From Opitutia bacterium ISCC 52 (lineage in GTDB: Bacteria; Verrucomicrobiota; Verrucomicrobiia; Opitutales; UBA2995), in assembly GCA_014529675.2 (NCBI GenBank), contig CP076040.1, positions 868,001 to 932,000 of the forward strand: a DNA stretch of 64,000 nt, read 5' to 3'. Position numbers and translations under genes: made by a program. This document shows, in pieces, positions 1 through 64,000 of this stretch (its first letter is position 1; the number at the start of each line of letters is the position of its first letter). The notes under the pieces are model-generated. The model was not told where the DNA came from and did no database searches. It saw only the letters and a list, made by a program, of their open reading frames with translations.

Positions 1-356
1 GAAAAGCGATTTGGACTTATGAAGGCATTGGTCGTTCTATCTCAACCGCCAGTGTAGCCGATGGACTTATCTTCCAAGCGGAATACGATGGCGATATCCA
101 CTGCCTCGATGCCGAAACCGGTGAGCACCTCTGGGTTCACGAAACGAATAGCCGTATCTGGTCCTCTACTTTGGTAGCCGATGGGAAAGTCATCATTGGT
201 AACGAGGATGGTGAGTTGGTTATGCTCAAAGCCTCTCGCGAAAAAGAAGAAATTTCCTTAGCCGACTTTTACACACCTATTTACTGTAGCCCGATTGTGG
301 CTAACGATACGCTCTTTGTGACGACTCAAACTCACATGTACGCGATCGGCCAGTAG
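1..356 (+). CDS. PQQ-like beta-propeller repeat protein, C-terminal fragment
   Basis: The open frame enters from the left edge (reading from base 3) and stops at TAG 354-356, so only about 117 C-terminal residues are visible. They hold PQQ-propeller blade signatures such as DGDIHCLDAETGEHLW and NEDGELVMLKAS, the pattern of WD40-like PQQ enzyme repeats (a strand, then AxxGxxxW). Such propellers in Verrucomicrobia and Planctomycetes are mostly exported scaffolds or sensors and rarely bind PQQ itself. The gene lies 41 bases before the DUF3311-like gene on the same strand and probably belongs to the same operon. Function and signal peptide cannot be judged from this fragment. Confidence 0.85.
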   Translation, partial: KAIWTYEGIGRSISTASVADGLIFQAEYDGDIHCLDAETGEHLWVHETNSRIWSSTLVADGKVIIGNEDGELVMLKASREKEEISLADFYTPIYCSPIVANDTLFVTTQTHMYAIGQ

Positions 357-397
357 GGTGATTTCTCTCCGTCTCTAACCGTCACCCCAGTAACTCC

Positions 398-637
398 ATG
401 TCCAAGAAAACGCTCGTATTCGGCTACTTGGTCTTGCTTGCCATATTGCATCAAGACTTCTGGCTGAAAGATAACGCCTCCCTCGTATTCGGCTTTTTGC
501 CTGCAACCTTAGCCTACCATATGGGCTTCGTTTGTGCTGCGGCCCTTGGTTGGCTCATGGTGATCAAGTTTGCCTGGCCCAAAGGCCTGGAAGGCAAACC
601 TGATTCGGACAGCGCGAGTGAAGGAGGGGCAGAGTAA
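398..637 (+). CDS. Small membrane protein, DUF3311-like, paired with symporter
   Basis: This 79-residue protein has two hydrophobic segments (about 6-21 and 44-61) and an acidic, serine-rich tail. Size, topology and position immediately before a sodium:solute symporter match DUF3311 proteins, which commonly precede SSS-family genes and may act as a small accessory subunit. The stop codon overlaps the next start (TAATG at 635-639), indicating translational coupling. The DUF3311 assignment rests on context and hydrophobicity more than on residue identity. Confidence 0.65.
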   Translation: MSKKTLVFGYLVLLAILHQDFWLKDNASLVFGFLPATLAYHMGFVCAAALGWLMVIKFAWPKGLEGKPDSDSASEGGAE

Positions 638-2148
638 TGACTCAAGTTGTAATCATTTGTATCTACCTCGCCATGCTCATTGGGCTCGGTGTTGTTTCCA
701 GGAAATTTTTTAGAGGAGGCTCGGCTGACTTCTTTGTCGCAAGTCGTTCGATTGGACCGTTCGTCCTCTTCATGTCCGTTTTCGGAACTACCATGACGGC
801 ATTTGCCATGGTCGGAAGTACGGGGGAATCTTACCGCGTCGGTGTAGCCACCTTCGGCAAAATCGCTTCTTCATCTGCCTTAGTGCATTCGGCTGTGTTT
901 TTTCTGATTGGTCTACGACTGTGGTCGTTGGGAAAACGGAATGGCTACATGACCCAGATCGAGCTTTTCCGTGATCGTTTTGAAAGTAAGGGGATCGGTT
1001 ATCTGTTATTCCCCATCCTGGTAGGGCTCATTATTCCTTACCTTTTGGTCGGACTACTCGGCGCCGGATCTTTTATCGGCGGAGTCACCCGGGGAGCATT
1101 TCCTGATGTCTTTGCTTCGACCGGTGGTGCGATTCCGCCCTGGTTAACATCCTTGGTCATTTGTGGCGTTGTTCTTTCCTACATTTTTATGGGGGGTGTT
1201 CGTTCCGCTGCCTGGGCTAATACTTTCCAGACCATCGTTTTCATGATCATGGGGGTTTTAGCCTTCACATTGATCTCGAGTAAACTGGGTGGATTTGCTG
1301 CCGCATCTGAGATGGCCAATGAAGCAAAAGCAGTTCGTTCCGGTAACATTACGGAGCTGCAGTTTCTAAGCTATATGTTCATTCCACTTTCGGTGGGCAT
1401 GTTTCCGCACCTGTTTCAAAATTTCCTTACCTCCAAGAATTCCAAGAACTTCAAGTTTATGCTGATCGCTCACCCGGTCAGTATCATGGTGACCTGGATC
1501 CCATGTATCCTGATCGGTTACTGGGCAACGGGAGCTCTTATGCCTGGAACCGATACTCCGATCGTACCCGGGGCAGCTTCCCCGAACGCGGTTCTGGGAA
1601 TCATGGTTGGTAAATTATCGACACCGATCATCGGCGGTCTGGTGGGCGCCGGAGTTTTGGCCGCCATCATGTCATCTCTCGATTCTCAATTTGTATCGGT
1701 GGGAACCATGTTTACCCGTGACATCGTCGCACATGGTTTTGGCAAAGATCGTTTCTCTGATGGGCAGATGGTCTGGTTGGCTCGCGGGTTCATCACTTCG
1801 ATCGTTATTATCACTTTCTTGTTCACCCTGGCCGAACCACGGTCGGTCTTCACACTCGGTGTGTGGTGCTTTAGTGGATACGCCAGTTTGTTTCCCATTG
1901 TGTTTGCGACCATTTATTGGAAACGCGTAACCAAGGCCGGTGCTTATGCCGCGATCCTTGCGACAGCAGTCTGCTGGTTTATGCTTTTTAAAGCCTCCGG
2001 TTATGGAGCAAACGGATCTTACCTCTTTGGAGGAATGATGCCGGTGGTCGCTATGTTTGCCACCTGTTCGATCACCTTGGTGATTGTATCACTGTTTACC
2101 AAGGCTCCTTCTGAAGAAACTCTACAAAAATTCTTTCCTACTAAATAA
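637..2148 (+). CDS. Sodium:solute symporter (SSS family)
   Basis: This is a 503-residue polytopic membrane protein with about 13 hydrophobic helices, the normal size for the SSS family (PanF/PutP/SglT). The family's GGVRSAAWANTFQ signature is at residues 186-198, and the SSLDSQ motif at 346-351 matches the TM8 region that ligates sodium. It would import a solute with Na+ across the inner membrane. The substrate cannot be read from sequence. Its gene is coupled to the DUF3311-like gene upstream and lies 3 bases before the adenylating enzyme, so it may bring in a carboxylate used by the downstream enzymes. That link is inference. Confidence 0.9.
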   Translation: MTQVVIICIYLAMLIGLGVVSRKFFRGGSADFFVASRSIGPFVLFMSVFGTTMTAFAMVGSTGESYRVGVATFGKIASSSALVHSAVFFLIGLRLWSLGKRNGYMTQIELFRDRFESKGIGYLLFPILVGLIIPYLLVGLLGAGSFIGGVTRGAFPDVFASTGGAIPPWLTSLVICGVVLSYIFMGGVRSAAWANTFQTIVFMIMGVLAFTLISSKLGGFAAASEMANEAKAVRSGNITELQFLSYMFIPLSVGMFPHLFQNFLTSKNSKNFKFMLIAHPVSIMVTWIPCILIGYWATGALMPGTDTPIVPGAASPNAVLGIMVGKLSTPIIGGLVGAGVLAAIMSSLDSQFVSVGTMFTRDIVAHGFGKDRFSDGQMVWLARGFITSIVIITFLFTLAEPRSVFTLGVWCFSGYASLFPIVFATIYWKRVTKAGAYAAILATAVCWFMLFKASGYGANGSYLFGGMMPVVAMFATCSITLVIVSLFTKAPSEETLQKFFPTK

Positions 2149-2151
2149 TTC

Positions 2152-3225
2152 ATGAGTTCAACGCTAACCATTGAAGAGGCGAATGAAGCACGGGATGCTC
2201 GCGTTCGCGAAATTATAAAATGGCACTTCTCGCCTGAAACCGGTTGTGACTACTGGCTCGATTGGGCCAGCAAGGCTGACTGGAATCCTTTGGAGGAAGT
2301 AACCTGTTTTGCTGACATCCTGAAGTTTGATCACTTCGACGATGAAACGCTGCGCAAAGAAATGCCCGAGCGTTTTATCCCCAAAGCGTATGAAGGACGT
2401 CCCTACAATGTGTTTGAGACCGGTGGAACAACGGGTATGCCCAAGCAACGGATCGGTTGGGATGACTACAAACACGATTACGAAGAATTTAGTAATCACT
2501 ACGGCGACGACTTTTTTCCTAAAGGAACGAACTGGTTGATGGTTGGCCCAACGGGTCCACGCCGTCTTCGTTTGGCGATCGAGCACCTGGCTGCTCACCG
2601 CGGTGGTTCATGTTACTTTATCGATCTGGATCCTCGTTGGGTAAAACGCCTGATTAAAATGGGTGAGATCCCAATGGCGAAGGCTTACCAGGAACACGTG
2701 ATCGACCAGGCTTCAGCCATTCTACGGCATCGTAATATCACCTGTATGTTTACAACGCCGAAGCTACTCGAGAGCTTGGCGGAGCGCATGTCTCTGGTGA
2801 AGGCTGGATTGAAAGGGGTATTTGCCGGTGGAACGACTATGACTCCACAATACGTACGATTTATCAATGAAGAGGTATTGGAAGGTCAGATCAACTTTGC
2901 GCCTACCTACGGCAACACGCTCATGGGATTGGCCATCAGTAAGAAGCTGGTTCCTGAAGACAATTATAGTCTAACTTATTACGCTCCAGAGCCGCGCGCG
3001 GTGCTTCGCGTAGTCAACCCGGACAACGCTGACGAACTTGTGGATTACGATGAATACGGAAGAGTTGAACTTACGACTCTTACTAAGGAATTTTTTGTGC
3101 CACGGTTTCTCGAAAGAGATGAAGCGATTCGTCGCCGTCCATGTGACGAATTCTCTTGGGATGGAGTAGGGGACGTTCGCCCATTCCAGTCCGGAACAAA
3201 AACAGTAATTGAAGGAGTATATTAA
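2152..3225 (+). CDS. EhpF-like acyl-adenylating enzyme lacking the C-terminal domain
   Basis: This 357-residue member of the ANL adenylating superfamily has the P-loop ETGGTTGMPK at 89-98, the YGNT motif (A5 equivalent) at 253-256 and a GD motif of the A7/A8 type at 340-341. It ends just after that point, so the mobile C-terminal domain that carries the adenylation lysine is missing. EhpF of D-alanylgriseoluteic acid (phenazine) biosynthesis and LuxE-type proteins are short in a similar way. They activate a carboxylate for reduction rather than make a free CoA ester. It is followed at 18 and 1 base spacing by an aldehyde-dehydrogenase-fold reductase and an iron alcohol dehydrogenase, which suggests carboxylate activation feeding two reductions. 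The substrate is unknown. Confidence 0.8.
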   Translation: MSSTLTIEEANEARDARVREIIKWHFSPETGCDYWLDWASKADWNPLEEVTCFADILKFDHFDDETLRKEMPERFIPKAYEGRPYNVFETGGTTGMPKQRIGWDDYKHDYEEFSNHYGDDFFPKGTNWLMVGPTGPRRLRLAIEHLAAHRGGSCYFIDLDPRWVKRLIKMGEIPMAKAYQEHVIDQASAILRHRNITCMFTTPKLLESLAERMSLVKAGLKGVFAGGTTMTPQYVRFINEEVLEGQINFAPTYGNTLMGLAISKKLVPEDNYSLTYYAPEPRAVLRVVNPDNADELVDYDEYGRVELTTLTKEFFVPRFLERDEAIRRRPCDEFSWDGVGDVRPFQSGTKTVIEGVY

Positions 3226-3243
3226 TTTAAGAGGCATATCGTC

Positions 3244-4686
3244 ATGAGTGACCAAATTCACATTCCAGTTCTCCGCCTTGGGCAGACTTATAAAAGTTTA
3301 GATATGACCGAACTCGACAGCGACGGTAAGCCAATCGAAGTGAGCGTTGCGAATCCGGGCATCATTCGACGGGACTTGCTCGATATCGATAAATCCGTTG
3401 CTGCCTTACAAGCGATTCCTTGCGAGACTTTGGCTGACTATTGTGAGAAAGCGGCCGAGCTATTCCTAAACGGTGATCTGCCATGGGGCGCTGGTGACGA
3501 AATGCAAAGTCCGGAGGACTACGCAGCCGCGCTGTCTCTTTCAACGGGATTACCGCACAGCCTTTGCCGTCTGAACATGGGCAAAGTCTATGAGGCGATG
3601 GCTAACATTCGGGCTATCCTTTCCGGACTTACCCGGAGCATGCCGCTTTCACTGTTCGATGATGGTTTCGTTAACCAGAATGGACTGGATGTAAATTTCT
3701 TCCCTCAAACTAAGAGTCTCGGCGTTTTACTGCCGAGTAACTCTCCAGGAGTGAATTCCCTTTGGTTGCCGGCACCGGTATTGAAAATTCCGGTGATACT
3801 GAAACCCGGTCGTGAAGACCCATTTACGCCTTTCAGGATTGTTCAGGCCATGATCACCGCGGGTTTCCCAGCTGAGGCCTTTGGTTTTTATCCAACGACT
3901 CACGAGGGTGGAAATACCTTACTTTTCGAAACAGGACGGGGTGTTGCTTTTGGTTCTGACAAAACCGTGAAACAATATGCGCCTTACCGCAGTATTCAGG
4001 TGCATGGCTCCGGGCGCAGTAAAGTCCTTATCGGTGACGACTTTGTCGACAATTGGGAAGAGGATGTAGACACCATCGTGCAATCGATTTCTGCCAATGG
4101 CGGACGTAGTTGTATCAATGCTTCGGGTGTTCTTGTGTCAAAGAACCGTGATGAGATCGCTCATGCGATTGCCAAAAAGCTGGCTGCCATCGTGCCCCTC
4201 GAACGCACCGATCCTGACGCAACTGTTTGTGGGTTTTCGAACCCTGATTATGCCAAGGCGATCGATGAGATGATCGAAGATCATTTGAAGACGCCGGGTG
4301 CGATTGATCTTACCGCGCAGTATCGCGACGGACCTCGTTTGGTCGAGAAGTGGGGACAGACTTTCCTGAGCCCGACTTTGATTCTTTGTGAAGATAAGGA
4401 TCATCCTCTCGCGAACACTGAGTTTATGTTCCCGTTTGCCAGCATTGTAGAAGTTCCTCAGGACCAGATGCTCGACACGATTGGTGAGACTTTGGTCGTT
4501 TCAGCGTTCACCTCCAACCAGGAGTGGGCGATCGACTTGATGACCAGCACGAACATTGAGCGTTTGAATATCGGTCCTTATCCGACAAACCGTGTTCAAT
4601 GGGAGCAACCTCACGAAGGTAATATTTTTGAATTTCTCTATCGAAGACGAGCGTTACAAGGAGACTTGGTGACGCTGGAAAAATAA
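3244..4686 (+). CDS. Aldehyde-dehydrogenase-fold acyl reductase
   Basis: A 480-residue ALDH-superfamily protein. The nucleophilic cysteine lies in NGGRSCINASG (Cys290), the oxyanion asparagine in PSNSPG (Asn165), and the cofactor lysine in LKPG (Lys187). Where hydrolytic ALDHs carry ELGGK with the general-base glutamate, this protein reads VHGSGRSK (253-260), so that glutamate is absent. Acylating ALDHs also lack it, which favours reduction of an activated acyl group to an aldehyde over oxidation of an aldehyde to an acid. Its place between the adenylating enzyme and the Fe-dependent alcohol dehydrogenase (1-base gap to the latter) agrees. It does not look like the distinct LuxC family. Confidence 0.85.
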   Translation: MSDQIHIPVLRLGQTYKSLDMTELDSDGKPIEVSVANPGIIRRDLLDIDKSVAALQAIPCETLADYCEKAAELFLNGDLPWGAGDEMQSPEDYAAALSLSTGLPHSLCRLNMGKVYEAMANIRAILSGLTRSMPLSLFDDGFVNQNGLDVNFFPQTKSLGVLLPSNSPGVNSLWLPAPVLKIPVILKPGREDPFTPFRIVQAMITAGFPAEAFGFYPTTHEGGNTLLFETGRGVAFGSDKTVKQYAPYRSIQVHGSGRSKVLIGDDFVDNWEEDVDTIVQSISANGGRSCINASGVLVSKNRDEIAHAIAKKLAAIVPLERTDPDATVCGFSNPDYAKAIDEMIEDHLKTPGAIDLTAQYRDGPRLVEKWGQTFLSPTLILCEDKDHPLANTEFMFPFASIVEVPQDQMLDTIGETLVVSAFTSNQEWAIDLMTSTNIERLNIGPYPTNRVQWEQPHEGNIFEFLYRRRALQGDLVTLEK

Positions 4687-4687
4687 C

Positions 4688-5836
4688 ATGGTCGATCCTT
4701 TCGAGTCCAGGCCCTCGCCCAAACTTGTTTTTGGGAATGGAGTCATAAAGGAATTGCCGAACTCAATCAAAGAGTTGGGCATCACTTCTGTCTTACTCGT
4801 GACGGACAAAGGTATTGTTAAGGCCGGTCATGTTGAGGCCACCTGTGCGTTGCTTGAAGGGGAAGGCATTCCGGTTCATGTCTACGATGACGTGAGCGAG
4901 AATCCGACCGAGAATGATGCGGCTGCCTGTTGTGCCTATGCCAAGGAACTCGAGTTTGATGGTTTCGTCGCATTGGGAGGTGGCAGCAGTATGGATACTG
5001 CCAAGGCTTGTAACTTTCTGCTGACCAATGGCGGGCGCATGAGCGATTACCACGGTTACGGAAAGGCATCGAAAAAGATGCTGCCTTTTATCGCTATTCC
5101 TACCACCGCGGGCACCGGGAGTGAGTGTCAGTCTTACGCTTTGGTAAGTCGCGAAGAGAGTCATGAAAAGATGGCCTGTGGAGATCCAAAGGCGCTAGCT
5201 CGTGTAGCCATTCTTGATCCAGACATTACGGATAGCCAACCGCGATCGGTTGCAGTGCAGACCGGTATTGACGCTTTGGCTCATGCCTTGGAAGCGGCGG
5301 TGTCGACTAAGAGGACAGAGTTATCTTCCATGTATTCCGAAGCAGCGTTTCGGCATATTGTTCGGGCGATCGATGACATTGTAGATTATAGTGTGCATGG
5401 TGACGACCGGGGACATATGCTCTTGGGAGCTGCTTTAAGTGGCCTCGCAATTGAAAACAGCATGTTGGGCGCAGCCCACGCTTCGGCTAATCCACTAACC
5501 GCTCGTCACGATATTATTCATGGTCGTGCCGTAGCGATGATGTTGCCGCATGTGATGCGGTTTAACAATCAGGATTCGGAAGCCTCACGTATCTACAGCC
5601 GTTATAGTTCTATTTTGAGTGAGCTGGATGTGAGCGATAAATCTCTCATCGACTGGGTCGCAGATCTAACGGGTCGTATGGCGCACATAGCATTCAGCGC
5701 TGATGAGAAAGAGATCCAGCAATTGGCCACCGAAGCCAAACAGCAGTGGACAGGAAACTTTAACCCTCGATCACTCGAGGTGAGTGATTTTGTTGAATTG
5801 TACCGGGCGGCTTTGGCTTTGCCAGAACCGGCATAA
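4688..5836 (+). CDS. Iron-containing alcohol dehydrogenase
   Basis: A 382-residue group III alcohol dehydrogenase. The nucleotide-binding GGGSSMDTAKA is at 97-107. The metal ligands are visible as Asp195 and His199 in GIDALAHALEA, His264 in GAAHASANP, and His278 in HGRA. The family interconverts aldehydes and alcohols with NAD(P)H and Fe2+ in the cytoplasm. Directly behind the acyl reductase, it most likely reduces that enzyme's aldehyde product to the alcohol. Length is normal and no key residue is missing. Confidence 0.92.
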   Translation: MVDPFESRPSPKLVFGNGVIKELPNSIKELGITSVLLVTDKGIVKAGHVEATCALLEGEGIPVHVYDDVSENPTENDAAACCAYAKELEFDGFVALGGGSSMDTAKACNFLLTNGGRMSDYHGYGKASKKMLPFIAIPTTAGTGSECQSYALVSREESHEKMACGDPKALARVAILDPDITDSQPRSVAVQTGIDALAHALEAAVSTKRTELSSMYSEAAFRHIVRAIDDIVDYSVHGDDRGHMLLGAALSGLAIENSMLGAAHASANPLTARHDIIHGRAVAMMLPHVMRFNNQDSEASRIYSRYSSILSELDVSDKSLIDWVADLTGRMAHIAFSADEKEIQQLATEAKQQWTGNFNPRSLEVSDFVELYRAALALPEPA

Positions 5837-5853
5837 ATGTAGAGGACGAGCTG

Positions 5854-7044
5854 ATGAAGGTTCATCTTTCCAAATATGTTATCAGTCTTTCGCTTGTCGC
5901 AGCGATTCTTTGGACAGCTGCTTGTTCCAAGTCATCTGAGACGACTATAGAGGAAACCGTGGTTGAGGAAGCCGCGCCTCCTGTTCCTCAAACTTCCTGG
6001 TCGATGACTCGTGGGGGACCTCATCTTTCGGGACAAATTCCAGCCGCTCTGCCTGGAAAGATGGAAATCGCATGGACGTTTTCTGCAGGACAAATGATCT
6101 CAGCCGAAGCGGCGATTCTGGGCGGACATGTTTTTGTCGGTACCGAGGATGGATTGTTTTTTAAACTCGATTTGGAAACGGGAGAAGAGCTTTGGAAGTT
6201 CGAAACCGAGGACGCTGTCACAGCGGCTCCGGCAATTAGTGGAGATCTGGTTTTTCTACCTTCAAACGATGGGCAACTCTATGCCTTGAGTCTGGAGACA
6301 GGTGAAGAAGTATGGAAGTTCGGAGCAGACGACAAGATCAGTGCAGCACCTGTGGTGGTAGATAACCCTGAAGGGGAAGGACAGTGGGTATTGATGAATG
6401 GCTATGATGGCACCACCCGTTGTTTGAGCACGGAAGATGGTTCGCTGATCTGGTCTTACGAAACGGAAGACTACATAAATGGTTCGCCTGCGGTCGTAGA
6501 CAACCAGTGGGTGGTATTTGGTGGCTGTGATGCGCAATTGCATGTCATCGGTTTAGCAGACGGTAGTCTGGTTCATAAGATCCCGAATGATTCGCAGATT
6601 GTGAGTTCCATCGCGACTTATAAGCACATGGCTTACTCGGGAAACTACGCAAATCAAGTGGTGGCATTCGATGTGGACCTCGGGATGATTGCCTGGGTCT
6701 ATGAGGACCGAAACTTGCCTTTCAACAATGCTCCCGGTGTGAGCGATGACATGCTGTTTATCGGCTCCAATGATAAGCATCTGCACGCTGTCAACCAGGA
6801 AAGCGGCGAAGCTGCCTGGAAATTTAGAACGGGAGCCCGGATAGAGAGTGCTCCTATCATCTTTGATGATGGACTCATTTTTGGGTCAGGGGACGGTCGC
6901 CTCTATGCCTTAAATCTCGACAGTGGAGAGGAAATCTGGAGGCTCGACCTCGGTGAAGGGTTCATTGCCAGTCCGGCCTACGGATACGGCGCGCTCATCA
7001 TCGGAGGTGAAGATGGAACCGTCTTTGCCTTAAAAGAGTCCTGA
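5854..7044 (+). CDS. PQQ-like beta-propeller lipoprotein
   Basis: This 396-residue protein has a hydrophobic leader ending in the lipobox-like TAAC (Cys24), followed by an acidic Ser/Glu/Pro linker, so it is probably a lipoprotein. The rest is repeated blades of the type DLETGEELWKF, SLETGEEVWKF and NQESGEAAWKF, giving a seven- or eight-bladed PQQ/WD40-like propeller similar to BamB-type folds. It has no visible catalytic residues. It lies 17 bases after the alcohol dehydrogenase and 41 before the radical SAM gene, inside the operon. A role as periplasmic scaffold, sensor or metabolite-binding protein is possible but not shown. Confidence 0.88.
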   Translation: MKVHLSKYVISLSLVAAILWTAACSKSSETTIEETVVEEAAPPVPQTSWSMTRGGPHLSGQIPAALPGKMEIAWTFSAGQMISAEAAILGGHVFVGTEDGLFFKLDLETGEELWKFETEDAVTAAPAISGDLVFLPSNDGQLYALSLETGEEVWKFGADDKISAAPVVVDNPEGEGQWVLMNGYDGTTRCLSTEDGSLIWSYETEDYINGSPAVVDNQWVVFGGCDAQLHVIGLADGSLVHKIPNDSQIVSSIATYKHMAYSGNYANQVVAFDVDLGMIAWVYEDRNLPFNNAPGVSDDMLFIGSNDKHLHAVNQESGEAAWKFRTGARIESAPIIFDDGLIFGSGDGRLYALNLDSGEEIWRLDLGEGFIASPAYGYGALIIGGEDGTVFALKES

Positions 7045-7085
7045 CTTTCAGCGGTTTCATTACCCAACCCTAAGCAATTTTAATT

Positions 7086-8420
7086 ATGGATACCAACCCT
7101 TTCGACAAACCACAGAGCGCCAAAAATTCAACGCGCGCCGGTAATTACTTTATTTCTAATTATCCTCCTTTTTCTTTCTGGTCCGAAGACCAGGCCGTAG
7201 AGGTGGAGATTGCCCTGAACTCCGAGCCGGATCCGAATGCCAAGCTAGGTGTCTATCACCACATCCCATTTTGTCGGAAGCGTTGTCACTTTTGTTACTT
7301 CCGTGTTTACACCGACAAGAATGCTAACCAGATCCAGAATTATTTGGACGGCACCATGGTTGAAATGAAAGCCATGGCTGAACGCCCGCTTTTCCAGGGA
7401 CGCAAACCGCATTTCATTTATTTCGGAGGTGGTACTCCTTCCTATCTTTCTTCCAAACAGCTACATAGTCTGACTGACCAAATGAAGGCCATACTCCCAT
7501 GGGACGAAGCCGAGGAAGTCGCTTTCGAAGGTGAACCAGGCACCTTGAACGAGAGGAAGCTGGCTGCGATCAAAGATGTCGGTGTCACTCGCCTGAGTCT
7601 GGGGATTGAGAACTTTAATGATCACCTTTTGGAGATCAACGGACGTGCCCACCGCGCACCGGAGGTATACAAAGCCTACGAGCGTGCACGGGAATTGAAT
7701 TTTGATCAGCTCAATATCGATTTGATTGCGGGTATGCTCGAAGAGACGGAAGAGAACTGGCAATTCAACATCGAAGAAACGATCAAGCTGATGCCGGATA
7801 GTGTGACCATCTACCAGATGGAGATACCTTACAACACGGCCATCTATAAGGAGATGAAAAACACCGGTCAGCTGGTGGCTCCGGTTGCTGACTGGGAAAC
7901 CAAACGTCGCTGGGTGAAGGAAGCCTTTGCTGCGTTGGAAAGTGCCGGTTATACCATTTCCAGTGGTTACACGGCTGTGAAAGATCCAGACCGCACCAAG
8001 TTTATTTATCGTGATGAATTGTGGAGTGGGGCAGACCTACTTGGCCTGGGTGTTGCATCGTTCTCTCACGCGGCTGGTGTCCACTACCAGAACACCACCG
8101 AGATTGATCCTTATCTTGAAAAAGTAGAAGCAGGCGAGCTACCGATTAAGCGAGCTTTCCGCACATCAAAAGAAGAGCGCATGATCCGTGAGTTCATCCT
8201 TCAAATGAAATTGGGTCATGTAAAGTTGGGTTACTTCACTGAAAAATTTGGAATTAATATGGAAGAGCGATTTGCAGAGCAACTGGCCGGCCTGACCGAA
8301 GAAGGACTCCTTGAAGTTCAAAATGGAGAAGTACTACTCAATCGTGATGGCCTTCTCTGTGTAGACAATCTCCTGCACGACTTCTTTCTGCAACAGCATC
8401 GGACGAGCAAAATCGTTTAA
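7086..8420 (+). CDS. HemW-like radical SAM protein
   Basis: A 444-residue radical SAM enzyme of the coproporphyrinogen III oxidase-like (HemN/HemW) group. The [4Fe-4S] motif is CRKRCHFC (Cys63, Cys67, Cys70) within HHIPFCRKRCHFCYF. FGGGTPS follows about 45 residues later, and the HemW-type C-terminal domain (around 340-430) is present. In HemW the motif continues CDF; here it is CYF. Housekeeping HemW is a heme chaperone, but related class C enzymes methylate or couple substrates in natural-product pathways. The setting between a propeller lipoprotein and a chorismate-lyase-like gene favours a pathway enzyme. The reaction is unknown. Confidence 0.85.
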   Translation: MDTNPFDKPQSAKNSTRAGNYFISNYPPFSFWSEDQAVEVEIALNSEPDPNAKLGVYHHIPFCRKRCHFCYFRVYTDKNANQIQNYLDGTMVEMKAMAERPLFQGRKPHFIYFGGGTPSYLSSKQLHSLTDQMKAILPWDEAEEVAFEGEPGTLNERKLAAIKDVGVTRLSLGIENFNDHLLEINGRAHRAPEVYKAYERARELNFDQLNIDLIAGMLEETEENWQFNIEETIKLMPDSVTIYQMEIPYNTAIYKEMKNTGQLVAPVADWETKRRWVKEAFAALESAGYTISSGYTAVKDPDRTKFIYRDELWSGADLLGLGVASFSHAAGVHYQNTTEIDPYLEKVEAGELPIKRAFRTSKEERMIREFILQMKLGHVKLGYFTEKFGINMEERFAEQLAGLTEEGLLEVQNGEVLLNRDGLLCVDNLLHDFFLQQHRTSKIV

Positions 8421-8458
8421 GTATTCTCTATTTCCCTAGCTTAAATCACCCCACCCCT

Positions 8459-9016
8459 ATGGAAGAAGTGATTGTGAATGGCATGCCGGAATCTTTGCGC
8501 CGGTATATCGTTGAAGACTGCTCCATTCCGGCTGCTTCCTTCAGAATTTTGCCAGGGGAGGAATTACCCGAGCCTGCCAAGCAGCTGATGTTTCATGATG
8601 AGGACATGACTTCAACACTGGCCCGCTTTTACGAGAGTGATATTTATATCGATAAGATTCAGAGTATCGAGCGTGGCGATGTATACCTTCGCGAAGTATT
8701 TCTTCGGACTAAAAAAGCGGATACGGTCGTCGAGTACGGCGTTATTGCGATAGTTTTGGACAGCTTCGATCAGGAGCATCGTGAAGAGATTGAGGCCGAC
8801 CAAGAACCCTTTGGAGGACTTTTGCATAAGTTCAATGTCGAATTTCAGAGCGCTCCGGTTTGCTTTTTTGCCATCTCTGCTGAATATTTGGCATTTACTC
8901 CTTTCAAAGATTTGGAAGGACATACCTTTTATGGAAGGTTTAACCAGCCTTCCAAATCCAATGGACAGACTCTTGCTTGGATCATGAAAATCCTGCCAGA
9001 GGAGAACGACATTTAA
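8459..9016 (+). CDS. Chorismate-lyase-like protein (UbiC/DUF98 superfamily)
   Basis: A 185-residue soluble protein. Residues 46-56 (HDEDMTSTLAR), YLREVFL at 76-82 and EPFGGLL at 116-122 follow the layout of chorismate pyruvate-lyases: an xLT/STL segment, WLREILL carrying UbiC Arg76, and TPLG. Arg78 would match UbiC Arg76. The end (FYGRFN...NGQTLAWIMKILP) aligns with the UbiC tail, but UbiC's catalytic Glu155 appears to be replaced by Met or Lys. The assignment is from remembered family sequences. If active it would release pyruvate from chorismate to give a hydroxybenzoate, a fitting substrate for the ligases and halogenase-like enzyme beside it. It may instead only bind an aromatic compound. 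Confidence 0.65.
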   Translation: MEEVIVNGMPESLRRYIVEDCSIPAASFRILPGEELPEPAKQLMFHDEDMTSTLARFYESDIYIDKIQSIERGDVYLREVFLRTKKADTVVEYGVIAIVLDSFDQEHREEIEADQEPFGGLLHKFNVEFQSAPVCFFAISAEYLAFTPFKDLEGHTFYGRFNQPSKSNGQTLAWIMKILPEENDI

Positions 9017-9041
9017 TTTTCCCCAATAACCATTTCTCAAA

Positions 9042-10316
9042 ATGACTTACCAAAAGAAATATGACGCCGTCATCGTCGGAGGCGGTCCAGCTGGGTCGAC
9101 TGCCGGAGCCTTATTAGCCGAGAAGGGCTGGGATGTACTCATTCTGGAGAAGGATAAATTTCCACGCTACCATGTGGGAGAGTCGCTGATGCCCTTCTGC
9201 TATTTTACCTTCGAACGACTGGGGGTAGTGGATAAAATCAAGGAGATGGCCTGGACGGAAAAGCATAGCGTCCAGTTTGTGGGCCGAAACGGTAAGGTTT
9301 CTACACCCTTTTATTTCTTTCAGCATTACGACCACCCTTCGTCGACTACCTGGCAGGTCAAACGAGCCGATTTCGACCTGATGCTCCTGGACAATGCTCG
9401 CGAAAAGAGAGCCACCGTACTTGAAGAAACAGCAGTGACCGAGTTCATCAAGGACGACTCTGGCGCGATTGTAGGCGTGAAAGCTGAGTCTAAAGGAGGA
9501 GAGGCGTTAGAGTTTAATGCTCGAGTGGTACTGGATGGTTCGGGGCGAGACGCCTTGTATTTGAGAAAGACCAGTTCGCGAAAGCGTGATCCAGAGCTGA
9601 ACAAGATTGCCATCTGGACATTATTCAAAGGTGCCAAACGGGATCCAGGCCTGGACGAGGGTTCCACCACCGTTGCTTACCTGGATGGTAAGGGCTGGTT
9701 CTGGAATATTCCTATGGCCGACGATATTGTGAGCTCCGGCATTGTTGCTGAGCGGGATTACCTATATCGAGATACACGTGACCCAAAAGAAATTTACGAG
9801 CGCGAGATCAAAAACAACCCATGGATCGAAGATCACCTGGCCTCAGGAGAGCAATTTGGTGAGTATTGGGTGACGGGTGAATACTCCTACCGTGGGGAGC
9901 ATTGTGCGACCGATGGCTGTGTGCTGATTGGTGATGCCTTTGCGTTTTTGGATCCTGTCTTTTCATCCGGGGTATTTCTCGCACTCAAATCGGCTGAGCT
10001 GGCTGCCGACGCTACCGACATCGCCTTGAAGAAAGACGGCCCCATCATGGCTACCGACTACGAAGCTTATGGAGACACGCTTTGCTCATCCATTGAGGTT
10101 ATGCGTCAGGTGGTATATGCTTTCTACGATGAGAGATTTAGTTTTGCCGACCTGATCAAAGCCAATATGCATCTGCGAGGCGCACTAACCGATTGCTTAA
10201 TTGGTGATCTGGTTGACCGCGATTACGGAGATTTACTGGAGGCGATGAAAGATTTTGCAAAATTGCCCGAACCTTTATCTCATGGTCGGGCAAATTTAAA
10301 GCCTACCGCCCCGTGA
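9042..10316 (+). CDS. FAD-dependent halogenase-like oxidoreductase
   Basis: A 424-residue flavoprotein with the Rossmann motif GGGPAG (13-18), GESLMP (46-51), and GDAFAFLDPVFSSGV near 297, the layout shared by geranylgeranyl reductase-like and halogenase enzymes. WFWNIP (219-224) matches the WxWxIP signature of flavin-dependent halogenases exactly. Lys74, in WTEKHSVQF, sits where phenol/pyrrole halogenases carry the lysine that handles hypochlorous acid. Halogenation or oxidation of an aromatic product is therefore plausible, but many PVC proteins annotated as halogenases have unproven activity. It lies 25 bases after the chorismate-lyase-like gene. Confidence 0.8.
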   Translation: MTYQKKYDAVIVGGGPAGSTAGALLAEKGWDVLILEKDKFPRYHVGESLMPFCYFTFERLGVVDKIKEMAWTEKHSVQFVGRNGKVSTPFYFFQHYDHPSSTTWQVKRADFDLMLLDNAREKRATVLEETAVTEFIKDDSGAIVGVKAESKGGEALEFNARVVLDGSGRDALYLRKTSSRKRDPELNKIAIWTLFKGAKRDPGLDEGSTTVAYLDGKGWFWNIPMADDIVSSGIVAERDYLYRDTRDPKEIYEREIKNNPWIEDHLASGEQFGEYWVTGEYSYRGEHCATDGCVLIGDAFAFLDPVFSSGVFLALKSAELAADATDIALKKDGPIMATDYEAYGDTLCSSIEVMRQVVYAFYDERFSFADLIKANMHLRGALTDCLIGDLVDRDYGDLLEAMKDFAKLPEPLSHGRANLKPTAP

Positions 10317-10350
10317 GTTCTTTCGCGGGTAATCTCATCTTATTCTACCC

Positions 10351-11649
10351 GTGAAACTTACTTTTCTGACACCCGGTACCGGAAGCTACTACTGCGGTGC
10401 CTGCATGCGAGACAATGCCTTAGCTATTGAGCTGCATAAGGCAGGTGAAGATGTGGCGATCCTTCCCATGTATTTGCCTCTCATGCTTGATGAAGAGCCG
10501 CTGGAAAGCCTGAAAGAGACCCCGATCTTCTTTGGGGGGATCAATATGTATCTGCAGCAGAAGCTGGCTTTGTTTCGGAAAACCCCCGCCTTTATCGATC
10601 GTTTGTTGAATCGAACAGGGCTTTTGCGTTGGGCTGCCCGCCATAGCCATATGACCTCGGCGCGGGAGCATGGAAAGATGTGCCTTGAGATGCTGGAGAT
10701 TGAAGAAAGTGGATTCCGCAAGGAATTCGAGAAACTCCTGGTATGGCTGGAAGAAATCGGAAAACCGGAGGTGGTTTGCTTATCAACTGCCCTCCAGGCT
10801 GGCTTGGCCGATGAGATCAAGAAACGACTGAACGTACCGATCATTCTCTTTTTCCAAGGAGAAGACTCCTTTCTCGACGGACTTCCTGAACCTTACCGTA
10901 GTGATTGCTGGAAACGAATGGGGGAGCGACTGGCATCAGCCGATATGTTGGTGTCTCCGAGTCGGTTCTACTCTCGTTATATGGAAGAACGTCTTGGGCT
11001 TTCAGAAAGTACGATTGAGGTGATGCATAACGGCATTAAGATGGAAGGCTATGAGCTCGCTGCGCAGTCCCCAGAGTATCCGACGATTGGATACCTCGCG
11101 CGCATGTGTCGCGAAAAAGGATTAGAGGTTCTGGTGGATGGGTTTATTCGTCTGCGAAAAACGATCGGGCGAGAGGGTGTGCGCTTAAGAATCGCCGGTG
11201 CAATGACGGCGGGCGACTTGCCCTTAGTCAAGGAACTGAAGGCTCGAATCCATAAGGAAGGATTGGATGAGGATGTTGATTGGCTTCCGAATCTTTCTCG
11301 GGAGGAAAAGATATCTTTCTTGCAGTCACTTTCATTGTTTTCAGTTCCCGTCACTTATCCAGAAGCCTTTGGATTGTATGTGCTCGAAGCCATTGCTTGC
11401 GGGGTCCCAGTTGTGCAACCCGAAATGGCATCCTTTCCTGAGATCATGGAATCAACCGGTGGAGGCACCTGTATTCCTCAAAATAATCCGAAGGATTTTG
11501 CGGAAGCCTGGGATTCCTTGTTGAAGGATCCTGAGCGCTTGGAAACGATGCGAAAACAAGGGCGTCAGAAAGTGGAAGAACATTTTTCGTCGCCCAAAAT
11601 GAGTAAACAATTTCTCCAGCTCACCCGAGCTTACCAACCCACCGACTGA
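10351..11649 (+). CDS. GT4-type glycosyltransferase
   Basis: A 432-residue GT-B fold glycosyltransferase starting at a GTG. The N-terminal acceptor domain begins LTFLTPGTGSYYCGACMRDN. The C-terminal donor domain holds the EAFGLYVLEA motif (the E-x7-E of family 4) followed by CGVPVV. Such enzymes transfer a sugar from a nucleotide donor with retention. Within this operon it may glycosylate the small molecule made by its neighbours, though a lipid or cell-surface acceptor is possible. It ends 7 bases before the thioesterase gene. Confidence 0.88.
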   Translation: MKLTFLTPGTGSYYCGACMRDNALAIELHKAGEDVAILPMYLPLMLDEEPLESLKETPIFFGGINMYLQQKLALFRKTPAFIDRLLNRTGLLRWAARHSHMTSAREHGKMCLEMLEIEESGFRKEFEKLLVWLEEIGKPEVVCLSTALQAGLADEIKKRLNVPIILFFQGEDSFLDGLPEPYRSDCWKRMGERLASADMLVSPSRFYSRYMEERLGLSESTIEVMHNGIKMEGYELAAQSPEYPTIGYLARMCREKGLEVLVDGFIRLRKTIGREGVRLRIAGAMTAGDLPLVKELKARIHKEGLDEDVDWLPNLSREEKISFLQSLSLFSVPVTYPEAFGLYVLEAIACGVPVVQPEMASFPEIMESTGGGTCIPQNNPKDFAEAWDSLLKDPERLETMRKQGRQKVEEHFSSPKMSKQFLQLTRAYQPTD

Positions 11650-11656
11650 TTCACTG

Positions 11657-12091
11657 ATGGATATCCCGGACTCCTTTCAATTCTCACATCAACGCCGTGT
11701 TGAGTTTTCGGATACAGACTTGGCTGGTATTGTTCATTTTGCTAACTTTCTGCGCTATGTTGAGTCCGCTGAACATGCCTTTTGGCGGCATCTGGGTCGC
11801 AGTGTCCACATCTCGTCAGACGAAGGACAACATGGTTGGCCTCGATTGAATATTTCCTGCGATTTCTTTAAGCCCGCTCGCTTCGAGGATCTTCTGGATA
11901 TTCGGCTTAATATTGCTGAAGTCAGAAATACGACGATCCGCTACGCCTTTCATATTTTTAATTCGGAGTCTGAGGCGCTGGTCGCTTCCGGCCAAGTGAC
12001 GATTATCCATGTGGCACTCGACTCCAATTCAGGACGTATGCAGAAAGCCTCGATTTCGGACGAATTGCGAGCGTTACTAGCCGGTCTGTAG
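11657..12091 (+). CDS. Hot-dog fold acyl-CoA thioesterase (YbgC/4HBT family)
   Basis: This 144-residue hot-dog protein contains FSDTDLAGIVHFANFLRY, the active-site helix of the YbgC/4-hydroxybenzoyl-CoA thioesterase family, with the catalytic aspartate in DTD (19-21). Length is typical (about 135-150). It would hydrolyse a thioester, releasing the free acid or editing the intermediate made by an adenylating ligase. As the last gene of the operon next to a chorismate-lyase-like gene, an aroyl thioester is an attractive but unproven substrate. A 409-base repeat-rich gap follows. Confidence 0.88.
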   Translation: MDIPDSFQFSHQRRVEFSDTDLAGIVHFANFLRYVESAEHAFWRHLGRSVHISSDEGQHGWPRLNISCDFFKPARFEDLLDIRLNIAEVRNTTIRYAFHIFNSESEALVASGQVTIIHVALDSNSGRMQKASISDELRALLAGL

Positions 12092-12178
12092 GCTGTACGC
12101 CATAGCCTTGTACATAAATATGCGAAGCGTGGTAGCTTTTGCGATTTTCATTATAATCTAGGGTATTCCTAGCTTAAC

Positions 12179-12251
12179 TGTAGGAGAGGAGCTTGCTCCC
12201 GATTTAATATAACGAGGGCTAATCGATTCGGGAGCAAGCTCCTCTCCTACA
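12179..12251. repeat. REP-like palindrome, GTAGGAG family, two arms
   Basis: The two 24-base arms start TGTAGGAGAGGAGCTTGCTC and are inverted copies separated by about 21 bases. Each arm is itself a small hairpin (GAGC/GCTC). The same arm occurs at 33081. It resembles a BIME, a pair of REP elements with a GTAG head. It lies between the operon end and the oxidoreductase gene. Confidence 0.8.
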
Positions 12252-12310
12252 TGGAATTGCGCTACTCAAAACTCAACCTCTGAGGAACTTTTTCCATGGA
12301 CGATCTTTTG

Positions 12311-12377
12311 AACAGAAGCTAACAAAGAGAACGAAGATTCGATTTTTCTCTCTTTGTTTCCTTCGTTGCCTCCTGTT
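12311..12377. repeat. Inverted repeat (AACAGAAG...CTCCTGTT)
   Basis: The left arm AACAGAAGCTAACAAAGAGA continues to 12336, and the right arm (12352-12377) is an imperfect reverse complement of it, about 20 of 26 bases alike. It has no coding potential and could be a small mobile or structural repeat. Only one copy was seen in the window. Confidence 0.6.
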
Positions 12378-12398
12378 AAATACCACTTCTTACGAGTA

Positions 12399-12422
12399 TC
12401 GCGGCGTAAAGCCGCTCCTACA
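12399..12422 (-). repeat. Single REP-like unit, GTAGGAGCGGC type
   Basis: On the minus strand it reads TGTAGGAGCGGCTTTACGCC followed by GCGA, with a GCGGC/GCCGC stem. The identical 24-base unit occurs on the plus strand at 45632-45655. It is the same GTAGGAGC class as REP elements of other bacteria that are moved by RAYT transposases. Confidence 0.75.
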
Positions 12423-12500
12423 GTTCTTTAAATGAAAAGTTGGACAGCCTGTGGCTTTGCTTCTACGGTGGATTTTTAATATATCTTAGCTTAAGATCCT

Positions 12501-13808
12501 ATGAATACTAAGTTATCCCGTAGAAACTTTATTAAAGCATCCTCTGCCTTTGCTGGCATTTCCATACTTCCGAGCGGTGTCTGGGCGGCTTCGCCAAACT
12601 CCAAGCTCCAGATTGCCCAGGTAGGCGTCTGGAATCGTGGACGAGGCAATCTCGAATCGTTACTCCGCCTGCCTAACATCGAGATGGTGGGCCTCTGTGA
12701 TGTGGATTCTAACTATTTAGACAGCGCATCAGAGCTGGCACCGGATGCGAAGAAGTTTACCGACTACCGGGAGATGTTCGATAAGCTGGATTCAGATATC
12801 GATGCGGTTTTGGTTGCCACACCCGATCACATGCATTCGCCCGTCTCTATGGCTGCGATGGAGAGAGGGAAGCATGTTTACTGTGAAAAGCCTTTGGCCC
12901 ACAATGTGGTTGAAAATCGCCGACTCCGGGAAGTTTCCGAAGAAAAGGGACTGGTAACCCAGTTGGGTATTCAGGTGAGCTCCAGCATTGGGCAACGCAT
13001 GACCGTAGAGTACATTCGCTCCGGGCTGATCGGAAAAGTGAGCGAGGTGCATGTGTGGTCGAATAAGAAATGGGGCCGCGACGAAGCAGCTATTCCTCTT
13101 GGAGAAAATCCGATTCCTGAGGGCTTGGATTGGAACCTATGGTTGGGAGTTGCTGATGAAAGACGCTTTCTCAGTTCCTACTATCATCCTGGCCAGTGGA
13201 GAAAGCTCCTTGATTTCGGAACGGGTACACTCGGTGACATGGGCGTACATATTTTTGATACCCCGTATCGGGCAATCAAGTTAACGGATCCAGTATCTGC
13301 AAAAGCAACCTGCAGAGCCCCCAATAGTTTCGCTCACCCCGCCAGTAATCGAGTCGAGTATGTATTTGGATCCACCCAATACACCACCAAGCAATTGAAA
13401 TGGACCTGGTATGATGGCGATTATGCACCGCCGGTAATTCCAGAATTTGAACTTCCGGAAAATTACACCATGCCCAGCCAGGGATGTGTTTACATGGGTG
13501 AGAAGGGAAATTTGATGATGCCTCACATGAGTGGGCCGCGCACTTATCCACAGGAATTGATTCGCAGTGTTCCGAAACCACAGCTCGATCCCATTGATCA
13601 CCACGGCGAATGGGTGGATGCCTGCTTAGGAAATGGCAAAACTCGTTCCCCATTTACTTATGGAGGTCCGCTCACTGAAACGCTCCAACTCGGTGTGGTC
13701 GCCAGCAAGTATCCTGAGAAAACTTTAAAATGGAACGCCAAGGCGATGAAGATCACAAATCTCGCGAAAGCGAATCAGTATGTAGATCGTGAATACCGTG
13801 TGTTTTAA
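12501..13808 (+). CDS. Tat-exported Gfo/Idh/MocA oxidoreductase
   Basis: A 435-residue protein with a twin-arginine leader (SRRNFIKASS, residues 6-15) ending near ADH-type Ala30. It then has a Rossmann domain (VGVWNRGRGN at 41-50) and the family's CEKP motif at 128-131, which holds the catalytic lysine 130. Gfo/Idh/MocA enzymes oxidise or reduce sugar hydroxyls with tightly held NAD(P). The Tat leader implies folding with cofactor before export. It sits 4 bases before a double DUF1080 protein, so a 3-keto-sugar route is likely: the oxidoreductase makes or removes the 3-keto group and DUF1080 cleaves the keto-glycoside. The exact substrate is unknown. Confidence 0.88.
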   Translation: MNTKLSRRNFIKASSAFAGISILPSGVWAASPNSKLQIAQVGVWNRGRGNLESLLRLPNIEMVGLCDVDSNYLDSASELAPDAKKFTDYREMFDKLDSDIDAVLVATPDHMHSPVSMAAMERGKHVYCEKPLAHNVVENRRLREVSEEKGLVTQLGIQVSSSIGQRMTVEYIRSGLIGKVSEVHVWSNKKWGRDEAAIPLGENPIPEGLDWNLWLGVADERRFLSSYYHPGQWRKLLDFGTGTLGDMGVHIFDTPYRAIKLTDPVSAKATCRAPNSFAHPASNRVEYVFGSTQYTTKQLKWTWYDGDYAPPVIPEFELPENYTMPSQGCVYMGEKGNLMMPHMSGPRTYPQELIRSVPKPQLDPIDHHGEWVDACLGNGKTRSPFTYGGPLTETLQLGVVASKYPEKTLKWNAKAMKITNLAKANQYVDREYRVF

Positions 13809-13812
13809 TTAG

Positions 13813-15099
13813 ATGATTAATAGAATACTTCTTTTAGCTGGATCCCTGTTTGCCACTTCAACTCTTTGCGCGGTTGATCTTCCTGAAGGGTTCGAAGCCC
13901 TGTTTAATGGACGTAACCTGGGTGGATGGCATGGTGACAATCCTCATCAAACCCGAAAGGCTGAGAACCGTATGGTTGCCACCGAGGCGTCTCAGGTGGA
14001 CTTTCACAAACACTGGACGGTGGAAAATGGAGAGTTGGTCAATGATGGGCATGGTCCTTATGCGACGACCGATAAAGCCTATGGTGACATAGAACTCTTG
14101 CTGGAATATAAGACGGTCGCCAAGGCGGATAGTGGCATCTACCTGCGAGGCTCACCTCAGGTTCAGATTTGGGACACCACTAAAGAGGGTGGTAAATGGG
14201 ATCGCGATGCGGATAAAGGTTCAGGTGGCCTCTTTAACAATCCGAAAGGAGCTCCAGGCCAGAACCCCTTGGTCCATGCCGACAAACCTTTTGGGGAGTG
14301 GAACCAAGTAAAGATCCGTCAATTGGGAAGCCGGACCTGGGTGTGGCTGAATGGTAAGCTGGTGGTCGATAACGCCATCATGCACGGCTACTACGACAAA
14401 GAAAAACCGTTGCCTGCCAGGGGTCCGATTCACTTACAGACTCACGGTGGAGAAATTCGATGGCGGAACCTCTTTGTGCGTGAGATCGGCGATATGGAAT
14501 CGAACAAACTATTGAGGGCAGGAGAGAAGAAGGCTGGCTTTTACTCCTTGGTTAAAAATGGGACACTCGATGGATGGTCTGGAGATACCAGTGGCAAGGA
14601 GGTCAAGGGTGATACGATTCACTGGCGAGATGGTGGCCATTTCTACACGACCAAGGAGTATGGGGACTTTACCTTTCGTTTCGAATTTACGATGGAACCA
14701 GAAGGCAACAATGGACTTTCGATTCGTTATCCGGGTGAGGGAAATCCTGCCTATGATGGCATGACTGAACTTCAAATCCTTGATCACGACGACAAACGCT
14801 ATGCAAAGATAGATCCGCGCCAGGCTCACGGTAGTGCCTACGGAATGATCGCAGCTCATCGCGGCTACTTTCGTCCCTACGGCGAATGGAATTACCAAGA
14901 AGTCACCGTCAAAGGTTCTCACATCAAAGTGGAGCTGAACGGCACCGTGATTCTCGATGGCGACCTGGCCGATGTGACTGAGTATATGGCAGACAAAGCA
15001 CACCCCGGTAAATTGCTCAAGAAAGGGCACCTCGGCTTTGCCGGTCATGGGAGTGAGCACTATTTCCAGTTTCGAGCTTTGTCGGTTAAGGAGCTGTAG
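13813..15099 (+). CDS. Tandem DUF1080 protein (3-keto-disaccharide hydrolase family)
   Basis: A 428-residue secreted protein (signal peptide about 1-19, ending TLCA) with two DUF1080/PF06439 concanavalin-like domains. The first (about 22-222) contains ALFNGRNLGGWHG and GIYLRGSPQVQIWD. The second (about 240-428) contains SLVKNGTLDGWSGD and GLSIRYPG...ELQILDHDD. Members cleave 3-keto-glycosides or bind glycans. Duplication within one chain is less usual than a single domain. The gene is 4 bases after the Tat oxidoreductase and shares its strand. Confidence 0.88.
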   Translation: MINRILLLAGSLFATSTLCAVDLPEGFEALFNGRNLGGWHGDNPHQTRKAENRMVATEASQVDFHKHWTVENGELVNDGHGPYATTDKAYGDIELLLEYKTVAKADSGIYLRGSPQVQIWDTTKEGGKWDRDADKGSGGLFNNPKGAPGQNPLVHADKPFGEWNQVKIRQLGSRTWVWLNGKLVVDNAIMHGYYDKEKPLPARGPIHLQTHGGEIRWRNLFVREIGDMESNKLLRAGEKKAGFYSLVKNGTLDGWSGDTSGKEVKGDTIHWRDGGHFYTTKEYGDFTFRFEFTMEPEGNNGLSIRYPGEGNPAYDGMTELQILDHDDKRYAKIDPRQAHGSAYGMIAAHRGYFRPYGEWNYQEVTVKGSHIKVELNGTVILDGDLADVTEYMADKAHPGKLLKKGHLGFAGHGSEHYFQFRALSVKEL

Positions 15100-15152
15100 C
15101 CAGTTGTAAGTATTTCTTAGGGGGTTCGACTAAGCGGGAAAAGAATCCCGCA

Positions 15153-15761
15153 ATGAACAAGAACTTCACTCAACTTGCTTTCACGCCGACAGTTAAGAAG
15201 ATCCAAGAGAATTTGGGATCACGTAAGAACTACGAGCAAATGGAGCAATCCGGCGATCGTTACATCCTGAACGCGCAAGAGAAGCCGTTCATCGAATCCC
15301 GGGTCGATTATTTTATGTCGACGGTCGGAGAGAATGGTTGGCCCTATATGCAACACCGGGGTGGTCCCAAAGGGTTTCTTAAAGTGCTTTCTTATGACAC
15401 TCTGGGCTTTGCAGATTTTAAAGGAAATCGGCAATACATCAGCACGGGAAATATATCCGACAACGGAAAGGCCATGCTCTTCCTGATTGATTACCCGACC
15501 AAACAACGCGTCAAGATCTGGGTGGAAGCGACTTATCTTCCAAATGAAGAGGCAGGGGACTACCTGGATCAGTTAGTGCCTGAAGGTATGGAAAATCAGG
15601 TGGTCAGTATCTTCCTTTTGAAAATACAGGCCTACGATTGGAATTGTCCCAAATATATCACTCAGCGATTTACCGCGGACGAATTTGTGAACTACGTGCT
15701 GCCGCAGAATCCAGAGTTGCTTAATACCTTACGGGATCCATCCGAGGAGATGCCGTCATGA
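15153..15761 (+). CDS. Pyridoxamine 5'-phosphate oxidase-family FMN protein
   Basis: This 202-residue protein has the split-barrel pattern of PNPOx-like flavoproteins: VDYFMSTVGENGWPYMQHRGGP (50-71), then LGFADFKGNRQYIS and the barrel strand RVKIWVEAT. Such proteins bind FMN or a related flavin and act as oxidases or reductases; PhzG in phenazine synthesis is one example. It could act on the pathway's aromatic product or in flavin-linked redox generally. No vitamin B6 genes are nearby, so a housekeeping PdxH role is unlikely. It starts the second run of plus-strand genes. Confidence 0.8.
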   Translation: MNKNFTQLAFTPTVKKIQENLGSRKNYEQMEQSGDRYILNAQEKPFIESRVDYFMSTVGENGWPYMQHRGGPKGFLKVLSYDTLGFADFKGNRQYISTGNISDNGKAMLFLIDYPTKQRVKIWVEATYLPNEEAGDYLDQLVPEGMENQVVSIFLLKIQAYDWNCPKYITQRFTADEFVNYVLPQNPELLNTLRDPSEEMPS

Positions 15762-15956
15762 CTGCTCTGATTCTGAAACTACGAACGTTTCAGCAACGGT
15801 TGGTTGGGTTGAGAAGGCGTCAATTTGCCAAGCTCGGTTCAAACTGTCGATGGTATCAGTGTAAGGCGAAGAACTTGTTAGGCCTCTGAACTGAAGGACT
15901 GGTTTCTGGTAGATTTTCCCTTTGATCTTATGGGAATAGCCTTCAACCTTCGTTTT

Positions 15957-16481
15957 ATGAATTGGTTCTATTTTGCACTTATCACCGTGTTCTCCTGGGG
16001 ACTCTACGGAATCTTCCTGCACAGTGGTCAAATTGCTATGGGCGATCCGGAAATGGGTCGTTACAAAGCATTTTTAGTCGTTGGTATCGCCTACTTTATT
16101 GTGGCGGTCATTGCTCCGTTTCTCGTGTTGAAGCTAAACGGTGGCGACCTGACTTTTACCTCCAAAGGCTTTTGGATTTCTTTGATAGCCGGTATTCTCG
16201 GTGCTGTGGGCGCCTTTGCCGTTTTGTTGGCCTTTGGTGCCAAAGGATCACCTGCCGCGGTCATGTCCATTATCTTCGCTGGTGCCCCTATTGTGAATGC
16301 CACGGTTGCCATCGCTATGCATCCTCCAAAGGGTGGGGTCACTGCGGTTCCCTGGCAGTTTGTTGCCGGAATTTTAATGGCTGCCTGTGGGGCGTATATG
16401 GTTGTTAAGTTTAAGCCAAACCCAGCTCCCAAGGTTGCCGCCGCGCCCGTCACACAAGTCGCATCTGCTGATTCTGATTAG
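15957..16481 (+). CDS. Small DMT/EamA-like membrane protein
   Basis: From the ATG at 15957 this is a 174-residue protein of five hydrophobic segments with a Pro/Ala-rich tail. An in-frame ATG at 15930 exists, but MNWFYFALITVFSWGLYGIF is a more natural start and the intervening nine residues add nothing. The pattern (GIFLHSGQ near residue 20, repeated Gly/Ala helices) resembles one half of a drug/metabolite transporter. A half-size unit would need to dimerise. It ends 6 bases before the ligase gene, so it could carry that ligase's substrate or product. No substrate can be inferred. Confidence 0.7.
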   Translation: MNWFYFALITVFSWGLYGIFLHSGQIAMGDPEMGRYKAFLVVGIAYFIVAVIAPFLVLKLNGGDLTFTSKGFWISLIAGILGAVGAFAVLLAFGAKGSPAAVMSIIFAGAPIVNATVAIAMHPPKGGVTAVPWQFVAGILMAACGAYMVVKFKPNPAPKVAAAPVTQVASADSD

Positions 16482-16487
16482 AGTAAA

Positions 16488-17744
16488 GTGAGCGAGTCTC
16501 CTGAACAACATCGCCTGGATCAGATTAACCAGTTGGTGGAGGCGATAGCCGCTTCCAATCAGTTTTATCGAAAGAAGCTAGAAGAAGCCGACGCCTTGGA
16601 CGGCTTTCGCTCGCTCGAGCACTTTAGCTCGAAGATGCCCTTTACGTTGAAGTCGGAGCTTTCTGAAGATCAGGCTGCTAACCCGCCTTTCGGATCATTC
16701 CTCACGTACCCTTCTGCTCAATACACGCGCTATCACCAGACAAGCGGCACCAGTGGGAAGCCCTTGATCTGGTTGGACGATCCCGAAAGCTGGCAGTGGG
16801 TTTTGGAAAGTTGGAAATATACCTGGCGCGCGGCAGAAGCCAAGGCAGGGGATTCCGCTCTGTTTGCGTTTTCTTTCGGACCCTTTATTGGATTCTGGGC
16901 GGCTTTTGATTCAGCGACCCAACTGGGTATTCGTTCAATTCCGGCTGGTGGCATGAGCAGTGTCGATCGCCTTCGGTTTATTTTAACACAGAAACCGACC
17001 TACCTGTGTTGCACGCCGACCTATGCGCTCCGGCTGGTAGACGTAGCAGAAGAACAGGGCTATGATTTAGCCGAAGCGGGTGTGAAATGCATTATCGTTG
17101 GTGGAGAACCGGGTGGAAGTATTCCTGAGATTCGTGCACGTATTGAAAGTGGCTGGAAGACAGCCCAATTACTCGATCACCATGGTATGACCGAAGTGGG
17201 CCCTGTTTCGCATGGCGAATTGGGTGAACCAGGTATTGTTCATCTGGTCCACGATCATTTTTATTGTGAAGTGCTGGATCCAGAAACGGACGAACCTGTG
17301 AAAGAAGGGGAAACAGGAGAGTTGATTTTGACGACACTTGGTCGTTATGCCTGCCCATTGATTCGTTACCGAACCAGGGACTTGGTCAAACCGATTGCCG
17401 TTCCAGATCGACCCAAGGAGCAATTTGCCATGGAAGGAGGCATTCTCGGCCGATCAGACGACATGCTAGTCGTTCGGGGAGTTAATTTATATCCCAGCGC
17501 GGTCGACTCTGTGCTCCGATCCGTTTCGGGAATCAGAGAATACCAGGTCGACATCGATAAGAGAACCCCCTTGGCACAAATTGGTGTCCGTTTGGAAATC
17601 GAAGGCAATCAGGAAGCGGTCTTGAAGGAGCTCAACAAGCAGATTCGCACGGCCTTTCACATGCGATTTGATCTTACGGTTGTTCCAACGGGGTCGTTGC
17701 CGACTTTTGAGATGAAGGCCAAGCGGTGGAATATCCAAACATAA
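16488..17744 (+). CDS. PaaK-like phenylacetate-CoA ligase family protein
   Basis: A 418-residue ANL enzyme starting at a GTG. The P-loop QTSGTSGKPL, the DHHGMTEVGP motif (YGxTE equivalent), the PLIRYRTRDL hinge and a full C-terminal AMP-binding domain (GRSDDMLVVRGVNLYPS onward) are all present. That is the domain order of phenylacetate-CoA ligases, which adenylate aryl or arylalkyl acids and form CoA thioesters. Unlike the truncated ligase at 2152, this one should complete thioester formation. Benzoate-type substrates are plausible given the chorismate-lyase-like protein and thioesterase upstream. Confidence 0.88.
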   Translation: MSESPEQHRLDQINQLVEAIAASNQFYRKKLEEADALDGFRSLEHFSSKMPFTLKSELSEDQAANPPFGSFLTYPSAQYTRYHQTSGTSGKPLIWLDDPESWQWVLESWKYTWRAAEAKAGDSALFAFSFGPFIGFWAAFDSATQLGIRSIPAGGMSSVDRLRFILTQKPTYLCCTPTYALRLVDVAEEQGYDLAEAGVKCIIVGGEPGGSIPEIRARIESGWKTAQLLDHHGMTEVGPVSHGELGEPGIVHLVHDHFYCEVLDPETDEPVKEGETGELILTTLGRYACPLIRYRTRDLVKPIAVPDRPKEQFAMEGGILGRSDDMLVVRGVNLYPSAVDSVLRSVSGIREYQVDIDKRTPLAQIGVRLEIEGNQEAVLKELNKQIRTAFHMRFDLTVVPTGSLPTFEMKAKRWNIQT

Positions 17745-17791
17745 TTATTCTCAAATTTAAGGTAATTAGCCGTGTTTCTTTAAAAAATTAA

Positions 17792-17821
17792 GCGGCACTG
17801 CGAGGACGCAGTTGCCCTACC
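17792..17821 (-). repeat. REP-like unit, GTAGGGC family
   Basis: On the minus strand it reads GGTAGGGCAACTGCGTCCTC followed by GCAGTGCCGC, with a CTGCG/CGCAG hairpin. Closely similar units lie at 34861-34940 and 50381-50454. It fills the gap between the ligase and the ABC transporter operon. Confidence 0.75.
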
Positions 17822-17851
17822 TTTATTCATCCATAAATTGGGAAGAAAAGC

Positions 17852-18523
17852 ATGATCAACGTTAGTGGAGTTTCCAAAGTCTATGATAGTCCTGCAGGTC
17901 AGGTATCAGTTTTAAATAATCTGGATTTGCAGGTAGCTGCAGGTGAGGCGGTGTCGATTGTGGGTCCATCCGGAAGTGGAAAGACGACCTTACTCAACAT
18001 ACTGGGTGCCTTGGATTCGCCAAGCGCAGGGAAGGTTGAAATTGGAGGCCAGGACATTTCCAAGATGGATGAGGCTTCGACGGCACAATTCAGGAACCGA
18101 TCGATCGGATTCATTTTTCAGCTTCACTACCTGCTGCCGCAGTGTTCGGTTCTGGATAATGTGTTGGTTCCGCGGTTGGCTGGCGGTTGGGAAGAGTCCG
18201 TGCTAGATACTCGGGCACGGGCTGAGAATTTATTGGAAGAGGTTGGGCTGAAGGACCGCCTCACACACAAGCCATCTGAGTTATCGGGCGGAGAGCAACT
18301 CCGGGTAGCCATTGCACGGTCACTGATCAATGAGCCCAAGATCATTTTGGCGGACGAACCCACCGGGTCTCTGGATCCGGCAACGGGTGAGAGGGTTGCA
18401 GATTTGTTGATCGAATCGAATCAAGGCAAAGGAGTCGCATTGGTGGTGGTGACTCACAACCCAGGTTTGGCTGCTAAGATGCAAAAGACCTACCATCTGG
18501 ATGGAGGGAGATTGGTCTTCTGA
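17852..18523 (+). CDS. ABC transporter ATP-binding protein (LolD/MacB type)
   Basis: A 223-residue ATPase with Walker A GPSGSGKT (38-45), the LSGGEQ signature (144-149) and Walker B ILADEPTGSLD following. Length and the GSLDP ending of Walker B are typical of LolD/MacB/FtsE-type subunits that power lipoprotein or small-molecule export. It is followed 2 bases later by its 1093-residue permease. Because the pair sits between the PaaK-like ligase and propeller proteins, export of the locus product is a reasonable guess; lipoprotein release is the alternative. Confidence 0.93.
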   Translation: MINVSGVSKVYDSPAGQVSVLNNLDLQVAAGEAVSIVGPSGSGKTTLLNILGALDSPSAGKVEIGGQDISKMDEASTAQFRNRSIGFIFQLHYLLPQCSVLDNVLVPRLAGGWEESVLDTRARAENLLEEVGLKDRLTHKPSELSGGEQLRVAIARSLINEPKIILADEPTGSLDPATGERVADLLIESNQGKGVALVVVTHNPGLAAKMQKTYHLDGGRLVF

Positions 18524-18525
18524 AG

Positions 18526-21500
18526 ATGAGCACACGCGGATACATCTTTCAAAGCCTTTGGCATTTTCGTTATACCTACTTGGGCGTATTTCTTGGAGCT
18601 GTTTTGGGTGCCATGGTTCTCCTGGGCGCTCTGTTCTCTGGGAGTTCCGTTAAAGAATCCTTGCGGCAAATCGGTGAAAATCGCATCGGCCAAACGACGC
18701 ACCTCATTACCGGTGGAGATCGGTTTTTCCGAGAAGCCCTGGCAGCTGATCTGATCAGTGACTCTGAATCAAGCTTGATGGCAACTCCGGTATTGTTTGC
18801 CAAAGGTGTGGCGAGCAAAGGTCAAGAATCGGCAAATCAAGTTCAATTGGTCGGGGTGACCTCTGACTTCTGGAAGTTTGCGCCGGCACCAACGGAGCTG
18901 AATCTCGAGGGCTCGAATGTCGCTATCAATGTGTTACTCGCTGAACGACTGGGTATAGGAAAAGGGGATACGCTCATTGTTCGCTTTCAAAAACCGGGCG
19001 TTGTTGCTGGAAATGCTCCGGTTGCTGGAGCGGATCAATCACTGGAAAGCGTTCGCTGCACGGTTGAAACGGTGTTAGATGATGGTTCGTTTGGACGCTT
19101 TAGTTTGGAAACTACCCAGGTTCCTCAGCCGTCGGTGTTTTTGCCCATCGAAGTATTGCAACAGGCATTTGAATTTGAGGATCGAGCTAACTTACTGCTT
19201 CTTCGAACGGAAGATTCTGTTGAGACGATTCAGACGGCTCTCTCACGGAAAGTAGACTTATTGGATTACCAACTAAATCTGGAATGGTTGTCCGAAGCTC
19301 AAGCGTGGGAGGTAAAATCTGACCGCGTGTTTATCGATAGTGATATCGGTGAGTCCTTATTGAAAGAACTGGAAAACTCTGAGCCCGTTACCTCTTACCT
19401 GGTGAATGGTATTCGTATTGGTGAACGCTCTACGCCTTACTCAATAGGCGCTGCAGTGGATACAAGCTCTGTTCCCTTTCTCCCGAATGATCTGGCTGAT
19501 GATGAACTGGTCATCAACCAGTGGACGGCTGATGACCTGGGAGCTGAATCAGGAGATACCGTTGAACTGACCTATTTCCAATCTGACCTATCAGGATTGT
19601 TGGTCGAACAATCCTCGACCTACTCACTCCGAGCCATCATCCCGATGGAAGGACTGGCTGCTGACAAAGCATGGATGCCAGATTTTCCAGGAATCAGTGA
19701 AGCGGAAGTTCCCAGTGATTGGGATGCAGGTCTACCCATGGATATGGATCGGATCCGTGATAAAGATGAGGATTATTGGGAGGCTCATCGGGGAACACCC
19801 AAGGTGTTTATGTCCAGTGAGGCCGGTCTCAATATCTGGTCCACTCAGTGGGGAAATTACACGGCATTGAGGATTCCAACGAATGAAGAAGCCAATCTGG
19901 TTCCGCAGATTCTGGCTGCGCTTCGACCTGAAATGAATCAATTGATTGTTCAAGACTTTCGTTCACAAGCTCAGGCTTCTGCGTCTTCGGCCGTTGATTT
20001 TGGGGGCCTCTTTATTGGGATGAGTTTCTTTCTTATTCTGGCGGCTCTCGGACTCGTCGCTATGCTTTTCCAGTTTTGTCTTCTCCAGCGAAATCGAGAA
20101 TCTGCGCTGCTGGGGTCTCTCGGTATTCGGTCCAAGCAGATCATGCGTTGGCGCCTGGCCGAAGCCTTTGTATTATTGCTGGTCGCGAGCATTGTGGGAT
20201 TGCCGCTAGCGGCTTGGTATACGCAACGCATATTAGCTTTTCTGGAAACGATTTGGGCCGGACAGACATCGGCTTCAACCTTTGTGTTTCACGCCGATTC
20301 CACCACCGTCTCCGTGGGTATCGTTAGTTATCTGATCATCTCATTGGCTGCCTTGTGGTATTCTCTACGCCGACAAGCCAAACGCTCGCTTTCTATCCGA
20401 TTAAAATCGAGTGGAGAGGACTCAGTCGATACGTCTTTAAGGCCCTGGAAAACACAGCTTTTAGTGGTTGGAGGCATCATCGTTGGATTGTTAGCCGTCT
20501 TTACTTCCGGGTCTCTAATGCCAGCACAGGGTGCATTTTATTTGGCTGGATTTGCTTTATTGCTAGCTGGATTGGGGCTTAGCCGACTTTCGTTGTTAAA
20601 ATTGCTCAGGTCGGAAAAAACCAGTGAGATGACCGCTGGTCATTTGGGTAAATTGAACATCGCCTCCAAGTTGTCTCGCAGTCTGACCGTGGTCGGTTTG
20701 ATTGCGTCTGCGGTCTTCATGGTGCTGTCGGTTGCTTCGTTTCGCAAACATGTAGGAGATGATTGGTTGGAACGGACCAGCGGAACTGGAGGATTTGCGC
20801 TACTCCTGCAAACGACAACACCGCAGAACCTGCCGCGCGATGGATCGGATGCTGGGTTTGAAATATTTGATCGGATGAAACAGGATATTGGGTCCGTAGT
20901 TCCTATGCGCATCGGGGCGGGTGATAATGTTAACTGTTTTAATCTGAACACCTCCTCCCAACCGCAGTTGGTTGGAGTGGACGTAGAGCAATTCGAAAAC
21001 CTGAGTGCCTTTAGTCCAAGGAAGTTGGATGAGTCCCTTTCCGGAAATGGCTGGGCTGGGCTAAAGAGTTTAACAGCCTCTTCTGCCGTTCCGGCTATCG
21101 TAGATGAAACAACCATGATGTGGGCCTTGAAAAAGAAGGTGGGCGATTCCTTTACCTATCAGAATGAAAAGGGCCAGGACTTCGAAGTGCAGATAGTAGG
21201 CACGATTAAAGATTCGATTTTCCAGGGACAACTTCTCGTAGATGAAGCACACCTTTTGCGGGAGTTCCCATCCAATGCCGGGTATTCTATATTTTTAGTA
21301 GATGCTCAAGCTGGAGCGGATATTATGAGTTTGAGAAACAGTATCGAAAATGCGGGTACTGATGAAGGAGCTAAAGTGGGCCTCACAAAAGATATACTAC
21401 AGTCCTTCCACGAAATCGAAAATACCTACATCGCTATTTTTAATGTGCTCGGAAGCCTGGGCGTTCTCGTTGGAAGCCTGGGGCTGACCATTGTAGTCGC

Positions 21501-21807
21501 TCGTAGTATTCAGGAGAGATTGGGAGAATTTTCAGTCATGTCTGCCATTGGTATATCCAGGCATATTCTGGGGCGTATGGTATTCTCAGAATACAGCCGC
21601 CTCGTTTACTGGGGACTTTTGGTTGGTTTGGTTGCATCCATCATTTCCATCTGGCCGAACCTGCAGAATCTGCCGGCCCTGCCTACGGCTATTCTGGTCT
21701 TGGGATTATTGGCTGGAATCGTGGTCTTGAATTTGGTGTGTGGGATTCTCGCATTCAAGCGTACCTTTCCGAATCAAGCAGTTGGTCTAAACCGCGTTGA
21801 GCGGTAG
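18526..21807 (+). CDS. Large FtsX-type ABC permease
   Basis: A 1093-residue permease with two FtsX blocks. One N-terminal helix (about 16-40) precedes a large periplasmic MacB-like domain (about 45-480). A middle cluster of helices (about 490-700) follows, then a second periplasmic domain (about 720-950) and a last cluster (about 960-1080). This duplicated layout is that of macrolide/antimicrobial-peptide and lipoprotein exporters, rather than the roughly 400-residue LolC/E. It couples to the ATPase encoded immediately upstream. The substrate is not determinable. Confidence 0.9.
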   Translation: MSTRGYIFQSLWHFRYTYLGVFLGAVLGAMVLLGALFSGSSVKESLRQIGENRIGQTTHLITGGDRFFREALAADLISDSESSLMATPVLFAKGVASKGQESANQVQLVGVTSDFWKFAPAPTELNLEGSNVAINVLLAERLGIGKGDTLIVRFQKPGVVAGNAPVAGADQSLESVRCTVETVLDDGSFGRFSLETTQVPQPSVFLPIEVLQQAFEFEDRANLLLLRTEDSVETIQTALSRKVDLLDYQLNLEWLSEAQAWEVKSDRVFIDSDIGESLLKELENSEPVTSYLVNGIRIGERSTPYSIGAAVDTSSVPFLPNDLADDELVINQWTADDLGAESGDTVELTYFQSDLSGLLVEQSSTYSLRAIIPMEGLAADKAWMPDFPGISEAEVPSDWDAGLPMDMDRIRDKDEDYWEAHRGTPKVFMSSEAGLNIWSTQWGNYTALRIPTNEEANLVPQILAALRPEMNQLIVQDFRSQAQASASSAVDFGGLFIGMSFFLILAALGLVAMLFQFCLLQRNRESALLGSLGIRSKQIMRWRLAEAFVLLLVASIVGLPLAAWYTQRILAFLETIWAGQTSASTFVFHADSTTVSVGIVSYLIISLAALWYSLRRQAKRSLSIRLKSSGEDSVDTSLRPWKTQLLVVGGIIVGLLAVFTSGSLMPAQGAFYLAGFALLLAGLGLSRLSLLKLLRSEKTSEMTAGHLGKLNIASKLSRSLTVVGLIASAVFMVLSVASFRKHVGDDWLERTSGTGGFALLLQTTTPQNLPRDGSDAGFEIFDRMKQDIGSVVPMRIGAGDNVNCFNLNTSSQPQLVGVDVEQFENLSAFSPRKLDESLSGNGWAGLKSLTASSAVPAIVDETTMMWALKKKVGDSFTYQNEKGQDFEVQIVGTIKDSIFQGQLLVDEAHLLREFPSNAGYSIFLVDAQAGADIMSLRNSIENAGTDEGAKVGLTKDILQSFHEIENTYIAIFNVLGSLGVLVGSLGLTIVVARSIQERLGEFSVMSAIGISRHILGRMVFSEYSRLVYWGLLVGLVASIISIWPNLQNLPALPTAILVLGLLAGIVVLNLVCGILAFKRTFPNQAVGLNRVER

Positions 21808-21869
21808 AGTGTGTTCGGAATTTGCCCCACTGTTTACTCGTTTGTATAACTGAAATACTTCCCTAAGAA

Positions 21870-23216
21870 ATGAATCGTATTATTCATTTTGCATCTTTTG
21901 TTGTTACCCTGACATCTACCTTGGCCGATGACTGGTCGTCCTGGTTAGGTCCTACCGCGGATTCAGTTTTTCATGAAACTGGAACAGTAACCGAGATTCC
22001 TGCTGGTGGACTAAAAGCCATTTGGGAGGCACCCGTGCACATGGGGTATTCGGGTCCCTCTGTGGCCGATGGAAAAGTGTTCTTCATGGATTACATCCGT
22101 ACGGAAGGTGAATTAACCAATCGCGCGAGCTGGAATGATGAGCTTCAGTGCGAAGAACGGGTTGTGGCATTGGATGCTAAAACAGGTAAAGAACTTTGGT
22201 CCTTTGCTTATGATCGGCCTTACCACATGTCCTATCCCGGAGGTCCTCGGGCGACTCCGATATATGCAGATGGAAAAGTCTATGCATTGGGTGCGGAAGG
22301 AAACCTCAATGTCTTGGATGCTGATACCGGAGCACTCATTTGGATTAAGGACTTTTTTAAGGACTACGGAGCGGAGACACCCCGATGGGGGCATGCTGCT
22401 CATCCGCTTATCTACCAAGACCGAGTCATTTGTATTGTCGGAGGTATTGGTAGTACGGCGGTTGCCTTTAATAAAGATTCCGGTGAGCAGATCTGGAGAA
22501 AATTATCCGCTGATTCCCAAGGGTATTGTCCTCCTTCAATCGTGAACTATGCAGGAGTCGATCAGTTGATAATATGGCATCCGGAAGGACTTTATAGTCT
22601 GAATCCCATTACCGGTCAGTCCTACTGGTCGCAGGATTTACGACCTAAGCTCGGATTAACCGTAGGGGCGCCACGAGTGAATCAGGGTCGGATGTTTGCA
22701 TCTGGTCAGGGTGGCCCTGCTGCGTTGTTAAAACTATCGGAAGACAAACCAGATGCTGAACTGGTTTGGCTGGGAAATCCAAAGACCGCAATGTATACCC
22801 TCAATAACACGCCTGTCTTTGCCGATGATGCCATTTATGGGGTCGATCTTGAGAGCAGCTCTCTCATTGCGGTGGATCCCGAAGATGGAAGTCGAATCTG
22901 GATGACTCAGGAGCCGGTACTTGATCCAGAATTAAGGGCCAATGCTAAACGTCGGCTTCGTCACGGAACCGCGTTTCTCTATCGATTGGGCAGCTCTGAC
23001 ACCTTTTATATTATGAGTAAAAACGGGGACCTGGTCATAGCTGAACTATCTTTGGATGGGTACCGAGAAATCGGGAGGCAAAATGTGCTTGAACCTACCA
23101 ATCCTACTGGGGGTCGTAGTGTAGTCTGGAGACCTCCTGCATTTGCAAATAAAACGATGTACGCAAGGAACGATAAGAAGCTCATTGCCGTCGACATTTC
23201 CTCAAGCAGTTATTAA
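21870..23216 (+). CDS. Secreted PQQ-like propeller protein (tandem copy 1)
   Basis: A 448-residue protein with a short leader ending near TLADDW and a propeller of PQQ-type blades (ALDAKTGKELWSF, VLDADTGALIWIKD, AFNKDSGEQIW). It is closely similar to the next gene along its whole length, sharing SQGYCPPSI, WHPEGL and YGAETP stretches, so the two arose by tandem duplication. WSSWLGP at the start resembles the WPQWLGP motif that opens many outer-membrane or periplasmic PQQ propellers in PVC bacteria. No catalytic function is evident. Confidence 0.88.
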   Translation: MNRIIHFASFVVTLTSTLADDWSSWLGPTADSVFHETGTVTEIPAGGLKAIWEAPVHMGYSGPSVADGKVFFMDYIRTEGELTNRASWNDELQCEERVVALDAKTGKELWSFAYDRPYHMSYPGGPRATPIYADGKVYALGAEGNLNVLDADTGALIWIKDFFKDYGAETPRWGHAAHPLIYQDRVICIVGGIGSTAVAFNKDSGEQIWRKLSADSQGYCPPSIVNYAGVDQLIIWHPEGLYSLNPITGQSYWSQDLRPKLGLTVGAPRVNQGRMFASGQGGPAALLKLSEDKPDAELVWLGNPKTAMYTLNNTPVFADDAIYGVDLESSSLIAVDPEDGSRIWMTQEPVLDPELRANAKRRLRHGTAFLYRLGSSDTFYIMSKNGDLVIAELSLDGYREIGRQNVLEPTNPTGGRSVVWRPPAFANKTMYARNDKKLIAVDISSSSY

Positions 23217-23231
23217 TTTCTATCTTCAATT

Positions 23232-24569
23232 ATGAAACTAACAATTATCATTGTCCTTTGCCTTGGGTTTGCGACTCTTTCACAGGCGGCAGATTGGCCC
23301 AAGTGGTTGGGTCCAAATGGCAAAAATGTTTGGAATGAGAAAGGCGTTGTTTCATCGATTCCTGATGAGGGGCTCAAGACGCTTTGGGAGTTTGAAGTCG
23401 GTCTCGGCTATGGGGGACCCTCGGTCGCCAAGGGTAAGGTCTATCTCATGGATTATCTCTACGCGAGTGGAGACATTAACAATAATCCCGGGAGTATCGA
23501 TGAATTGAAAGGACAGGAGCGCATTCTCTGTATTGATGCCGCCTCGGGCGAACTGATTTGGAAGTATGCGTATGATCGTCAGTATAATATGTCCTATCCT
23601 TCGGGGCCACGCTCTACGCCCACCGTCGTCGATGGCAAAGTATACGCCTTAGGTGCTGAAGGAAATCTAACCGTTCTCGATGCAGATAATGGAGACCTTA
23701 TCTGGAAGAAGGATTTTATTAAGGAGTACGGAGCGGAAACACCGGTCTGGGGATTTTCTGCTCACCCTTATGTTAATGGTGATACCGTCTACTGCATTGT
23801 TGGAGGCGAGGGAAGCGTTGTGGTTGCTTTCGATAAGGATTCGGGTGAAGATAAATGGAAAGCACTATCTTCTACGAGCCAAGGTTACTGTCCGCCCACC
23901 ATCATCAAGCATGCCGGACTCGAACAGCTTATTGTGTGGCATCCAGAAGCGGTGAATGGGCTCGATCCTCAAACAGGAGAGGTGTTCTGGACCGAAGAAT
24001 TGAAACCCAGTTGGGGTGGATCCATCCAAGTACCTCGCAAGCTTGGCAATCAACTCTTCGTGGCGGGTCCAGGAGCAGCGGCCCTTTATGACTTGAAACA
24101 GAGTGGAGGGAATCCAGCCGTTGAGATGGTTTGGCGGGGTAACCCACGCAATGCGTTTTATCCAGTGAACAGCCCTGTTATTTTTGACACGGAGGCGATT
24201 TACGGAGTCGATAGCAACTCCAGTTCATTGACTGCAATTGATCGAGAAGATGGTAGCTGGCTTTGGCAGTCGCAAGTACCCGCCCTTGCCGAAGTGAATA
24301 AACGCGAGCGCCATGGAACTGCATTTCTCGTGCGTCATCGTGACTCGGATTTATACTTTGTATTGAGCGAGTCCGGAGATTTGATTTTGGCTGAAATTAC
24401 AACGGACGGATACAAGGAATTGGGACGTGAAAAGATTCTTGAGCCTACCAATTCAACTGGAGGACGACCCGTGGTATGGAGTCATCCCGCATTCGCTCGC
24501 AAAGCCATCTTCGCCCGCAACGATAAGAAACTGGTTGCGGTCGACCTCAATTCTTCGAATTATAACTAA
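23232..24569 (+). CDS. Secreted PQQ-like propeller protein (tandem copy 2)
   Basis: A 445-residue paralog of the preceding gene, starting 15 bases after it. The signal peptide (about 1-19) ends at SQAADW and is followed by WPKWLGPNG. The blades read CIDAASGELIWKY, VLDADNGDLIWKKD and AFDKDSGEDKW. The sequence is roughly half identical to copy 1 by eye, with a conserved GGRPVVWSHPAFA end, which points to an old duplication. It is probably periplasmic, with unknown ligand or partner. Confidence 0.88.
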   Translation: MKLTIIIVLCLGFATLSQAADWPKWLGPNGKNVWNEKGVVSSIPDEGLKTLWEFEVGLGYGGPSVAKGKVYLMDYLYASGDINNNPGSIDELKGQERILCIDAASGELIWKYAYDRQYNMSYPSGPRSTPTVVDGKVYALGAEGNLTVLDADNGDLIWKKDFIKEYGAETPVWGFSAHPYVNGDTVYCIVGGEGSVVVAFDKDSGEDKWKALSSTSQGYCPPTIIKHAGLEQLIVWHPEAVNGLDPQTGEVFWTEELKPSWGGSIQVPRKLGNQLFVAGPGAAALYDLKQSGGNPAVEMVWRGNPRNAFYPVNSPVIFDTEAIYGVDSNSSSLTAIDREDGSWLWQSQVPALAEVNKRERHGTAFLVRHRDSDLYFVLSESGDLILAEITTDGYKELGREKILEPTNSTGGRPVVWSHPAFARKAIFARNDKKLVAVDLNSSNYN

Positions 24570-24583
24570 TTCCCTTTCAATCA

Positions 24584-25936
24584 ATGCCCCATATGTCCCC
24601 GTCGCTTCGCATATCTATCTTACTCGTCTTTCTTGGTTCCTTAATCGTTACCCATGCTGAGAATTGGCCTCAGTTTCGAGGGGGAGATCAGACTGGAATT
24701 ATCTCCGGATTCGAGATCCCGACCGAGTGGGATCTTGAGAATAATGTGAAATGGAAAATTCCGACTCCTGGGTTGGGTTGGTCCTCGCCCATCGTCTGGG
24801 ATGATAAAATTTTCCTCACCGTTTCTTCGCTCGAAAAAGAAGAGATGGAAAAGCGCGCTCGAGGAGGCGGACAATACCGAACTCCGCATGGAATTTCTGT
24901 GAAATTAGAGATCGTCTGCCTGGACAAAGAGACAGGAAACGTTTTGTGGAGAAAGACCTCCTATCAAGGCCCATCCAACGTAGCCACTCACGGTGGGAGT
25001 CCTTATTCAGCTGAGACTCCGGCAACCGATGGAGAATTAGTTTATGTGTTCTTTGGCACCATGGGGTTATTCGCTTACACCTTTGATGGGGAGTTAGCCT
25101 GGGAAAAGGATCTCGGCATTTACGAAATGGATGGCGAGTGGGGAACCGCGACTTCACCTCTTGTTCACGAAGGTATACTTTACATGCAGGTCGACAGTGC
25201 AGATTTTTCTAACCTCATTGCATTTGAAGCGATATCAGGAAAGGAAATTTGGAAGCTAAATAGAAACGAAGGCCCTAACCGGAGTACTCCCATTATCTGG
25301 CGCAACAAACTACGTGATGAGTTGGTTACGCAAGGGGCCATTACGCGTTCTTACAATCCCAAGACGGGTGATCTTTATTGGCAGATTTCCATGGAAGGTG
25401 GACGCAGTAGTTCGACACCCGTGGGAGATGAAGATCGGTTGATTATTGCCAATGAGAAGAGAGCCGCCGGTGGATTCATGTTTTCAATTCGAGCGGGAGC
25501 GTCGGGCGACATCTCACTCGCTGAAGGCCAAACGTCCAACGATGGCGTCGAATGGAAAAATCCCAATGGTAACATCGCTATGTCCTCGCCCTTACTTTAC
25601 GAAGGCAATGTCTATGCCTTTGAACGGCGCACGGGTATGGTGAACTGCTACGATGCAGCTACCGGTGATGTGCATTACTATCGCAAGCATCTGCGTAAAG
25701 CGCGTGAGTTTTGGTCTTCGCCATGGGCTTACAATGGCCACATTTATTGCATCGATGGTAAAGGCATTACCCACGTTTTGGAATCAGGCCCCATGCTCAA
25801 AGAAGTTAGGCTGAATGATCTAGAAGATCAAATCTGGGCCACCCCGGCTATTACCCCGAATTCCCTCATCATCCGTGGCGCAAACTTCCTCTATTCTATT
25901 GAGAATAATGCGAGTACCGGGCCGTTGATTGAGTGA
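24584..25936 (+). CDS. Secreted PQQ-like propeller protein (third copy)
   Basis: A 450-residue protein with a signal peptide (about 1-24, ending THAENW) and the opening WPQFRGGDQTGIISG typical of PVC exported PQQ propellers. Blades include CLDKETGNVLWRK and AFEAISGKEIWKL. It is more distant from the two preceding copies than they are from each other. It closes the plus-strand run and faces the convergent DUF1501 gene. No enzyme motif is seen. Confidence 0.88.
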   Translation: MPHMSPSLRISILLVFLGSLIVTHAENWPQFRGGDQTGIISGFEIPTEWDLENNVKWKIPTPGLGWSSPIVWDDKIFLTVSSLEKEEMEKRARGGGQYRTPHGISVKLEIVCLDKETGNVLWRKTSYQGPSNVATHGGSPYSAETPATDGELVYVFFGTMGLFAYTFDGELAWEKDLGIYEMDGEWGTATSPLVHEGILYMQVDSADFSNLIAFEAISGKEIWKLNRNEGPNRSTPIIWRNKLRDELVTQGAITRSYNPKTGDLYWQISMEGGRSSSTPVGDEDRLIIANEKRAAGGFMFSIRAGASGDISLAEGQTSNDGVEWKNPNGNIAMSSPLLYEGNVYAFERRTGMVNCYDAATGDVHYYRKHLRKAREFWSSPWAYNGHIYCIDGKGITHVLESGPMLKEVRLNDLEDQIWATPAITPNSLIIRGANFLYSIENNASTGPLIE

Positions 25937-25949
25937 GCGCTCGGCACCC

Positions 25950-26002
25950 AAAGGTGTCACCTTTTTAGGTGAAATGGTAGGGCGACCTCGCCGAGGGCGC
26001 CG
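25950..26002. repeat. Weak hairpin and REP-like unit between convergent genes
   Basis: AAAGGTGTCACCTTTTT (25950-25966) is a 7-base stem followed by T residues and may serve as a terminator for the propeller gene. It is followed by GGTAGGGCGACCTCGCCGAG (from 25976), a GTAGGGC-type REP-like unit with a GGCG/CGCC stem. The preceding GAAATGGTAGGGC is identical to the start of the unit at 33226. Confidence 0.6.
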
Positions 26003-26019
26003 TCTCATTTTACCCAATC

Positions 26020-27486
26020 CTACGCGATCAACTCCGGTACATAATCCGCACCTTCAACGCCGACCAGGCGTTTATCTAGTCCTCCATGGAGGAAACTAAG
26101 GTGATTCGGATCCAGTCCCATCAAATGAAGGATGGTGGCGTGTAGGCGACGCACATGCATGGGGTTTTCAACGGCGTTGTTTCCGAGCTCATCGGTTGAT
26201 CCAAAGGACATGCCTCCTTTGATGCCTCCGCCGGCCATCCACATAGTGAATCCAAATGAATTGTGATCGCGCCCGGTGCCCTTGGCGTATTCGGCCGTGG
26301 GTTGCCGGCCGAATTCTCCACCCCAGACAACCAGTGTTTCTTCTAGCAGGCCTCGGCGTTTCAAATCTTTAAGGAGTCCCGCAATGGGTTTGTCGGTTCT
26401 TCCTGCGTGTTTGTTATGGTTAAACTCGAGATCGCCATGGGCATCCCAGTTGGAATCGGTGTGAGCTCCGCCGGAGTAAATTTGAATGAAGCGAACGTCC
26501 CGTTCTACGAGTCTTCTAGCAAGCAGGCATTTAGTACCGAACTCCTGGGTACGCTCTTCGTCGATGCCGTAGAGCCGTTTGGTTTCCTCTGATTCCTGTG
26601 CCAGTTCAACCGCCTCGGGAGCGGTGCTTTGCATTTTGTAAGCCAGCTCGTAACTCGCAATGCGGGCTGCCAGGTTTGTGTTGTCGTAGCGACTTTCCAT
26701 GTGCCCTTCATTGAGGTGGTTCAGGCTTTGGATGATACGTTGCTGCTCGGTCATCGACATGCCTTGAACGCTCTTGAGGTCCAGCATGGGGCTGCCTTCG
26801 GACTTGAAGGTCGTTCCCTGATAACTGGCGGGCATATATCCACTGGACCAGTTCTTGGCGCCACTGATGGGGCCGCCGGTATGGTCGAGCATGACCACGT
26901 AGCCAGGTAGATCCTGATTCACGGTGCCGAGCCCATAATTGATCCAGGATCCGAGGGAGGGACTGCCACTCAGGATGGATCCAGAGTTCATCATCAACAT
27001 GGCTGACCCATGGATGGGTGAGTCGGCCTGCATGGATTTGATAAAGGCGATATCGTCAACACAGGTCGCTACGTGAGGAAAGAGGTCAGATACCCAGGCT
27101 CCGGATTGGCCGTGTTGTTTGAAATTCCACTTGGGGCCAACCACGCGTCCTTCGTTTTTCTTTCCGCCGCGACCAAAGGTTTTTACCTCAATGGTCTTTC
27201 CATCGTATTTGAAAAGTTCGGGCTTGTAGTCGAAGGTATCGATATGGCTGGGGCCGCCATACATGAAGAGAAAGATGACTCGCTTGGCTTTGGGAGCGTA
27301 GTGGGGGGGCTTAGTTGCAAGAGGGCCTTGATGTGGATTAGTGACAGTGGCCCCATTCAAGCTATTGAAAAATCCTTCCTGACCCAGCATCCCGGTCAGT
27401 GCGAGGGAGCTGAATCCTCCGCCTACGGTTGAAAGGAATTCACGGCGAGCCATGCGCCGACAGAAGTTTTTCGGTTGGTTTTTCAT
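26020..27486 (-). CDS. DUF1501 protein with Tat leader
   Basis: A 488-residue protein with a twin-arginine-type leader (RRMARREFLSTVGGGFS, about residues 10-26). A sulfatase/alkaline-phosphatase-like DUF1501 domain follows: VIFLFMYGGPSHIDTFDYKP, later VVWGGEFGRQPTAEYAKGTGRDHN and HATILHLMGLDP. The family is very common in Verrucomicrobia and Planctomycetes and almost always paired with DUF1549/DUF1553 proteins; its biochemical role is unsettled. The start codon shares one base with the upstream stop (TGATG at 27484-27488), so translation is coupled. Confidence 0.92.
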   Translation of the reverse strand: MKNQPKNFCRRMARREFLSTVGGGFSSLALTGMLGQEGFFNSLNGATVTNPHQGPLATKPPHYAPKAKRVIFLFMYGGPSHIDTFDYKPELFKYDGKTIEVKTFGRGGKKNEGRVVGPKWNFKQHGQSGAWVSDLFPHVATCVDDIAFIKSMQADSPIHGSAMLMMNSGSILSGSPSLGSWINYGLGTVNQDLPGYVVMLDHTGGPISGAKNWSSGYMPASYQGTTFKSEGSPMLDLKSVQGMSMTEQQRIIQSLNHLNEGHMESRYDNTNLAARIASYELAYKMQSTAPEAVELAQESEETKRLYGIDEERTQEFGTKCLLARRLVERDVRFIQIYSGGAHTDSNWDAHGDLEFNHNKHAGRTDKPIAGLLKDLKRRGLLEETLVVWGGEFGRQPTAEYAKGTGRDHNSFGFTMWMAGGGIKGGMSFGSTDELGNNAVENPMHVRRLHATILHLMGLDPNHLSFLHGGLDKRLVGVEGADYVPELIA

Positions 27487-30083
27487 CAGTCGAGGAATAC
27501 AAATTCGTTGAGATTCAGCATCATGAGGGCGAAGCGATTGATCGCGGTTGGCAGATCGTGGCCGTGGTCGGATTGCATGGATTGGATCAGCTCGATGGAA
27601 GTCGTGCGTTCTTCTGCATCGGGTAATCGGCCCAGCACGCGAGTAAACCCTTCATTGATCAATGGCTCCAAGCCATCTTTGGCGAGTGGTTCCAACGTTT
27701 GTGCCAGTTGATCCGCATGATCCGCCATAAACTGGCTATTCATCATGGTGAGAGCCTGAGACGGAACGGTGGTATTGAAACGGACGGGACAGGAGGTGTC
27801 TGTGTCTGCTGAATCAAAGGTAGACATCATCGGGTCCAATAGTGAGCGTCGGGTAAAAGTATAGATGCTTCTCCGGTTTTGATGCTCCGGGCCGGCTTCA
27901 AGCTTCCACCGCTGTTCCGCTTTCGAGGCGGTTGCCAGTACTTCTTTGGGTAAGGTGGGAAAAACGCTGGGGCCACCTACCTGTGGGTTAAAGTGATCGG
28001 CCACCATGAGCACTGAATCGCGAATTTCCTCTGCCGTTAGTCTTCGCATATCGAATCTCCACAGGTGATCATTGAGTGGATCTTTGGTCAGTGCCTCTTC
28101 ATTGGGAGCTGAGGACATCTGATAAGCCTTGGAAGTCATGATCAGACGGTGCAGGGGTTTCATGGTCCAATCAATGCGAACGAATTCATTTGCCAGCCAA
28201 TCGAGCAACTCAGGATGGGTAGGTTTACTTCCCAGTCCTCCAAATTCATCTGAGCTTCTCACCAGGCCTCTGCCGAAGTGGTGTTGCCAGATACGGTTTA
28301 CCGCTACGCGCGTGGTAAGTGGATTGGTATCACTGGCAATCCAATGGGCCAGTTGCAAACGGCGGTCAGTATCGGCGCTTACTGTGTCTTGTAGTTGATT
28401 TCCCAATACATTGGGGAGTCCCGGTAGTACTTCTTCGCCTGGGGCATGTGGGTTGCCTCGATAGAGCACATGCGTGGGCTTGGGGCTACCTTCGTTGAAC
28501 GCAGCCGTTACCAGGGAGCTCTCCATGGTTTTCTGTAGGGGTTGGAATGCATCTGTAGCGTCTTTTTCCAACTTAAGATTTTCTTTTAAAATAGCACCCC
28601 ATTCGCCGCCTTTGTCTGCGGATTCTCTTACGACGGCGTTCGCTACGCCCTTCATGCGACTCCACTTACTAACGGTAACCCAGTTTGCCGGTTTACCTTC
28701 AGTGACTAAATCAAGTTTGAGTTGAAGACCCGTATGTCGACCGAAGATCAGTTTCAGATCGTGATCGCCGGCATGTAGATCAATGGTGAAGTCTTCGGTG
28801 ATGGTATTGAGGCCCACTTTTGAAAATACGAGTTGATCGCCCAAATACATCCAAGCGCCCCCGTTGATGGTAACATTGAAAGTTTTCGGACCTGCTTCCT
28901 TTTGATGAAAGGTTCCTTCGATGACGTAAGAGGACGGAACTGTTTTGGCAGGTGTGATTTGTGTCAGGTCAGGATTAATGTGAATGGTCCCATCCGGGAG
29001 GGCTCCTTCGTAGAAATATTTTATGCTATCCAAATCGCCATAGGCAGTATTCCAATCATCCATCACGTAACCGAAGTGGAGCTTGGTCGGGTAAAGGTCT
29101 TTCTTTGAATCCTGACCTGGAACTCGGGTGTGAAGGTAGTTGGCCGCCTGCCAGATTTTCAACCGAGGCAACATGATGTCGCGAATCCCTGTTTCCAATT
29201 GGTCGCTCAGCTCAGTTTCTTTTTCTGAATCAAAAATCGAGACGGTTGAAATATCCTGGTTTCGGATTTTAAAGGGAATTTTGAGAGCTTTGAAATGAGA
29301 CAAGAATTGGTAGTATTCTTTTTGTGAAAGGGGATCAATCTTGTGGTCGTGGCAGCGGGCGCAGGATATACTCGTCGCCAGCATTGATCGTGAGACGGTG
29401 TTTATGATGTCGTCGTAGTAGTCGTAGTAGAACTGGCCTTCGTCAGCTGGCTCATCGTCGTAGACTCCCAGGTGGAGGAAGCCGGTTGCGATGGTGCTTT
29501 CGGCATCGGCGTCTGGCTTCACGTCTCCAGCAAGCTGATCGATGATGAATTCGTTGTAGGGTTTGTCTTTGTTAACCGCATTGATGACGTAATCGCGGTA
29601 TCTCCACATGTTGCGTTTATCGGTATCGCGCTCGTAGCCACTCGATTCAGCCCATCGGGCTGCATCCAGCCAGTGGCGACCCCATTTCTCACCGTAGTGA
29701 GGAGAATCCAGCAGTTGGTTGATGAGGTTCTCCCAAGCTCTGGGCGAATCATCCGTCAAAAAGGCATTCGCTTGTTCTTCAGTAGGAGGAAGGCCAGTCA
29801 AGTCGTAGTAGGCTCGACGGAGTAGAACCAACTTGTCTGCCGGGGGATTCGGATCGAGCTTTTGCTTATCCAAGTTAGAGCGAATAAACGCGTCGATCGG
29901 GTTTTCCGACCAGGACTTGTCTGAAACGTTTGGCACCGAAACATTCGCAGGAGGATCATAGGCCCAGTGCTTAACTTCCTTACCAACCTGTGAATAGAGG
30001 CTTGGTATGAGAGCAAAAATTAGCAGGGCCGCCCAGGTCGTAGCGGTAGGAAAATAGTTCTTAGTTGGGGTGGAGACGTGCAT
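27486..30083 (-). CDS. DUF1549/DUF1553 secreted protein with heme-type CxxCH motif
   Basis: An 865-residue exported protein (leader about 10-31). The DUF1549 (PSCyt2) domain spans about 55-270 and includes CARCHDHK, a CxxCH covalent-heme motif at 241-245. A middle region (about 370-470) looks like a PA14/beta-sandwich domain (YVIEGTFHQKE, MYLGDQLVF). DUF1553 (PSD1) is C-terminal (about 580-850: DRRLQLAHWIASDTNPLTTRVAVNRIWQHHFG). Such proteins are often expanded in PVC bacteria that live on polysaccharides and may be secreted cytochrome-linked partners of DUF1501. The pair is translationally coupled. Confidence 0.9.
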   Translation of the reverse strand: MHVSTPTKNYFPTATTWAALLIFALIPSLYSQVGKEVKHWAYDPPANVSVPNVSDKSWSENPIDAFIRSNLDKQKLDPNPPADKLVLLRRAYYDLTGLPPTEEQANAFLTDDSPRAWENLINQLLDSPHYGEKWGRHWLDAARWAESSGYERDTDKRNMWRYRDYVINAVNKDKPYNEFIIDQLAGDVKPDADAESTIATGFLHLGVYDDEPADEGQFYYDYYDDIINTVSRSMLATSISCARCHDHKIDPLSQKEYYQFLSHFKALKIPFKIRNQDISTVSIFDSEKETELSDQLETGIRDIMLPRLKIWQAANYLHTRVPGQDSKKDLYPTKLHFGYVMDDWNTAYGDLDSIKYFYEGALPDGTIHINPDLTQITPAKTVPSSYVIEGTFHQKEAGPKTFNVTINGGAWMYLGDQLVFSKVGLNTITEDFTIDLHAGDHDLKLIFGRHTGLQLKLDLVTEGKPANWVTVSKWSRMKGVANAVVRESADKGGEWGAILKENLKLEKDATDAFQPLQKTMESSLVTAAFNEGSPKPTHVLYRGNPHAPGEEVLPGLPNVLGNQLQDTVSADTDRRLQLAHWIASDTNPLTTRVAVNRIWQHHFGRGLVRSSDEFGGLGSKPTHPELLDWLANEFVRIDWTMKPLHRLIMTSKAYQMSSAPNEEALTKDPLNDHLWRFDMRRLTAEEIRDSVLMVADHFNPQVGGPSVFPTLPKEVLATASKAEQRWKLEAGPEHQNRRSIYTFTRRSLLDPMMSTFDSADTDTSCPVRFNTTVPSQALTMMNSQFMADHADQLAQTLEPLAKDGLEPLINEGFTRVLGRLPDAEERTTSIELIQSMQSDHGHDLPTAINRFALMMLNLNEFVFLD

Positions 30084-30241
30084 CTTGTGTCACCTAATTG
30101 GGTAGAAACAGCCTTACTCTGTGAGTTCTCCAGGATTTTTCCAGCAAAACTGCAGCGTAGATGGTTGAATGCGTTACAAAATTAATCAATTTCCGGCTTC
30201 CAGCCTGATGGAAAAGGGGTTGGAATGAACGTTACCATAAA

Positions 30242-31987
30242 GTGAAAAATTCAGACGACTCTCCTAAACCACGAAAAAGCCCCGAAGAACTACGCAGCCA
30301 TCACTGGTATGGGGTCAATGATCTACGCTCATTTGGGCACCGGTCGCGCTCAGCTCAGATGGGTTATAGCCGGGAAGATTATGCTGGGAAACCGGTAATC
30401 GCCATTCTCAATACCTGGAACGACATCAATCCGTGTCATACCCATTTCAAGAATCGGGCGGAAGAGATTAAGCGAGGCATCTGGCAAGCAGGTGGTTTCC
30501 CGGTAGAGCTACCGGCTATTTCGCTTTCCGAAAACTTCATGAAGCCGACTACCATGATGTATCGGAATCTGTTGGCCATGGAAGCGGAAGAGCAGGTCCG
30601 AGCTCATCCTGCAGACGGCGTTGTGCTGATGGGCGGGTGTGATAAAACGACGCCAGCGCTTCTCATGGGTGCGGCGAGTATGAATTTGCCGGCCATCTAT
30701 ATGCCGGCGGGAGCGATGCTTCGTGGGGACTACTGCGGCAAGATCTTAGGGAGTGGTACCGATATCTGGAAATACTGGGCTGATTTGCGCGCGGGTAAAA
30801 TCAACGAGTGCGAATGGCGTGGTATCGAATCGGGCATCGCTCGTTCGGCCGGCACCTGCATGACCATGGGGACTGCAGCTACCATGATGAGTGCGGTAGA
30901 TGCTTTGGGATTTACGCTTCCAGGAGCATCCTCGATTCCAGCGGTGGATTCACGTCACTCACAAATGGCGACCAATGTAGGTCGGCGCATTGTGGATATG
31001 GTGTGGGAAGATCTAACACCCAGTGACATTCTTACGGCCGAGTCATTTGATAACGCGATTACCACCGTACTTGCACTGAGTGGATCGACTAATGCCGTTA
31101 TCCACTTGATCGCCATGGCCAGGCGAGCGGGGGTGAATCTGAGTATGGAGCGATTTGATGAGCTCTCTGCCAAGGTGCCAGTGGTTGCCAATATGCGACC
31201 AGCTGGAGATTTCCTCATGGAAGACTTTTATTATGCGGGTGGGCTCGAAGCCATGTTAGAGCAAATTCGTCCTCTCCTGCATACCGATTGCATAACAGTG
31301 AATGGGAAATCACTCGGCGAAAACATTGCCGGCGCCAAAGTGCACAACTCGGAGGTGATTCATTCATTGGAGGCTCCCTGTGCTCCTTCAGGAAGCCTGG
31401 TTGTGCTTCGCGGTAATCTTGCGCCCAACGGTGCGGTTATGAAGCCCGTGGCAGCTGAGGCGCATCTGCACAAGCACACCGGTAAGGTGATTGTCTTTGA
31501 TAGCTATGATGAGATGCAGGGCCAGATCGATGACCCGGACCTGGAGGTCGATGAGAACTCCGTAATCGTTTTGCGCAATGCCGGTCCGGTCGGAGCAGGA
31601 ATGCCCGAATGGGGTCAGCTACCGATTCCGCAAAAGTTGTTGGAAAAGGGGGTCCGCGATATGCTACGAATCTCTGATGCTCGAATGAGTGGTACCAGCT
31701 ATGGCGCCTGTGTACTCCACGTGGCGCCCGAGTCCTTTGTTGGTGGGCCCTTGGCACTCCTTCAAACCGGTGATGAGATCAAGCTGGATGTGGAAGCCCG
31801 ATCCCTCGACATGTTGGTGAGCGACGAGGAACTCGAAAAGCGGCGATCAAACTACGTCGCACCGGAACCCAAATACGCACGGGGATACGGACGTCTTTAT
31901 TCCGAGCATATTCAACAAGCTGATCTGGGCTGTGACTTCGACTTCCTCGCTGGCACGGCTCCTATCCCCGATCCCGAAATCCACTGA
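30242..31987 (+). CDS. IlvD/Edd-family sugar-acid dehydratase
   Basis: A 581-residue dehydratase starting at GTG. Iron-sulfur cluster cysteines are visible as Cys65 (NPCHTHF), Cys133 (GGCDKTTPA) and Cys206 ([11 protein letters not shown]); [17 protein letters not shown] is the family signature. No ilvB/C/A genes are nearby, and the sequence looks closer to the pentonate/L-arabinonate dehydratase clade than to branched-chain IlvD. With the GarL/YfaU-type aldolase downstream and FucU and dehydrogenases beyond, it likely removes water from an aldonate (for example L-fuconate) to give a 2-keto-3-deoxy acid. The fuconate assignment is inference from context. Confidence 0.85.
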
Positions 31988-32148
31988 TTTTTAGCGGTTA
32001 CCAGATTGAGCAAAGGGAATAGAATGACTAGTTTTTTGCATACACCTAAGAATCGTTTTAACTGGGACGGTGTTCGGTTTTGCTCAATCTTTGCGAACAC
32101 TGAAAATGCCCGTTGTTCGTCTCCTATTACCTCTTACCCCATTAAATT

Positions 32149-32925
32149 ATGACAGAACCCTACAATCCTCTTCCGAATCAATTCCGTCAGGATATGATCG
32201 CTTGTAAAACTTTAATCGGCTGTTGGTGCGGCCTGGCCAATCCCTATAGCGCCGAGATACTCGGGCAGGCTGGGTTTGATTGGCTGCTTATCGATGGTGA
32301 GCACGCGCCTAACGATATCCAAAGTTTTGTCGCTCAACTGATGGCGTTCAAAGATAGCCCGAGTGCTCCGATTGTTCGTCCACAGTGGGCAGAGCCTGTG
32401 ATTATTAAACGCTTACTGGATAGTGGGTTTTTTAATTTCCTCTTTCCATTCATCGAATCTGCTGAAGAAGCAGAAGCGGTAGTGGCGGCTACTCGATATC
32501 CGCCTCAAGGGATCCGTGGAGTATCCTTATCTCAGAGAGGAAACAAATACGGTTATGTGCCCGACTACCATGCCACGATAAACGATAACATCACCGTTCT
32601 TGTGCAAATTGAGAGTCAGAAAGGACTCGATAACGTGGAGGCCATCGCAAAGGTAGAAGGCGTGGACGGCCTGTTCATAGGACCTTCAGATCTTTCCGTC
32701 GCCTTAGGTCATTTTGGAAATCCCATGCACCCGGAAGTTCAGGAAGCCATGCAGCATATTGTTGATGTCGGAAAAGCAACGAACACGGCAGTTGGTATTC
32801 TTGCTCCCGTCGAGGAGCATGCCCGAAAGTACTTAGAAATGGGCATCAGCTTTGTATCTGTTGGAGCCGACCTCGGTATTTTAAAGAATGCGACCCTGGA
32901 ACTTCGGAAGAAATTTAAGGAGTAG
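32149..32925 (+). CDS. HpcH/HpaI aldolase, GarL/YfaU-like
   Basis: A 258-residue class II pyruvate aldolase. The base His52 lies in [10 protein letters not shown], Arg77 in IVRPQW, the metal ligand Glu in VQIES, and Asp in [25 protein letters not shown] closely follows 2-dehydro-3-deoxyglucarate and 2-keto-3-deoxy-L-rhamnonate aldolases. It would cleave a 2-keto-3-deoxy sugar acid to pyruvate and an aldehyde. For a 6-deoxy sugar acid such as fuconate the aldehyde would be lactaldehyde, a suitable substrate for the neighbouring dehydrogenases. The region around 32149 carries no clear terminator, so it may be co-transcribed with the dehydratase. Confidence 0.88.
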
Positions 32926-33080
32926 TTTACCTTCAAAAAAGTATCACAGGCATCTTGCTAGAGCTTTATACACAAGTTTCTTGATGGAAGAAGTTGGAAG
33001 TTTCTATCGCGCTATTCCTGTAACAGATCCTCCTCAGTTTCTCCAATCAACCCGCTCCTACACTGGAGAAACTGATAAAG

Positions 33081-33201
33081 TGTAGGAGAGGAGCTTGCTC
33101 CCGATCTGGTGGGTCTAGGGCTATTCAATTCGGGAGCTACCGATGAACGAAGTGAAGACACTTCAACAAGCGAAGCGAAGAATAACAGCTCCTCTCCTAC
33201 A
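33081..33201. repeat. Paired REP-like element with an interrupted right arm
   Basis: The left arm (33081-33104) is identical to the left arm at 12179. The right arm reads ATTCGGGAGCT, then about 49 extra bases (33138-33186), then AGCTCCTCTCCTACA to 33201. AGCT stands on both sides of the extra piece. The piece contains its own short inverted repeat, GAAGTG/CACTTC. Confidence 0.75.
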
Positions 33202-33225
33202 TTTTTATACCGTGGTTGCTGAAAT

Positions 33226-33276
33226 GGTAGGGCTCGATCGCCGTACCGAGGCGAAGCCGACTTCACCCTCGAGCCG
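33226..33276. repeat. REP-like element, GTAGGGC family, long form
   Basis: Begins GGTAGGGCTCGATCGCCGTA and ends CTCGAGCCG, so GGCTCGA pairs with TCGAGCC around a loop holding a further GGCGAAGCC-type stem. The 13 bases GAAATGGTAGGGC (33221-33233) are shared with 25971-25983. Confidence 0.65.
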
Positions 33277-33309
33277 TTATCGATATCCTTTTAAGAGGAA
33301 GAGGAACTC

Positions 33310-33741
33310 CTAGCAGGGCGTCACACCCTTCTTTAGGATGATATTACCATACTTCGCTGTTTCTCCGGTCATCACCACGGCATAGGCGCTTTTTGCGCGT
33401 TCATAGAAAGCGAAGCGCTCTACGCGTTCAGCGGCTGAGGTTTTCGGCCAGCTTTTGTGTATGGCTTGAAGATATCCTTCTTCAACACTTGGATCCAGCT
33501 CATCGCCTTCGACGGCTGCCATCATGGCAAAGGGGTTGTCGACGTATTGATCGAGAATGAACAAGGGCATGATGCCTTCAAGTAGGGTGGCAACTTTTAA
33601 ACCATCGGCACGAATTACGTTTCCATTGAACGTTTCCCCTGGAAAGTGTGCGTCAGCTAAAACAATTTCGTCGCCATGTCCCATTCGGTAAATGGCATTG
33701 AGCAACTCTGGACTGATGACTGGTGATATTCCGATGAGCAT
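33310..33741 (-). CDS. fucU: L-fucose mutarotase FucU (RbsD/FucU family)
   Basis: A 143-residue protein with the FucU signature [15 protein letters not shown] at 21-35, including His22 and Asp30, and the [16 protein letters not shown] segment. FucU interconverts the alpha and beta anomers of L-fucose; the related RbsD acts on ribose. The length and motif fit FucU best. It is encoded 18 bases downstream of the zinc dehydrogenase on the same strand, so a mutarotase plus dehydrogenase pair is likely the entry to L-fucose oxidation here. Confidence 0.88.
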
Positions 33742-33759
33742 AATTGGGATGGGTGAAAT

Positions 33760-34836
33760 TTAATCGATAAGTTCTTCGTCAAAGCAAACTGCTACTTTGC
33801 CGCATTTGCCTGAGGCCATCAATGAGTAAGCGCCTCCCACATTTTCCAGGGAGAACCTGTGCGTTACCAAGTCAGCAGGGTGAATGTTCCAACGCACCAG
33901 ACGTTCGACCAGTTCTTCCATTTTCCAGGTAGAGGTGACCCAAGAGCCATAGAGTGTTTTCTGGTCATGAATCATGTCCGGTGACGGATTAATATTCATG
34001 CTGCCACCTTCGCCGATAAGGACGATCTTACCCCATTTGCGTGTGGCTTGAACGGCGGTCGTTCGTGCTTTGTCATTGGCGGAACAATCGACTGCGCGTT
34101 CGACACCATGGCCTCCAGTGAGAGCCTTCACTTCGGCTACATTTTCCGGGCCTGCTTTGAGGACCTGGTCACAGAGCCCCAACTCCTTGGCGAGTTCCAT
34201 CCGTTCTTCGATCACATCGATGCCAATGATCTGCTTGGCGCCAAGCGCTCGACTGAGCATGGCTGAGGCAAGGCCAACGGGACCGAGTCCAGTGATAAGA
34301 ACGGCATCGTTTCCGCTGATTCCAATTTTTTCCAAGCCTTCATAAACCGTACCGAAACCACAGGCGACCTGGGCACCATCCACATAGCTGAGCTCATCAG
34401 GTAGGGCGATCAAGTCTTTCTCTTCGGCGATCATGTAAGGAGCCATGCCTCCATCGCGCTGCCAACCGTAGGCGCGGCGGTAAGTCTCGTTGGTGCAAGA
34501 GATCATGTAGCCGCGGCGACAGTCGTTACATACGCCGCATCCAGAAATATGATACACAATGACTCGATCATTTTTTTTAAACTGGCGACAACCGGGACCC
34601 ACCTTGGCTATCTGACCGCAGGGTTCGTGGCCGGCGATAACTCCTTGATAGCCTTCCGGTCCCTTGCCCAGGTGCTCGTGGTAAATGCACCGAATGTCGG
34701 AACCACATATGGTCGATGCCTTCGTTCGAATAAGCACTTCTCCATGCCCAGGTTCTGGCACCTCAAATTCTTTCAACTCCGTGGTGCTATCTCCTGGAAG
34801 CACCGCTCCTTGCATAACGTCTGCTAAACTAGTCAT
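33760..34836 (-). CDS. Zinc-dependent medium-chain dehydrogenase
   Basis: From the ATG at 34836 this is a 358-residue MDR enzyme. Catalytic zinc ligands are Cys44 and His70-Glu71 (AGHEP), the structural zinc cysteines are Cys100, 103, 106 and 114, and the Rossmann GLGPVGL follows. The open frame extends to an ATG at 34896, but those 20 codons run through the REP-like element at 34861-34890, so the inner start is preferred. It may oxidise L-fucose or a later alcohol such as lactaldehyde/propanediol. Which of this enzyme and the aldo/keto reductase acts on fucose is undecided. Confidence 0.88.
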   Translation of the reverse strand: MTSLADVMQGAVLPGDSTTELKEFEVPEPGHGEVLIRTKASTICGSDIRCIYHEHLGKGPEGYQGVIAGHEPCGQIAKVGPGCRQFKKNDRVIVYHISGCGVCNDCRRGYMISCTNETYRRAYGWQRDGGMAPYMIAEEKDLIALPDELSYVDGAQVACGFGTVYEGLEKIGISGNDAVLITGLGPVGLASAMLSRALGAKQIIGIDVIEERMELAKELGLCDQVLKAGPENVAEVKALTGGHGVERAVDCSANDKARTTAVQATRKWGKIVLIGEGGSMNINPSPDMIHDQKTLYGSWVTSTWKMEELVERLVRWNIHPADLVTHRFSLENVGGAYSLMASGKCGKVAVCFDEELID

Positions 34837-34860
34837 CTGTGAAGTAATAGGTTTGTAGAA

Positions 34861-34940
34861 GCGGCATTGCGAGGACGCAATGGCCCTACCGTTCACGGTA
34901 GGATTTTAAGGGTAGGGTGAGTGCGTTCCCGCACCGCCGC
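34861..34940. repeat. Paired REP-like element, GTAGGGC family
   Basis: The left unit (34861-34890) is GCGGCATTGCGAGGACGCAA plus TGGCCCTACC. The right unit (34910-34940) starts GGGTAGGGTGAGTGCGTTCC and ends CCGCCGC, in inverted orientation. The pair occupies the space between the zinc dehydrogenase and the aldo/keto reductase. Confidence 0.75.
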
Positions 34941-34985
34941 GTGTAGTTAATTTGTGAGGCTTTTGAACCATGTTTCAAAGAGTGC

Positions 34986-36029
34986 TTACTGGGCGATCTT
35001 GCCATCCACATCCCACAGGTCTTCCCAGGTTTGGTTTTCCTTCCATAGGAACACCTGGCCTTTGATGAGCCGACAATTGCGATCCCTGGATTCGATGAGC
35101 TTCATTTCTTCATCACTCAAGGGATCGGTCGTCAAACTGTGAATGTTGCTAAACATATTACGTGGATTTGTGGAAAAGGGAATGGGCACTTGTCCTCGTT
35201 GCTCTGCCCATTTGACACAGAGTGTGGCGGGATGGATTCCATGGGCTGAGGCTATTTCCTGAATAACGGGATCCTCAGTGGGTGAAGTGTCCTCTGGAGT
35301 GCGATCACGCTCCGGACGGGCCGGTGACCCTATGGGGCAGAAGCCAATTGGTTGAATCCCTTGGCCCTTCACATACTCGAACAGGTCCGTTTGTTGAAAG
35401 TGCGGATGTAACTCCATCTCATTCACCGCGGGACTGATACGTGTTTCAGGTAGAATCTTCTCCAGCTTTGCCTGAGTGACGTTTGAAGTTCCAATATTCC
35501 TTACCAGTCCTTCATCGACCAGGGTTTCCATGCCACGCCAGGTGTTCATGAAACTTTCCAGGATGAAAGGTTTGGCTTCGGGGGATCTCGATGAGACATC
35601 GCAGCCCTTCGGGTGAAAGTTGGGGAAAGGCCAATGAACCAGGTAAAGGTCCAAGTAGTCGATGTGCAGATTTCGCAGGCTTTGTTTACAGGACTCTATG
35701 ACATTGTCTTCTCCATGCATATCGTTCCATACCTTGGAGGTAATCCATAGGTCCTCTCTTGAAAATCCACTTTCAAAACGTTTTTGAAAAACGGTTCCGA
35801 TTTCTGGCTCATTACCATAGACAGAGGCGCAGTCGATGTGCCGGTAGCCGATCTCGATGGCCTTATCGACGGCCTCTGCAATCTCATCATTTGTTACATG
35901 ATCGGAGCCAAAGGTGCCCAGGCCGATGGCGGGCATGTTGTCACCGGATGCCAGTTTGCGAAATGGAACTGCAGAAGGATCTACAGCTTGCAATGCAGAA
36001 GGTTGAGAAAGCTTGGATGAATTTTGCAT
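34986..36029 (-). CDS. Aldo/keto reductase
   Basis: A 347-residue AKR with the full catalytic tetrad: Asp66 and Tyr71 in DCASVYGNE, Lys99 in TSKVWN, His132 in LVHWP. The barrel begins at about residue 30 (MPAIGLGTF) after a 30-residue extension; an inner start is possible but I see no strong reason to move it. AKRs reduce aldehydes or oxidise sugars with NADP(H). Within this fucose-type cluster it could be the sugar dehydrogenase or reduce lactaldehyde. It shares strand with the zinc dehydrogenase and FucU. Confidence 0.9.
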   Translation of the reverse strand: MQNSSKLSQPSALQAVDPSAVPFRKLASGDNMPAIGLGTFGSDHVTNDEIAEAVDKAIEIGYRHIDCASVYGNEPEIGTVFQKRFESGFSREDLWITSKVWNDMHGEDNVIESCKQSLRNLHIDYLDLYLVHWPFPNFHPKGCDVSSRSPEAKPFILESFMNTWRGMETLVDEGLVRNIGTSNVTQAKLEKILPETRISPAVNEMELHPHFQQTDLFEYVKGQGIQPIGFCPIGSPARPERDRTPEDTSPTEDPVIQEIASAHGIHPATLCVKWAEQRGQVPIPFSTNPRNMFSNIHSLTTDPLSDEEMKLIESRDRNCRLIKGQVFLWKENQTWEDLWDVDGKIAQ

Positions 36030-36123
36030 GGAGGGTTAGTTTAAACTTTTTTTCCGCAGTAGTGGATTGTGCGGTACGGCTGATGCATGGAGATATCTGA
36101 TCTGTTTAGCTCTTCAGGTATAG

Positions 36124-37008
36124 TTAACTGCGATTGAGGGTAGCTGTGAAGTTTTTAGGGGAGACGCCAAAGAATTGTTTAAAGGAACGGGAGAAGTAGT
36201 AATGGTCATCGATACCAACCTTGTCGGCCACTTCCTTTACCAGATGATTTCCAGCCATTAAAAGTTCGGCTGCGTAATTCATCTTATAGTGTAAGAGAAG
36301 GCTTGAGGGTGGGGTGTTGGTGTAGCGTTTAAAAAGTCTAGCCAGGTAAGCGCTACTCACATTACATTGGCTGGCAAGGTCGTTGATACTCTTGAGATTG
36401 CTGAAGTTGTTATTGAGGTAGGAGCGACAGCGTTCGTAGGTGGCGTAAGCCAGGCTCATGTTTCCCTCGGGTACATAGGAGAGTTGGTGGATGCGCTCGA
36501 TGAGTAGTTCGATAAGCAACTGGCAAATCCTCTGCACATTGTCGCCTCCCTTTTTTCCGCCGTCTTGTAGTTGACGGAATATGTCATGAATCCATCGGTA
36601 TTGCGCAATCTGGTGAGGGGTGAGTTCTTTTAGGAATGTTTCCCAAAGTAGTTCAGGGACTTTGGTTCCTTGGAGATCTATGAAGAACTTCACGAGCTGT
36701 TCCTCTCCTTTATTCTGAATTCTGTGAGAAGTATTGGGCCCGTAGCAGAAAACGGCGCCTGCTTTAAGGTCATGTGTTTTCCCTTCCAGCGTAACCTGGC
36801 AGCTACCCTGGGCAATGAACTCAATTCCATAGTATCCAAATTGATTGCGTTCGACAGAATAGTTGGACTCGCAGCGTTCTGAGCCTCCGGCCACCACCAC
36901 CAATTCACTTTGTGGAGAGGGACTTAAATTTAGGAAAAAGTAGTCACCTTCTTTGACCTGATTAGAAATGAACGATGGCCGTTGTTTGTCCTGCATTGAG
37001 TCGTTCAT
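36124..37008 (-). CDS. AraC-family transcriptional regulator
   Basis: A 294-residue regulator. The N-terminal cupin (about 30-150, with GIEFIAQGSCQVTLEG and GPNTSHRIQNKG) is the sugar-sensing half. The C-terminal double helix-turn-helix (about 195-292) contains SINDLASQCNVSSAYLARLFKR and the family end VADKVGIDDHYYFSRSFKQFFGVSP. It probably senses a sugar and controls the flanking genes: the AKR/dehydrogenase/FucU set on its own strand and the divergent sulfatase. Activation is the common mode for the family. Confidence 0.92.
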   Translation of the reverse strand: MNDSMQDKQRPSFISNQVKEGDYFFLNLSPSPQSELVVVAGGSERCESNYSVERNQFGYYGIEFIAQGSCQVTLEGKTHDLKAGAVFCYGPNTSHRIQNKGEEQLVKFFIDLQGTKVPELLWETFLKELTPHQIAQYRWIHDIFRQLQDGGKKGGDNVQRICQLLIELLIERIHQLSYVPEGNMSLAYATYERCRSYLNNNFSNLKSINDLASQCNVSSAYLARLFKRYTNTPPSSLLLHYKMNYAAELLMAGNHLVKEVADKVGIDDHYYFSRSFKQFFGVSPKNFTATLNRS

Positions 37009-37060
37009 AGGTGGCCTGGTTTTATATTAAATCAAGAGCGCAGTGTGCGTATGGTCATGT

Positions 37061-37122
37061 ATATCCATCATTGAGATTCTTAATCGATTAAAAACGCCAA
37101 AATAAATGGAATGAATGGATAT
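37061..37122. promoter_or_regulatory. Candidate AraC-family operator region
   Basis: In the 238-base divergent space between the AraC gene and the sulfatase there is a perfect 12-base palindrome TTAATCGATTAA (37080-37091). It is flanked by an inverted pair, ATATCCAT (37061-37068) and ATGGATAT (37115-37122). The position and symmetry suit regulator binding, but no consensus is known for this protein. Confidence 0.4.
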
Positions 37123-37246
37123 TTACAGGTTACATAATCTCAAAAAAGGCGACTCAAAGAATTTCCTCATAATTGATTTGTCTATGCCTAGTGGCTGTCT
37201 GTATCCATTCTAGGCAACTATTCTCAAACTCAAAAACACCCTATCT

Positions 37247-39028
37247 ATGACTTGGATTCGTTCCCTTTTCGCCTTTCTTCTGATTGCCTCAGCCTTTGCT
37301 GTAGCGGCTACTGCAGCAGACCAGCCACCCAACGTGGTGCTAATCATCACCGATGACCAGGGCTATGGTGATATCAGTGCTCATGGAAATCCTATTCTAA
37401 AGACTCCAGCTTTGGACGTGCTTCATGGAGAGAGTATTCGGCTGACCAACTATCATGTGACTCCGACCTGCGCGCCTACTCGGGGAGCGCTTCTAAGTGG
37501 CCACTATACCAACCGAGCGGGGCCTTGGCATACGATCATGGGACGTTCCATGCTCTTTGAGGGAGAAGCGACTTTGGGTGAGGTGTTTGAGGATTCCGGG
37601 TATGCCACTGGCATGTTTGGTAAATGGCACCTGGGAGATAATTATCCTTACCGACCTGAAGACCGTGGATTTCAGGAAGTGGTTCGTCATGGTGGCGGAG
37701 GAGTAGGGCAGACACCCGATTTCTGGGACAACTCCTACTTTGATGATACCTACTTTCACAATGGTGTGCCCGAGAAATATGAAGGCTATTGCTCGGATGT
37801 CTATTTTGACACAGCTAAAGAGTTTATTGCCGACAGTGTGAAGGAGGAGAAGCCGTTCTTTGCTTATATCTGCACGAATGCGCCACATAGTCCGTTTCAT
37901 GCCGAGGAGAAGTATTGGAAGCATTACTTGAAAGAGGGCATTTCCGAGCGTGAAGCCATCTTCTTTGGCATGATCGAAAACATTGACGAGAATGTGTCTG
38001 AGATGCGTGAGTTTCTCGAAAAGAAGGGACTGACAGAGAACACCATCTTTATCTTCACCACCGACAATGGTACCGCTTCCGGAGAAAACATCTTCAATTC
38101 CGGTATGCGTGGAAAAAAGGGTAGTCAGTACGAAGGAGGTCACCGAGTGCCGATGTTTATTCATTGGCCGGCGGGCGGCTTTAGTAAAGGCCGTGACATC
38201 AACGAGCTGAGCGCCCATATCGATATGCTTCCGACTTTGGCTGATCTTTGCGGACTTCGACTTCCTATGGACTATGCTTTGGATGGTCGCTCACTCGTTC
38301 CTTTGTTGTTCGATACACCGACCCCGTGGCCGGATCGCACTATTATCACGGATTCTCAGCGGGTTCTGCATCCTATAAAATGGAAATCCAGCAGCACCAT
38401 GACTCAGCGTTGGCGCCTGATTAACGGAACTGAACTTTACGACATGGACAACGATGCCAGTCAAAAAACCGATGTTGCAGCAAAGCATCCCAAGGTGGTT
38501 AAAAAGCTCCGCGCAGACTACGACGCTTGGTGGACAAGCCTTCAACCAGCTTTCAAGAAATTCTCTACGATTTCTCTGGGTCACCCGGCTGAAAATCCAT
38601 CTCAGTTGACCGCTCACGATTGGTTGACATCCAATCCTGTTCCCTGGCACCAGAGTGCGATTCGAGGTGGAAAGCTTGGATTTGGACACGCTGGAAAGTG
38701 GGCGGTTAAGTTTGTTGAAGCAGGGGACTATAAATTGACACTGCGTCGCTGGCCTAAGGAAACAGGATTAAATTTGGATGCTTCCTTAGCTCCAGGGAAA
38801 CCCGTTCCCGGATTGACTGCTTTCCGCGAGACCCCTGGAAAAAGTCTGAAGTTCAAAACCGCCACCATTAAAGTGGGCGATGAATTGCGTGAAAGCAGTG
38901 CAGGTAAGGGCGAGGGAACTACTTTTAATATGCGCCTCCCGGCCGGTGAGACCTTCATCGAAGCCTGGTTCGATACCACGGATGGCGAACAAGTGGGAGC
39001 TTACTACGTAGTCGTCGAGAAGTTGTAA
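37247..39028 (+). CDS. Secreted sulfatase
   Basis: A 593-residue type I sulfatase with a signal peptide (about 1-23). Metal ligands are in ITDDQGYGD (Asp36-Asp37). The formylglycine site is CAPTR (Cys75-Arg79) within TCAPTRGALLSGHY, where the CxPxR core is intact with Thr in place of the more usual Ser. GKWHLGDNYPYRPEDRGF follows, and a C-terminal beta domain (about 470-593) is longer than in minimal sulfatases. It would remove sulfate from a polysaccharide outside the cytoplasm. It is divergent from the AraC gene and has its own strong terminator. Confidence 0.93.
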   Translation: MTWIRSLFAFLLIASAFAVAATAADQPPNVVLIITDDQGYGDISAHGNPILKTPALDVLHGESIRLTNYHVTPTCAPTRGALLSGHYTNRAGPWHTIMGRSMLFEGEATLGEVFEDSGYATGMFGKWHLGDNYPYRPEDRGFQEVVRHGGGGVGQTPDFWDNSYFDDTYFHNGVPEKYEGYCSDVYFDTAKEFIADSVKEEKPFFAYICTNAPHSPFHAEEKYWKHYLKEGISEREAIFFGMIENIDENVSEMREFLEKKGLTENTIFIFTTDNGTASGENIFNSGMRGKKGSQYEGGHRVPMFIHWPAGGFSKGRDINELSAHIDMLPTLADLCGLRLPMDYALDGRSLVPLLFDTPTPWPDRTIITDSQRVLHPIKWKSSSTMTQRWRLINGTELYDMDNDASQKTDVAAKHPKVVKKLRADYDAWWTSLQPAFKKFSTISLGHPAENPSQLTAHDWLTSNPVPWHQSAIRGGKLGFGHAGKWAVKFVEAGDYKLTLRRWPKETGLNLDASLAPGKPVPGLTAFRETPGKSLKFKTATIKVGDELRESSAGKGEGTTFNMRLPAGETFIEAWFDTTDGEQVGAYYVVVEKL

Positions 39029-39054
39029 ATTTCACTGAATTATATTTCCTGAAA

Positions 39055-39090
39055 AAACGGCCCAGTGGATTTCCACTGGGCCGTTTGTTT
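39055..39090 (+). terminator. Rho-independent terminator after the sulfatase
   Basis: A 15-base stem, AAACGGCCCAGTGGA (39055-39069) with TCCACTGGGCCGTTT (39072-39086), closes on a tiny loop and is followed by GTTT. It lies 26 bases after the sulfatase stop. Confidence 0.9.
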
Positions 39091-39186
39091 AAATTAGTGA
39101 GCTGGAAGGAGCGGAGGAATCGTCCTGGTAAGATTAAGAAGGATTGCTTCTGAGGTGATCGAATCTAAGCCACCTTGGGATTGAGC

Positions 39187-40056
39187 TTATTCTTTTTCTT
39201 CAGCCTCTCCGATAACCTCGATGTCACCGATCTCTACGCTACTGTCGTCCTGCAGGCGTTTTAGGTTAAGGCCTTTGAAGCTTTTACCAAAGTAGTCACC
39301 AGCGATCGCATTCATGCCTTTCATGGCATCGTCAAAGTTTTGGCCAATGGCTCGGATACTGTAGCGTGTTGTCCAGAGTAGCTTGGGATCTTTTTGCTTC
39401 ATCGAAGCAATATCATAAGCCATCAAGATGACAAAATAACGTTCCTCATCCAGCATGCTCTGGAGTTCGTACTTGTCCTGGTTGTTAGTGTAAAAGCCAA
39501 AGGCTTCTTCCATGCCCAGGAGTTGGGCTTTATGGCCCATGGATTTTCTATTAGAGTTACTCAGTGTCTGGCTAGTGGTTTGGTTAAACCCTAAATCAGC
39601 GACGGCATTCATACCTGCTCCATCGGGCGCAATTCCTTCGAAATCGAAGTCGCCCCCTAATCCCATTTCCTCTTCTGAAGTATACCCCATGAGCTCCATG
39701 ATTGATTCTTCATATTCTGTTACACCGTAATGGACGACGATGAGCATGTCTCCAGTGCCTTCTCCCTGGTGGGGGTAGAATTTTTGCTTTTGCAAGTGTT
39801 GAGCCATGTCGGTGACTATATCCTCGAAGGTGAAGGTTTGCATGCGCTTGTCGTTCATGCCGCCGCGGTAGAATTTACCTTTGGCGACCTGATAGGACAT
39901 CGGTTTTTCCGTGCCGTCTTTTTCGCGCTCCTTTAGGAAATCTAAATCGGCTTCTGCTTTGATCGCTACTCGATTGGAAGCAGCCTGGGAGGTGCCCATA
40001 AAACCAATCATCATAGTGGCTCCAAGGCATATTGGGAGTAATTCTTTAATTTCCAT
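39187..40056 (-). CDS. Exported protein of unknown function
   Basis: A 289-residue protein with a signal peptide (about 1-25, ending SQAA). The rest is soluble and acidic, with a central Gly/Asp-rich stretch (about 125-150) and the motif LLWTTRYSIRAIGQNFDDAMKGMN near the C-terminus. The pattern of a polar exported domain ending in a LLWTTRYSI-type strand recalls DUF4136-like lipoproteins, but I cannot name a family. It lies between the sulfatase terminator and the TonB receptor terminator, so it is probably transcribed alone. Confidence 0.8.
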   Translation of the reverse strand: MEIKELLPICLGATMMIGFMGTSQAASNRVAIKAEADLDFLKEREKDGTEKPMSYQVAKGKFYRGGMNDKRMQTFTFEDIVTDMAQHLQKQKFYPHQGEGTGDMLIVVHYGVTEYEESIMELMGYTSEEEMGLGGDFDFEGIAPDGAGMNAVADLGFNQTTSQTLSNSNRKSMGHKAQLLGMEEAFGFYTNNQDKYELQSMLDEERYFVILMAYDIASMKQKDPKLLWTTRYSIRAIGQNFDDAMKGMNAIAGDYFGKSFKGLNLKRLQDDSSVEIGDIEVIGEAEEKE

Positions 40057-40119
40057 AGGTAGTTTGAGGGGGGCAGGGTTACGTATCTATTTATGAGTTA
40101 GGTAGTTCAATCAGTACAA

Positions 40120-40155
40120 AAAAAATAGCCAACGTAAAGTTGGCTATTTTTTGTT
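40120..40155 (-). terminator. Terminator of the TonB receptor gene
   Basis: AAAAAATAGCCAAC (40120-40133) pairs with GTTGGCTATTTTTT (40139-40152). On the minus strand the stem is followed by a T-run, 18 bases after the receptor stop codon. The A/T tracts on both sides would let it also work in the other direction. Confidence 0.88.
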
Positions 40156-40170
40156 GAATTTAAAATTCCT

Positions 40171-43100
40171 TTAGAAACGGAATGTGTTGGTCCACATGAT
40201 CGTTCTAGGAGGTTGGAATCTCGCGCGAGCGGGAGATCCATCCGGCTGGTATCTCAGTATGTATACTTCGTTACTGCTCCAGTTTTGGAGGTTACGAATG
40301 TTGATCTGAGTTCTCCAATCGATATTGCCGAACTTCTTGCGGTAGCCCAATGACATGTCATAAGAAACTTCGCTTTCTGTGAAGTATGGGTTAAACGGAT
40401 CAGGTCTCACTACGCCACCGGTTGGGTTGAGTCCAGAGACACGGTTTGTATCGATTCCGAAATCGCTGAATGGAACAACCTCGATTGGATATCCACCAGA
40501 GATGCCATCCTGCCAACGAATGGCACCACCTACTGAGAATCCCTTCAGGAAGCCTTCGCGGAACTGGTAGTTGGTTACCATGTTAAATCTCCACTCACGA
40601 ACTTCTGGAGTGGGAATACCTTCGAGTCCTTTTTGGAAGAAGTATTCTACCAGACGGTCGCCAACTTGGTCGGTAATGGTTGCGCCATTAACCGCTTCGA
40701 GCGGAGCTGACCAATCGAGGTGTCCGAACTCTGCTATGTATGGCAACCAGAGGTCATTCACCAATTCGGTCAAACGAGGAGCGATGTTGGTTTGAACCAC
40801 TTGTTGTTGAGCCGCATTGAATGAGATTCGCCAGCCGTCTACTGGGTTGAGAATGATTTCTGCCTCAAAACCTTCGGCGTATACATCTTGGGTATCGGTA
40901 ATGGTTCCAGCCCACTGGACGTTGACGTCACCGTCAGGGAGGTAGCGAACGTTGAACGCGTCATTGAGCAGTGGATCATTAAGATATGGGTCGAACGCGA
41001 CTCTTCCTTTAGATGCATCTTCTAGATTCGGCCAAGTTGCCGCGATTGCTTCTTCCAATGGAAGTCCGAATTCGGTGTCGAGCCCGGTTTCTGGATCGAT
41101 CTCAATTGCATCAGCAACCACGTCAGGTTTGATGGTCCAAGTGCCGTCGGGTTGTTCATCCGCAGTGTCAAAGAGGTCGCGGTTGATACGTCCCCACCAC
41201 TGGAAGATACGAACCATGTTCCGATTGAAGGTACCAGACTGGTTACTGGTGGCATTCTTCATGTTCGACTCAAACCAATTCAAACGAGCAACAATCTTGT
41301 TGTCCATCAGGTAGGCACTGATTCCCCAGTCTTTACTGGTTCCAGTTGGCGAAGCTACTGGTCGGCGGTATTGATCAACCCGCTCGGTTTGGGGAATGAA
41401 GTTATCACTCAAGTTGTAGTGGAAGGTGATGTCATCCACTACGTTCTTGAAGGGCAGCCAGTCTTGTGGAACGTAAAGCACTCCACCGTAACCGAAGATA
41501 GATTCCTTGGTCAGCGTGAATTGACCATCCTCTGGTAGCCAATTCTCCCTAGAGAGGTCGGAGATTTCATCCGGACCAAGAAGATTCGCTTCTGTGTTCA
41601 ACCAGTTTTCAACCCGGTCTTCGCGGTAACCCAGGTTAGTAACCAAGATGTTATCAAAGAATTTGGATTGGGTGTTGATAGCTGTAGACTCAACGGTGGT
41701 TTCTTGTTTTCGGTAATTCTTAGTTGGAACTTCCAAAGGTCCCCACTCGTGGATCAGGAATTGTTCGTTCCCGTTTCTGCGGTAAACACCGCCATCCTCC
41801 GCAACCGCCTCAGGTGTGGCATCAGGACCGAGGTTCCAGGCCACTTTCTCGAAGGTCCGGCCCAGCGTTCCACGTAGGTCGTAGTCAGCGGGATAAAGGG
41901 TGAAGTCTGATAGGTCCCAACCATCTGAAGCTGCGTTCAACTGTGGAGGGCCAATATAAACCATGTTGGGCACGTTACGAGCATTGTTGGCACTTTGACG
42001 GGCGTTGGCCGGACCAATGTGCAATGCGGGATCTGGATTACCGAAGGAATTATATTGGTAGTTAATCACTGATTCCTTGTGCAGGTAATTGTCAGCCAGG
42101 ATGGTCAACGTGTGGTTACCCAGGATTTTCCCCAATTGGCCATCAACATGATCTGTGAAGTCGTGTTTGAAGAATCCGGTAAAGCGAACCGCTTCGCGCA
42201 CGTCATCGTTGGTGCGTCTTCCTGATTTGGTCATAATAACCGGGCGACCAAAGTTCGGATTGGGTTTTGGGTTATAGTTCCCTGACTCGATGTAATTGAT
42301 ATCTTCTGGTAATGGGAGCGCACGATTCGTGTCTAGAGTGATAACCGAGTTACCACCATTAAGCGCCGTGTAACTGTTGCGGAAAATATCCTCAAAGTTG
42401 TAGACCAGCTCGAAACCGGCTTTCCCTTCCCACAAGGTCTGCTCGAGAGAGACATTGTAGTTGAAGAACTCGCGGGCATAGAAGTCATTGTCCCATCCGA
42501 TATTCGCACGGCTGAAATCAAATGTGTCCAGATTGATGAAACCTTGGTCAATCCAACCAGCTCCTTTGATTTCCCCCAAGTTACCGGGGTAGACGCCTTG
42601 GGCAGCTCCCTGGAAGCGGCCTCCGTCACGATTGGCCACTTCGTTGAAAAAGTTGGGCACTTCGTTTTTGTTGCTGCGGCGTCTTTGGAATACCGCACCT
42701 TGGAGTTGGTCGGTATGGGATATGGTCGCGTCGCGTCCATTGGTTCCATCGAAGATGAATCCATAAGCACCGGCACCCCAGCGGATGTTTCTGTAGGTAA
42801 GTGGAGAACCTTGTCCACGTGGCCACCAGAAGCCTTCAGCTGCATACTGGGCTTGTTCTTCTTCACTTAATGAACGGTAACCTCTTCGAGCATTGTTATT
42901 CGGTCCTTCTTGGTTCCAGGTCCGACCTTGTCGTCCAGTGAAGACGGAATCGAAGATGGCAGGCGTATCCAGGTAGGTGGATAAGTTTTCCTGTGGAAGT
43001 AGAACGTCCGGCGCATTACCGATAATTTCACCGGTTTCGAAGTGAGCGCGCAAAACGGTGCGGCTATCTCCAAATGGTTGGAAGGTCATGGAACCATAAA

Positions 43101-43935
43101 CACGGTCATCATCTTTATAAGTGGGTTTCTGACGGTAGATTTGGCGGTCTTGCAAGAGAGCGACGTGGATTGCCAGTTTATCTTCAATCAGAACGCGGTT
43201 CAGTTTGAACGATGTCTGCGTGCTTGGATTGTCGTTAAACAATTTGTGAGATTCACCATTTGAAATACGAACGCGAAGTTCACCAGAGTTCACGAAACGA
43301 GCCTTGCTTAGAGCGTTATTCAATAGACCGGCAGGAGAACCTAGGCCAAATAGGAAGGAGTTCGCTCCACGGTTAATATCTACACGCTCAGTATTATAGG
43401 TGTTAAATGGAATGTCGGTAACGAAGAAGTTACGGGTTCTATCCGGAGCAGCAATACCACGAATACGGGCAGTGCCATCGGGATCGCGGCGAGCCTGACC
43501 GGTGCTGACAGCTCCTGAATCACCTTCGTCAGATCCGGTGAAGTTTCCGAGAATACCGGCGACTTCCGAACTGGTGGTGTATTGAAGAAGCTCTTCGATG
43601 TCAGATGCACCGATGTCTTCCATGAATTCAGCTGTGACAACCTGCACGGCAGCGCCGGTGTCTTTCAGGCTTTGTTGAATGCGTCCACCCGCTAAGGTTG
43701 TAGACGCATAATAACCTGAGTCACTTCCTTCTTCGATTGAAAATGGATCGAGCTCGTAGGTATTGTCTTCATCGTCATCCTCTTGCGCTTGTACTGCGAC
43801 TGGGAGAATCGTCAGGCCGAATACCAAAAACAAGTATTCGAGCCGCAAATGGGCCAATGGCCACTTTAGGTACGTAGTTATTCTGTTCATATATTGTCTG
43901 CGAAAGTGTAGTTGTCTTGAGAATTTAGAATTCAA
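40171..43935 (-). CDS. Large TonB-dependent outer-membrane receptor
   Basis: A 1254-residue receptor. After the leader comes an acidic segment (EDDDEDNTYELDPF), then GYYASTTLAGGRI and a plug domain (about 75-260: VQVVTAEFMEDIGASDIEELLQYT, RIRGIAAPDRTRNFF, GANSFLFGLGSPAG). The very long barrel ends in WTNTFRF with a terminal Phe. This form, without a carboxypeptidase-like N-terminal domain, is typical of Opitutae. The true start may be Met16 (43890, MNRITTYLKW), which gives a better signal peptide. It would import glycan fragments, siderophores or other large solutes. The ligand is unknown; nearby sulfatases and fucose genes suggest sulfated oligosaccharides. Confidence 0.92.
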   Translation of the reverse strand: MNSKFSRQLHFRRQYMNRITTYLKWPLAHLRLEYLFLVFGLTILPVAVQAQEDDDEDNTYELDPFSIEEGSDSGYYASTTLAGGRIQQSLKDTGAAVQVVTAEFMEDIGASDIEELLQYTTSSEVAGILGNFTGSDEGDSGAVSTGQARRDPDGTARIRGIAAPDRTRNFFVTDIPFNTYNTERVDINRGANSFLFGLGSPAGLLNNALSKARFVNSGELRVRISNGESHKLFNDNPSTQTSFKLNRVLIEDKLAIHVALLQDRQIYRQKPTYKDDDRVYGSMTFQPFGDSRTVLRAHFETGEIIGNAPDVLLPQENLSTYLDTPAIFDSVFTGRQGRTWNQEGPNNNARRGYRSLSEEEQAQYAAEGFWWPRGQGSPLTYRNIRWGAGAYGFIFDGTNGRDATISHTDQLQGAVFQRRRSNKNEVPNFFNEVANRDGGRFQGAAQGVYPGNLGEIKGAGWIDQGFINLDTFDFSRANIGWDNDFYAREFFNYNVSLEQTLWEGKAGFELVYNFEDIFRNSYTALNGGNSVITLDTNRALPLPEDINYIESGNYNPKPNPNFGRPVIMTKSGRRTNDDVREAVRFTGFFKHDFTDHVDGQLGKILGNHTLTILADNYLHKESVINYQYNSFGNPDPALHIGPANARQSANNARNVPNMVYIGPPQLNAASDGWDLSDFTLYPADYDLRGTLGRTFEKVAWNLGPDATPEAVAEDGGVYRRNGNEQFLIHEWGPLEVPTKNYRKQETTVESTAINTQSKFFDNILVTNLGYREDRVENWLNTEANLLGPDEISDLSRENWLPEDGQFTLTKESIFGYGGVLYVPQDWLPFKNVVDDITFHYNLSDNFIPQTERVDQYRRPVASPTGTSKDWGISAYLMDNKIVARLNWFESNMKNATSNQSGTFNRNMVRIFQWWGRINRDLFDTADEQPDGTWTIKPDVVADAIEIDPETGLDTEFGLPLEEAIAATWPNLEDASKGRVAFDPYLNDPLLNDAFNVRYLPDGDVNVQWAGTITDTQDVYAEGFEAEIILNPVDGWRISFNAAQQQVVQTNIAPRLTELVNDLWLPYIAEFGHLDWSAPLEAVNGATITDQVGDRLVEYFFQKGLEGIPTPEVREWRFNMVTNYQFREGFLKGFSVGGAIRWQDGISGGYPIEVVPFSDFGIDTNRVSGLNPTGGVVRPDPFNPYFTESEVSYDMSLGYRKKFGNIDWRTQINIRNLQNWSSNEVYILRYQPDGSPARARFQPPRTIMWTNTFRF

Positions 43936-44423
43936 ATAAACCGGGTAATTATGCAGCCGAGATAAAAAATCAGCTTTCAGGCTTATCTAAGGTAGCGGGG
44001 TCACAAACTCATCCATTCAGGTCTGAATCGGTTAGTTCGTAGCTTTAGTATTAGATTTGTAGTTGATTAGTTTAATAGTAAGAATCTCAATCTTTACCGA
44101 TTCTAATTCGACTCTGTCAACTGTTGTGTTTAGTTTTAAGGACATTAAAGACGGTTTTAATTAAGGAGTTTTTCCTCTTTTGGATGGGTGCAAAATCCGG
44201 GGTAATTATTTATGAAATACGGGATCTTTTGATAAATATTTGAGACCTCTATGCTCGTTAGGTCATATAAAATGGCGATTGTTCGCTCTTCGAACAATGA
44301 TAGGATTTTGATCATTTGGTGCGTTTTTCCTCCTGGTGAAGAGAAAATACAGCAGGAACTATAGGGTATTCCCCTAGTCTAAAGTCATGTCGAATCTTAG
44401 GATCGCTAGCTTGATTCGCTCGA
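43936..44423. other. Divergent regulatory gap without genes
   Basis: No credible gene in 488 bases. It should contain the promoters of the TonB receptor (minus) and the exported protein at 44424 (plus). Visible structure is limited to the inverted repeat TTGTTCG/CGAACAA (44279-44297) followed directly by AATGAT/ATCATT (44296-44315). I could not identify -35/-10 boxes with confidence. Confidence 0.55.
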
Positions 44424-45611
44424 ATGATAAGCCTAACTTTGTTGAGAATGCTTACACAGGATCAATATCCAATCCGCAAATGGGTCGTTGCTCTGCTAGC
44501 CTCGCTTTGCGCGGGTTCGGTACTATCAGCTAAGACCCAAGACGCCGATACACGTCCACCTTACGCTCTGTTTGAAGGAATGGATCTTCAAGTTTCCACT
44601 GAAGAGGGAGTTTTTCCGGTCGTAGGATTTACTAAGAAGCAAATCCTGGTTGCTCGGAACGGAAGTCATGACTCCCTTCCCACTAAAAGTAGTATCTCTT
44701 ATGCACTGCGCAGAAAACTCACGGATAAGTGGGTAAATCTGGAGATTGTGGAAACAGAGCTTTTCTACAGCCAAATGAATTCTGATTTCTCCGCCTATTC
44801 CACGGCTTTATCTGAAATTGATCGCGAGCAGGACAGATCTTTAGGCCATTCTTTTGGAGAACGAAGTGACCTGATTGGAGAGGATAATCCATTTGGGCGC
44901 GGAGGGACCGCGAGAATATCGGATTTGGATAACAGAACCCATTCGCTTTCTCGTGGGGACGGCTATGAAGGGTTGAGTCATGATCTGGAAGGAAAGCTTC
45001 ACGATCCACAAGCCTACGTTGATTCGCTAAGAGTGGTATTGGAATTAGACGTTGATGAGAGATTTAAAGGTGTCTATATAGTGCTGATTGCTCGTATTGA
45101 CTCTCCTGGTGCGGAGCCTGATGCTCGCCCCGTCATTCAAGTGGTGGGTCAGTTGAAGCCTGAGAAAACACGGCGAGTGAAAGTCGTGTTTAAAAACCTG
45201 CCTCAAGGCTTCTCTTTGTTAGGCATCGATGCTTATGTGTATAGTCAAGACGGGGAGATTCCTCATGCTTCGTCTGCCGACCTGACCATGTTATCTAGTG
45301 AAGAGGCATTCCAGTATTCATTGGGTAAATACAAACAAACGCGTGGCCAAAGTGAGCCGTCCTTGTTTCGTTCGCTTCCCGCTACTGGCATTACCTCATT
45401 TATCTCCGAAAAGGAGATTCTCAGGATCAAGGCAGACTTGATTGTGCACCCCGATGGTTCAGCTACCGTAGATTATTTAAGCACGGAAGATGATCCCATT
45501 ACTCAAAAGCTGGTTGGGGTGTTGGAAGGAGTGCGTTTCTTTCCAGCTATGGAAAATGGTCAACCGACCGAGAGCAAGATATCACTCAGATTGTCTAGCT
45601 TGGTGGACTAG
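44424..45611 (+). CDS. Exported protein with TonB-C-like C-terminal domain
   Basis: A 395-residue protein with an N-terminal hydrophobic helix (about 20-36, WVVALLASLCAGSVLSA). The mid-part is an unrecognised soluble domain with a Gly/Ser/Arg-rich insertion (about 145-190). The last 70 residues (LIVHPDGSATVDYLSTEDDPITQKL to GVRFFPAMENGQP) follow the TonB C-terminal / AgmX pattern: valine strand, helix, then the RFxPAxxxGxP strand. That domain contacts TonB-box receptors. The divergent position next to the large TonB receptor fits, but the N-terminal half lacks the usual proline-rich TonB spacer. Confidence 0.6.
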   Translation: MISLTLLRMLTQDQYPIRKWVVALLASLCAGSVLSAKTQDADTRPPYALFEGMDLQVSTEEGVFPVVGFTKKQILVARNGSHDSLPTKSSISYALRRKLTDKWVNLEIVETELFYSQMNSDFSAYSTALSEIDREQDRSLGHSFGERSDLIGEDNPFGRGGTARISDLDNRTHSLSRGDGYEGLSHDLEGKLHDPQAYVDSLRVVLELDVDERFKGVYIVLIARIDSPGAEPDARPVIQVVGQLKPEKTRRVKVVFKNLPQGFSLLGIDAYVYSQDGEIPHASSADLTMLSSEEAFQYSLGKYKQTRGQSEPSLFRSLPATGITSFISEKEILRIKADLIVHPDGSATVDYLSTEDDPITQKLVGVLEGVRFFPAMENGQPTESKISLRLSSLVD

Positions 45612-45631
45612 CGTACGCAGGTTGAACTTTC

Positions 45632-45655
45632 TGTAGGAGCGGCTTTACGCCGCGA
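45632..45655 (+). repeat. Single REP-like unit, GTAGGAGCGGC type
   Basis: TGTAGGAGCGGCTTTACGCC followed by GCGA. Identical in sequence to the minus-strand unit at 12399-12422. Confidence 0.75.
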
Positions 45656-45740
45656 TTGTATGGTAGCGGCTCATAGGTTGTTGGGTCTTGAACCCCTTAC
45701 GCAGCCGCACATGGAAACTTTTCTTTTACGGATTTAGAAT

Positions 45741-45822
45741 GAATGGACACGAATAGACACGAATTTCCGTCGACTTGAAAATGCTCCTTGCTGGGTTATT
45801 TATTCGTGTGCCTTCGTGTCCA
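45741..45822. repeat. Inverted repeat (GGACACGAAT / ATTCGTGTCC)
   Basis: Two arms of about 22-24 bases, each with an internal ACGAAT repetition, separated by about 37 bases. The arms are imperfect reverse complements. It looks like a non-coding repeat of the same class as 12311-12377 in layout, though the sequence differs. Confidence 0.55.
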
Positions 45823-45948
45823 CTGTTGGGGTGTAATTCCATTCGGTAGTGGTTAACTTTTTCATCTTATGCAGCTAGATAATCCCTGCACTTTTTAGGA
45901 TGTTCTCGACACCCTTGAGTGGGCTAACTCTAATTATGGGTTCAAGGT

Positions 45949-47289
45949 TTGCCCTTTATGCCTCTTTCTTCTCTGAAACTGATTCTTCATGCCTGCATTC
46001 TGACACTGATTGCAGTCCTCATGTACCTGAGTCTTTCCAGTTCTGGGAACGATCAATCAAGCTATCCCAATAAACCCATTCAAGTGGTGGTGCCCTACGA
46101 CCCAGGCGGAGGCACGGACACGTTTGCTCGGATCATTCAGAAAGGCATCAAGGATAACGATCTTATGCCTCAGCCACTCGTGGTGGTCAACAAGCCGGGT
46201 GGAGGCACGACCATCGGCAGCGGTTATGTGAAAGACGCCCGAACGGATGGTTACACGATGCTTTGTTTGCACGAAGCTATAATCACCGCGTATGTCACCG
46301 GGCAATCCCCGCATGGACCGGATGCCTTTGAGCCCGTTGGAGCCACGGGAGAAGTAATCCAGGTTATTTTAGTTTCCGAGGATTCCCCTTTTCAAACGAT
46401 TGAGCAGTTTATGGCAGAAGCGAAAGCGAAGCCAGAGACGATCAAGCTCGGAGTTACCATGAGTATGCCTACGCACTTTACCGGCTTAATGCTCGAAAGT
46501 TCTGCTCCCGATACACGGTTCCGGTTTGTTTCTTCTGGAGGGGGTGCTGCTCGCTTGGCATCCTTAATGGGGGGGCACGTCGATGCTTCCTTCTTTTCCG
46601 TGTCAGAATATATTCGTTTTAAATCCAATGGGCTGAGACCGCTTGCCGTGTTTGGTCCCACAAGGCACAATGGAGTTCCGGAAGTCCCGACCGCCATCGA
46701 GTCAGGATTCAATGTCAGTAACAGCAATCTTCAATACTGGTGGTTCCCTAAAGGAACAGATCCGGAGATTGTGGATTATTTATCCAACGTCCTGGATCAA
46801 GCCATGAAGACCGACTACGTGCGCGAGCGATTAGCCGAGCTGAGTATATTGCCACAGATTATAGTCGGGGATGAGTTGCGGGAGCGGATCGAGACCCGTA
46901 TGAAATCGTTTGCCGATATGACCATTGTGGAGCGGGTAATACTTCCCAATGTGGTCGCTTGGACCTTTGGAGCGATACTCGTGTTCGGTGTTGGTGTTTT
47001 GATGAATCATAGGCGGTCGCGAAAGAGCTTGGCCACCCAGGAAACAAACCTGCACTTGCGTTTTGACCTCGTCTGGAAATCGCTGCTTTTGGTGTTTGGT
47101 TATGTGCTCTTGATGGCCATGGGATGGTTGTCGTTTATCTGGGCAACCCTGCTGTTTGTATTCATGGGCTGTTTTGTGTTGGTCGATTTTAAGAAAGACA
47201 AACTACTTATTGTAGTGGAGTTATCGTTACTCATGTCCTTCGGAGTGCACCTGGTCTTTACTCAAATCTTTATGGTTTCGCTACCTTGA
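45949..47289 (+). CDS. Fused solute-binding (TctC) and small membrane subunit (TctB-like) of a tripartite tricarboxylate transporter
   Basis: A 446-residue protein. Residues 10-30 are a signal anchor. About 38-325 is a TctC-type binding protein (YPNKPIQVVVPYDPGGGTDTFAR, later GGGTTIGSG and GVPEVPTAIESG). From 332 to 446 come four hydrophobic helices (about 334-353, 377-394, 397-413, 418-440) ending in FMVSLP, the pattern of TctB after its first helix. The positively charged loop HRRSRKS (354-360) follows the first helix and so should be cytoplasmic, which keeps the binding domain outside. Such systems take up carboxylates with a cation gradient. The fusion is unusual: TctB and TctC are normally separate. 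Confidence 0.82.
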   Translation: MPFMPLSSLKLILHACILTLIAVLMYLSLSSSGNDQSSYPNKPIQVVVPYDPGGGTDTFARIIQKGIKDNDLMPQPLVVVNKPGGGTTIGSGYVKDARTDGYTMLCLHEAIITAYVTGQSPHGPDAFEPVGATGEVIQVILVSEDSPFQTIEQFMAEAKAKPETIKLGVTMSMPTHFTGLMLESSAPDTRFRFVSSGGGAARLASLMGGHVDASFFSVSEYIRFKSNGLRPLAVFGPTRHNGVPEVPTAIESGFNVSNSNLQYWWFPKGTDPEIVDYLSNVLDQAMKTDYVRERLAELSILPQIIVGDELRERIETRMKSFADMTIVERVILPNVVAWTFGAILVFGVGVLMNHRRSRKSLATQETNLHLRFDLVWKSLLLVFGYVLLMAMGWLSFIWATLLFVFMGCFVLVDFKKDKLLIVVELSLLMSFGVHLVFTQIFMVSLP

Positions 47290-47293
47290 CTCT

Positions 47294-48796
47294 ATGAGTG
47301 GAATGGAATCAGCCATAGCATACATCTTCAGCATTCAAGGAATACTCTTAGTCGTTTGTGGGACTATCCTCGGGATTACGGTGGGTGCCGTACCCGGGTT
47401 GACGGGGGCGATGCTGATTTCGCTTACCTTACCGCTCACTTTCAGCATGGATCCCGTGGCGGCCTTTATTCTTTTGATATCCATGTACGTGGGTGCTGTG
47501 AGTGGTGGATTGATAACAGCCACTTTGCTCCGCATGCCAGGTACGCCGGCCTCCATCATGACAACGTTGGATGGTTACCCCATGGCAAAGGGTGGAAAGC
47601 CGGGTCGGGCACTCGGCTTGGGGATTACCGCCTCCTTTGTTGGTGGACTGGTTTCTTGGGTATTTCTCATTTCCTTGTCCGCGCCTATCGCTCGTTACTC
47701 GACCAAACTGGGTCCCTTCGATTTCTTTTCATTGGTCCTGATGGCTCTGGTGCTCATCGCTTCGGTTGGTGGCAAATCAATGAGCCGTTCCTTTTTCTCG
47801 GCGGCCTGTGGAGTCTTTGCATCGCTTCCCGGTGTGGATAAGGCGACCGGGGCCTTAAGGCTCACCTTTGGATTTGAAGAATTGAATGGGGGGCTAAAGC
47901 TTCTGCCGGTTTTAATTGGTATGTTCGCCATCAGTCAGATCATTTCGGATATCAGTAGAATCAACGAAAAGATCGAAGTCATCCCGGTAAAGAAACGAGG
48001 AGACATGCTCTTCAAATTGCGGGACTGGAAGAATCAGGCGGTTAATATGATACGCTCTTCGATGATCGGGACCTGGATAGGTATCCTTCCTGGCATTGGT
48101 GCCAATATTGGTTCAGTGACCGCTTACAGTGCTGCCAAGTCCTTCGCCGATCCTGAAGAAAAGGAGAAGTTTGGAAAAGGATCGGAGGTGGCCGTGGTTG
48201 CCGCCGAATCTGCGAATAATGCAAGCATTGGGGGCGCGCTTATTCCCCTTATTTCGTTGGGTATCCCTGGGAGTGTCATTGATGCCATTCTCTTGGGAGC
48301 GCTGCTCGTTCATGGTCTTCAGCCGGGCCCACTTCTCTTTCAGCAAAACCCAACCATGGTCTACACGATTATGGGGACTCTGTTTGTTGCCAACGTCTTC
48401 ATGTTTTTCTTCATGATCTTCGCCGTCAAATACCTGGCGCGCTTGGCAACCATCCCACGTGGATTGTTAATGCCCGTTATTTTGGTATTCTGCATCATTG
48501 GTTCTTTTGCCCTGGCTACCCGCATGTTCGATGTGTGGACGATGCTGTTGTTTGGACTTCTTGGATTTGCCTTTGAGCGACTTCAAGTTCCGCTCGCACC
48601 CTTCGTTATTGGCTTCGTCCTTGCTCCGGTTGCCGAAGAAAATTTACTGACCGGGCTCATGGCATCCAATGGTAGTTATTTGCCATTGATCACGAGACCG
48701 GTTTCGCTGGTATTTGTCATTATATCAGTCTCACTTTTACTGGTTCCCATGTATAAACGTTTTCGACCAAAAATTGAAAACAAATCCCATAACTAG
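47294..48796 (+). CDS. tctA: Tripartite tricarboxylate transporter large permease TctA
   Basis: A 500-residue polytopic protein with about 12 helices. The TctA signatures are GAVPGLTGAMLISLTLPLTF near the start, YVGAVSGGLITATLLRMPGTPAS, and in the second half IGILPGIGANIGSVTAYSAAK, an internal repeat of the same motif. It forms the substrate channel of the TTT system with the fused TctC-TctB protein encoded 4 bases upstream. It lies 3 bases before a sulfatase gene, so transporter and sulfatase are one transcript. The substrate is probably an organic acid or a sulfated organic compound. Confidence 0.93.
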   Translation: MSGMESAIAYIFSIQGILLVVCGTILGITVGAVPGLTGAMLISLTLPLTFSMDPVAAFILLISMYVGAVSGGLITATLLRMPGTPASIMTTLDGYPMAKGGKPGRALGLGITASFVGGLVSWVFLISLSAPIARYSTKLGPFDFFSLVLMALVLIASVGGKSMSRSFFSAACGVFASLPGVDKATGALRLTFGFEELNGGLKLLPVLIGMFAISQIISDISRINEKIEVIPVKKRGDMLFKLRDWKNQAVNMIRSSMIGTWIGILPGIGANIGSVTAYSAAKSFADPEEKEKFGKGSEVAVVAAESANNASIGGALIPLISLGIPGSVIDAILLGALLVHGLQPGPLLFQQNPTMVYTIMGTLFVANVFMFFFMIFAVKYLARLATIPRGLLMPVILVFCIIGSFALATRMFDVWTMLLFGLLGFAFERLQVPLAPFVIGFVLAPVAEENLLTGLMASNGSYLPLITRPVSLVFVIISVSLLLVPMYKRFRPKIENKSHN

Positions 48797-48799
48797 TTT

Positions 48800-50353
48800 A
48801 TGAAAAACATCATCGTCCTGTTGCTCATTGTCTACGGTACTTCCTTCGCTCAAGAGCGCCCGAATGTATTGTTCATTTTTACTGATGATCAATCTACGCG
48901 AACGGTCAGTTCTTACCCCGATGCTTATCATTGGACCGATACACCAAATATAGATAAGTTTGCCAGTCAGGGGATTCAGTTTAACAATGCTTATATCGGT
49001 TCCTGGTGTATGCCGTCGCGTGCGACTTTCCTTACCGGGCTGCATCAGCATGCCATTCAATCCATGCGCATGGAGGGAGAGTACCCGGGGTGTGAATACG
49101 ATCCAGAGCTTTGTGAGTATTGGCCGAAGGCATTGAGGAGTGAAGGGTACTACACCGCTCAAATTGGTAAATGGCACACGGGCACAGATACGGGCTATGG
49201 AAGGGATTGGGATCATCAAATTGTTTGGAACCGTCCCCGTTATCCAGAGAACTCGCCCAACTACTACTACGATCAATTGACTGAAATTGATGGGCAACCT
49301 CCGGTTATGGTGGAGGGGTATACCACCGATAATTATACTGATTGGGCGGTTGAGTTTATCGAGGGTAAGAATCGCGATGAATCTAAGCCCTGGTTTCTGT
49401 GGTTATGTTATGGAGCGGTGCATGGGCCCTTTACTCCGGCCGACCGTCATTTGGATGACTATGCCGATGCTGACACACCGGACATTGAAGACATCTACCC
49501 TCCACGTCCTGGAAAGCCGGCTTACGTGAATCGCTGGGAATTGTGGGAAAAAGGCCCTGGTGGGATACCGGTTGAGAAGGCCAGAGTAGGAGAGACGCCC
49601 GTGGGCATGGTCGATACACCAGGCCGACCGCTCAAAGATTGGATTCGTCAATACCAGCAAGGTGTTCTGGCGATTGATGAGGGGGTCGCTCGATTGCTTC
49701 AATCTTTGAAGGATTCCGGGCAGGATGAAAACACCATCGTGGTATTTACCTCTGATCAAGGATTTGCCTGGGGGCAGCATGGCTATAAGGGGAAGATGGC
49801 TCCGTACCGAGCCGCTATTTCAGCTCCTTTGATTTTTAGACTGCCTCCTAAACTCGCCAATGCGAACCGGAGTCGTGGCACCGTCGTTCAGACCCAAGTG
49901 AGTGGAGTGGATGTTCCTGTAACGTTGTTCTCGCTCATGGGATTGGATCTGCCCTGGAAAATGCACGGGCATGATTTAACGCCTCTGCTGCTGGATCCTG
50001 AAGCGAAGTGGAACTATCCGGCAGTGATGATACACACCGCACGTCAATTTGGAGAAAACACCCAGCGAGTTCCAACACTTGATGAGCCTTTGATTCTCTA
50101 TCATCCACCCACCGTAGGAGTTCCCTGGTACGTGATGTTGAGCCAGGGACGGTACAAATATATCCGAACCTTGGTCGAAGGGGAAATGGAGGAGCTATAC
50201 GATGTGGTTAGTGATCCCGATGAGTTGCACAATTTGGCATTCGATAAAAGTTACCGGCAGGTCTTGTTGAAATACCGGAAGGCTATGATCAAAGAACTTA
50301 AGCGAACCGATGCCAAGTTCGTGAATGATATGCCTTCAGTAGCTGAGCTATAA
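48800..50353 (+). CDS. Secreted sulfatase
   Basis: A 517-residue sulfatase with a signal peptide (about 1-17, ending SFAQ). Metal site IFTDDQSTR (Asp29-Asp30), formylglycine motif CMPSR (Cys70-Arg74) in WCMPSRATFLTG, GKWHTG and later FTSDQGFAWGQHGYKGK. All expected catalytic elements are present. It follows TctA with a 3-base gap, which suggests that its product or an intact sulfated compound is imported by the TTT system. The substrate is unknown. Confidence 0.93.
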   Translation: MKNIIVLLLIVYGTSFAQERPNVLFIFTDDQSTRTVSSYPDAYHWTDTPNIDKFASQGIQFNNAYIGSWCMPSRATFLTGLHQHAIQSMRMEGEYPGCEYDPELCEYWPKALRSEGYYTAQIGKWHTGTDTGYGRDWDHQIVWNRPRYPENSPNYYYDQLTEIDGQPPVMVEGYTTDNYTDWAVEFIEGKNRDESKPWFLWLCYGAVHGPFTPADRHLDDYADADTPDIEDIYPPRPGKPAYVNRWELWEKGPGGIPVEKARVGETPVGMVDTPGRPLKDWIRQYQQGVLAIDEGVARLLQSLKDSGQDENTIVVFTSDQGFAWGQHGYKGKMAPYRAAISAPLIFRLPPKLANANRSRGTVVQTQVSGVDVPVTLFSLMGLDLPWKMHGHDLTPLLLDPEAKWNYPAVMIHTARQFGENTQRVPTLDEPLILYHPPTVGVPWYVMLSQGRYKYIRTLVEGEMEELYDVVSDPDELHNLAFDKSYRQVLLKYRKAMIKELKRTDAKFVNDMPSVAEL

Positions 50354-50380
50354 CAATTCGAATGATAAATCCAAAAAATA

Positions 50381-50454
50381 CGGCACTGCGGGGACGCAGT
50401 TGCCCTACCTCAATAACTTGAATGGGTAGGGCAATCGCGTCCTCGCGATGCCGT
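50381..50454. repeat. Paired REP-like element, GTAGGGC family
   Basis: The left unit CGGCACTGCGGGGACGCAGT plus TGCCCTACC (50381-50409) faces the right unit GGGTAGGGCAATCGCGTCCT plus CGCGATGCCGT (50424-50454). It is a BIME-like pair lying between two sulfatase genes. Confidence 0.8.
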
Positions 50455-50477
50455 ATTAACCTTGCTCTTTAATAATC

Positions 50478-51884
50478 ATGACGCGACCTAACATCCTTTT
50501 CTACTGCACGGATCAGCAACGTTTCGATACGATCGGAGCGCTTGGAAATCCTTATGTAAAAACCTCCCGTATGGATCAGCTTGTGGGAGAGGGGACGGCC
50601 TTTACTCACGCCTATTGCCAGAGCCCTATTTGCACGCCCAGTCGATCCAGCTTTATGACGGGACTTTATCCAACCCGGGTACACAACACCCGTAATGGAA
50701 ACGACACCTGGCCCAAAGATGCACCACCACTCATTTCAAAAATGCTGGCTGATTCCGGTTATACCTGCGGCAACGTAGGCAAATTTCACCTGACCAGTTC
50801 AGGCCTGCGAACGGAGCCTCGTCTCGACGATGGGTATAGCTACTGGAAATTCAGCCACGCCCCACGAGACGACTGGGAAGAAGGGCACGACTATGCCGAT
50901 TGGGTGAGGGAGAAAGGGGGCGATTTGGATGCCTTGCGAGAGAGCCCCGAGAACGTTCCGCCGGAATTCCATCAAACCACCTGGGCTACGGATTGTTCCA
51001 TTGAATTTATTAATCAGAATGAAGATCAACCCTGGTTTCTCACGGTTAATGTTTATGATCCTCATCCACCTTTTGTCCCGCCCAAGGTCTATGCTGATCA
51101 GTTCAATCCAGACGACATGCCAGGTGCACATCATGAGGAGTCGGATCGGGAGACGCATGCCTATTTAAACGAAGTCGATTTTCAGAAAGCATCGAAGGTT
51201 TATCGAAGCCGGGAAGAGTTTGATGCCAAAAAAGAACAAGCGCTTTACTATGCAATGATTGCGCAGGTTGATGATCAATTTGCTCGCTTATTAAAGGCTC
51301 TCGAAGACAGCGGACAGAAGGAGAACACCCTTATCGTTTTTTCCAGTGATCACGGAGAAGCGCTGGGGGATCACGGACTCATTCTCAAGGGCTGCCGGTT
51401 TTATGAAGGACTGGTTCGTGTGCCTCTAATATTTAGTTGGCCCGGAGTGATTAAAGAGAACCTTAAAGCCGATGGATTGGTTGAGTTGCTCGACCTGTCA
51501 GCAACGATTCTTGATTTTGCAGGATTGGACATACCGGAGTATTTCCAGGGGAACTCACTTCGTTCCATCCTCGAAGGCGAGAAGAGTGGGGAGCATATCC
51601 GCGATTCGGTACGTTGTGAGTATTTCGATGCCATCTCTGCTCACTTCTGCGGAGGGAACGGGAGTTGGGCCACTATGTACCGGCATGGTCAATACAAAAT
51701 CAACGTTTATCACGGACTCAATGTCGGCGAACTCTATGATTTGGAAGATGATCCTTGGGAGCACAAAAATCTCTGGAACAGTCCCGAGCACGAAGCTCTG
51801 AAAAATAAACTCATATTTGAGAGCTTTGAGCAGCATGTCCTGTTGACCACCGATGTCGGGTCCAAGCGAATCGCACCGATGTGA
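50478..51884 (+). CDS. Leaderless (probably cytoplasmic) sulfatase
   Basis: A 468-residue sulfatase that starts directly with the catalytic fold: MTRPNILFYCTDQQRFDT, with no signal peptide. The formylglycine motif is CTPSR (Cys52-Arg56) in PICTPSRSSFMTGLYPTR. GKFHL and FSSDHGEALGDHGL complete the active site. The lack of a leader, beside a transporter for small organic anions, suggests desulfation inside the cell of an imported sulfated compound. Formylglycine would then be installed in the cytoplasm. An alternative start further upstream with a leader was looked for and not found. Confidence 0.9.
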   Translation: MTRPNILFYCTDQQRFDTIGALGNPYVKTSRMDQLVGEGTAFTHAYCQSPICTPSRSSFMTGLYPTRVHNTRNGNDTWPKDAPPLISKMLADSGYTCGNVGKFHLTSSGLRTEPRLDDGYSYWKFSHAPRDDWEEGHDYADWVREKGGDLDALRESPENVPPEFHQTTWATDCSIEFINQNEDQPWFLTVNVYDPHPPFVPPKVYADQFNPDDMPGAHHEESDRETHAYLNEVDFQKASKVYRSREEFDAKKEQALYYAMIAQVDDQFARLLKALEDSGQKENTLIVFSSDHGEALGDHGLILKGCRFYEGLVRVPLIFSWPGVIKENLKADGLVELLDLSATILDFAGLDIPEYFQGNSLRSILEGEKSGEHIRDSVRCEYFDAISAHFCGGNGSWATMYRHGQYKINVYHGLNVGELYDLEDDPWEHKNLWNSPEHEALKNKLIFESFEQHVLLTTDVGSKRIAPM

Positions 51885-52235
51885 GGGTTTGTATATTGGC
51901 TGTCCGAGCGATAAGAAGGGAACTTGCTCTCGATTGCTTCTGTTCAAAAGTTACGTCGTTGCTAGCAATCATATATTTCAACTCATTCATTGAGCTAGTA
52001 GGCTGGCGAGTTTTTAATCACTCTCCACACTGGCTAAACGATTGCTTTTCCCCATGTATTCCTACTCTTCTCATATCTGCCCTATAAAATTCATGCGTTT
52101 TCATTTTTCTGCTCTCCTTCTTTTGCTTATTCCTACCTTGTGTGCTGTGGGTTTAGAGGGTGAGGCGAAACCAAACATTGCACTCAACAAAAAATAGATT
52201 TTCACTCCTTTTCCTTACACCTCTAATTTTATCCT
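51885..52235. other. Gap with a short leader-peptide remnant
   Basis: No full gene. The last part holds a 34-codon reading frame that looks like a secretion signal with nothing after it (52093-52197). The first 200 bases show no recognisable feature. Confidence 0.55.
52093..52197 (+). pseudogene. Orphan signal-peptide reading frame, possible sulfatase remnant
   Basis: The 34 codons from ATG 52093 to TAG 52195-52197 encode MRFHFSALLLLLIPTLCAVG, then LEGEAKPNIALNKK. This is a complete-looking signal peptide followed by KPNIAL, which is how secreted sulfatases begin their mature chain (KPNIVL...). The stop comes at once and the VCBS-repeat lipoprotein follows. It may be the stub left after deletion of a sulfatase gene between two present-day genes. 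It could also be a chance open frame. Confidence 0.4.
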
Positions 52236-53456
52236 ATGAAACATTCAGTTCTTCTGCTCCTTCTTCCCATAGTATTTTCGGCTTGCTCAGGAGGCAGCGA
52301 TTCATCCGGTGAAATTAAGTGGCGTGTTAAGAAGCTCACCGTCGACGCGAATGAAGGCATTGCGATTGCCGATTTTAATGGCGATGGTTTACCGGATGTT
52401 TCTGCAGGTCGAAATTGGTATCCAGCTCCCGACTACATAGCGCAGCCAGTTCGTGGATTCGACGATTGGAACGGTTACGTGCAATCCAATGGAGACTTCG
52501 CTTACGATGTAAACCAGGACGGTCTTATGGATATCGTGGCGGGATCTTTTCTTCCCACAGAAGTGCACTGGTACGAGAATCCAGGGCCTGATCGACTTCA
52601 ACTGGGGCATCAGTTTATCAAACACTTTTTAACGGATACCGGTCTGAGCCAAAACGAAGCTTCCATGATGCACGATTTTAATGGCGACGGTATCCCTGAA
52701 TGGGTCACCAATAGTTGGAATGTGAAAAGCGCTATGGCCGTCTGGTCTTTTTCAACTGAGGAGCGAGAGGTGCAGGTGATCAAAGGTAAGAAAACGGTCA
52801 CCGAAAAGAAATGGGTTCCGACATTGAAGAAGCATCTGATCGGTGATTCTGGCAATGGGCATGGTATGGCTTTTGGAGATATCAACGGGGACGGCCGTGA
52901 AGACATCATGGTTGGTATGGGCTGGTATGAACGTCCTGAAGGAGATCCTTTAGCTCAGAAATGGATCTGGCATCCTCATGGAGGAGAAAACTGGCATGCA
53001 TCCGTGCCTTGCCTGGTTCGTGACATGAACGGAGACGGTATCAACGACGTCATCTGGGGGAAGGGGCATTCTTACGGACTTTATTGGTGGGAAGGACAAG
53101 GAGTAGATGACCAGGGAGAGCCGCAATGGAAGGAACACATCATCGATGAATCTTTCTCTCAGCCGCATGCGCTTCATTGGGCTGACATTGATGGAGACGG
53201 AGAGGACGAGCTCATTACGGGAAAACGAATATTTGCTCACAATGGCAAGGACGATGGTGGCACCGAGCCTTCTGTCGTGTATTACTACGAATGGAATAAG
53301 TCTGATTTGAAGTTTGAACGTCACACGATTGATGACTCGGGTACTGTGGGCATCGGTTTGCAGATTCGAACTCATGACCTGGATGGTGATGGCGACCTCG
53401 ATATCGCTCTCGCAGGCAAATTTGGAACACACATTCTATTTAACGAGGGTCGGTAA
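52236..53456 (+). CDS. FG-GAP/VCBS-repeat lipoprotein
   Basis: A 406-residue exported protein with a leader ending FSAC (Cys17), a lipobox-like site. It carries repeated calcium-binding motifs of the FG-GAP/VCBS kind: DFNGDGLPD (residues 49-57), DVNQDGLMD, DFNGDGIPE, DINGDGRED, DMNGDGIND, DIDGDGED and DLDGDGDLD. These form an integrin-like beta-propeller that binds Ca2+. It probably sits on the outer face of a membrane and binds a ligand or polymer. It lies in the sulfatase region on the same strand, without an obvious partner. Confidence 0.88.
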   Translation: MKHSVLLLLLPIVFSACSGGSDSSGEIKWRVKKLTVDANEGIAIADFNGDGLPDVSAGRNWYPAPDYIAQPVRGFDDWNGYVQSNGDFAYDVNQDGLMDIVAGSFLPTEVHWYENPGPDRLQLGHQFIKHFLTDTGLSQNEASMMHDFNGDGIPEWVTNSWNVKSAMAVWSFSTEEREVQVIKGKKTVTEKKWVPTLKKHLIGDSGNGHGMAFGDINGDGREDIMVGMGWYERPEGDPLAQKWIWHPHGGENWHASVPCLVRDMNGDGINDVIWGKGHSYGLYWWEGQGVDDQGEPQWKEHIIDESFSQPHALHWADIDGDGEDELITGKRIFAHNGKDDGGTEPSVVYYYEWNKSDLKFERHTIDDSGTVGIGLQIRTHDLDGDGDLDIALAGKFGTHILFNEGR

Positions 53457-53495
53457 AAGCTCAGCAGCTAAGTTTTCTAGTATCGGTGTTTTCGA

Positions 53496-53559
53496 TGTAG
53501 GAGCTGCTTTAGCTACGAACCTCACGGAGCAACGATTCGCAGCTAAAGCAGCTCCTACA
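53496..53559. repeat. Paired REP-like element, GTAGGAGCTGC type
   Basis: TGTAGGAGCTGCTTTAGCTA (from 53496) and its inverse TAGCTAAAGC...AGCTCCTACA shape (to 53559) face each other across about 16 bases. The arms differ from the 12179 element in the stem but keep the TGTAGGAGC head. Confidence 0.8.
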
Positions 53560-53646
53560 AGTTTATCTTGAGGGAAAGGTATCCCGATTTGCTCTGTGCA
53601 TAACTGCGGCATTTTATTCTGGCCCGCAAAGAAACCGGATTCTTGA

Positions 53647-54774
53647 ATGCTGCTTAGATTGCTGACTTGCATGCGCCTTTTCCTGCTTATCCTGATTCTC
53701 CTATCCGTTCTCTTTATTCCGGGAGTGACCCTTGTGGCCGATATTCCCTTGGACGACGAGTTGAAATGGAATCTCTTCGGCCGTGTTCGTCTGCGCTTTG
53801 AACAGGATGATGATAGCAATCCACTTCGGGGCCATCGTACCCGGGCTCGCATCGGCAACTATGCCGGTTTGAAATACACACCTGACGAACATTGGGATTT
53901 TATAGTTCGTGGCAGAGTGGGGGACAAACGGGACTCCCGTGTAGTTGATATGACCTACTATACCTGGGAGGATTTTTCATATGGCCAACGAGGTGCATTT
54001 GCTGACCAGTATTTCCTGAGGTATACGGGAGAAGATACTCAAATCACAATGGGGCGTGCCAATATGCCTTTTTGGATGAATACCGAAAAACTGTGGGATG
54101 AAGATATTACTCCTTTAGGCGCTTCGATGAGCTCAGGACTGAATCTTGGTTCCCAACCTGTCCGGCTCTCTCTAGGATCTTTTCATATGCCCGATGGGTT
54201 GGAGCACTTCCATGTCTGGATGCATGCAGCACAGGTGCTTTGGAGTCAGAAGGGCAATGACTGGAACTGGCAATGGGCTTTGTCGCTTTACGATCGGCAG
54301 GGGGAAGAAGGTGCTCGCTATCTTCCGCTTGGGCAGGATGCCAGAGATCAACTGTTTGGCGTCTTCTCGGCAAAACTCTCCGGCCAGCTACTCGATCGTC
54401 CTGCCTACTTTGGGTTGGATCTTTTTGAGAACTTTGAAACCCATTCGGCGGATGATCCCAATGCGTTTACTCGTACTTTTAGGAATGAAACCACCGGTTA
54501 TGCATTCGCCTTTAATCTCGGGGAAAATAAGAAACAGGGCGACTGGCGATTTCGTTATGTTTTTGCGAGAGTGGAAGGACTGGCTGCTATGTCCTCCTAT
54601 GCCACGACCAGTTTTGGTTGGCTGTTAAAAAGTAATGTCATCGTTCACGATTTTCGGGCTGATTACTCCATGACCCACAAGTGGCGGATCACGGGCCGTA
54701 TCTCCCCGGCGCAAGAGATCCTGGGAACACGAAAGAGTACCCGATACCGTATTGACTTCAGTCGCAGCTTTTAG
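53647..54774 (+). CDS. Porin-like outer-membrane beta-barrel protein
   Basis: A 375-residue protein with a signal peptide (about 9-31, RLFLLILILLSVLFIPGVTLVA) and alternating amphipathic strands such as WNLFGRVRLRFEQD, YTPDEHWDFIVRGRVG and YRIDFSRSF. The terminal Phe is the mark recognised by the BAM machinery. The layout fits a putative porin or alginate-export-like barrel. It may be the outer-membrane entry for the same small organic substrates taken up by the TTT transporter. That pairing rests only on proximity. Confidence 0.8.
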   Translation: MLLRLLTCMRLFLLILILLSVLFIPGVTLVADIPLDDELKWNLFGRVRLRFEQDDDSNPLRGHRTRARIGNYAGLKYTPDEHWDFIVRGRVGDKRDSRVVDMTYYTWEDFSYGQRGAFADQYFLRYTGEDTQITMGRANMPFWMNTEKLWDEDITPLGASMSSGLNLGSQPVRLSLGSFHMPDGLEHFHVWMHAAQVLWSQKGNDWNWQWALSLYDRQGEEGARYLPLGQDARDQLFGVFSAKLSGQLLDRPAYFGLDLFENFETHSADDPNAFTRTFRNETTGYAFAFNLGENKKQGDWRFRYVFARVEGLAAMSSYATTSFGWLLKSNVIVHDFRADYSMTHKWRITGRISPAQEILGTRKSTRYRIDFSRSF

Positions 54775-54833
54775 AGCTACCAAAGTCCTTATCCCTTGCC
54801 CTTCGGGTTCGGTATCAGGAATATAAATCCGAT

Positions 54834-55997
54834 ATGGAGACCGGAAAAGCTGCCGTTTGGCTCGCCAAGTATTTAATAGAAACTAGATCTATCCCAATCC
54901 CAGATGTGCAAGAGGATGGCTTGCTCATAAGAACCGAAGCATCCGGCGTTTGTGGCACCGATGGTCATTTGATCGAAGGTGACCCGCCTTATCCGGCGAT
55001 CATGTGTCACGAGATCTGTGGCAAGATTGTCGAAATGGGGGTTCGAGCTAATGAGACGCTCAATGTTTACGGAGGGCCATTGGAAGTAGGAGATCGAATA
55101 GCCCTTTATCCTTGGATCATGAATCCGCGATCTGAGGGCTGTCTCAAACATGGTCCCGGCACCTGTACCGTGACCAATGATTCATTCGTATACGGAATTC
55201 CCTTCCCAAAACTTGGCCTTGAAGGAGATGAGATCATCAGCTCCAGAGTCGATGAGGCTCCGTACTTCAAAGGCGGTTTCGCTGAGTATGTGTATGTTTT
55301 TCCCGATACCTATGTGTGGAAGTTACCCGATGACATGCCGAGTGAAGTTGCAGGGTTGTTAGATCCGTTGGCCGTGGCCGTTCGTTCGGTCGAGCTGGCT
55401 CAAACTGCTCCCGGTGTTCATGAGGAAGCTTTCAACACCAGTTCGCAGGTGGTGGTCATGGGAGCTGGCCCCGTAGGTGTGTTGACGGCTCTAGTCTGTC
55501 GTATGATGGGTGTCGAAAAAATCATTATGATCGGTGCGCGCGAAACACGCCTGCGTCTATCCAGAGAAGTGGCCGAAGTAGATGAAGTGATCGATATTCA
55601 CGAAATGGATGCTACTGATCGAATCCAGCGCGTAAAAGACATCACCGGTGGTGGAGCCGATGTGGTGATTCAATGCGCCAATGTTACCAGTGCTTTTGTG
55701 GAGGGTCTGGAAATGATTCGTCGACTGGGCACCTTGGTCGAAACGGGCAACATGGTAAACCAGGGCAGCGAGGTAACTATCGATCCTACCAAACATATTT
55801 GCTTGAAGCATGCGCGTATCCTTGGAATGAGTGCCAATCATCCTGGGGCTTTTGATAAGGCCTTTCATTTGCTAAAGCGTCACCAGAAGATTCCCTTCAC
55901 GAAATTGTTCACTCATCATTGTGATGTAGAGGGCGTTCTGGATACGTTGGGGCATATGCGTGATCAGGACTACATGAAGGGGTTGATGACGGTTTAA
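54834..55997 (+). CDS. Zinc-dependent medium-chain dehydrogenase
   Basis: A 387-residue MDR protein. Catalytic zinc ligands Cys40 (SGVCGTD) and His59-Glu60 (MCHEICG) are present and the Rossmann GAGPVGV follows at about 205. The four-cysteine structural zinc lobe is not conserved: only CLKHGPGTC-type residues are seen in that stretch. The family oxidises alcohols or polyols with NAD(P)+. The start at 54834 is followed by about 28 residues (KYLIETRSIPIPDVQEDGL) before the GroES-like fold, which is normal. Its substrate may be produced by the neighbouring sulfatases. Confidence 0.85.
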   Translation: METGKAAVWLAKYLIETRSIPIPDVQEDGLLIRTEASGVCGTDGHLIEGDPPYPAIMCHEICGKIVEMGVRANETLNVYGGPLEVGDRIALYPWIMNPRSEGCLKHGPGTCTVTNDSFVYGIPFPKLGLEGDEIISSRVDEAPYFKGGFAEYVYVFPDTYVWKLPDDMPSEVAGLLDPLAVAVRSVELAQTAPGVHEEAFNTSSQVVVMGAGPVGVLTALVCRMMGVEKIIMIGARETRLRLSREVAEVDEVIDIHEMDATDRIQRVKDITGGGADVVIQCANVTSAFVEGLEMIRRLGTLVETGNMVNQGSEVTIDPTKHICLKHARILGMSANHPGAFDKAFHLLKRHQKIPFTKLFTHHCDVEGVLDTLGHMRDQDYMKGLMTV

Positions 55998-56096
55998 TGG
56001 CTCTGCATACCTGACCTAGATCAAGGAAGTGTTTTTGAACTGTGTTATTGTTTCGACTGATGCTGCGGTCGCGTAGCCATACATCGATACCTACGA

Positions 56097-57307
56097 ATGA
56101 ATACTAGCAGTGATGTTCAGTCCTCTTTAAGCGCCTGAGAATGGCTTTCTCTCACCTGGGGTGAACCCTATCGCATATTGTTTCCCTTGGGCATTCTTCT
56201 CGGGATGCTAGGCATAGCCCTCTGGCCTTTATACTACTCTGGTGGGTTTGGCTTACCTTATCCAGTGCCTCACCATGCTCACCTCATGATTCAAGGGTTC
56301 TTTGGGGCTTTTGTATTTGGGTTTCTGGGAACGGCTATGCCGAGGATGTTGGATGCTCCGAAATTGCGCGCTGCTGAAGTATGCTGCATCATCGTGCTAC
56401 TCTGTGTGCTTGGTGTAAGTCATGTCTTGGGCTACTCTGAGGTGGGCGACGGTATGTTTCTTCTGCTTCTCCTGAGCTTCCCGACTATTATGCTGCCACG
56501 TTTCTTGGCGAGGAAGGATGTTCCTCCTCCTGGGTTCCTGTTGGTCTTGTTAGGGTGGCTTTCCGCCGTAGTGGGTACGTCGTACTTTTGGTTTCCCCCT
56601 TCATTCTATTAGACGCTTTCTGGTATCAATTAGCCAACCTCCTTCTGTTTCAAGGGTTTCTCTTGTTTCCTATTCTAGGAATTGGGGCTTTTCTTTTTCC
56701 GCGTTTTTTTGGACTGCCTAATCTGCATGACTTTGATGAATCGCGGTCGTTGCCCCCAGGGTGGATCCAGAAAGCGCTGCTTGCCGGTGTCTGCGGATTG
56801 CTGGTCAAGGCTGGATTCGTGGTAGAAGCGATGGGAAAGATTCAACTTGGACCACTACTTCGCTTACTGGGAGCCGCGATATACTTTGGTCGTGAAGTTC
56901 CCTTTTTCCGTAGTTTAAAAAATCATGGAACGTTGGGGGTGTGTCTTGGGACGGCTCTTCTGCTCCTGATGACTGGCATGCTTTGTCAGTCTCTTTTCCC
57001 TCAATACGCCAAGAGCGTGAACCATATCGTCCTCATGGGTGGGTTCGGTCTATTGACCATGACGGTGGCGACCCGAGTGGTCTTGGGACACAGTGGGCAA
57101 ACGCATCGACTGAAAACCAAGATCCGTCCTTTGACCATTGCTATGGGACTGATCGTTTTATCCCTGGCCACTCGAATCAGTGCGGATGTGTTCCCTCAGG
57201 TCATGCTCACACACCATATCTACGCCGCTGTCATTTGGATTGTCGCCGCCGGTATTTGGGCGTTCAAGATTCTGCCAGACGTATTCATCGCTGATGACGA
57301 AGAATAA
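56097..57307 (+). pseudogene. nnrS: NnrS-family heme-copper membrane protein, interrupted
   Basis: The frame from ATG 56097 reads MNTSSDVQSSLSA and then a TGA stop (56136-56138), but the same frame continues EWLSLTWGEPYRILFPLGIL, a standard NnrS start region, to 56612. From about 56570 the homology moves to another frame and continues to 57307 (FWYQLANLLLFQGFLLFPILGIGAFLFPRFFGLP, then HIVLMGGFG and VTRVVLGHSG-type histidine helices). So there is one nonsense and one frameshift. NnrS proteins are 12-helix heme/copper proteins of nitric-oxide stress. Sequencing error could explain one lesion but hardly both. Confidence 0.75.
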
Positions 57308-57310
57308 GGA

Positions 57311-58651
57311 CTAACGCTCTGTTTTGATAGATGCAGAGAGTGTGTCGGTGACAGGTGCTGTGGAGTCTCGTCTCGCTTCGGCGGTAAATGTATACTCCGT
57401 ATTCTTTCTTAGACCACTAATCGAAAAATCATGAGTGAAGTCGTTGCCGGCTGATACGGTAACCCAATCCGTCATGCCCATATGGCCGATCTCGCTTTGA
57501 TGGGACAGGCGGACTTGGCCGGGGACGCCCAGCTTTGCTGATTTGTGATCTTCGGAATACTTTGTGATCTGAGTTCGGATGGTGACTGAGTCGCTAGTTA
57601 CCTTATTAACCTGTAATCCGGAACCAATAAAAGCACTGGTGTGGTCTGCTGCGGAATGTACTCCCAATTCAAAAGCTCTTTGTGGATTGTCGATTAAAAA
57701 TTGGTCAGCGTAGGTCGTGTTGAATCCCATCCTCAATATCTGAGGAACAAGATATTTCGATAGGGCAGTGTAATCACGAAACTTACCCCCGTCTTCTTCA
57801 CCGGGTCGATACCATCCAGCGTCATGGGAGAGTAAAACTCGATTCTGTAGCCCAGCATTTTTCAGACGGACCAATGCTCTGGACACGAAGTCGATGCGCT
57901 CGGGAGTAGGGTTGACGTTGTCGATGGAGACCCAAAGGCCAAGCTTGGCCGCCTTTAGTTGGCTTTCCTGATCTGCTTGCGTTGCGTGTACCCAAATCAA
58001 AGCTTCTGGCGATACGCCTTCCTCTTGCAGGATCTCAACCATCTGGAAAATCGCTTGGGTCGGCCCTGTATGACAGGCAATCGTTAAACCTGTTTTCAAG
58101 TGTGTGCGGCAAGCAGCACGAACCAGCTTTTCATGCATGGGGGACAGGGTATCTCCACGGTCGACTCCTATTTTTATAAACCCGGGCTTGATGCCGGTAT
58201 CTTCGATGCCGTTTTCAAATTCATTGATCCACCGCGCCGCTAGTTCATCTGCAGATAGTTTTTGAACGTCCGTCGGTATGAATTGGTTCTCACGAGCTCC
58301 GTAATAGCCGGTGTTAGTGACAATATGAAGTCCCGTTTTTTTCGACAGCGATTTGAGCAAACGAGGATCTCTACCGAGAAATGCCGGTGTGCATTCCACG
58401 ATCGATTGGAAGCCTAATGCTTTTGCTTCTTCCAAATATGGCAGGACTTTCTCACTGACTTCATTTCTGTCCCAACGGTGATAGCCGGTTTCCTCGGCTC
58501 CGATAAAGTCTACCAGAATATGTTCATGTTCCAAGGTTCGCCCGAGTTCAGAGGAGTCGATCGGACCTCGAACAGTCATGACCGTTCCGGCAGTGAGATA
58601 GGAACAAAATAGCAGCGAGGTGCTTAGAGTATGGTATATAATCTTCTTCAT
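57311..58651 (-). CDS. Phosphotriesterase-family metal hydrolase with C-terminal beta domain
   Basis: A 446-residue secreted protein (leader about 1-21). The PTE-family TIM barrel (about 24-340) shows His42 and His44 in LEHEHI, the bridging lysine in PGFIKIGVD, the histidines of IACHTG and WVHATQ, and Asp in LSHDAGWY. The last 100 residues form a beta-sandwich (fibronectin/PhoD-N-like: ITKYSEDHKSAKLG, RKNTEYTFTAEARR). Members act as lactonases, esterases or phosphotriesterases. A lactonase role for sugar acids is possible in view of the fucose genes, but those are 20 kb away. It converges with the broken nnrS gene. Confidence 0.88.
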   Translation of the reverse strand: MKKIIYHTLSTSLLFCSYLTAGTVMTVRGPIDSSELGRTLEHEHILVDFIGAEETGYHRWDRNEVSEKVLPYLEEAKALGFQSIVECTPAFLGRDPRLLKSLSKKTGLHIVTNTGYYGARENQFIPTDVQKLSADELAARWINEFENGIEDTGIKPGFIKIGVDRGDTLSPMHEKLVRAACRTHLKTGLTIACHTGPTQAIFQMVEILQEEGVSPEALIWVHATQADQESQLKAAKLGLWVSIDNVNPTPERIDFVSRALVRLKNAGLQNRVLLSHDAGWYRPGEEDGGKFRDYTALSKYLVPQILRMGFNTTYADQFLIDNPQRAFELGVHSAADHTSAFIGSGLQVNKVTSDSVTIRTQITKYSEDHKSAKLGVPGQVRLSHQSEIGHMGMTDWVTVSAGNDFTHDFSISGLRKNTEYTFTAEARRDSTAPVTDTLSASIKTER

Positions 58652-58685
58652 GTCAGGGTAGCTTAACGAATCGGGCCGCGATTAA

Positions 58686-58728
58686 AATTGCTCCTACAGT
58701 TTCAATAGTGGTTTTTGCAGGAGCAATT
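58686..58728. repeat. Degenerate paired REP-like element
   Basis: AATTGCTCCTACA (58686-58698) and TGCAGGAGCAATT (58716-58728) are inverted with one mismatch and carry the GTAGGAGC head on both sides. The element lies between the phosphotriesterase-family and PQQ genes. Confidence 0.7.
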
Positions 58729-58773
58729 GTTTTTCGCTTCGTACTTGGCAGGGCCCCGGTATAATCGCGACTT

Positions 58774-60003
58774 CTATTCCAAGCAATACAGATGCGAAAC
58801 TGTTCTGAGATAGAGCCGCTCATTATCCACGATCGGTGTTGCGTGGGTTGGTTGATTGATCAGCGTGCGTCCGAGGATCTCAAAAGAATCATCCACCTTG
58901 AAGGTTACTACATCTGCCCTGCGCGAGACTGCGAGAATGCGATCGTCAATCTGGATGGGGGAGCTGAAAAACGTGTCGCGAAGATTTCCTTTCCAGATCT
59001 CATTTCCGGTGGGGGCATCGATACAGGTGGCTATGCCACCGTCGCTGACTAGGAAAAGTTGATCCCCTTTTGCCACAGGTGTGGGGACGTAGGGTGCGGA
59101 TTTGCGAATTTTGTATGCCACCTCCGCTTCTTGATTCGGACCTGAAGGGGGTCGAACTGCAACGAATGAGTGAGCAGCATTTCCAGCACCACAACTGGCG
59201 AAGATTAAACCTCCTGCAAGCATGGGTGAACTAATGGTTCTTTGCGGAAACAAGTCTGGCACTTGCCATAACAGTTTCCCGGTTCTGGGATCCAGCGCCG
59301 TCATGCCGCTGGATGCAGAGTTGAAAATGACTTGTGTTTCTCCATCATACCCAGTGTAGAGGAGGGGAGTGCTGTAGGAGGTCTTACCTTTTGGGTCCCA
59401 AGGCCGGTCGACCGACCAGATCGTTTCGCCAGTCATGCGGTCGAGTGCATGCAATGCGCTGGGGCCGCGACAATCATTTCCTATCAGTACCATATTCTCG
59501 AATACGATGGGTGAGATACCTCCGCCATGTTGAGTATTGTGTTTGCCCAAGTCGCGTTGCCATGCGCCTTTCCCATCGTGGTTGACCGCAGCGATTTGGA
59601 AACGATCGGCATCACTCCAGGCGATGTAGACATGGTGTTCGTCCACCGCTGGAGTGGCTGACGCAAAGGTATTGAATTGGTGCAGCTTTCTATCGGATGC
59701 TTCAAACTGTAATGACCAGAGCTCTTTGCCGGTTTCTTTATTGAGGCATAAGAGTAATGAGTCAGGCTGCCCTCCATCGCTACTGGTCACGTAGAGCTGG
59801 TCATCCCAAATGATGGGCGATGAGTGACCGTCTCCTGGGAGCTCGATCGTCCACTTATAATCATCCTCGGACCAACTAGCTGGAAGTTCGGGTGCGGAGT
59901 AGATGCCTGCTCCGTCGGGCCCACGAAAACGGTTGGAGCTTTGTTTTGCTGCCAGGAAGGAGAAGGATAACAAAAATATTAGGGGAAGGAAGATCTGTTT
60001 CAT
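58774..60003 (-). CDS. Secreted PQQ-like propeller protein
   Basis: A 409-residue protein with a signal peptide (about 1-19, ending LAAKQ), the opening FRGPDGAGIY and PQQ-type blades (CLNKETGKELW, ALDRMTGETIW, CIDAPTGNEIW). It belongs to the same broad class as the three propellers at 21870-25936 but is not especially close to any of them. It is transcribed toward the phosphotriesterase-family gene with a REP-like element between, so co-transcription is possible but uncertain. Confidence 0.88.
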   Translation of the reverse strand: MKQIFLPLIFLLSFSFLAAKQSSNRFRGPDGAGIYSAPELPASWSEDDYKWTIELPGDGHSSPIIWDDQLYVTSSDGGQPDSLLLCLNKETGKELWSLQFEASDRKLHQFNTFASATPAVDEHHVYIAWSDADRFQIAAVNHDGKGAWQRDLGKHNTQHGGGISPIVFENMVLIGNDCRGPSALHALDRMTGETIWSVDRPWDPKGKTSYSTPLLYTGYDGETQVIFNSASSGMTALDPRTGKLLWQVPDLFPQRTISSPMLAGGLIFASCGAGNAAHSFVAVRPPSGPNQEAEVAYKIRKSAPYVPTPVAKGDQLFLVSDGGIATCIDAPTGNEIWKGNLRDTFFSSPIQIDDRILAVSRRADVVTFKVDDSFEILGRTLINQPTHATPIVDNERLYLRTVSHLYCLE

Positions 60004-60380
60004 AAGATAGATGTGACTAGCTAATTGGCGGGTAGGGGATATAAGCTAGAGGTCTATCTGCTCTCAAACAAGCCTTAGTGTGTTTTAAAAGCAGAGGTCC
60101 TAATTCAAACTGTAGGAGCAAATGGTTGTTCTCTTCGCTGTCTGCTAAAGCCTCGGTGATTTGCGATCTGTAAGTCTGTTGAGGTTCAGGTCGCGAACAA
60201 GTTCGCTGCTGCTATCGGCCGGATATTTCCAACATTTAACACCGATTGTTTCTCCATTGGTTGGTGTTTATCTCTTAAGACAAATCGAGTAAGTCTCCCC
60301 ACGAGACTGACTCAATTTCTCTCTTCCGTCACGCGGATCAACTACTATCCGCGTGCGTGTTTTACTCTGACTATATGAAA
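60004..60380. other. Gene-free gap with a repeat fragment and a hairpin
   Basis: No gene is supported. A degenerate TGTAGGAGC head is at 60111-60119 with a GTCGCGAACAAGTTCGCTGC stretch near 60190 resembling a decayed REP pair. A perfect 9-base stem, CACGCGGAT/ATCCGCGTG, spans 60330-60355; it lacks a strong T-run on either strand. Confidence 0.55.
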
Positions 60381-60812
60381 TTATTTTGGGGTTCTTGCAC
60401 GACGTCCTTCGCCACCTCCAGGACCCCCTCGTCCGCGACGGTTGCCCATTGTGAATTCATCGGGTGCTATTTTTCCGTCCTCGTTCTTGTCCATTTGTTC
60501 GAGCATATCTTCGGCCGTTGGCATCCCTCTTCCTCCTCGTCCGCGTTGCCCTTCACCTGCTTGTGGAGCAGGTGCATCGTTGTCCGCGTTGGCTGCTGGG
60601 GGACCTCCTCGTCCACCTCTGCCACGGCCGGGCATGTTGTCGCGAAATGCTGTGATTTCTTTAAGGTCTAGGAAGCCATCTTCGTTGGTGTCGGCTTGTG
60701 CGAATATTTGAGCGGGATCGGGACGCTGTGGGCGTTCTGGACGTTCACGATCTTGAGCTGCCAGGGATGATATCCCTGCGGTTAAAATGAGTAGGACTAT
60801 GGTAGTCTTCAT
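60381..60812 (-). CDS. Exported EF-hand protein with RGG-rich linkers
   Basis: A 143-residue protein with a signal peptide (about 1-19, ending SLAAQ). It has two canonical 12-residue EF-hand loops, DTNEDGFLDLKE (41-52) and DKNEDGKIAPDE (108-119), each with the Dx[ND]xDG pattern and terminal Glu for Ca2+. Between and after them are Arg/Gly-rich stretches (PGRGRGGRGG, GQRGRGGRG, RRGRGGPGGG). Exported EF-hand proteins with low-complexity linkers are common in PVC bacteria; function unknown. The basic linkers could bind polyanions such as sulfated glycans or extracellular DNA, which is speculation. Confidence 0.85.
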   Translation of the reverse strand: MKTTIVLLILTAGISSLAAQDRERPERPQRPDPAQIFAQADTNEDGFLDLKEITAFRDNMPGRGRGGRGGPPAANADNDAPAPQAGEGQRGRGGRGMPTAEDMLEQMDKNEDGKIAPDEFTMGNRRGRGGPGGGEGRRARTPK

Positions 60813-61039
60813 GTTGTTTTTCCTCCGATATGTTGGTATTAGGTTTTGTTATTTGCGGTATGTAATGAGAACTGCCTTCAGGATGATGTGGTTACATTTA
60901 TTTGAAATCGCTTTGTGTTACATTGCTGTGTCCGAAATATGGGTACGGGTGATGTGATGTAGGTTTGATTTTTTTTAATGGTTTACAGCGATGCCCTTTA
61001 AAGAGAGAGTATTCCTGCTTCTCCCATCCCATTACTCAA

Positions 61040-62703
61040 ATGCATTTAAATAAAACGACGCTTCTCTTCTTAATATCTCTCTTTGCCTACCATCACTGGT
61101 GTTCTGCTGATACGGATCACCTGAAAACCGATGCCCCGAAAGCTCAACTGTTTGAAGGCATGGGCTCCCACACCATGGCGATCACCACCCATTCCGCGGA
61201 AGCGCAGGATTATTTTAACCAGGGGCTAGCCTGGATGCATGCATTTAATCACGATGAGGCGATCCGATCCTTTGCTCGGGCTGCCCAGCTGGATCCGGAA
61301 TGCTCTATGGCCTGGTGGGGGATCTCTTTGAGTGAAGGTCCAAATTACAATGCCCCCGTGATGGATGACGAGCGTTCAAAAAATGCCTGAGGTGCCCTTC
61401 AGGAAGCGATGGCTAGAATGGACGGTGCATCAAGTCTGGAGCGGGATTTGATTGAGGCTTTGTCGCACCGTTACGCCGATCCTTGGCGGAGAGAACACAT
61501 TTGGAACAAGCTTACGCCGATGCTATGGCTGAAGTGTGGGCTGATTATCCCGACAACTCTGATGTGGGTGCTATGTATGCTGAATCCTTGATGATTCAAA
61601 GGCCCTGGAAGCTATATGATATCAACCGAGAATCAATCGGGGACACACCAAAGATTTTATCCGTTCTTGAACGAGTGATGGAAATGGACCCCGGGCATCC
61701 GGGTGTTTTTCATTTGTATGTGCATGCCGTGGAACCTGGCTCGTAGCCGGCACGGGCACTCGCTGCAGCCGATCATCTGAGGAACTTGATGCCAGGGGCA
61801 GGACACATGTTACATATGCCTTCTCATATTTATGTTCAGACAGGGCATTGGGATCGGTCGGTGGTTCAGAACGACAAGGCTTTAAAACAGGACGATCACT
61901 ATCGCGTGTTGTCACCTGAGCAAACCATTCAGAATATGTATATGGTGCACAACGCGCATATGTTGGCCTTTTCAGCCATGATGGTGGGGCGTGAAGCTGA
62001 TGCCATGAACGCGGCCCGAAAAATGTGGACGATTATTCCACCGGAAGTACTCGAAGGAGTCGCTCCCTTTGTCGATCGCTGGATGAGCTAGGTCTACGAT
62101 GTTCAAAAACGCTTTGGTCGTTGGGATGATATATTGGCTGAGCCGGCACCTCCTGCCTTTCTGAAAATTACCACCGCACAGTGGCGCGCTCACCGGGCGA
62201 TTGCCTGTGCCGCCCAAAAAGATTTTGTGGGTGCCGAAAATGAACAAGCGGAGTTTTTAAAAGCCAAATCAGCTTTACCTGAAGACAGTCCCTTCGGTCG
62301 CGATATGGCACGCAAAGTTCTAGATGTGAGCGAACACTTTATTGCTGGAGAAATCGCTTTGCAGAAAGAAGACTGGGAAGGCGCGAGCGAGTGGCTTGAG
62401 AAGGCTGCTTCAGTAGAAGATACCTTATCTTATGGTGAGCCTCCACAGTACCTTCAGCCATCCCGTCATACCCTGGGAGCTGTTTACATGAAGGCGGGCC
62501 AATTTGCCAAAGCCGAAGCCACTTACCGAAAAGATCTGAAGAAGTGGAAGGGCAATGGATGGTCGCTCTTCGGGTTGAGCCGAGCACTCGAAGCGCAAGG
62601 TAAGACTGCCGAAGCCAAACAAGCCCTGCTCGACTATCAGAATTGTTGGTCAGATGCGGATGCGGCGACTACAACCAGTTGCGAGTGTATTCAGAATATT
62701 TAG
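61040..62703 (+). pseudogene. Secreted TPR-repeat protein gene with several stops and a frameshift
   Basis: From ATG 61040 a signal peptide (MHLNKTTLLFLISLFAYHHW) leads into TPR sequence (YFNQGLAWMHAFNHDEAIRSFARAAQLDPECSMAWWGIS). A TGA interrupts at 61388-61390, but the frame continues into LQEAMARMDGASS. Near 61480 the homology moves to another frame (ERTHLEQAYADAMAEVWADYPD). TAG stops then occur at 61744-61746 and 62089-62091 while the TPR homology goes on to 62703 (GQFAKAEATYRKDLKKWKGNGW). Three nonsense mutations and one frameshift mean the gene is dead. The intact family is a roughly 550-residue secreted TPR protein of unknown role. Confidence 0.85.
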
Positions 62704-62757
62704 TTTTGTATTGAGAAGAGGAAGATTCGGTTGATATAAACGTCCTTTCTTCTTCCC

Positions 62758-64000
62758 ATGAATACCCAAACCTCAGTTACTTCCAATCGTCGTTCATTTC
62801 TCAAAGGTATCTTAGCGGCCGGGGTGGCTCCGATAGTATTGCCGTCTGGACTTTTAGGGAGTGATGCACCTTCTAATAAAATTACTTTGGGTTTTATTGG
62901 CGTGGGTTGGCAAGGGGTAGACCTTAACTTAAACTCGTTTCTCGCAGAAGACGATTGCGTATGCATGACCGTTTGCGATGCCTACATGAGTCGTGCCGAG
63001 TCCGCCAAAAAACTGGTGGATAAGCAGTATGGGAACGAAGACTGCAAGGCGGTCCAGGACTTTCGGGAAATCATTGACGATCCGAAGATTGATGCGGTTG
63101 TCATCTCTACGCCCGACCATTGGCACACCACTATGTCGCTCATGGCTCTTGAGGCTGGTAAGCATGTCTTTTGCGAAAAGCCTACCTACTCGATCGGGGA
63201 AGGTCGAGTGCTTGCCGATGCGGTGAAAAAGAGCGGGAAGATGTTTTCCACGGGCTTGGAAGACCGGTCCCTCATTCATTATCACCGAATGGTGGAGTGG
63301 GTTAGGAATGGTGCCATCGGAGATTTGCATCACATGGATGTGGGCGTTCCTGAGGGAGCCATTCATCCTTATGAGGAAGAGGAGGCTATTCCGGATGATC
63401 TCAACTGGAAGCTATGGCTCGGACCCGCACCTTATCATCCATATACGGCTACACGGACGGAGCCTATGCACTGGCGTTACATCCGCGACTACTCCACGGG
63501 TATCATAACGGATTGGGGCGCTCACCTGGTAGACACCGCACAGTTTGCAGCCAATGACCCGCACAAATGTGCTATAGAAGTAAAAGGATCCGCGGTGCCC
63601 TCCCCGGAAAAGGCGCAATCGAATATCCCTGCTAATTACGATCTTCATTATCGTTATTCGAATGGCATTACTATGCAGCTGCACAATGTTTCCAAAGAAG
63701 AAGGATTGGCCGCCAACGTCTACGTGAGATTTTATGGATCTAAAGGTTGGGTATCGGTAACCGGCTGGCGCGGCCAGTTTGGTGCCAGCGACGAGAACTT
63801 ACTTCGGAAGAGGTATCCCGAAAAATTAAACAAACACGTTCCGTTACCCGCTCGGGAACATCCGAATTTTCTGGCCTGTATTCGTTCGGGAGAAGACCCC
63901 ACCTACCCAGCAGAAACCTTGCACCAACTCAGCACGACCCTGCATATGGGAGTCATCGCCGCTGATTTGGGACGAGGCCTCACATGGGATCCCAAAAAAG
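62758..64000 (+). CDS. Gfo/Idh/MocA oxidoreductase, Tat-type leader, 3' end outside window
   Basis: The frame from ATG 62758 stays open to the right edge (414 codons, no stop). It begins with a twin-arginine-like leader (NRRSFLKGILAAG, about 10-22), then the Rossmann strand ITLGFIGVGWQG (42-53) and the family's CEKP (139-142, Lys141 catalytic). PDHWHTTMSLMALEAGKHV is a typical stretch of PVC members. The protein should be close to complete. It probably oxidises or reduces a sugar derivative in the periplasm. It is only loosely similar to the Tat oxidoreductase at 12501. What follows it is unknown. Confidence 0.9.
   Translation, partial: MNTQTSVTSNRRSFLKGILAAGVAPIVLPSGLLGSDAPSNKITLGFIGVGWQGVDLNLNSFLAEDDCVCMTVCDAYMSRAESAKKLVDKQYGNEDCKAVQDFREIIDDPKIDAVVISTPDHWHTTMSLMALEAGKHVFCEKPTYSIGEGRVLADAVKKSGKMFSTGLEDRSLIHYHRMVEWVRNGAIGDLHHMDVGVPEGAIHPYEEEEAIPDDLNWKLWLGPAPYHPYTATRTEPMHWRYIRDYSTGIITDWGAHLVDTAQFAANDPHKCAIEVKGSAVPSPEKAQSNIPANYDLHYRYSNGITMQLHNVSKEEGLAANVYVRFYGSKGWVSVTGWRGQFGASDENLLRKRYPEKLNKHVPLPAREHPNFLACIRSGEDPTYPAETLHQLSTTLHMGVIAADLGRGLTWDPKK

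Follow-up and report, generated by a model that had tools for sequence, protein, structure and literature searches.

A fusion of the TctC receptor with the TctB membrane subunit as an apparent lineage-specific variant of the TTT transporters

TTT transporters are described as three-component systems in which the function of TctB is unknown and one TctAB fusion was found (Rosa et al. 2018, PMC5812351), and a paper of 2026 reports the absence of any characterised TctB as well as failed attempts at its purification (PMC13390454). In other transporter families, P-Q fusions of TRAP systems are mentioned as rare and ABC transporters that carry a fused binding protein are named in the same source (PMC8276074), while TAXI-GltS fusions are reported from Lachnospiraceae (PMC12344293). 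Our searches returned no description of a TctC-TctB or TctA-C-B fusion in the open-licence PMC literature, and no solved structure of TctA or of a TTT membrane complex.

The window analysed here, a stretch of 64,000 nucleotides, belongs to the 4.8 Mb genome of Opitutia bacterium ISCC 52, which is one closed contig, and carries a fusion gene on the + strand (45958..47289) that encodes 443 residues from an ATG at 45958; judging from the sequence this start is more likely than the TTG at 45949, from which the product would have 446 residues. Within the 446-codon open reading frame (45949-47289) a Pfam scan matches PF03401 (TctC) at residues 60–300 (E=6.9e-27) and PF07331 (TctB) at residues 333–446, the latter above the cut-off both in the whole frame (E=5.7e-09) and with the TctB stretch scanned alone (3.6e-09). 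The TctB profile is covered only at positions 33–137 of its 137, helix 1 being absent, and the proposal of the first-pass annotation that one frame joins TctC to TctB from its second helix onward is thus borne out. Numbered from the ATG, the protein consists of a hydrophobic N-terminal helix (aa 3–29; 45964..46044, + strand), predicted to be a signal anchor and a topological stand-in for TctB helix 1, a TctC-type solute-binding domain (aa 34–326; 46057..46935, +) and the TctB domain from second helix to C-terminus (aa 330–443; 46945..47286, +). The gene for the large membrane (translocation) subunit, tctA (47294..48796, +), begins 4 bases past the fusion stop codon, as had been proposed, and its product matches PF01970 with E=8.8e-141; upstream of the fusion gene, a frame of 395 residues (44424-45611) has no Pfam match. 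The Pfam scan returns TctC, TctB and TctA and none of the TRAP families (DctP, DctQ, DctM), and TctA and TctB are encoded by separate genes, unlike in a TctAB fusion. Since TctC and TctB share one reading frame, where a standard TTT system has three individual proteins and an unattached receptor in the periplasm, the system is classed as a variant of TTT.

The AlphaFold2 model of the fused protein (pLDDT 85) has an N-terminal helix at 3–29, followed by a TctC fold and by four C-terminal helices (332–357, 369–388, 393–408 and 413–437). In a fold search the TctC part scores Z 32–36 against Bug27, TphC, BugD and others; among solved structures, TctC/Bug proteins are closest to the binding domain in sequence as well as in fold. 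The TctB part opens at an invariant proline, which aligns with the proline preceding TctB helix 2, and just before it, at residues 321–330, model confidence falls to about 60: an exposed flexible linker is possible at this point, and the chain could in principle be cut there after export to yield an ordinary free TctC plus TctB. We regard such proteolytic separation as improbable, given that the junction has the invariant proline and no conserved cleavage motif, and that the freed TctB would be left with an extracellular N-terminus and without helix 1.

A frame error near 46930-46960, which the first-pass annotation had itself named as the case that would split the two domains, is excluded by the two further fusion genes of the closed genome, with open frames of 449 and 451, and by dozens of orthologues that are open across the junction. 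Indeed, in seven ortholog pairs compared over the junction and the TctB part, dN/dS ranges from 0.06 to 0.51, with one pair saturated: the junction is under purifying selection. The broader idea that a frame error, a chimera or a pseudogene has united two genes finds nothing in its favour except one broken relative from a draft genome (L090) and, in view of the three paralogues that the closed genome contains, the open orthologues and dN/dS values well under 1, has practically no chance of being correct.

Of the six tctA genes in the host genome, half adjoin fusions (at about 914, 1565 and 3360 kb) and the other half accompany tctC and tctB as individual genes. The earlier statement that no separate tctB exists is correct within this operon; elsewhere in the genome three stand-alone tctB genes occur. 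In seven other sampled genomes of the host family, TctB matches are present in all and fusions in six. Searching 84,980 species genomes for relatives of the fused protein retrieved 27 of the fused kind, all within Verrucomicrobiota, Planctomycetota or Lentisphaerota, while the next-best matches, mostly from Proteobacteria, cover TctC only. The match runs through to the end of TctB in 25 of these relatives, which are further cases of the full TctC-then-PF07331 arrangement that the first-pass annotation had thought worth searching for; the other two are incomplete, one being ended by a contig edge and one apparently frameshifted. A tctA gene was found in 25 of the 27 loci, on the same strand and directly adjacent in 24. 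Among 369 genomes from the bacterial class that includes Bordetella, no fusion exceeded a threshold that separates fused from free TctC, and in one Bordetella genome with at least 150 TctC matches those listed span TctC only. On these sequence comparisons the fusion is real, conserved and specific to certain lineages, a variant form within a known family of transporters. As a separate observation, in a related genome conventional tctC, tctB and tctA share one reading frame with only single stop codons between them (L195:5789-8818), and likewise a single stop codon, in the same frame, lies between fusion and tctA in L066, L067, L070 and L071.

In every one scanned of what we term type I fusions, the match to the TctB profile starts near position 31–38, helix 1 being missing and a hydrophobic N-terminal helix occupying its position. 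The character of this N-terminus differs among relatives: in Opitutales and most Planctomycetota fusions the anchor looks uncleaved, a lipoprotein signal is found in Akkermansiaceae and in L086 (L072, L076, L078, L080, L082, L045/L046 and L086), and in L074 and L090 the signal is possibly cleavable. The suggestion that the binding domain is tethered at both ends is thus plausible for the window protein, but does not extend to the relatives with lipoprotein or cleavable-looking signals. Because of this variation, the constant feature of type I is the loss of TctB helix 1, a second transmembrane tether not being defining. Also in L090 (2235-3578), the TctB part looks frameshifted past about residue 355; the genome is a draft and an assembly error is possible.

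The anchor has the in-to-out orientation and the position of TctB helix 1, and it could accordingly be supposed to be that original helix, the binding domain having been inserted in the first periplasmic loop of TctB. When anchors were joined to TctB parts and the chimeras of 36 fusions were scored against the TctB profile, no signal above controls resulted, although the power of this comparison is weak because the anchor is a short hydrophobic stretch: the mean gain was −0.9 bits, compared with −1.1 for signal peptides of free TctC and −0.9 for shuffled anchors. L079, L087 and L089 do gain slightly in TctB score, but several relatives have a lipoprotein signal at the anchor site, and on balance we consider a domain insertion unlikely, the reading of an export anchor that has taken the place of helix 1 being preferred.

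A distinct set of observations came from the TctA tree. Type I systems, single-chain ones included, fall together (support 94/90) in a position surrounded by unfused systems. Type II fusions (L168-L171, Planctomycetota) have a lipoprotein-like N-terminus and match the TctB profile from 24–27, and type III (L175) has a complete TctB from profile position 6 with an extra hydrophobic helix in front. Grouping of type I with type II in one clade is rejected (p-AU 1.6e-05), as is that of type I with type III (p-AU 1.7e-04). With long branches as a caution, the tree gives three separate origins of the TctC-TctB fusion: helix 1 was lost in two, whereas the other retained it and acquired an additional helix. 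The type III gene (L175:2672-4294) comes from a member of Verrucomicrobiota of the same class as the host, and its product has an apparently cleavable signal peptide, the extra helix and a complete TctB. As a binding domain on the outer face has to be linked to a TctB whose N-terminus is normally on the inner face, a fusion needs either loss of helix 1, with an export anchor substituting for it, or gain of a helix; these are the two routes for joining an outside domain to an inside-starting protein, and both were taken. The topology proposed earlier for the fusion, in which the positively charged loop would be cytoplasmic, is supported, with additional backing from L175, where helix 1 is kept with an added helix ahead of it, and from Planctomycetota chains in which TctA precedes the anchor helix in one polypeptide.

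In these chains, found in nine Planctomycetota genomes, several of them complete, a whole TTT system is encoded in one uninterrupted frame of 983–984 codons (972–973 residues from the ATG), as in L165:4232-7150 (+ strand) and also in L166, L167, L180 and L181-L185. TctA (PF01970, E 9e-143) comes first and is followed by a polar linker, the anchor helix, which is hydrophobic, TctC (E 3e-33) and finally a TctB region. Scanned alone, this last region gives E 4e-06 and 1e-06, values that reach or narrowly miss the Pfam cut-off, and the fusion profile matches it over its full length. Since TctA lies ahead of the anchor in the same chain, the anchor is not a conventional N-terminal signal peptide there, and this internal helix independently supports the in-to-out orientation. 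The AlphaFold2 model of the single chain is confident only for TctA (pLDDT mostly 60–95), the C-terminal half being poor with a shallow alignment; aligning the single-chain proteins together with separate TctA and TctC-TctB proteins put the TctC-TctB proteins out of place, and that alignment was left out. In a fold search the elevator transporters DASS/INDY and SiaQM were matched by TctA only weakly, at Z 6–8, which is under the tool's safe level for helical proteins, and Foldseek E>0.005; these matches hint at an elevator mechanism. The joining with TctA in a single chain also bears on whether the binding domain might be a sensor or scaffold with no part in transport. Orphan TctC-type proteins do exist, including one in the host genome (L188), but the tight linkage to tctA, the lack of a tctB in the operon and the single-chain proteins all speak against such a role, which we hold to be very improbable.

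We thus favour, with a probability of roughly 85%, a two-gene TTT system in which the fused protein is both substrate receptor and small membrane subunit and works with TctA. The N-terminal helix would direct export and anchor the chain, the TctC domain would catch an anionic solute in the periplasm, the C-terminal TctB helices would keep this domain beside TctA, and TctA would carry out ion-driven uptake. The sequences themselves show the fusion, the missing helix 1, the conservation, the link with tctA and the separate origins; from them we infer the topology, a single binding domain for each TctA and a continued capacity for transport.

As to the solute, the gene following tctA, in the same direction, encodes a sulfatase with a signal peptide and a CMPSR motif (S1; 48800..50353, +), and a second sulfatase without signal peptide carries a CTPSR motif (S2; 50478..51884, +), both conforming to CxPxR. 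Since the 4.8 Mb host genome has at least 150 sulfatase matches (312 candidates), the proximity seen in the window alone carries no weight, and evidential weight is limited to the specific signal-less orthologue across genomes; PVC genomes are extremely rich in such enzymes, and the organisms are known for very large sulfatase sets (PMC6388578). Orthologues of S2 in other PVC genomes are 64–95% identical to it, usually present in one or two copies per genome among 100–350 sulfatase candidates, and in most genomes that have one, across phyla, it adjoins the fused genes or lies up to about 12 kb away, directly behind the single-chain genes among other places; exceptions are G652, where it sits on a different contig, and G007, in which a break in the contig obscures the surroundings of one copy. 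A signal-less sulfatase follows the single-chain gene by 28–75 bases in all four cases with flanks read (e.g. L165:7244-8638), and signal-less sulfatases other than the S2 orthologue adjoin L069, L077, L084, L087 and L089. Overall, such an enzyme is found beside about 18 of 41 fused loci, a partly manual count in which L082, L173 and L072 were scored signal-less from their sequences against the automatic call, versus 0 of 17 unfused PVC loci, several of which share a genome, the Fisher p of 0.0005 being inflated by relatedness. Sulfatases near the unfused loci are mostly secreted-looking, and several fused loci are without a nearby sulfatase (L068, L070, L073, L075, L081, L083, L091 and L177). 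The pattern suggests uptake of a sulphated compound by some fused systems, not by all. That the solute of many of them is an organic sulphate ester, cleaved in the cytoplasm by the adjacent signal-less sulfatase, we would put at slightly less than an even chance; somewhat more tentative is the wider proposal of a PVC class of receptor-tethered TTT systems, extending to the single-chain TctA-anchor-TctC-TctB form, that would import organic sulphate esters in a manner coupled to cytoplasmic desulphation. If true, this would be a path for sulphated algal compounds separate from periplasmic desulphation, and the linked cytoplasmic-type sulfatase provides a concrete substrate hypothesis.

With the receptor fused to TctB at least three times, TctB would be the subunit beside which the receptor can be held permanently, and the natural fusions suggest that its helix 1 can be dispensed with or replaced. 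In the single-chain form, a practical target for structural and transport work, the subunits are set at 1:1:1, and the fused forms of marine Verrucomicrobia and Planctomycetes, in which the proportion of the parts is fixed, should ease the study of a poorly understood importer family.

Conventional TctCBA systems (TC 2.A.80) likewise have homologous TctA, TctB and TctC from adjacent genes, but here a single protein comprises both the receptor and the small membrane subunit, and it lacks TctB helix 1. The TctAB fusion of Paraburkholderia caribensis (PMC5812351) also has two TTT subunits in one polypeptide; it joins the membrane subunits and leaves the receptor free, whereas the present fusion joins receptor and small subunit. 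By analogy, receptor tethering is not unprecedented, as is indicated by TRAP P-Q and TAXI-GltS fusions and by ABC transporters that have a binding protein attached. TRAP P-Q fusions (PMC8276074) resemble the present protein in joining a binding protein with a small membrane subunit, but their families are DctP/DctQ and those found here are the Pfam families TctC, TctB and TctA. TAXI-GltS (PMC12344293) is similarly a binding protein fused with a secondary transporter, although its receptor and transporter are unrelated to the present ones and its hosts presumably have no conventional periplasm, in contrast with the present host, which has TonB-dependent receptors. What is new here is the joining of TctA, TctC and TctB as one chain in nine Planctomycetota genomes.
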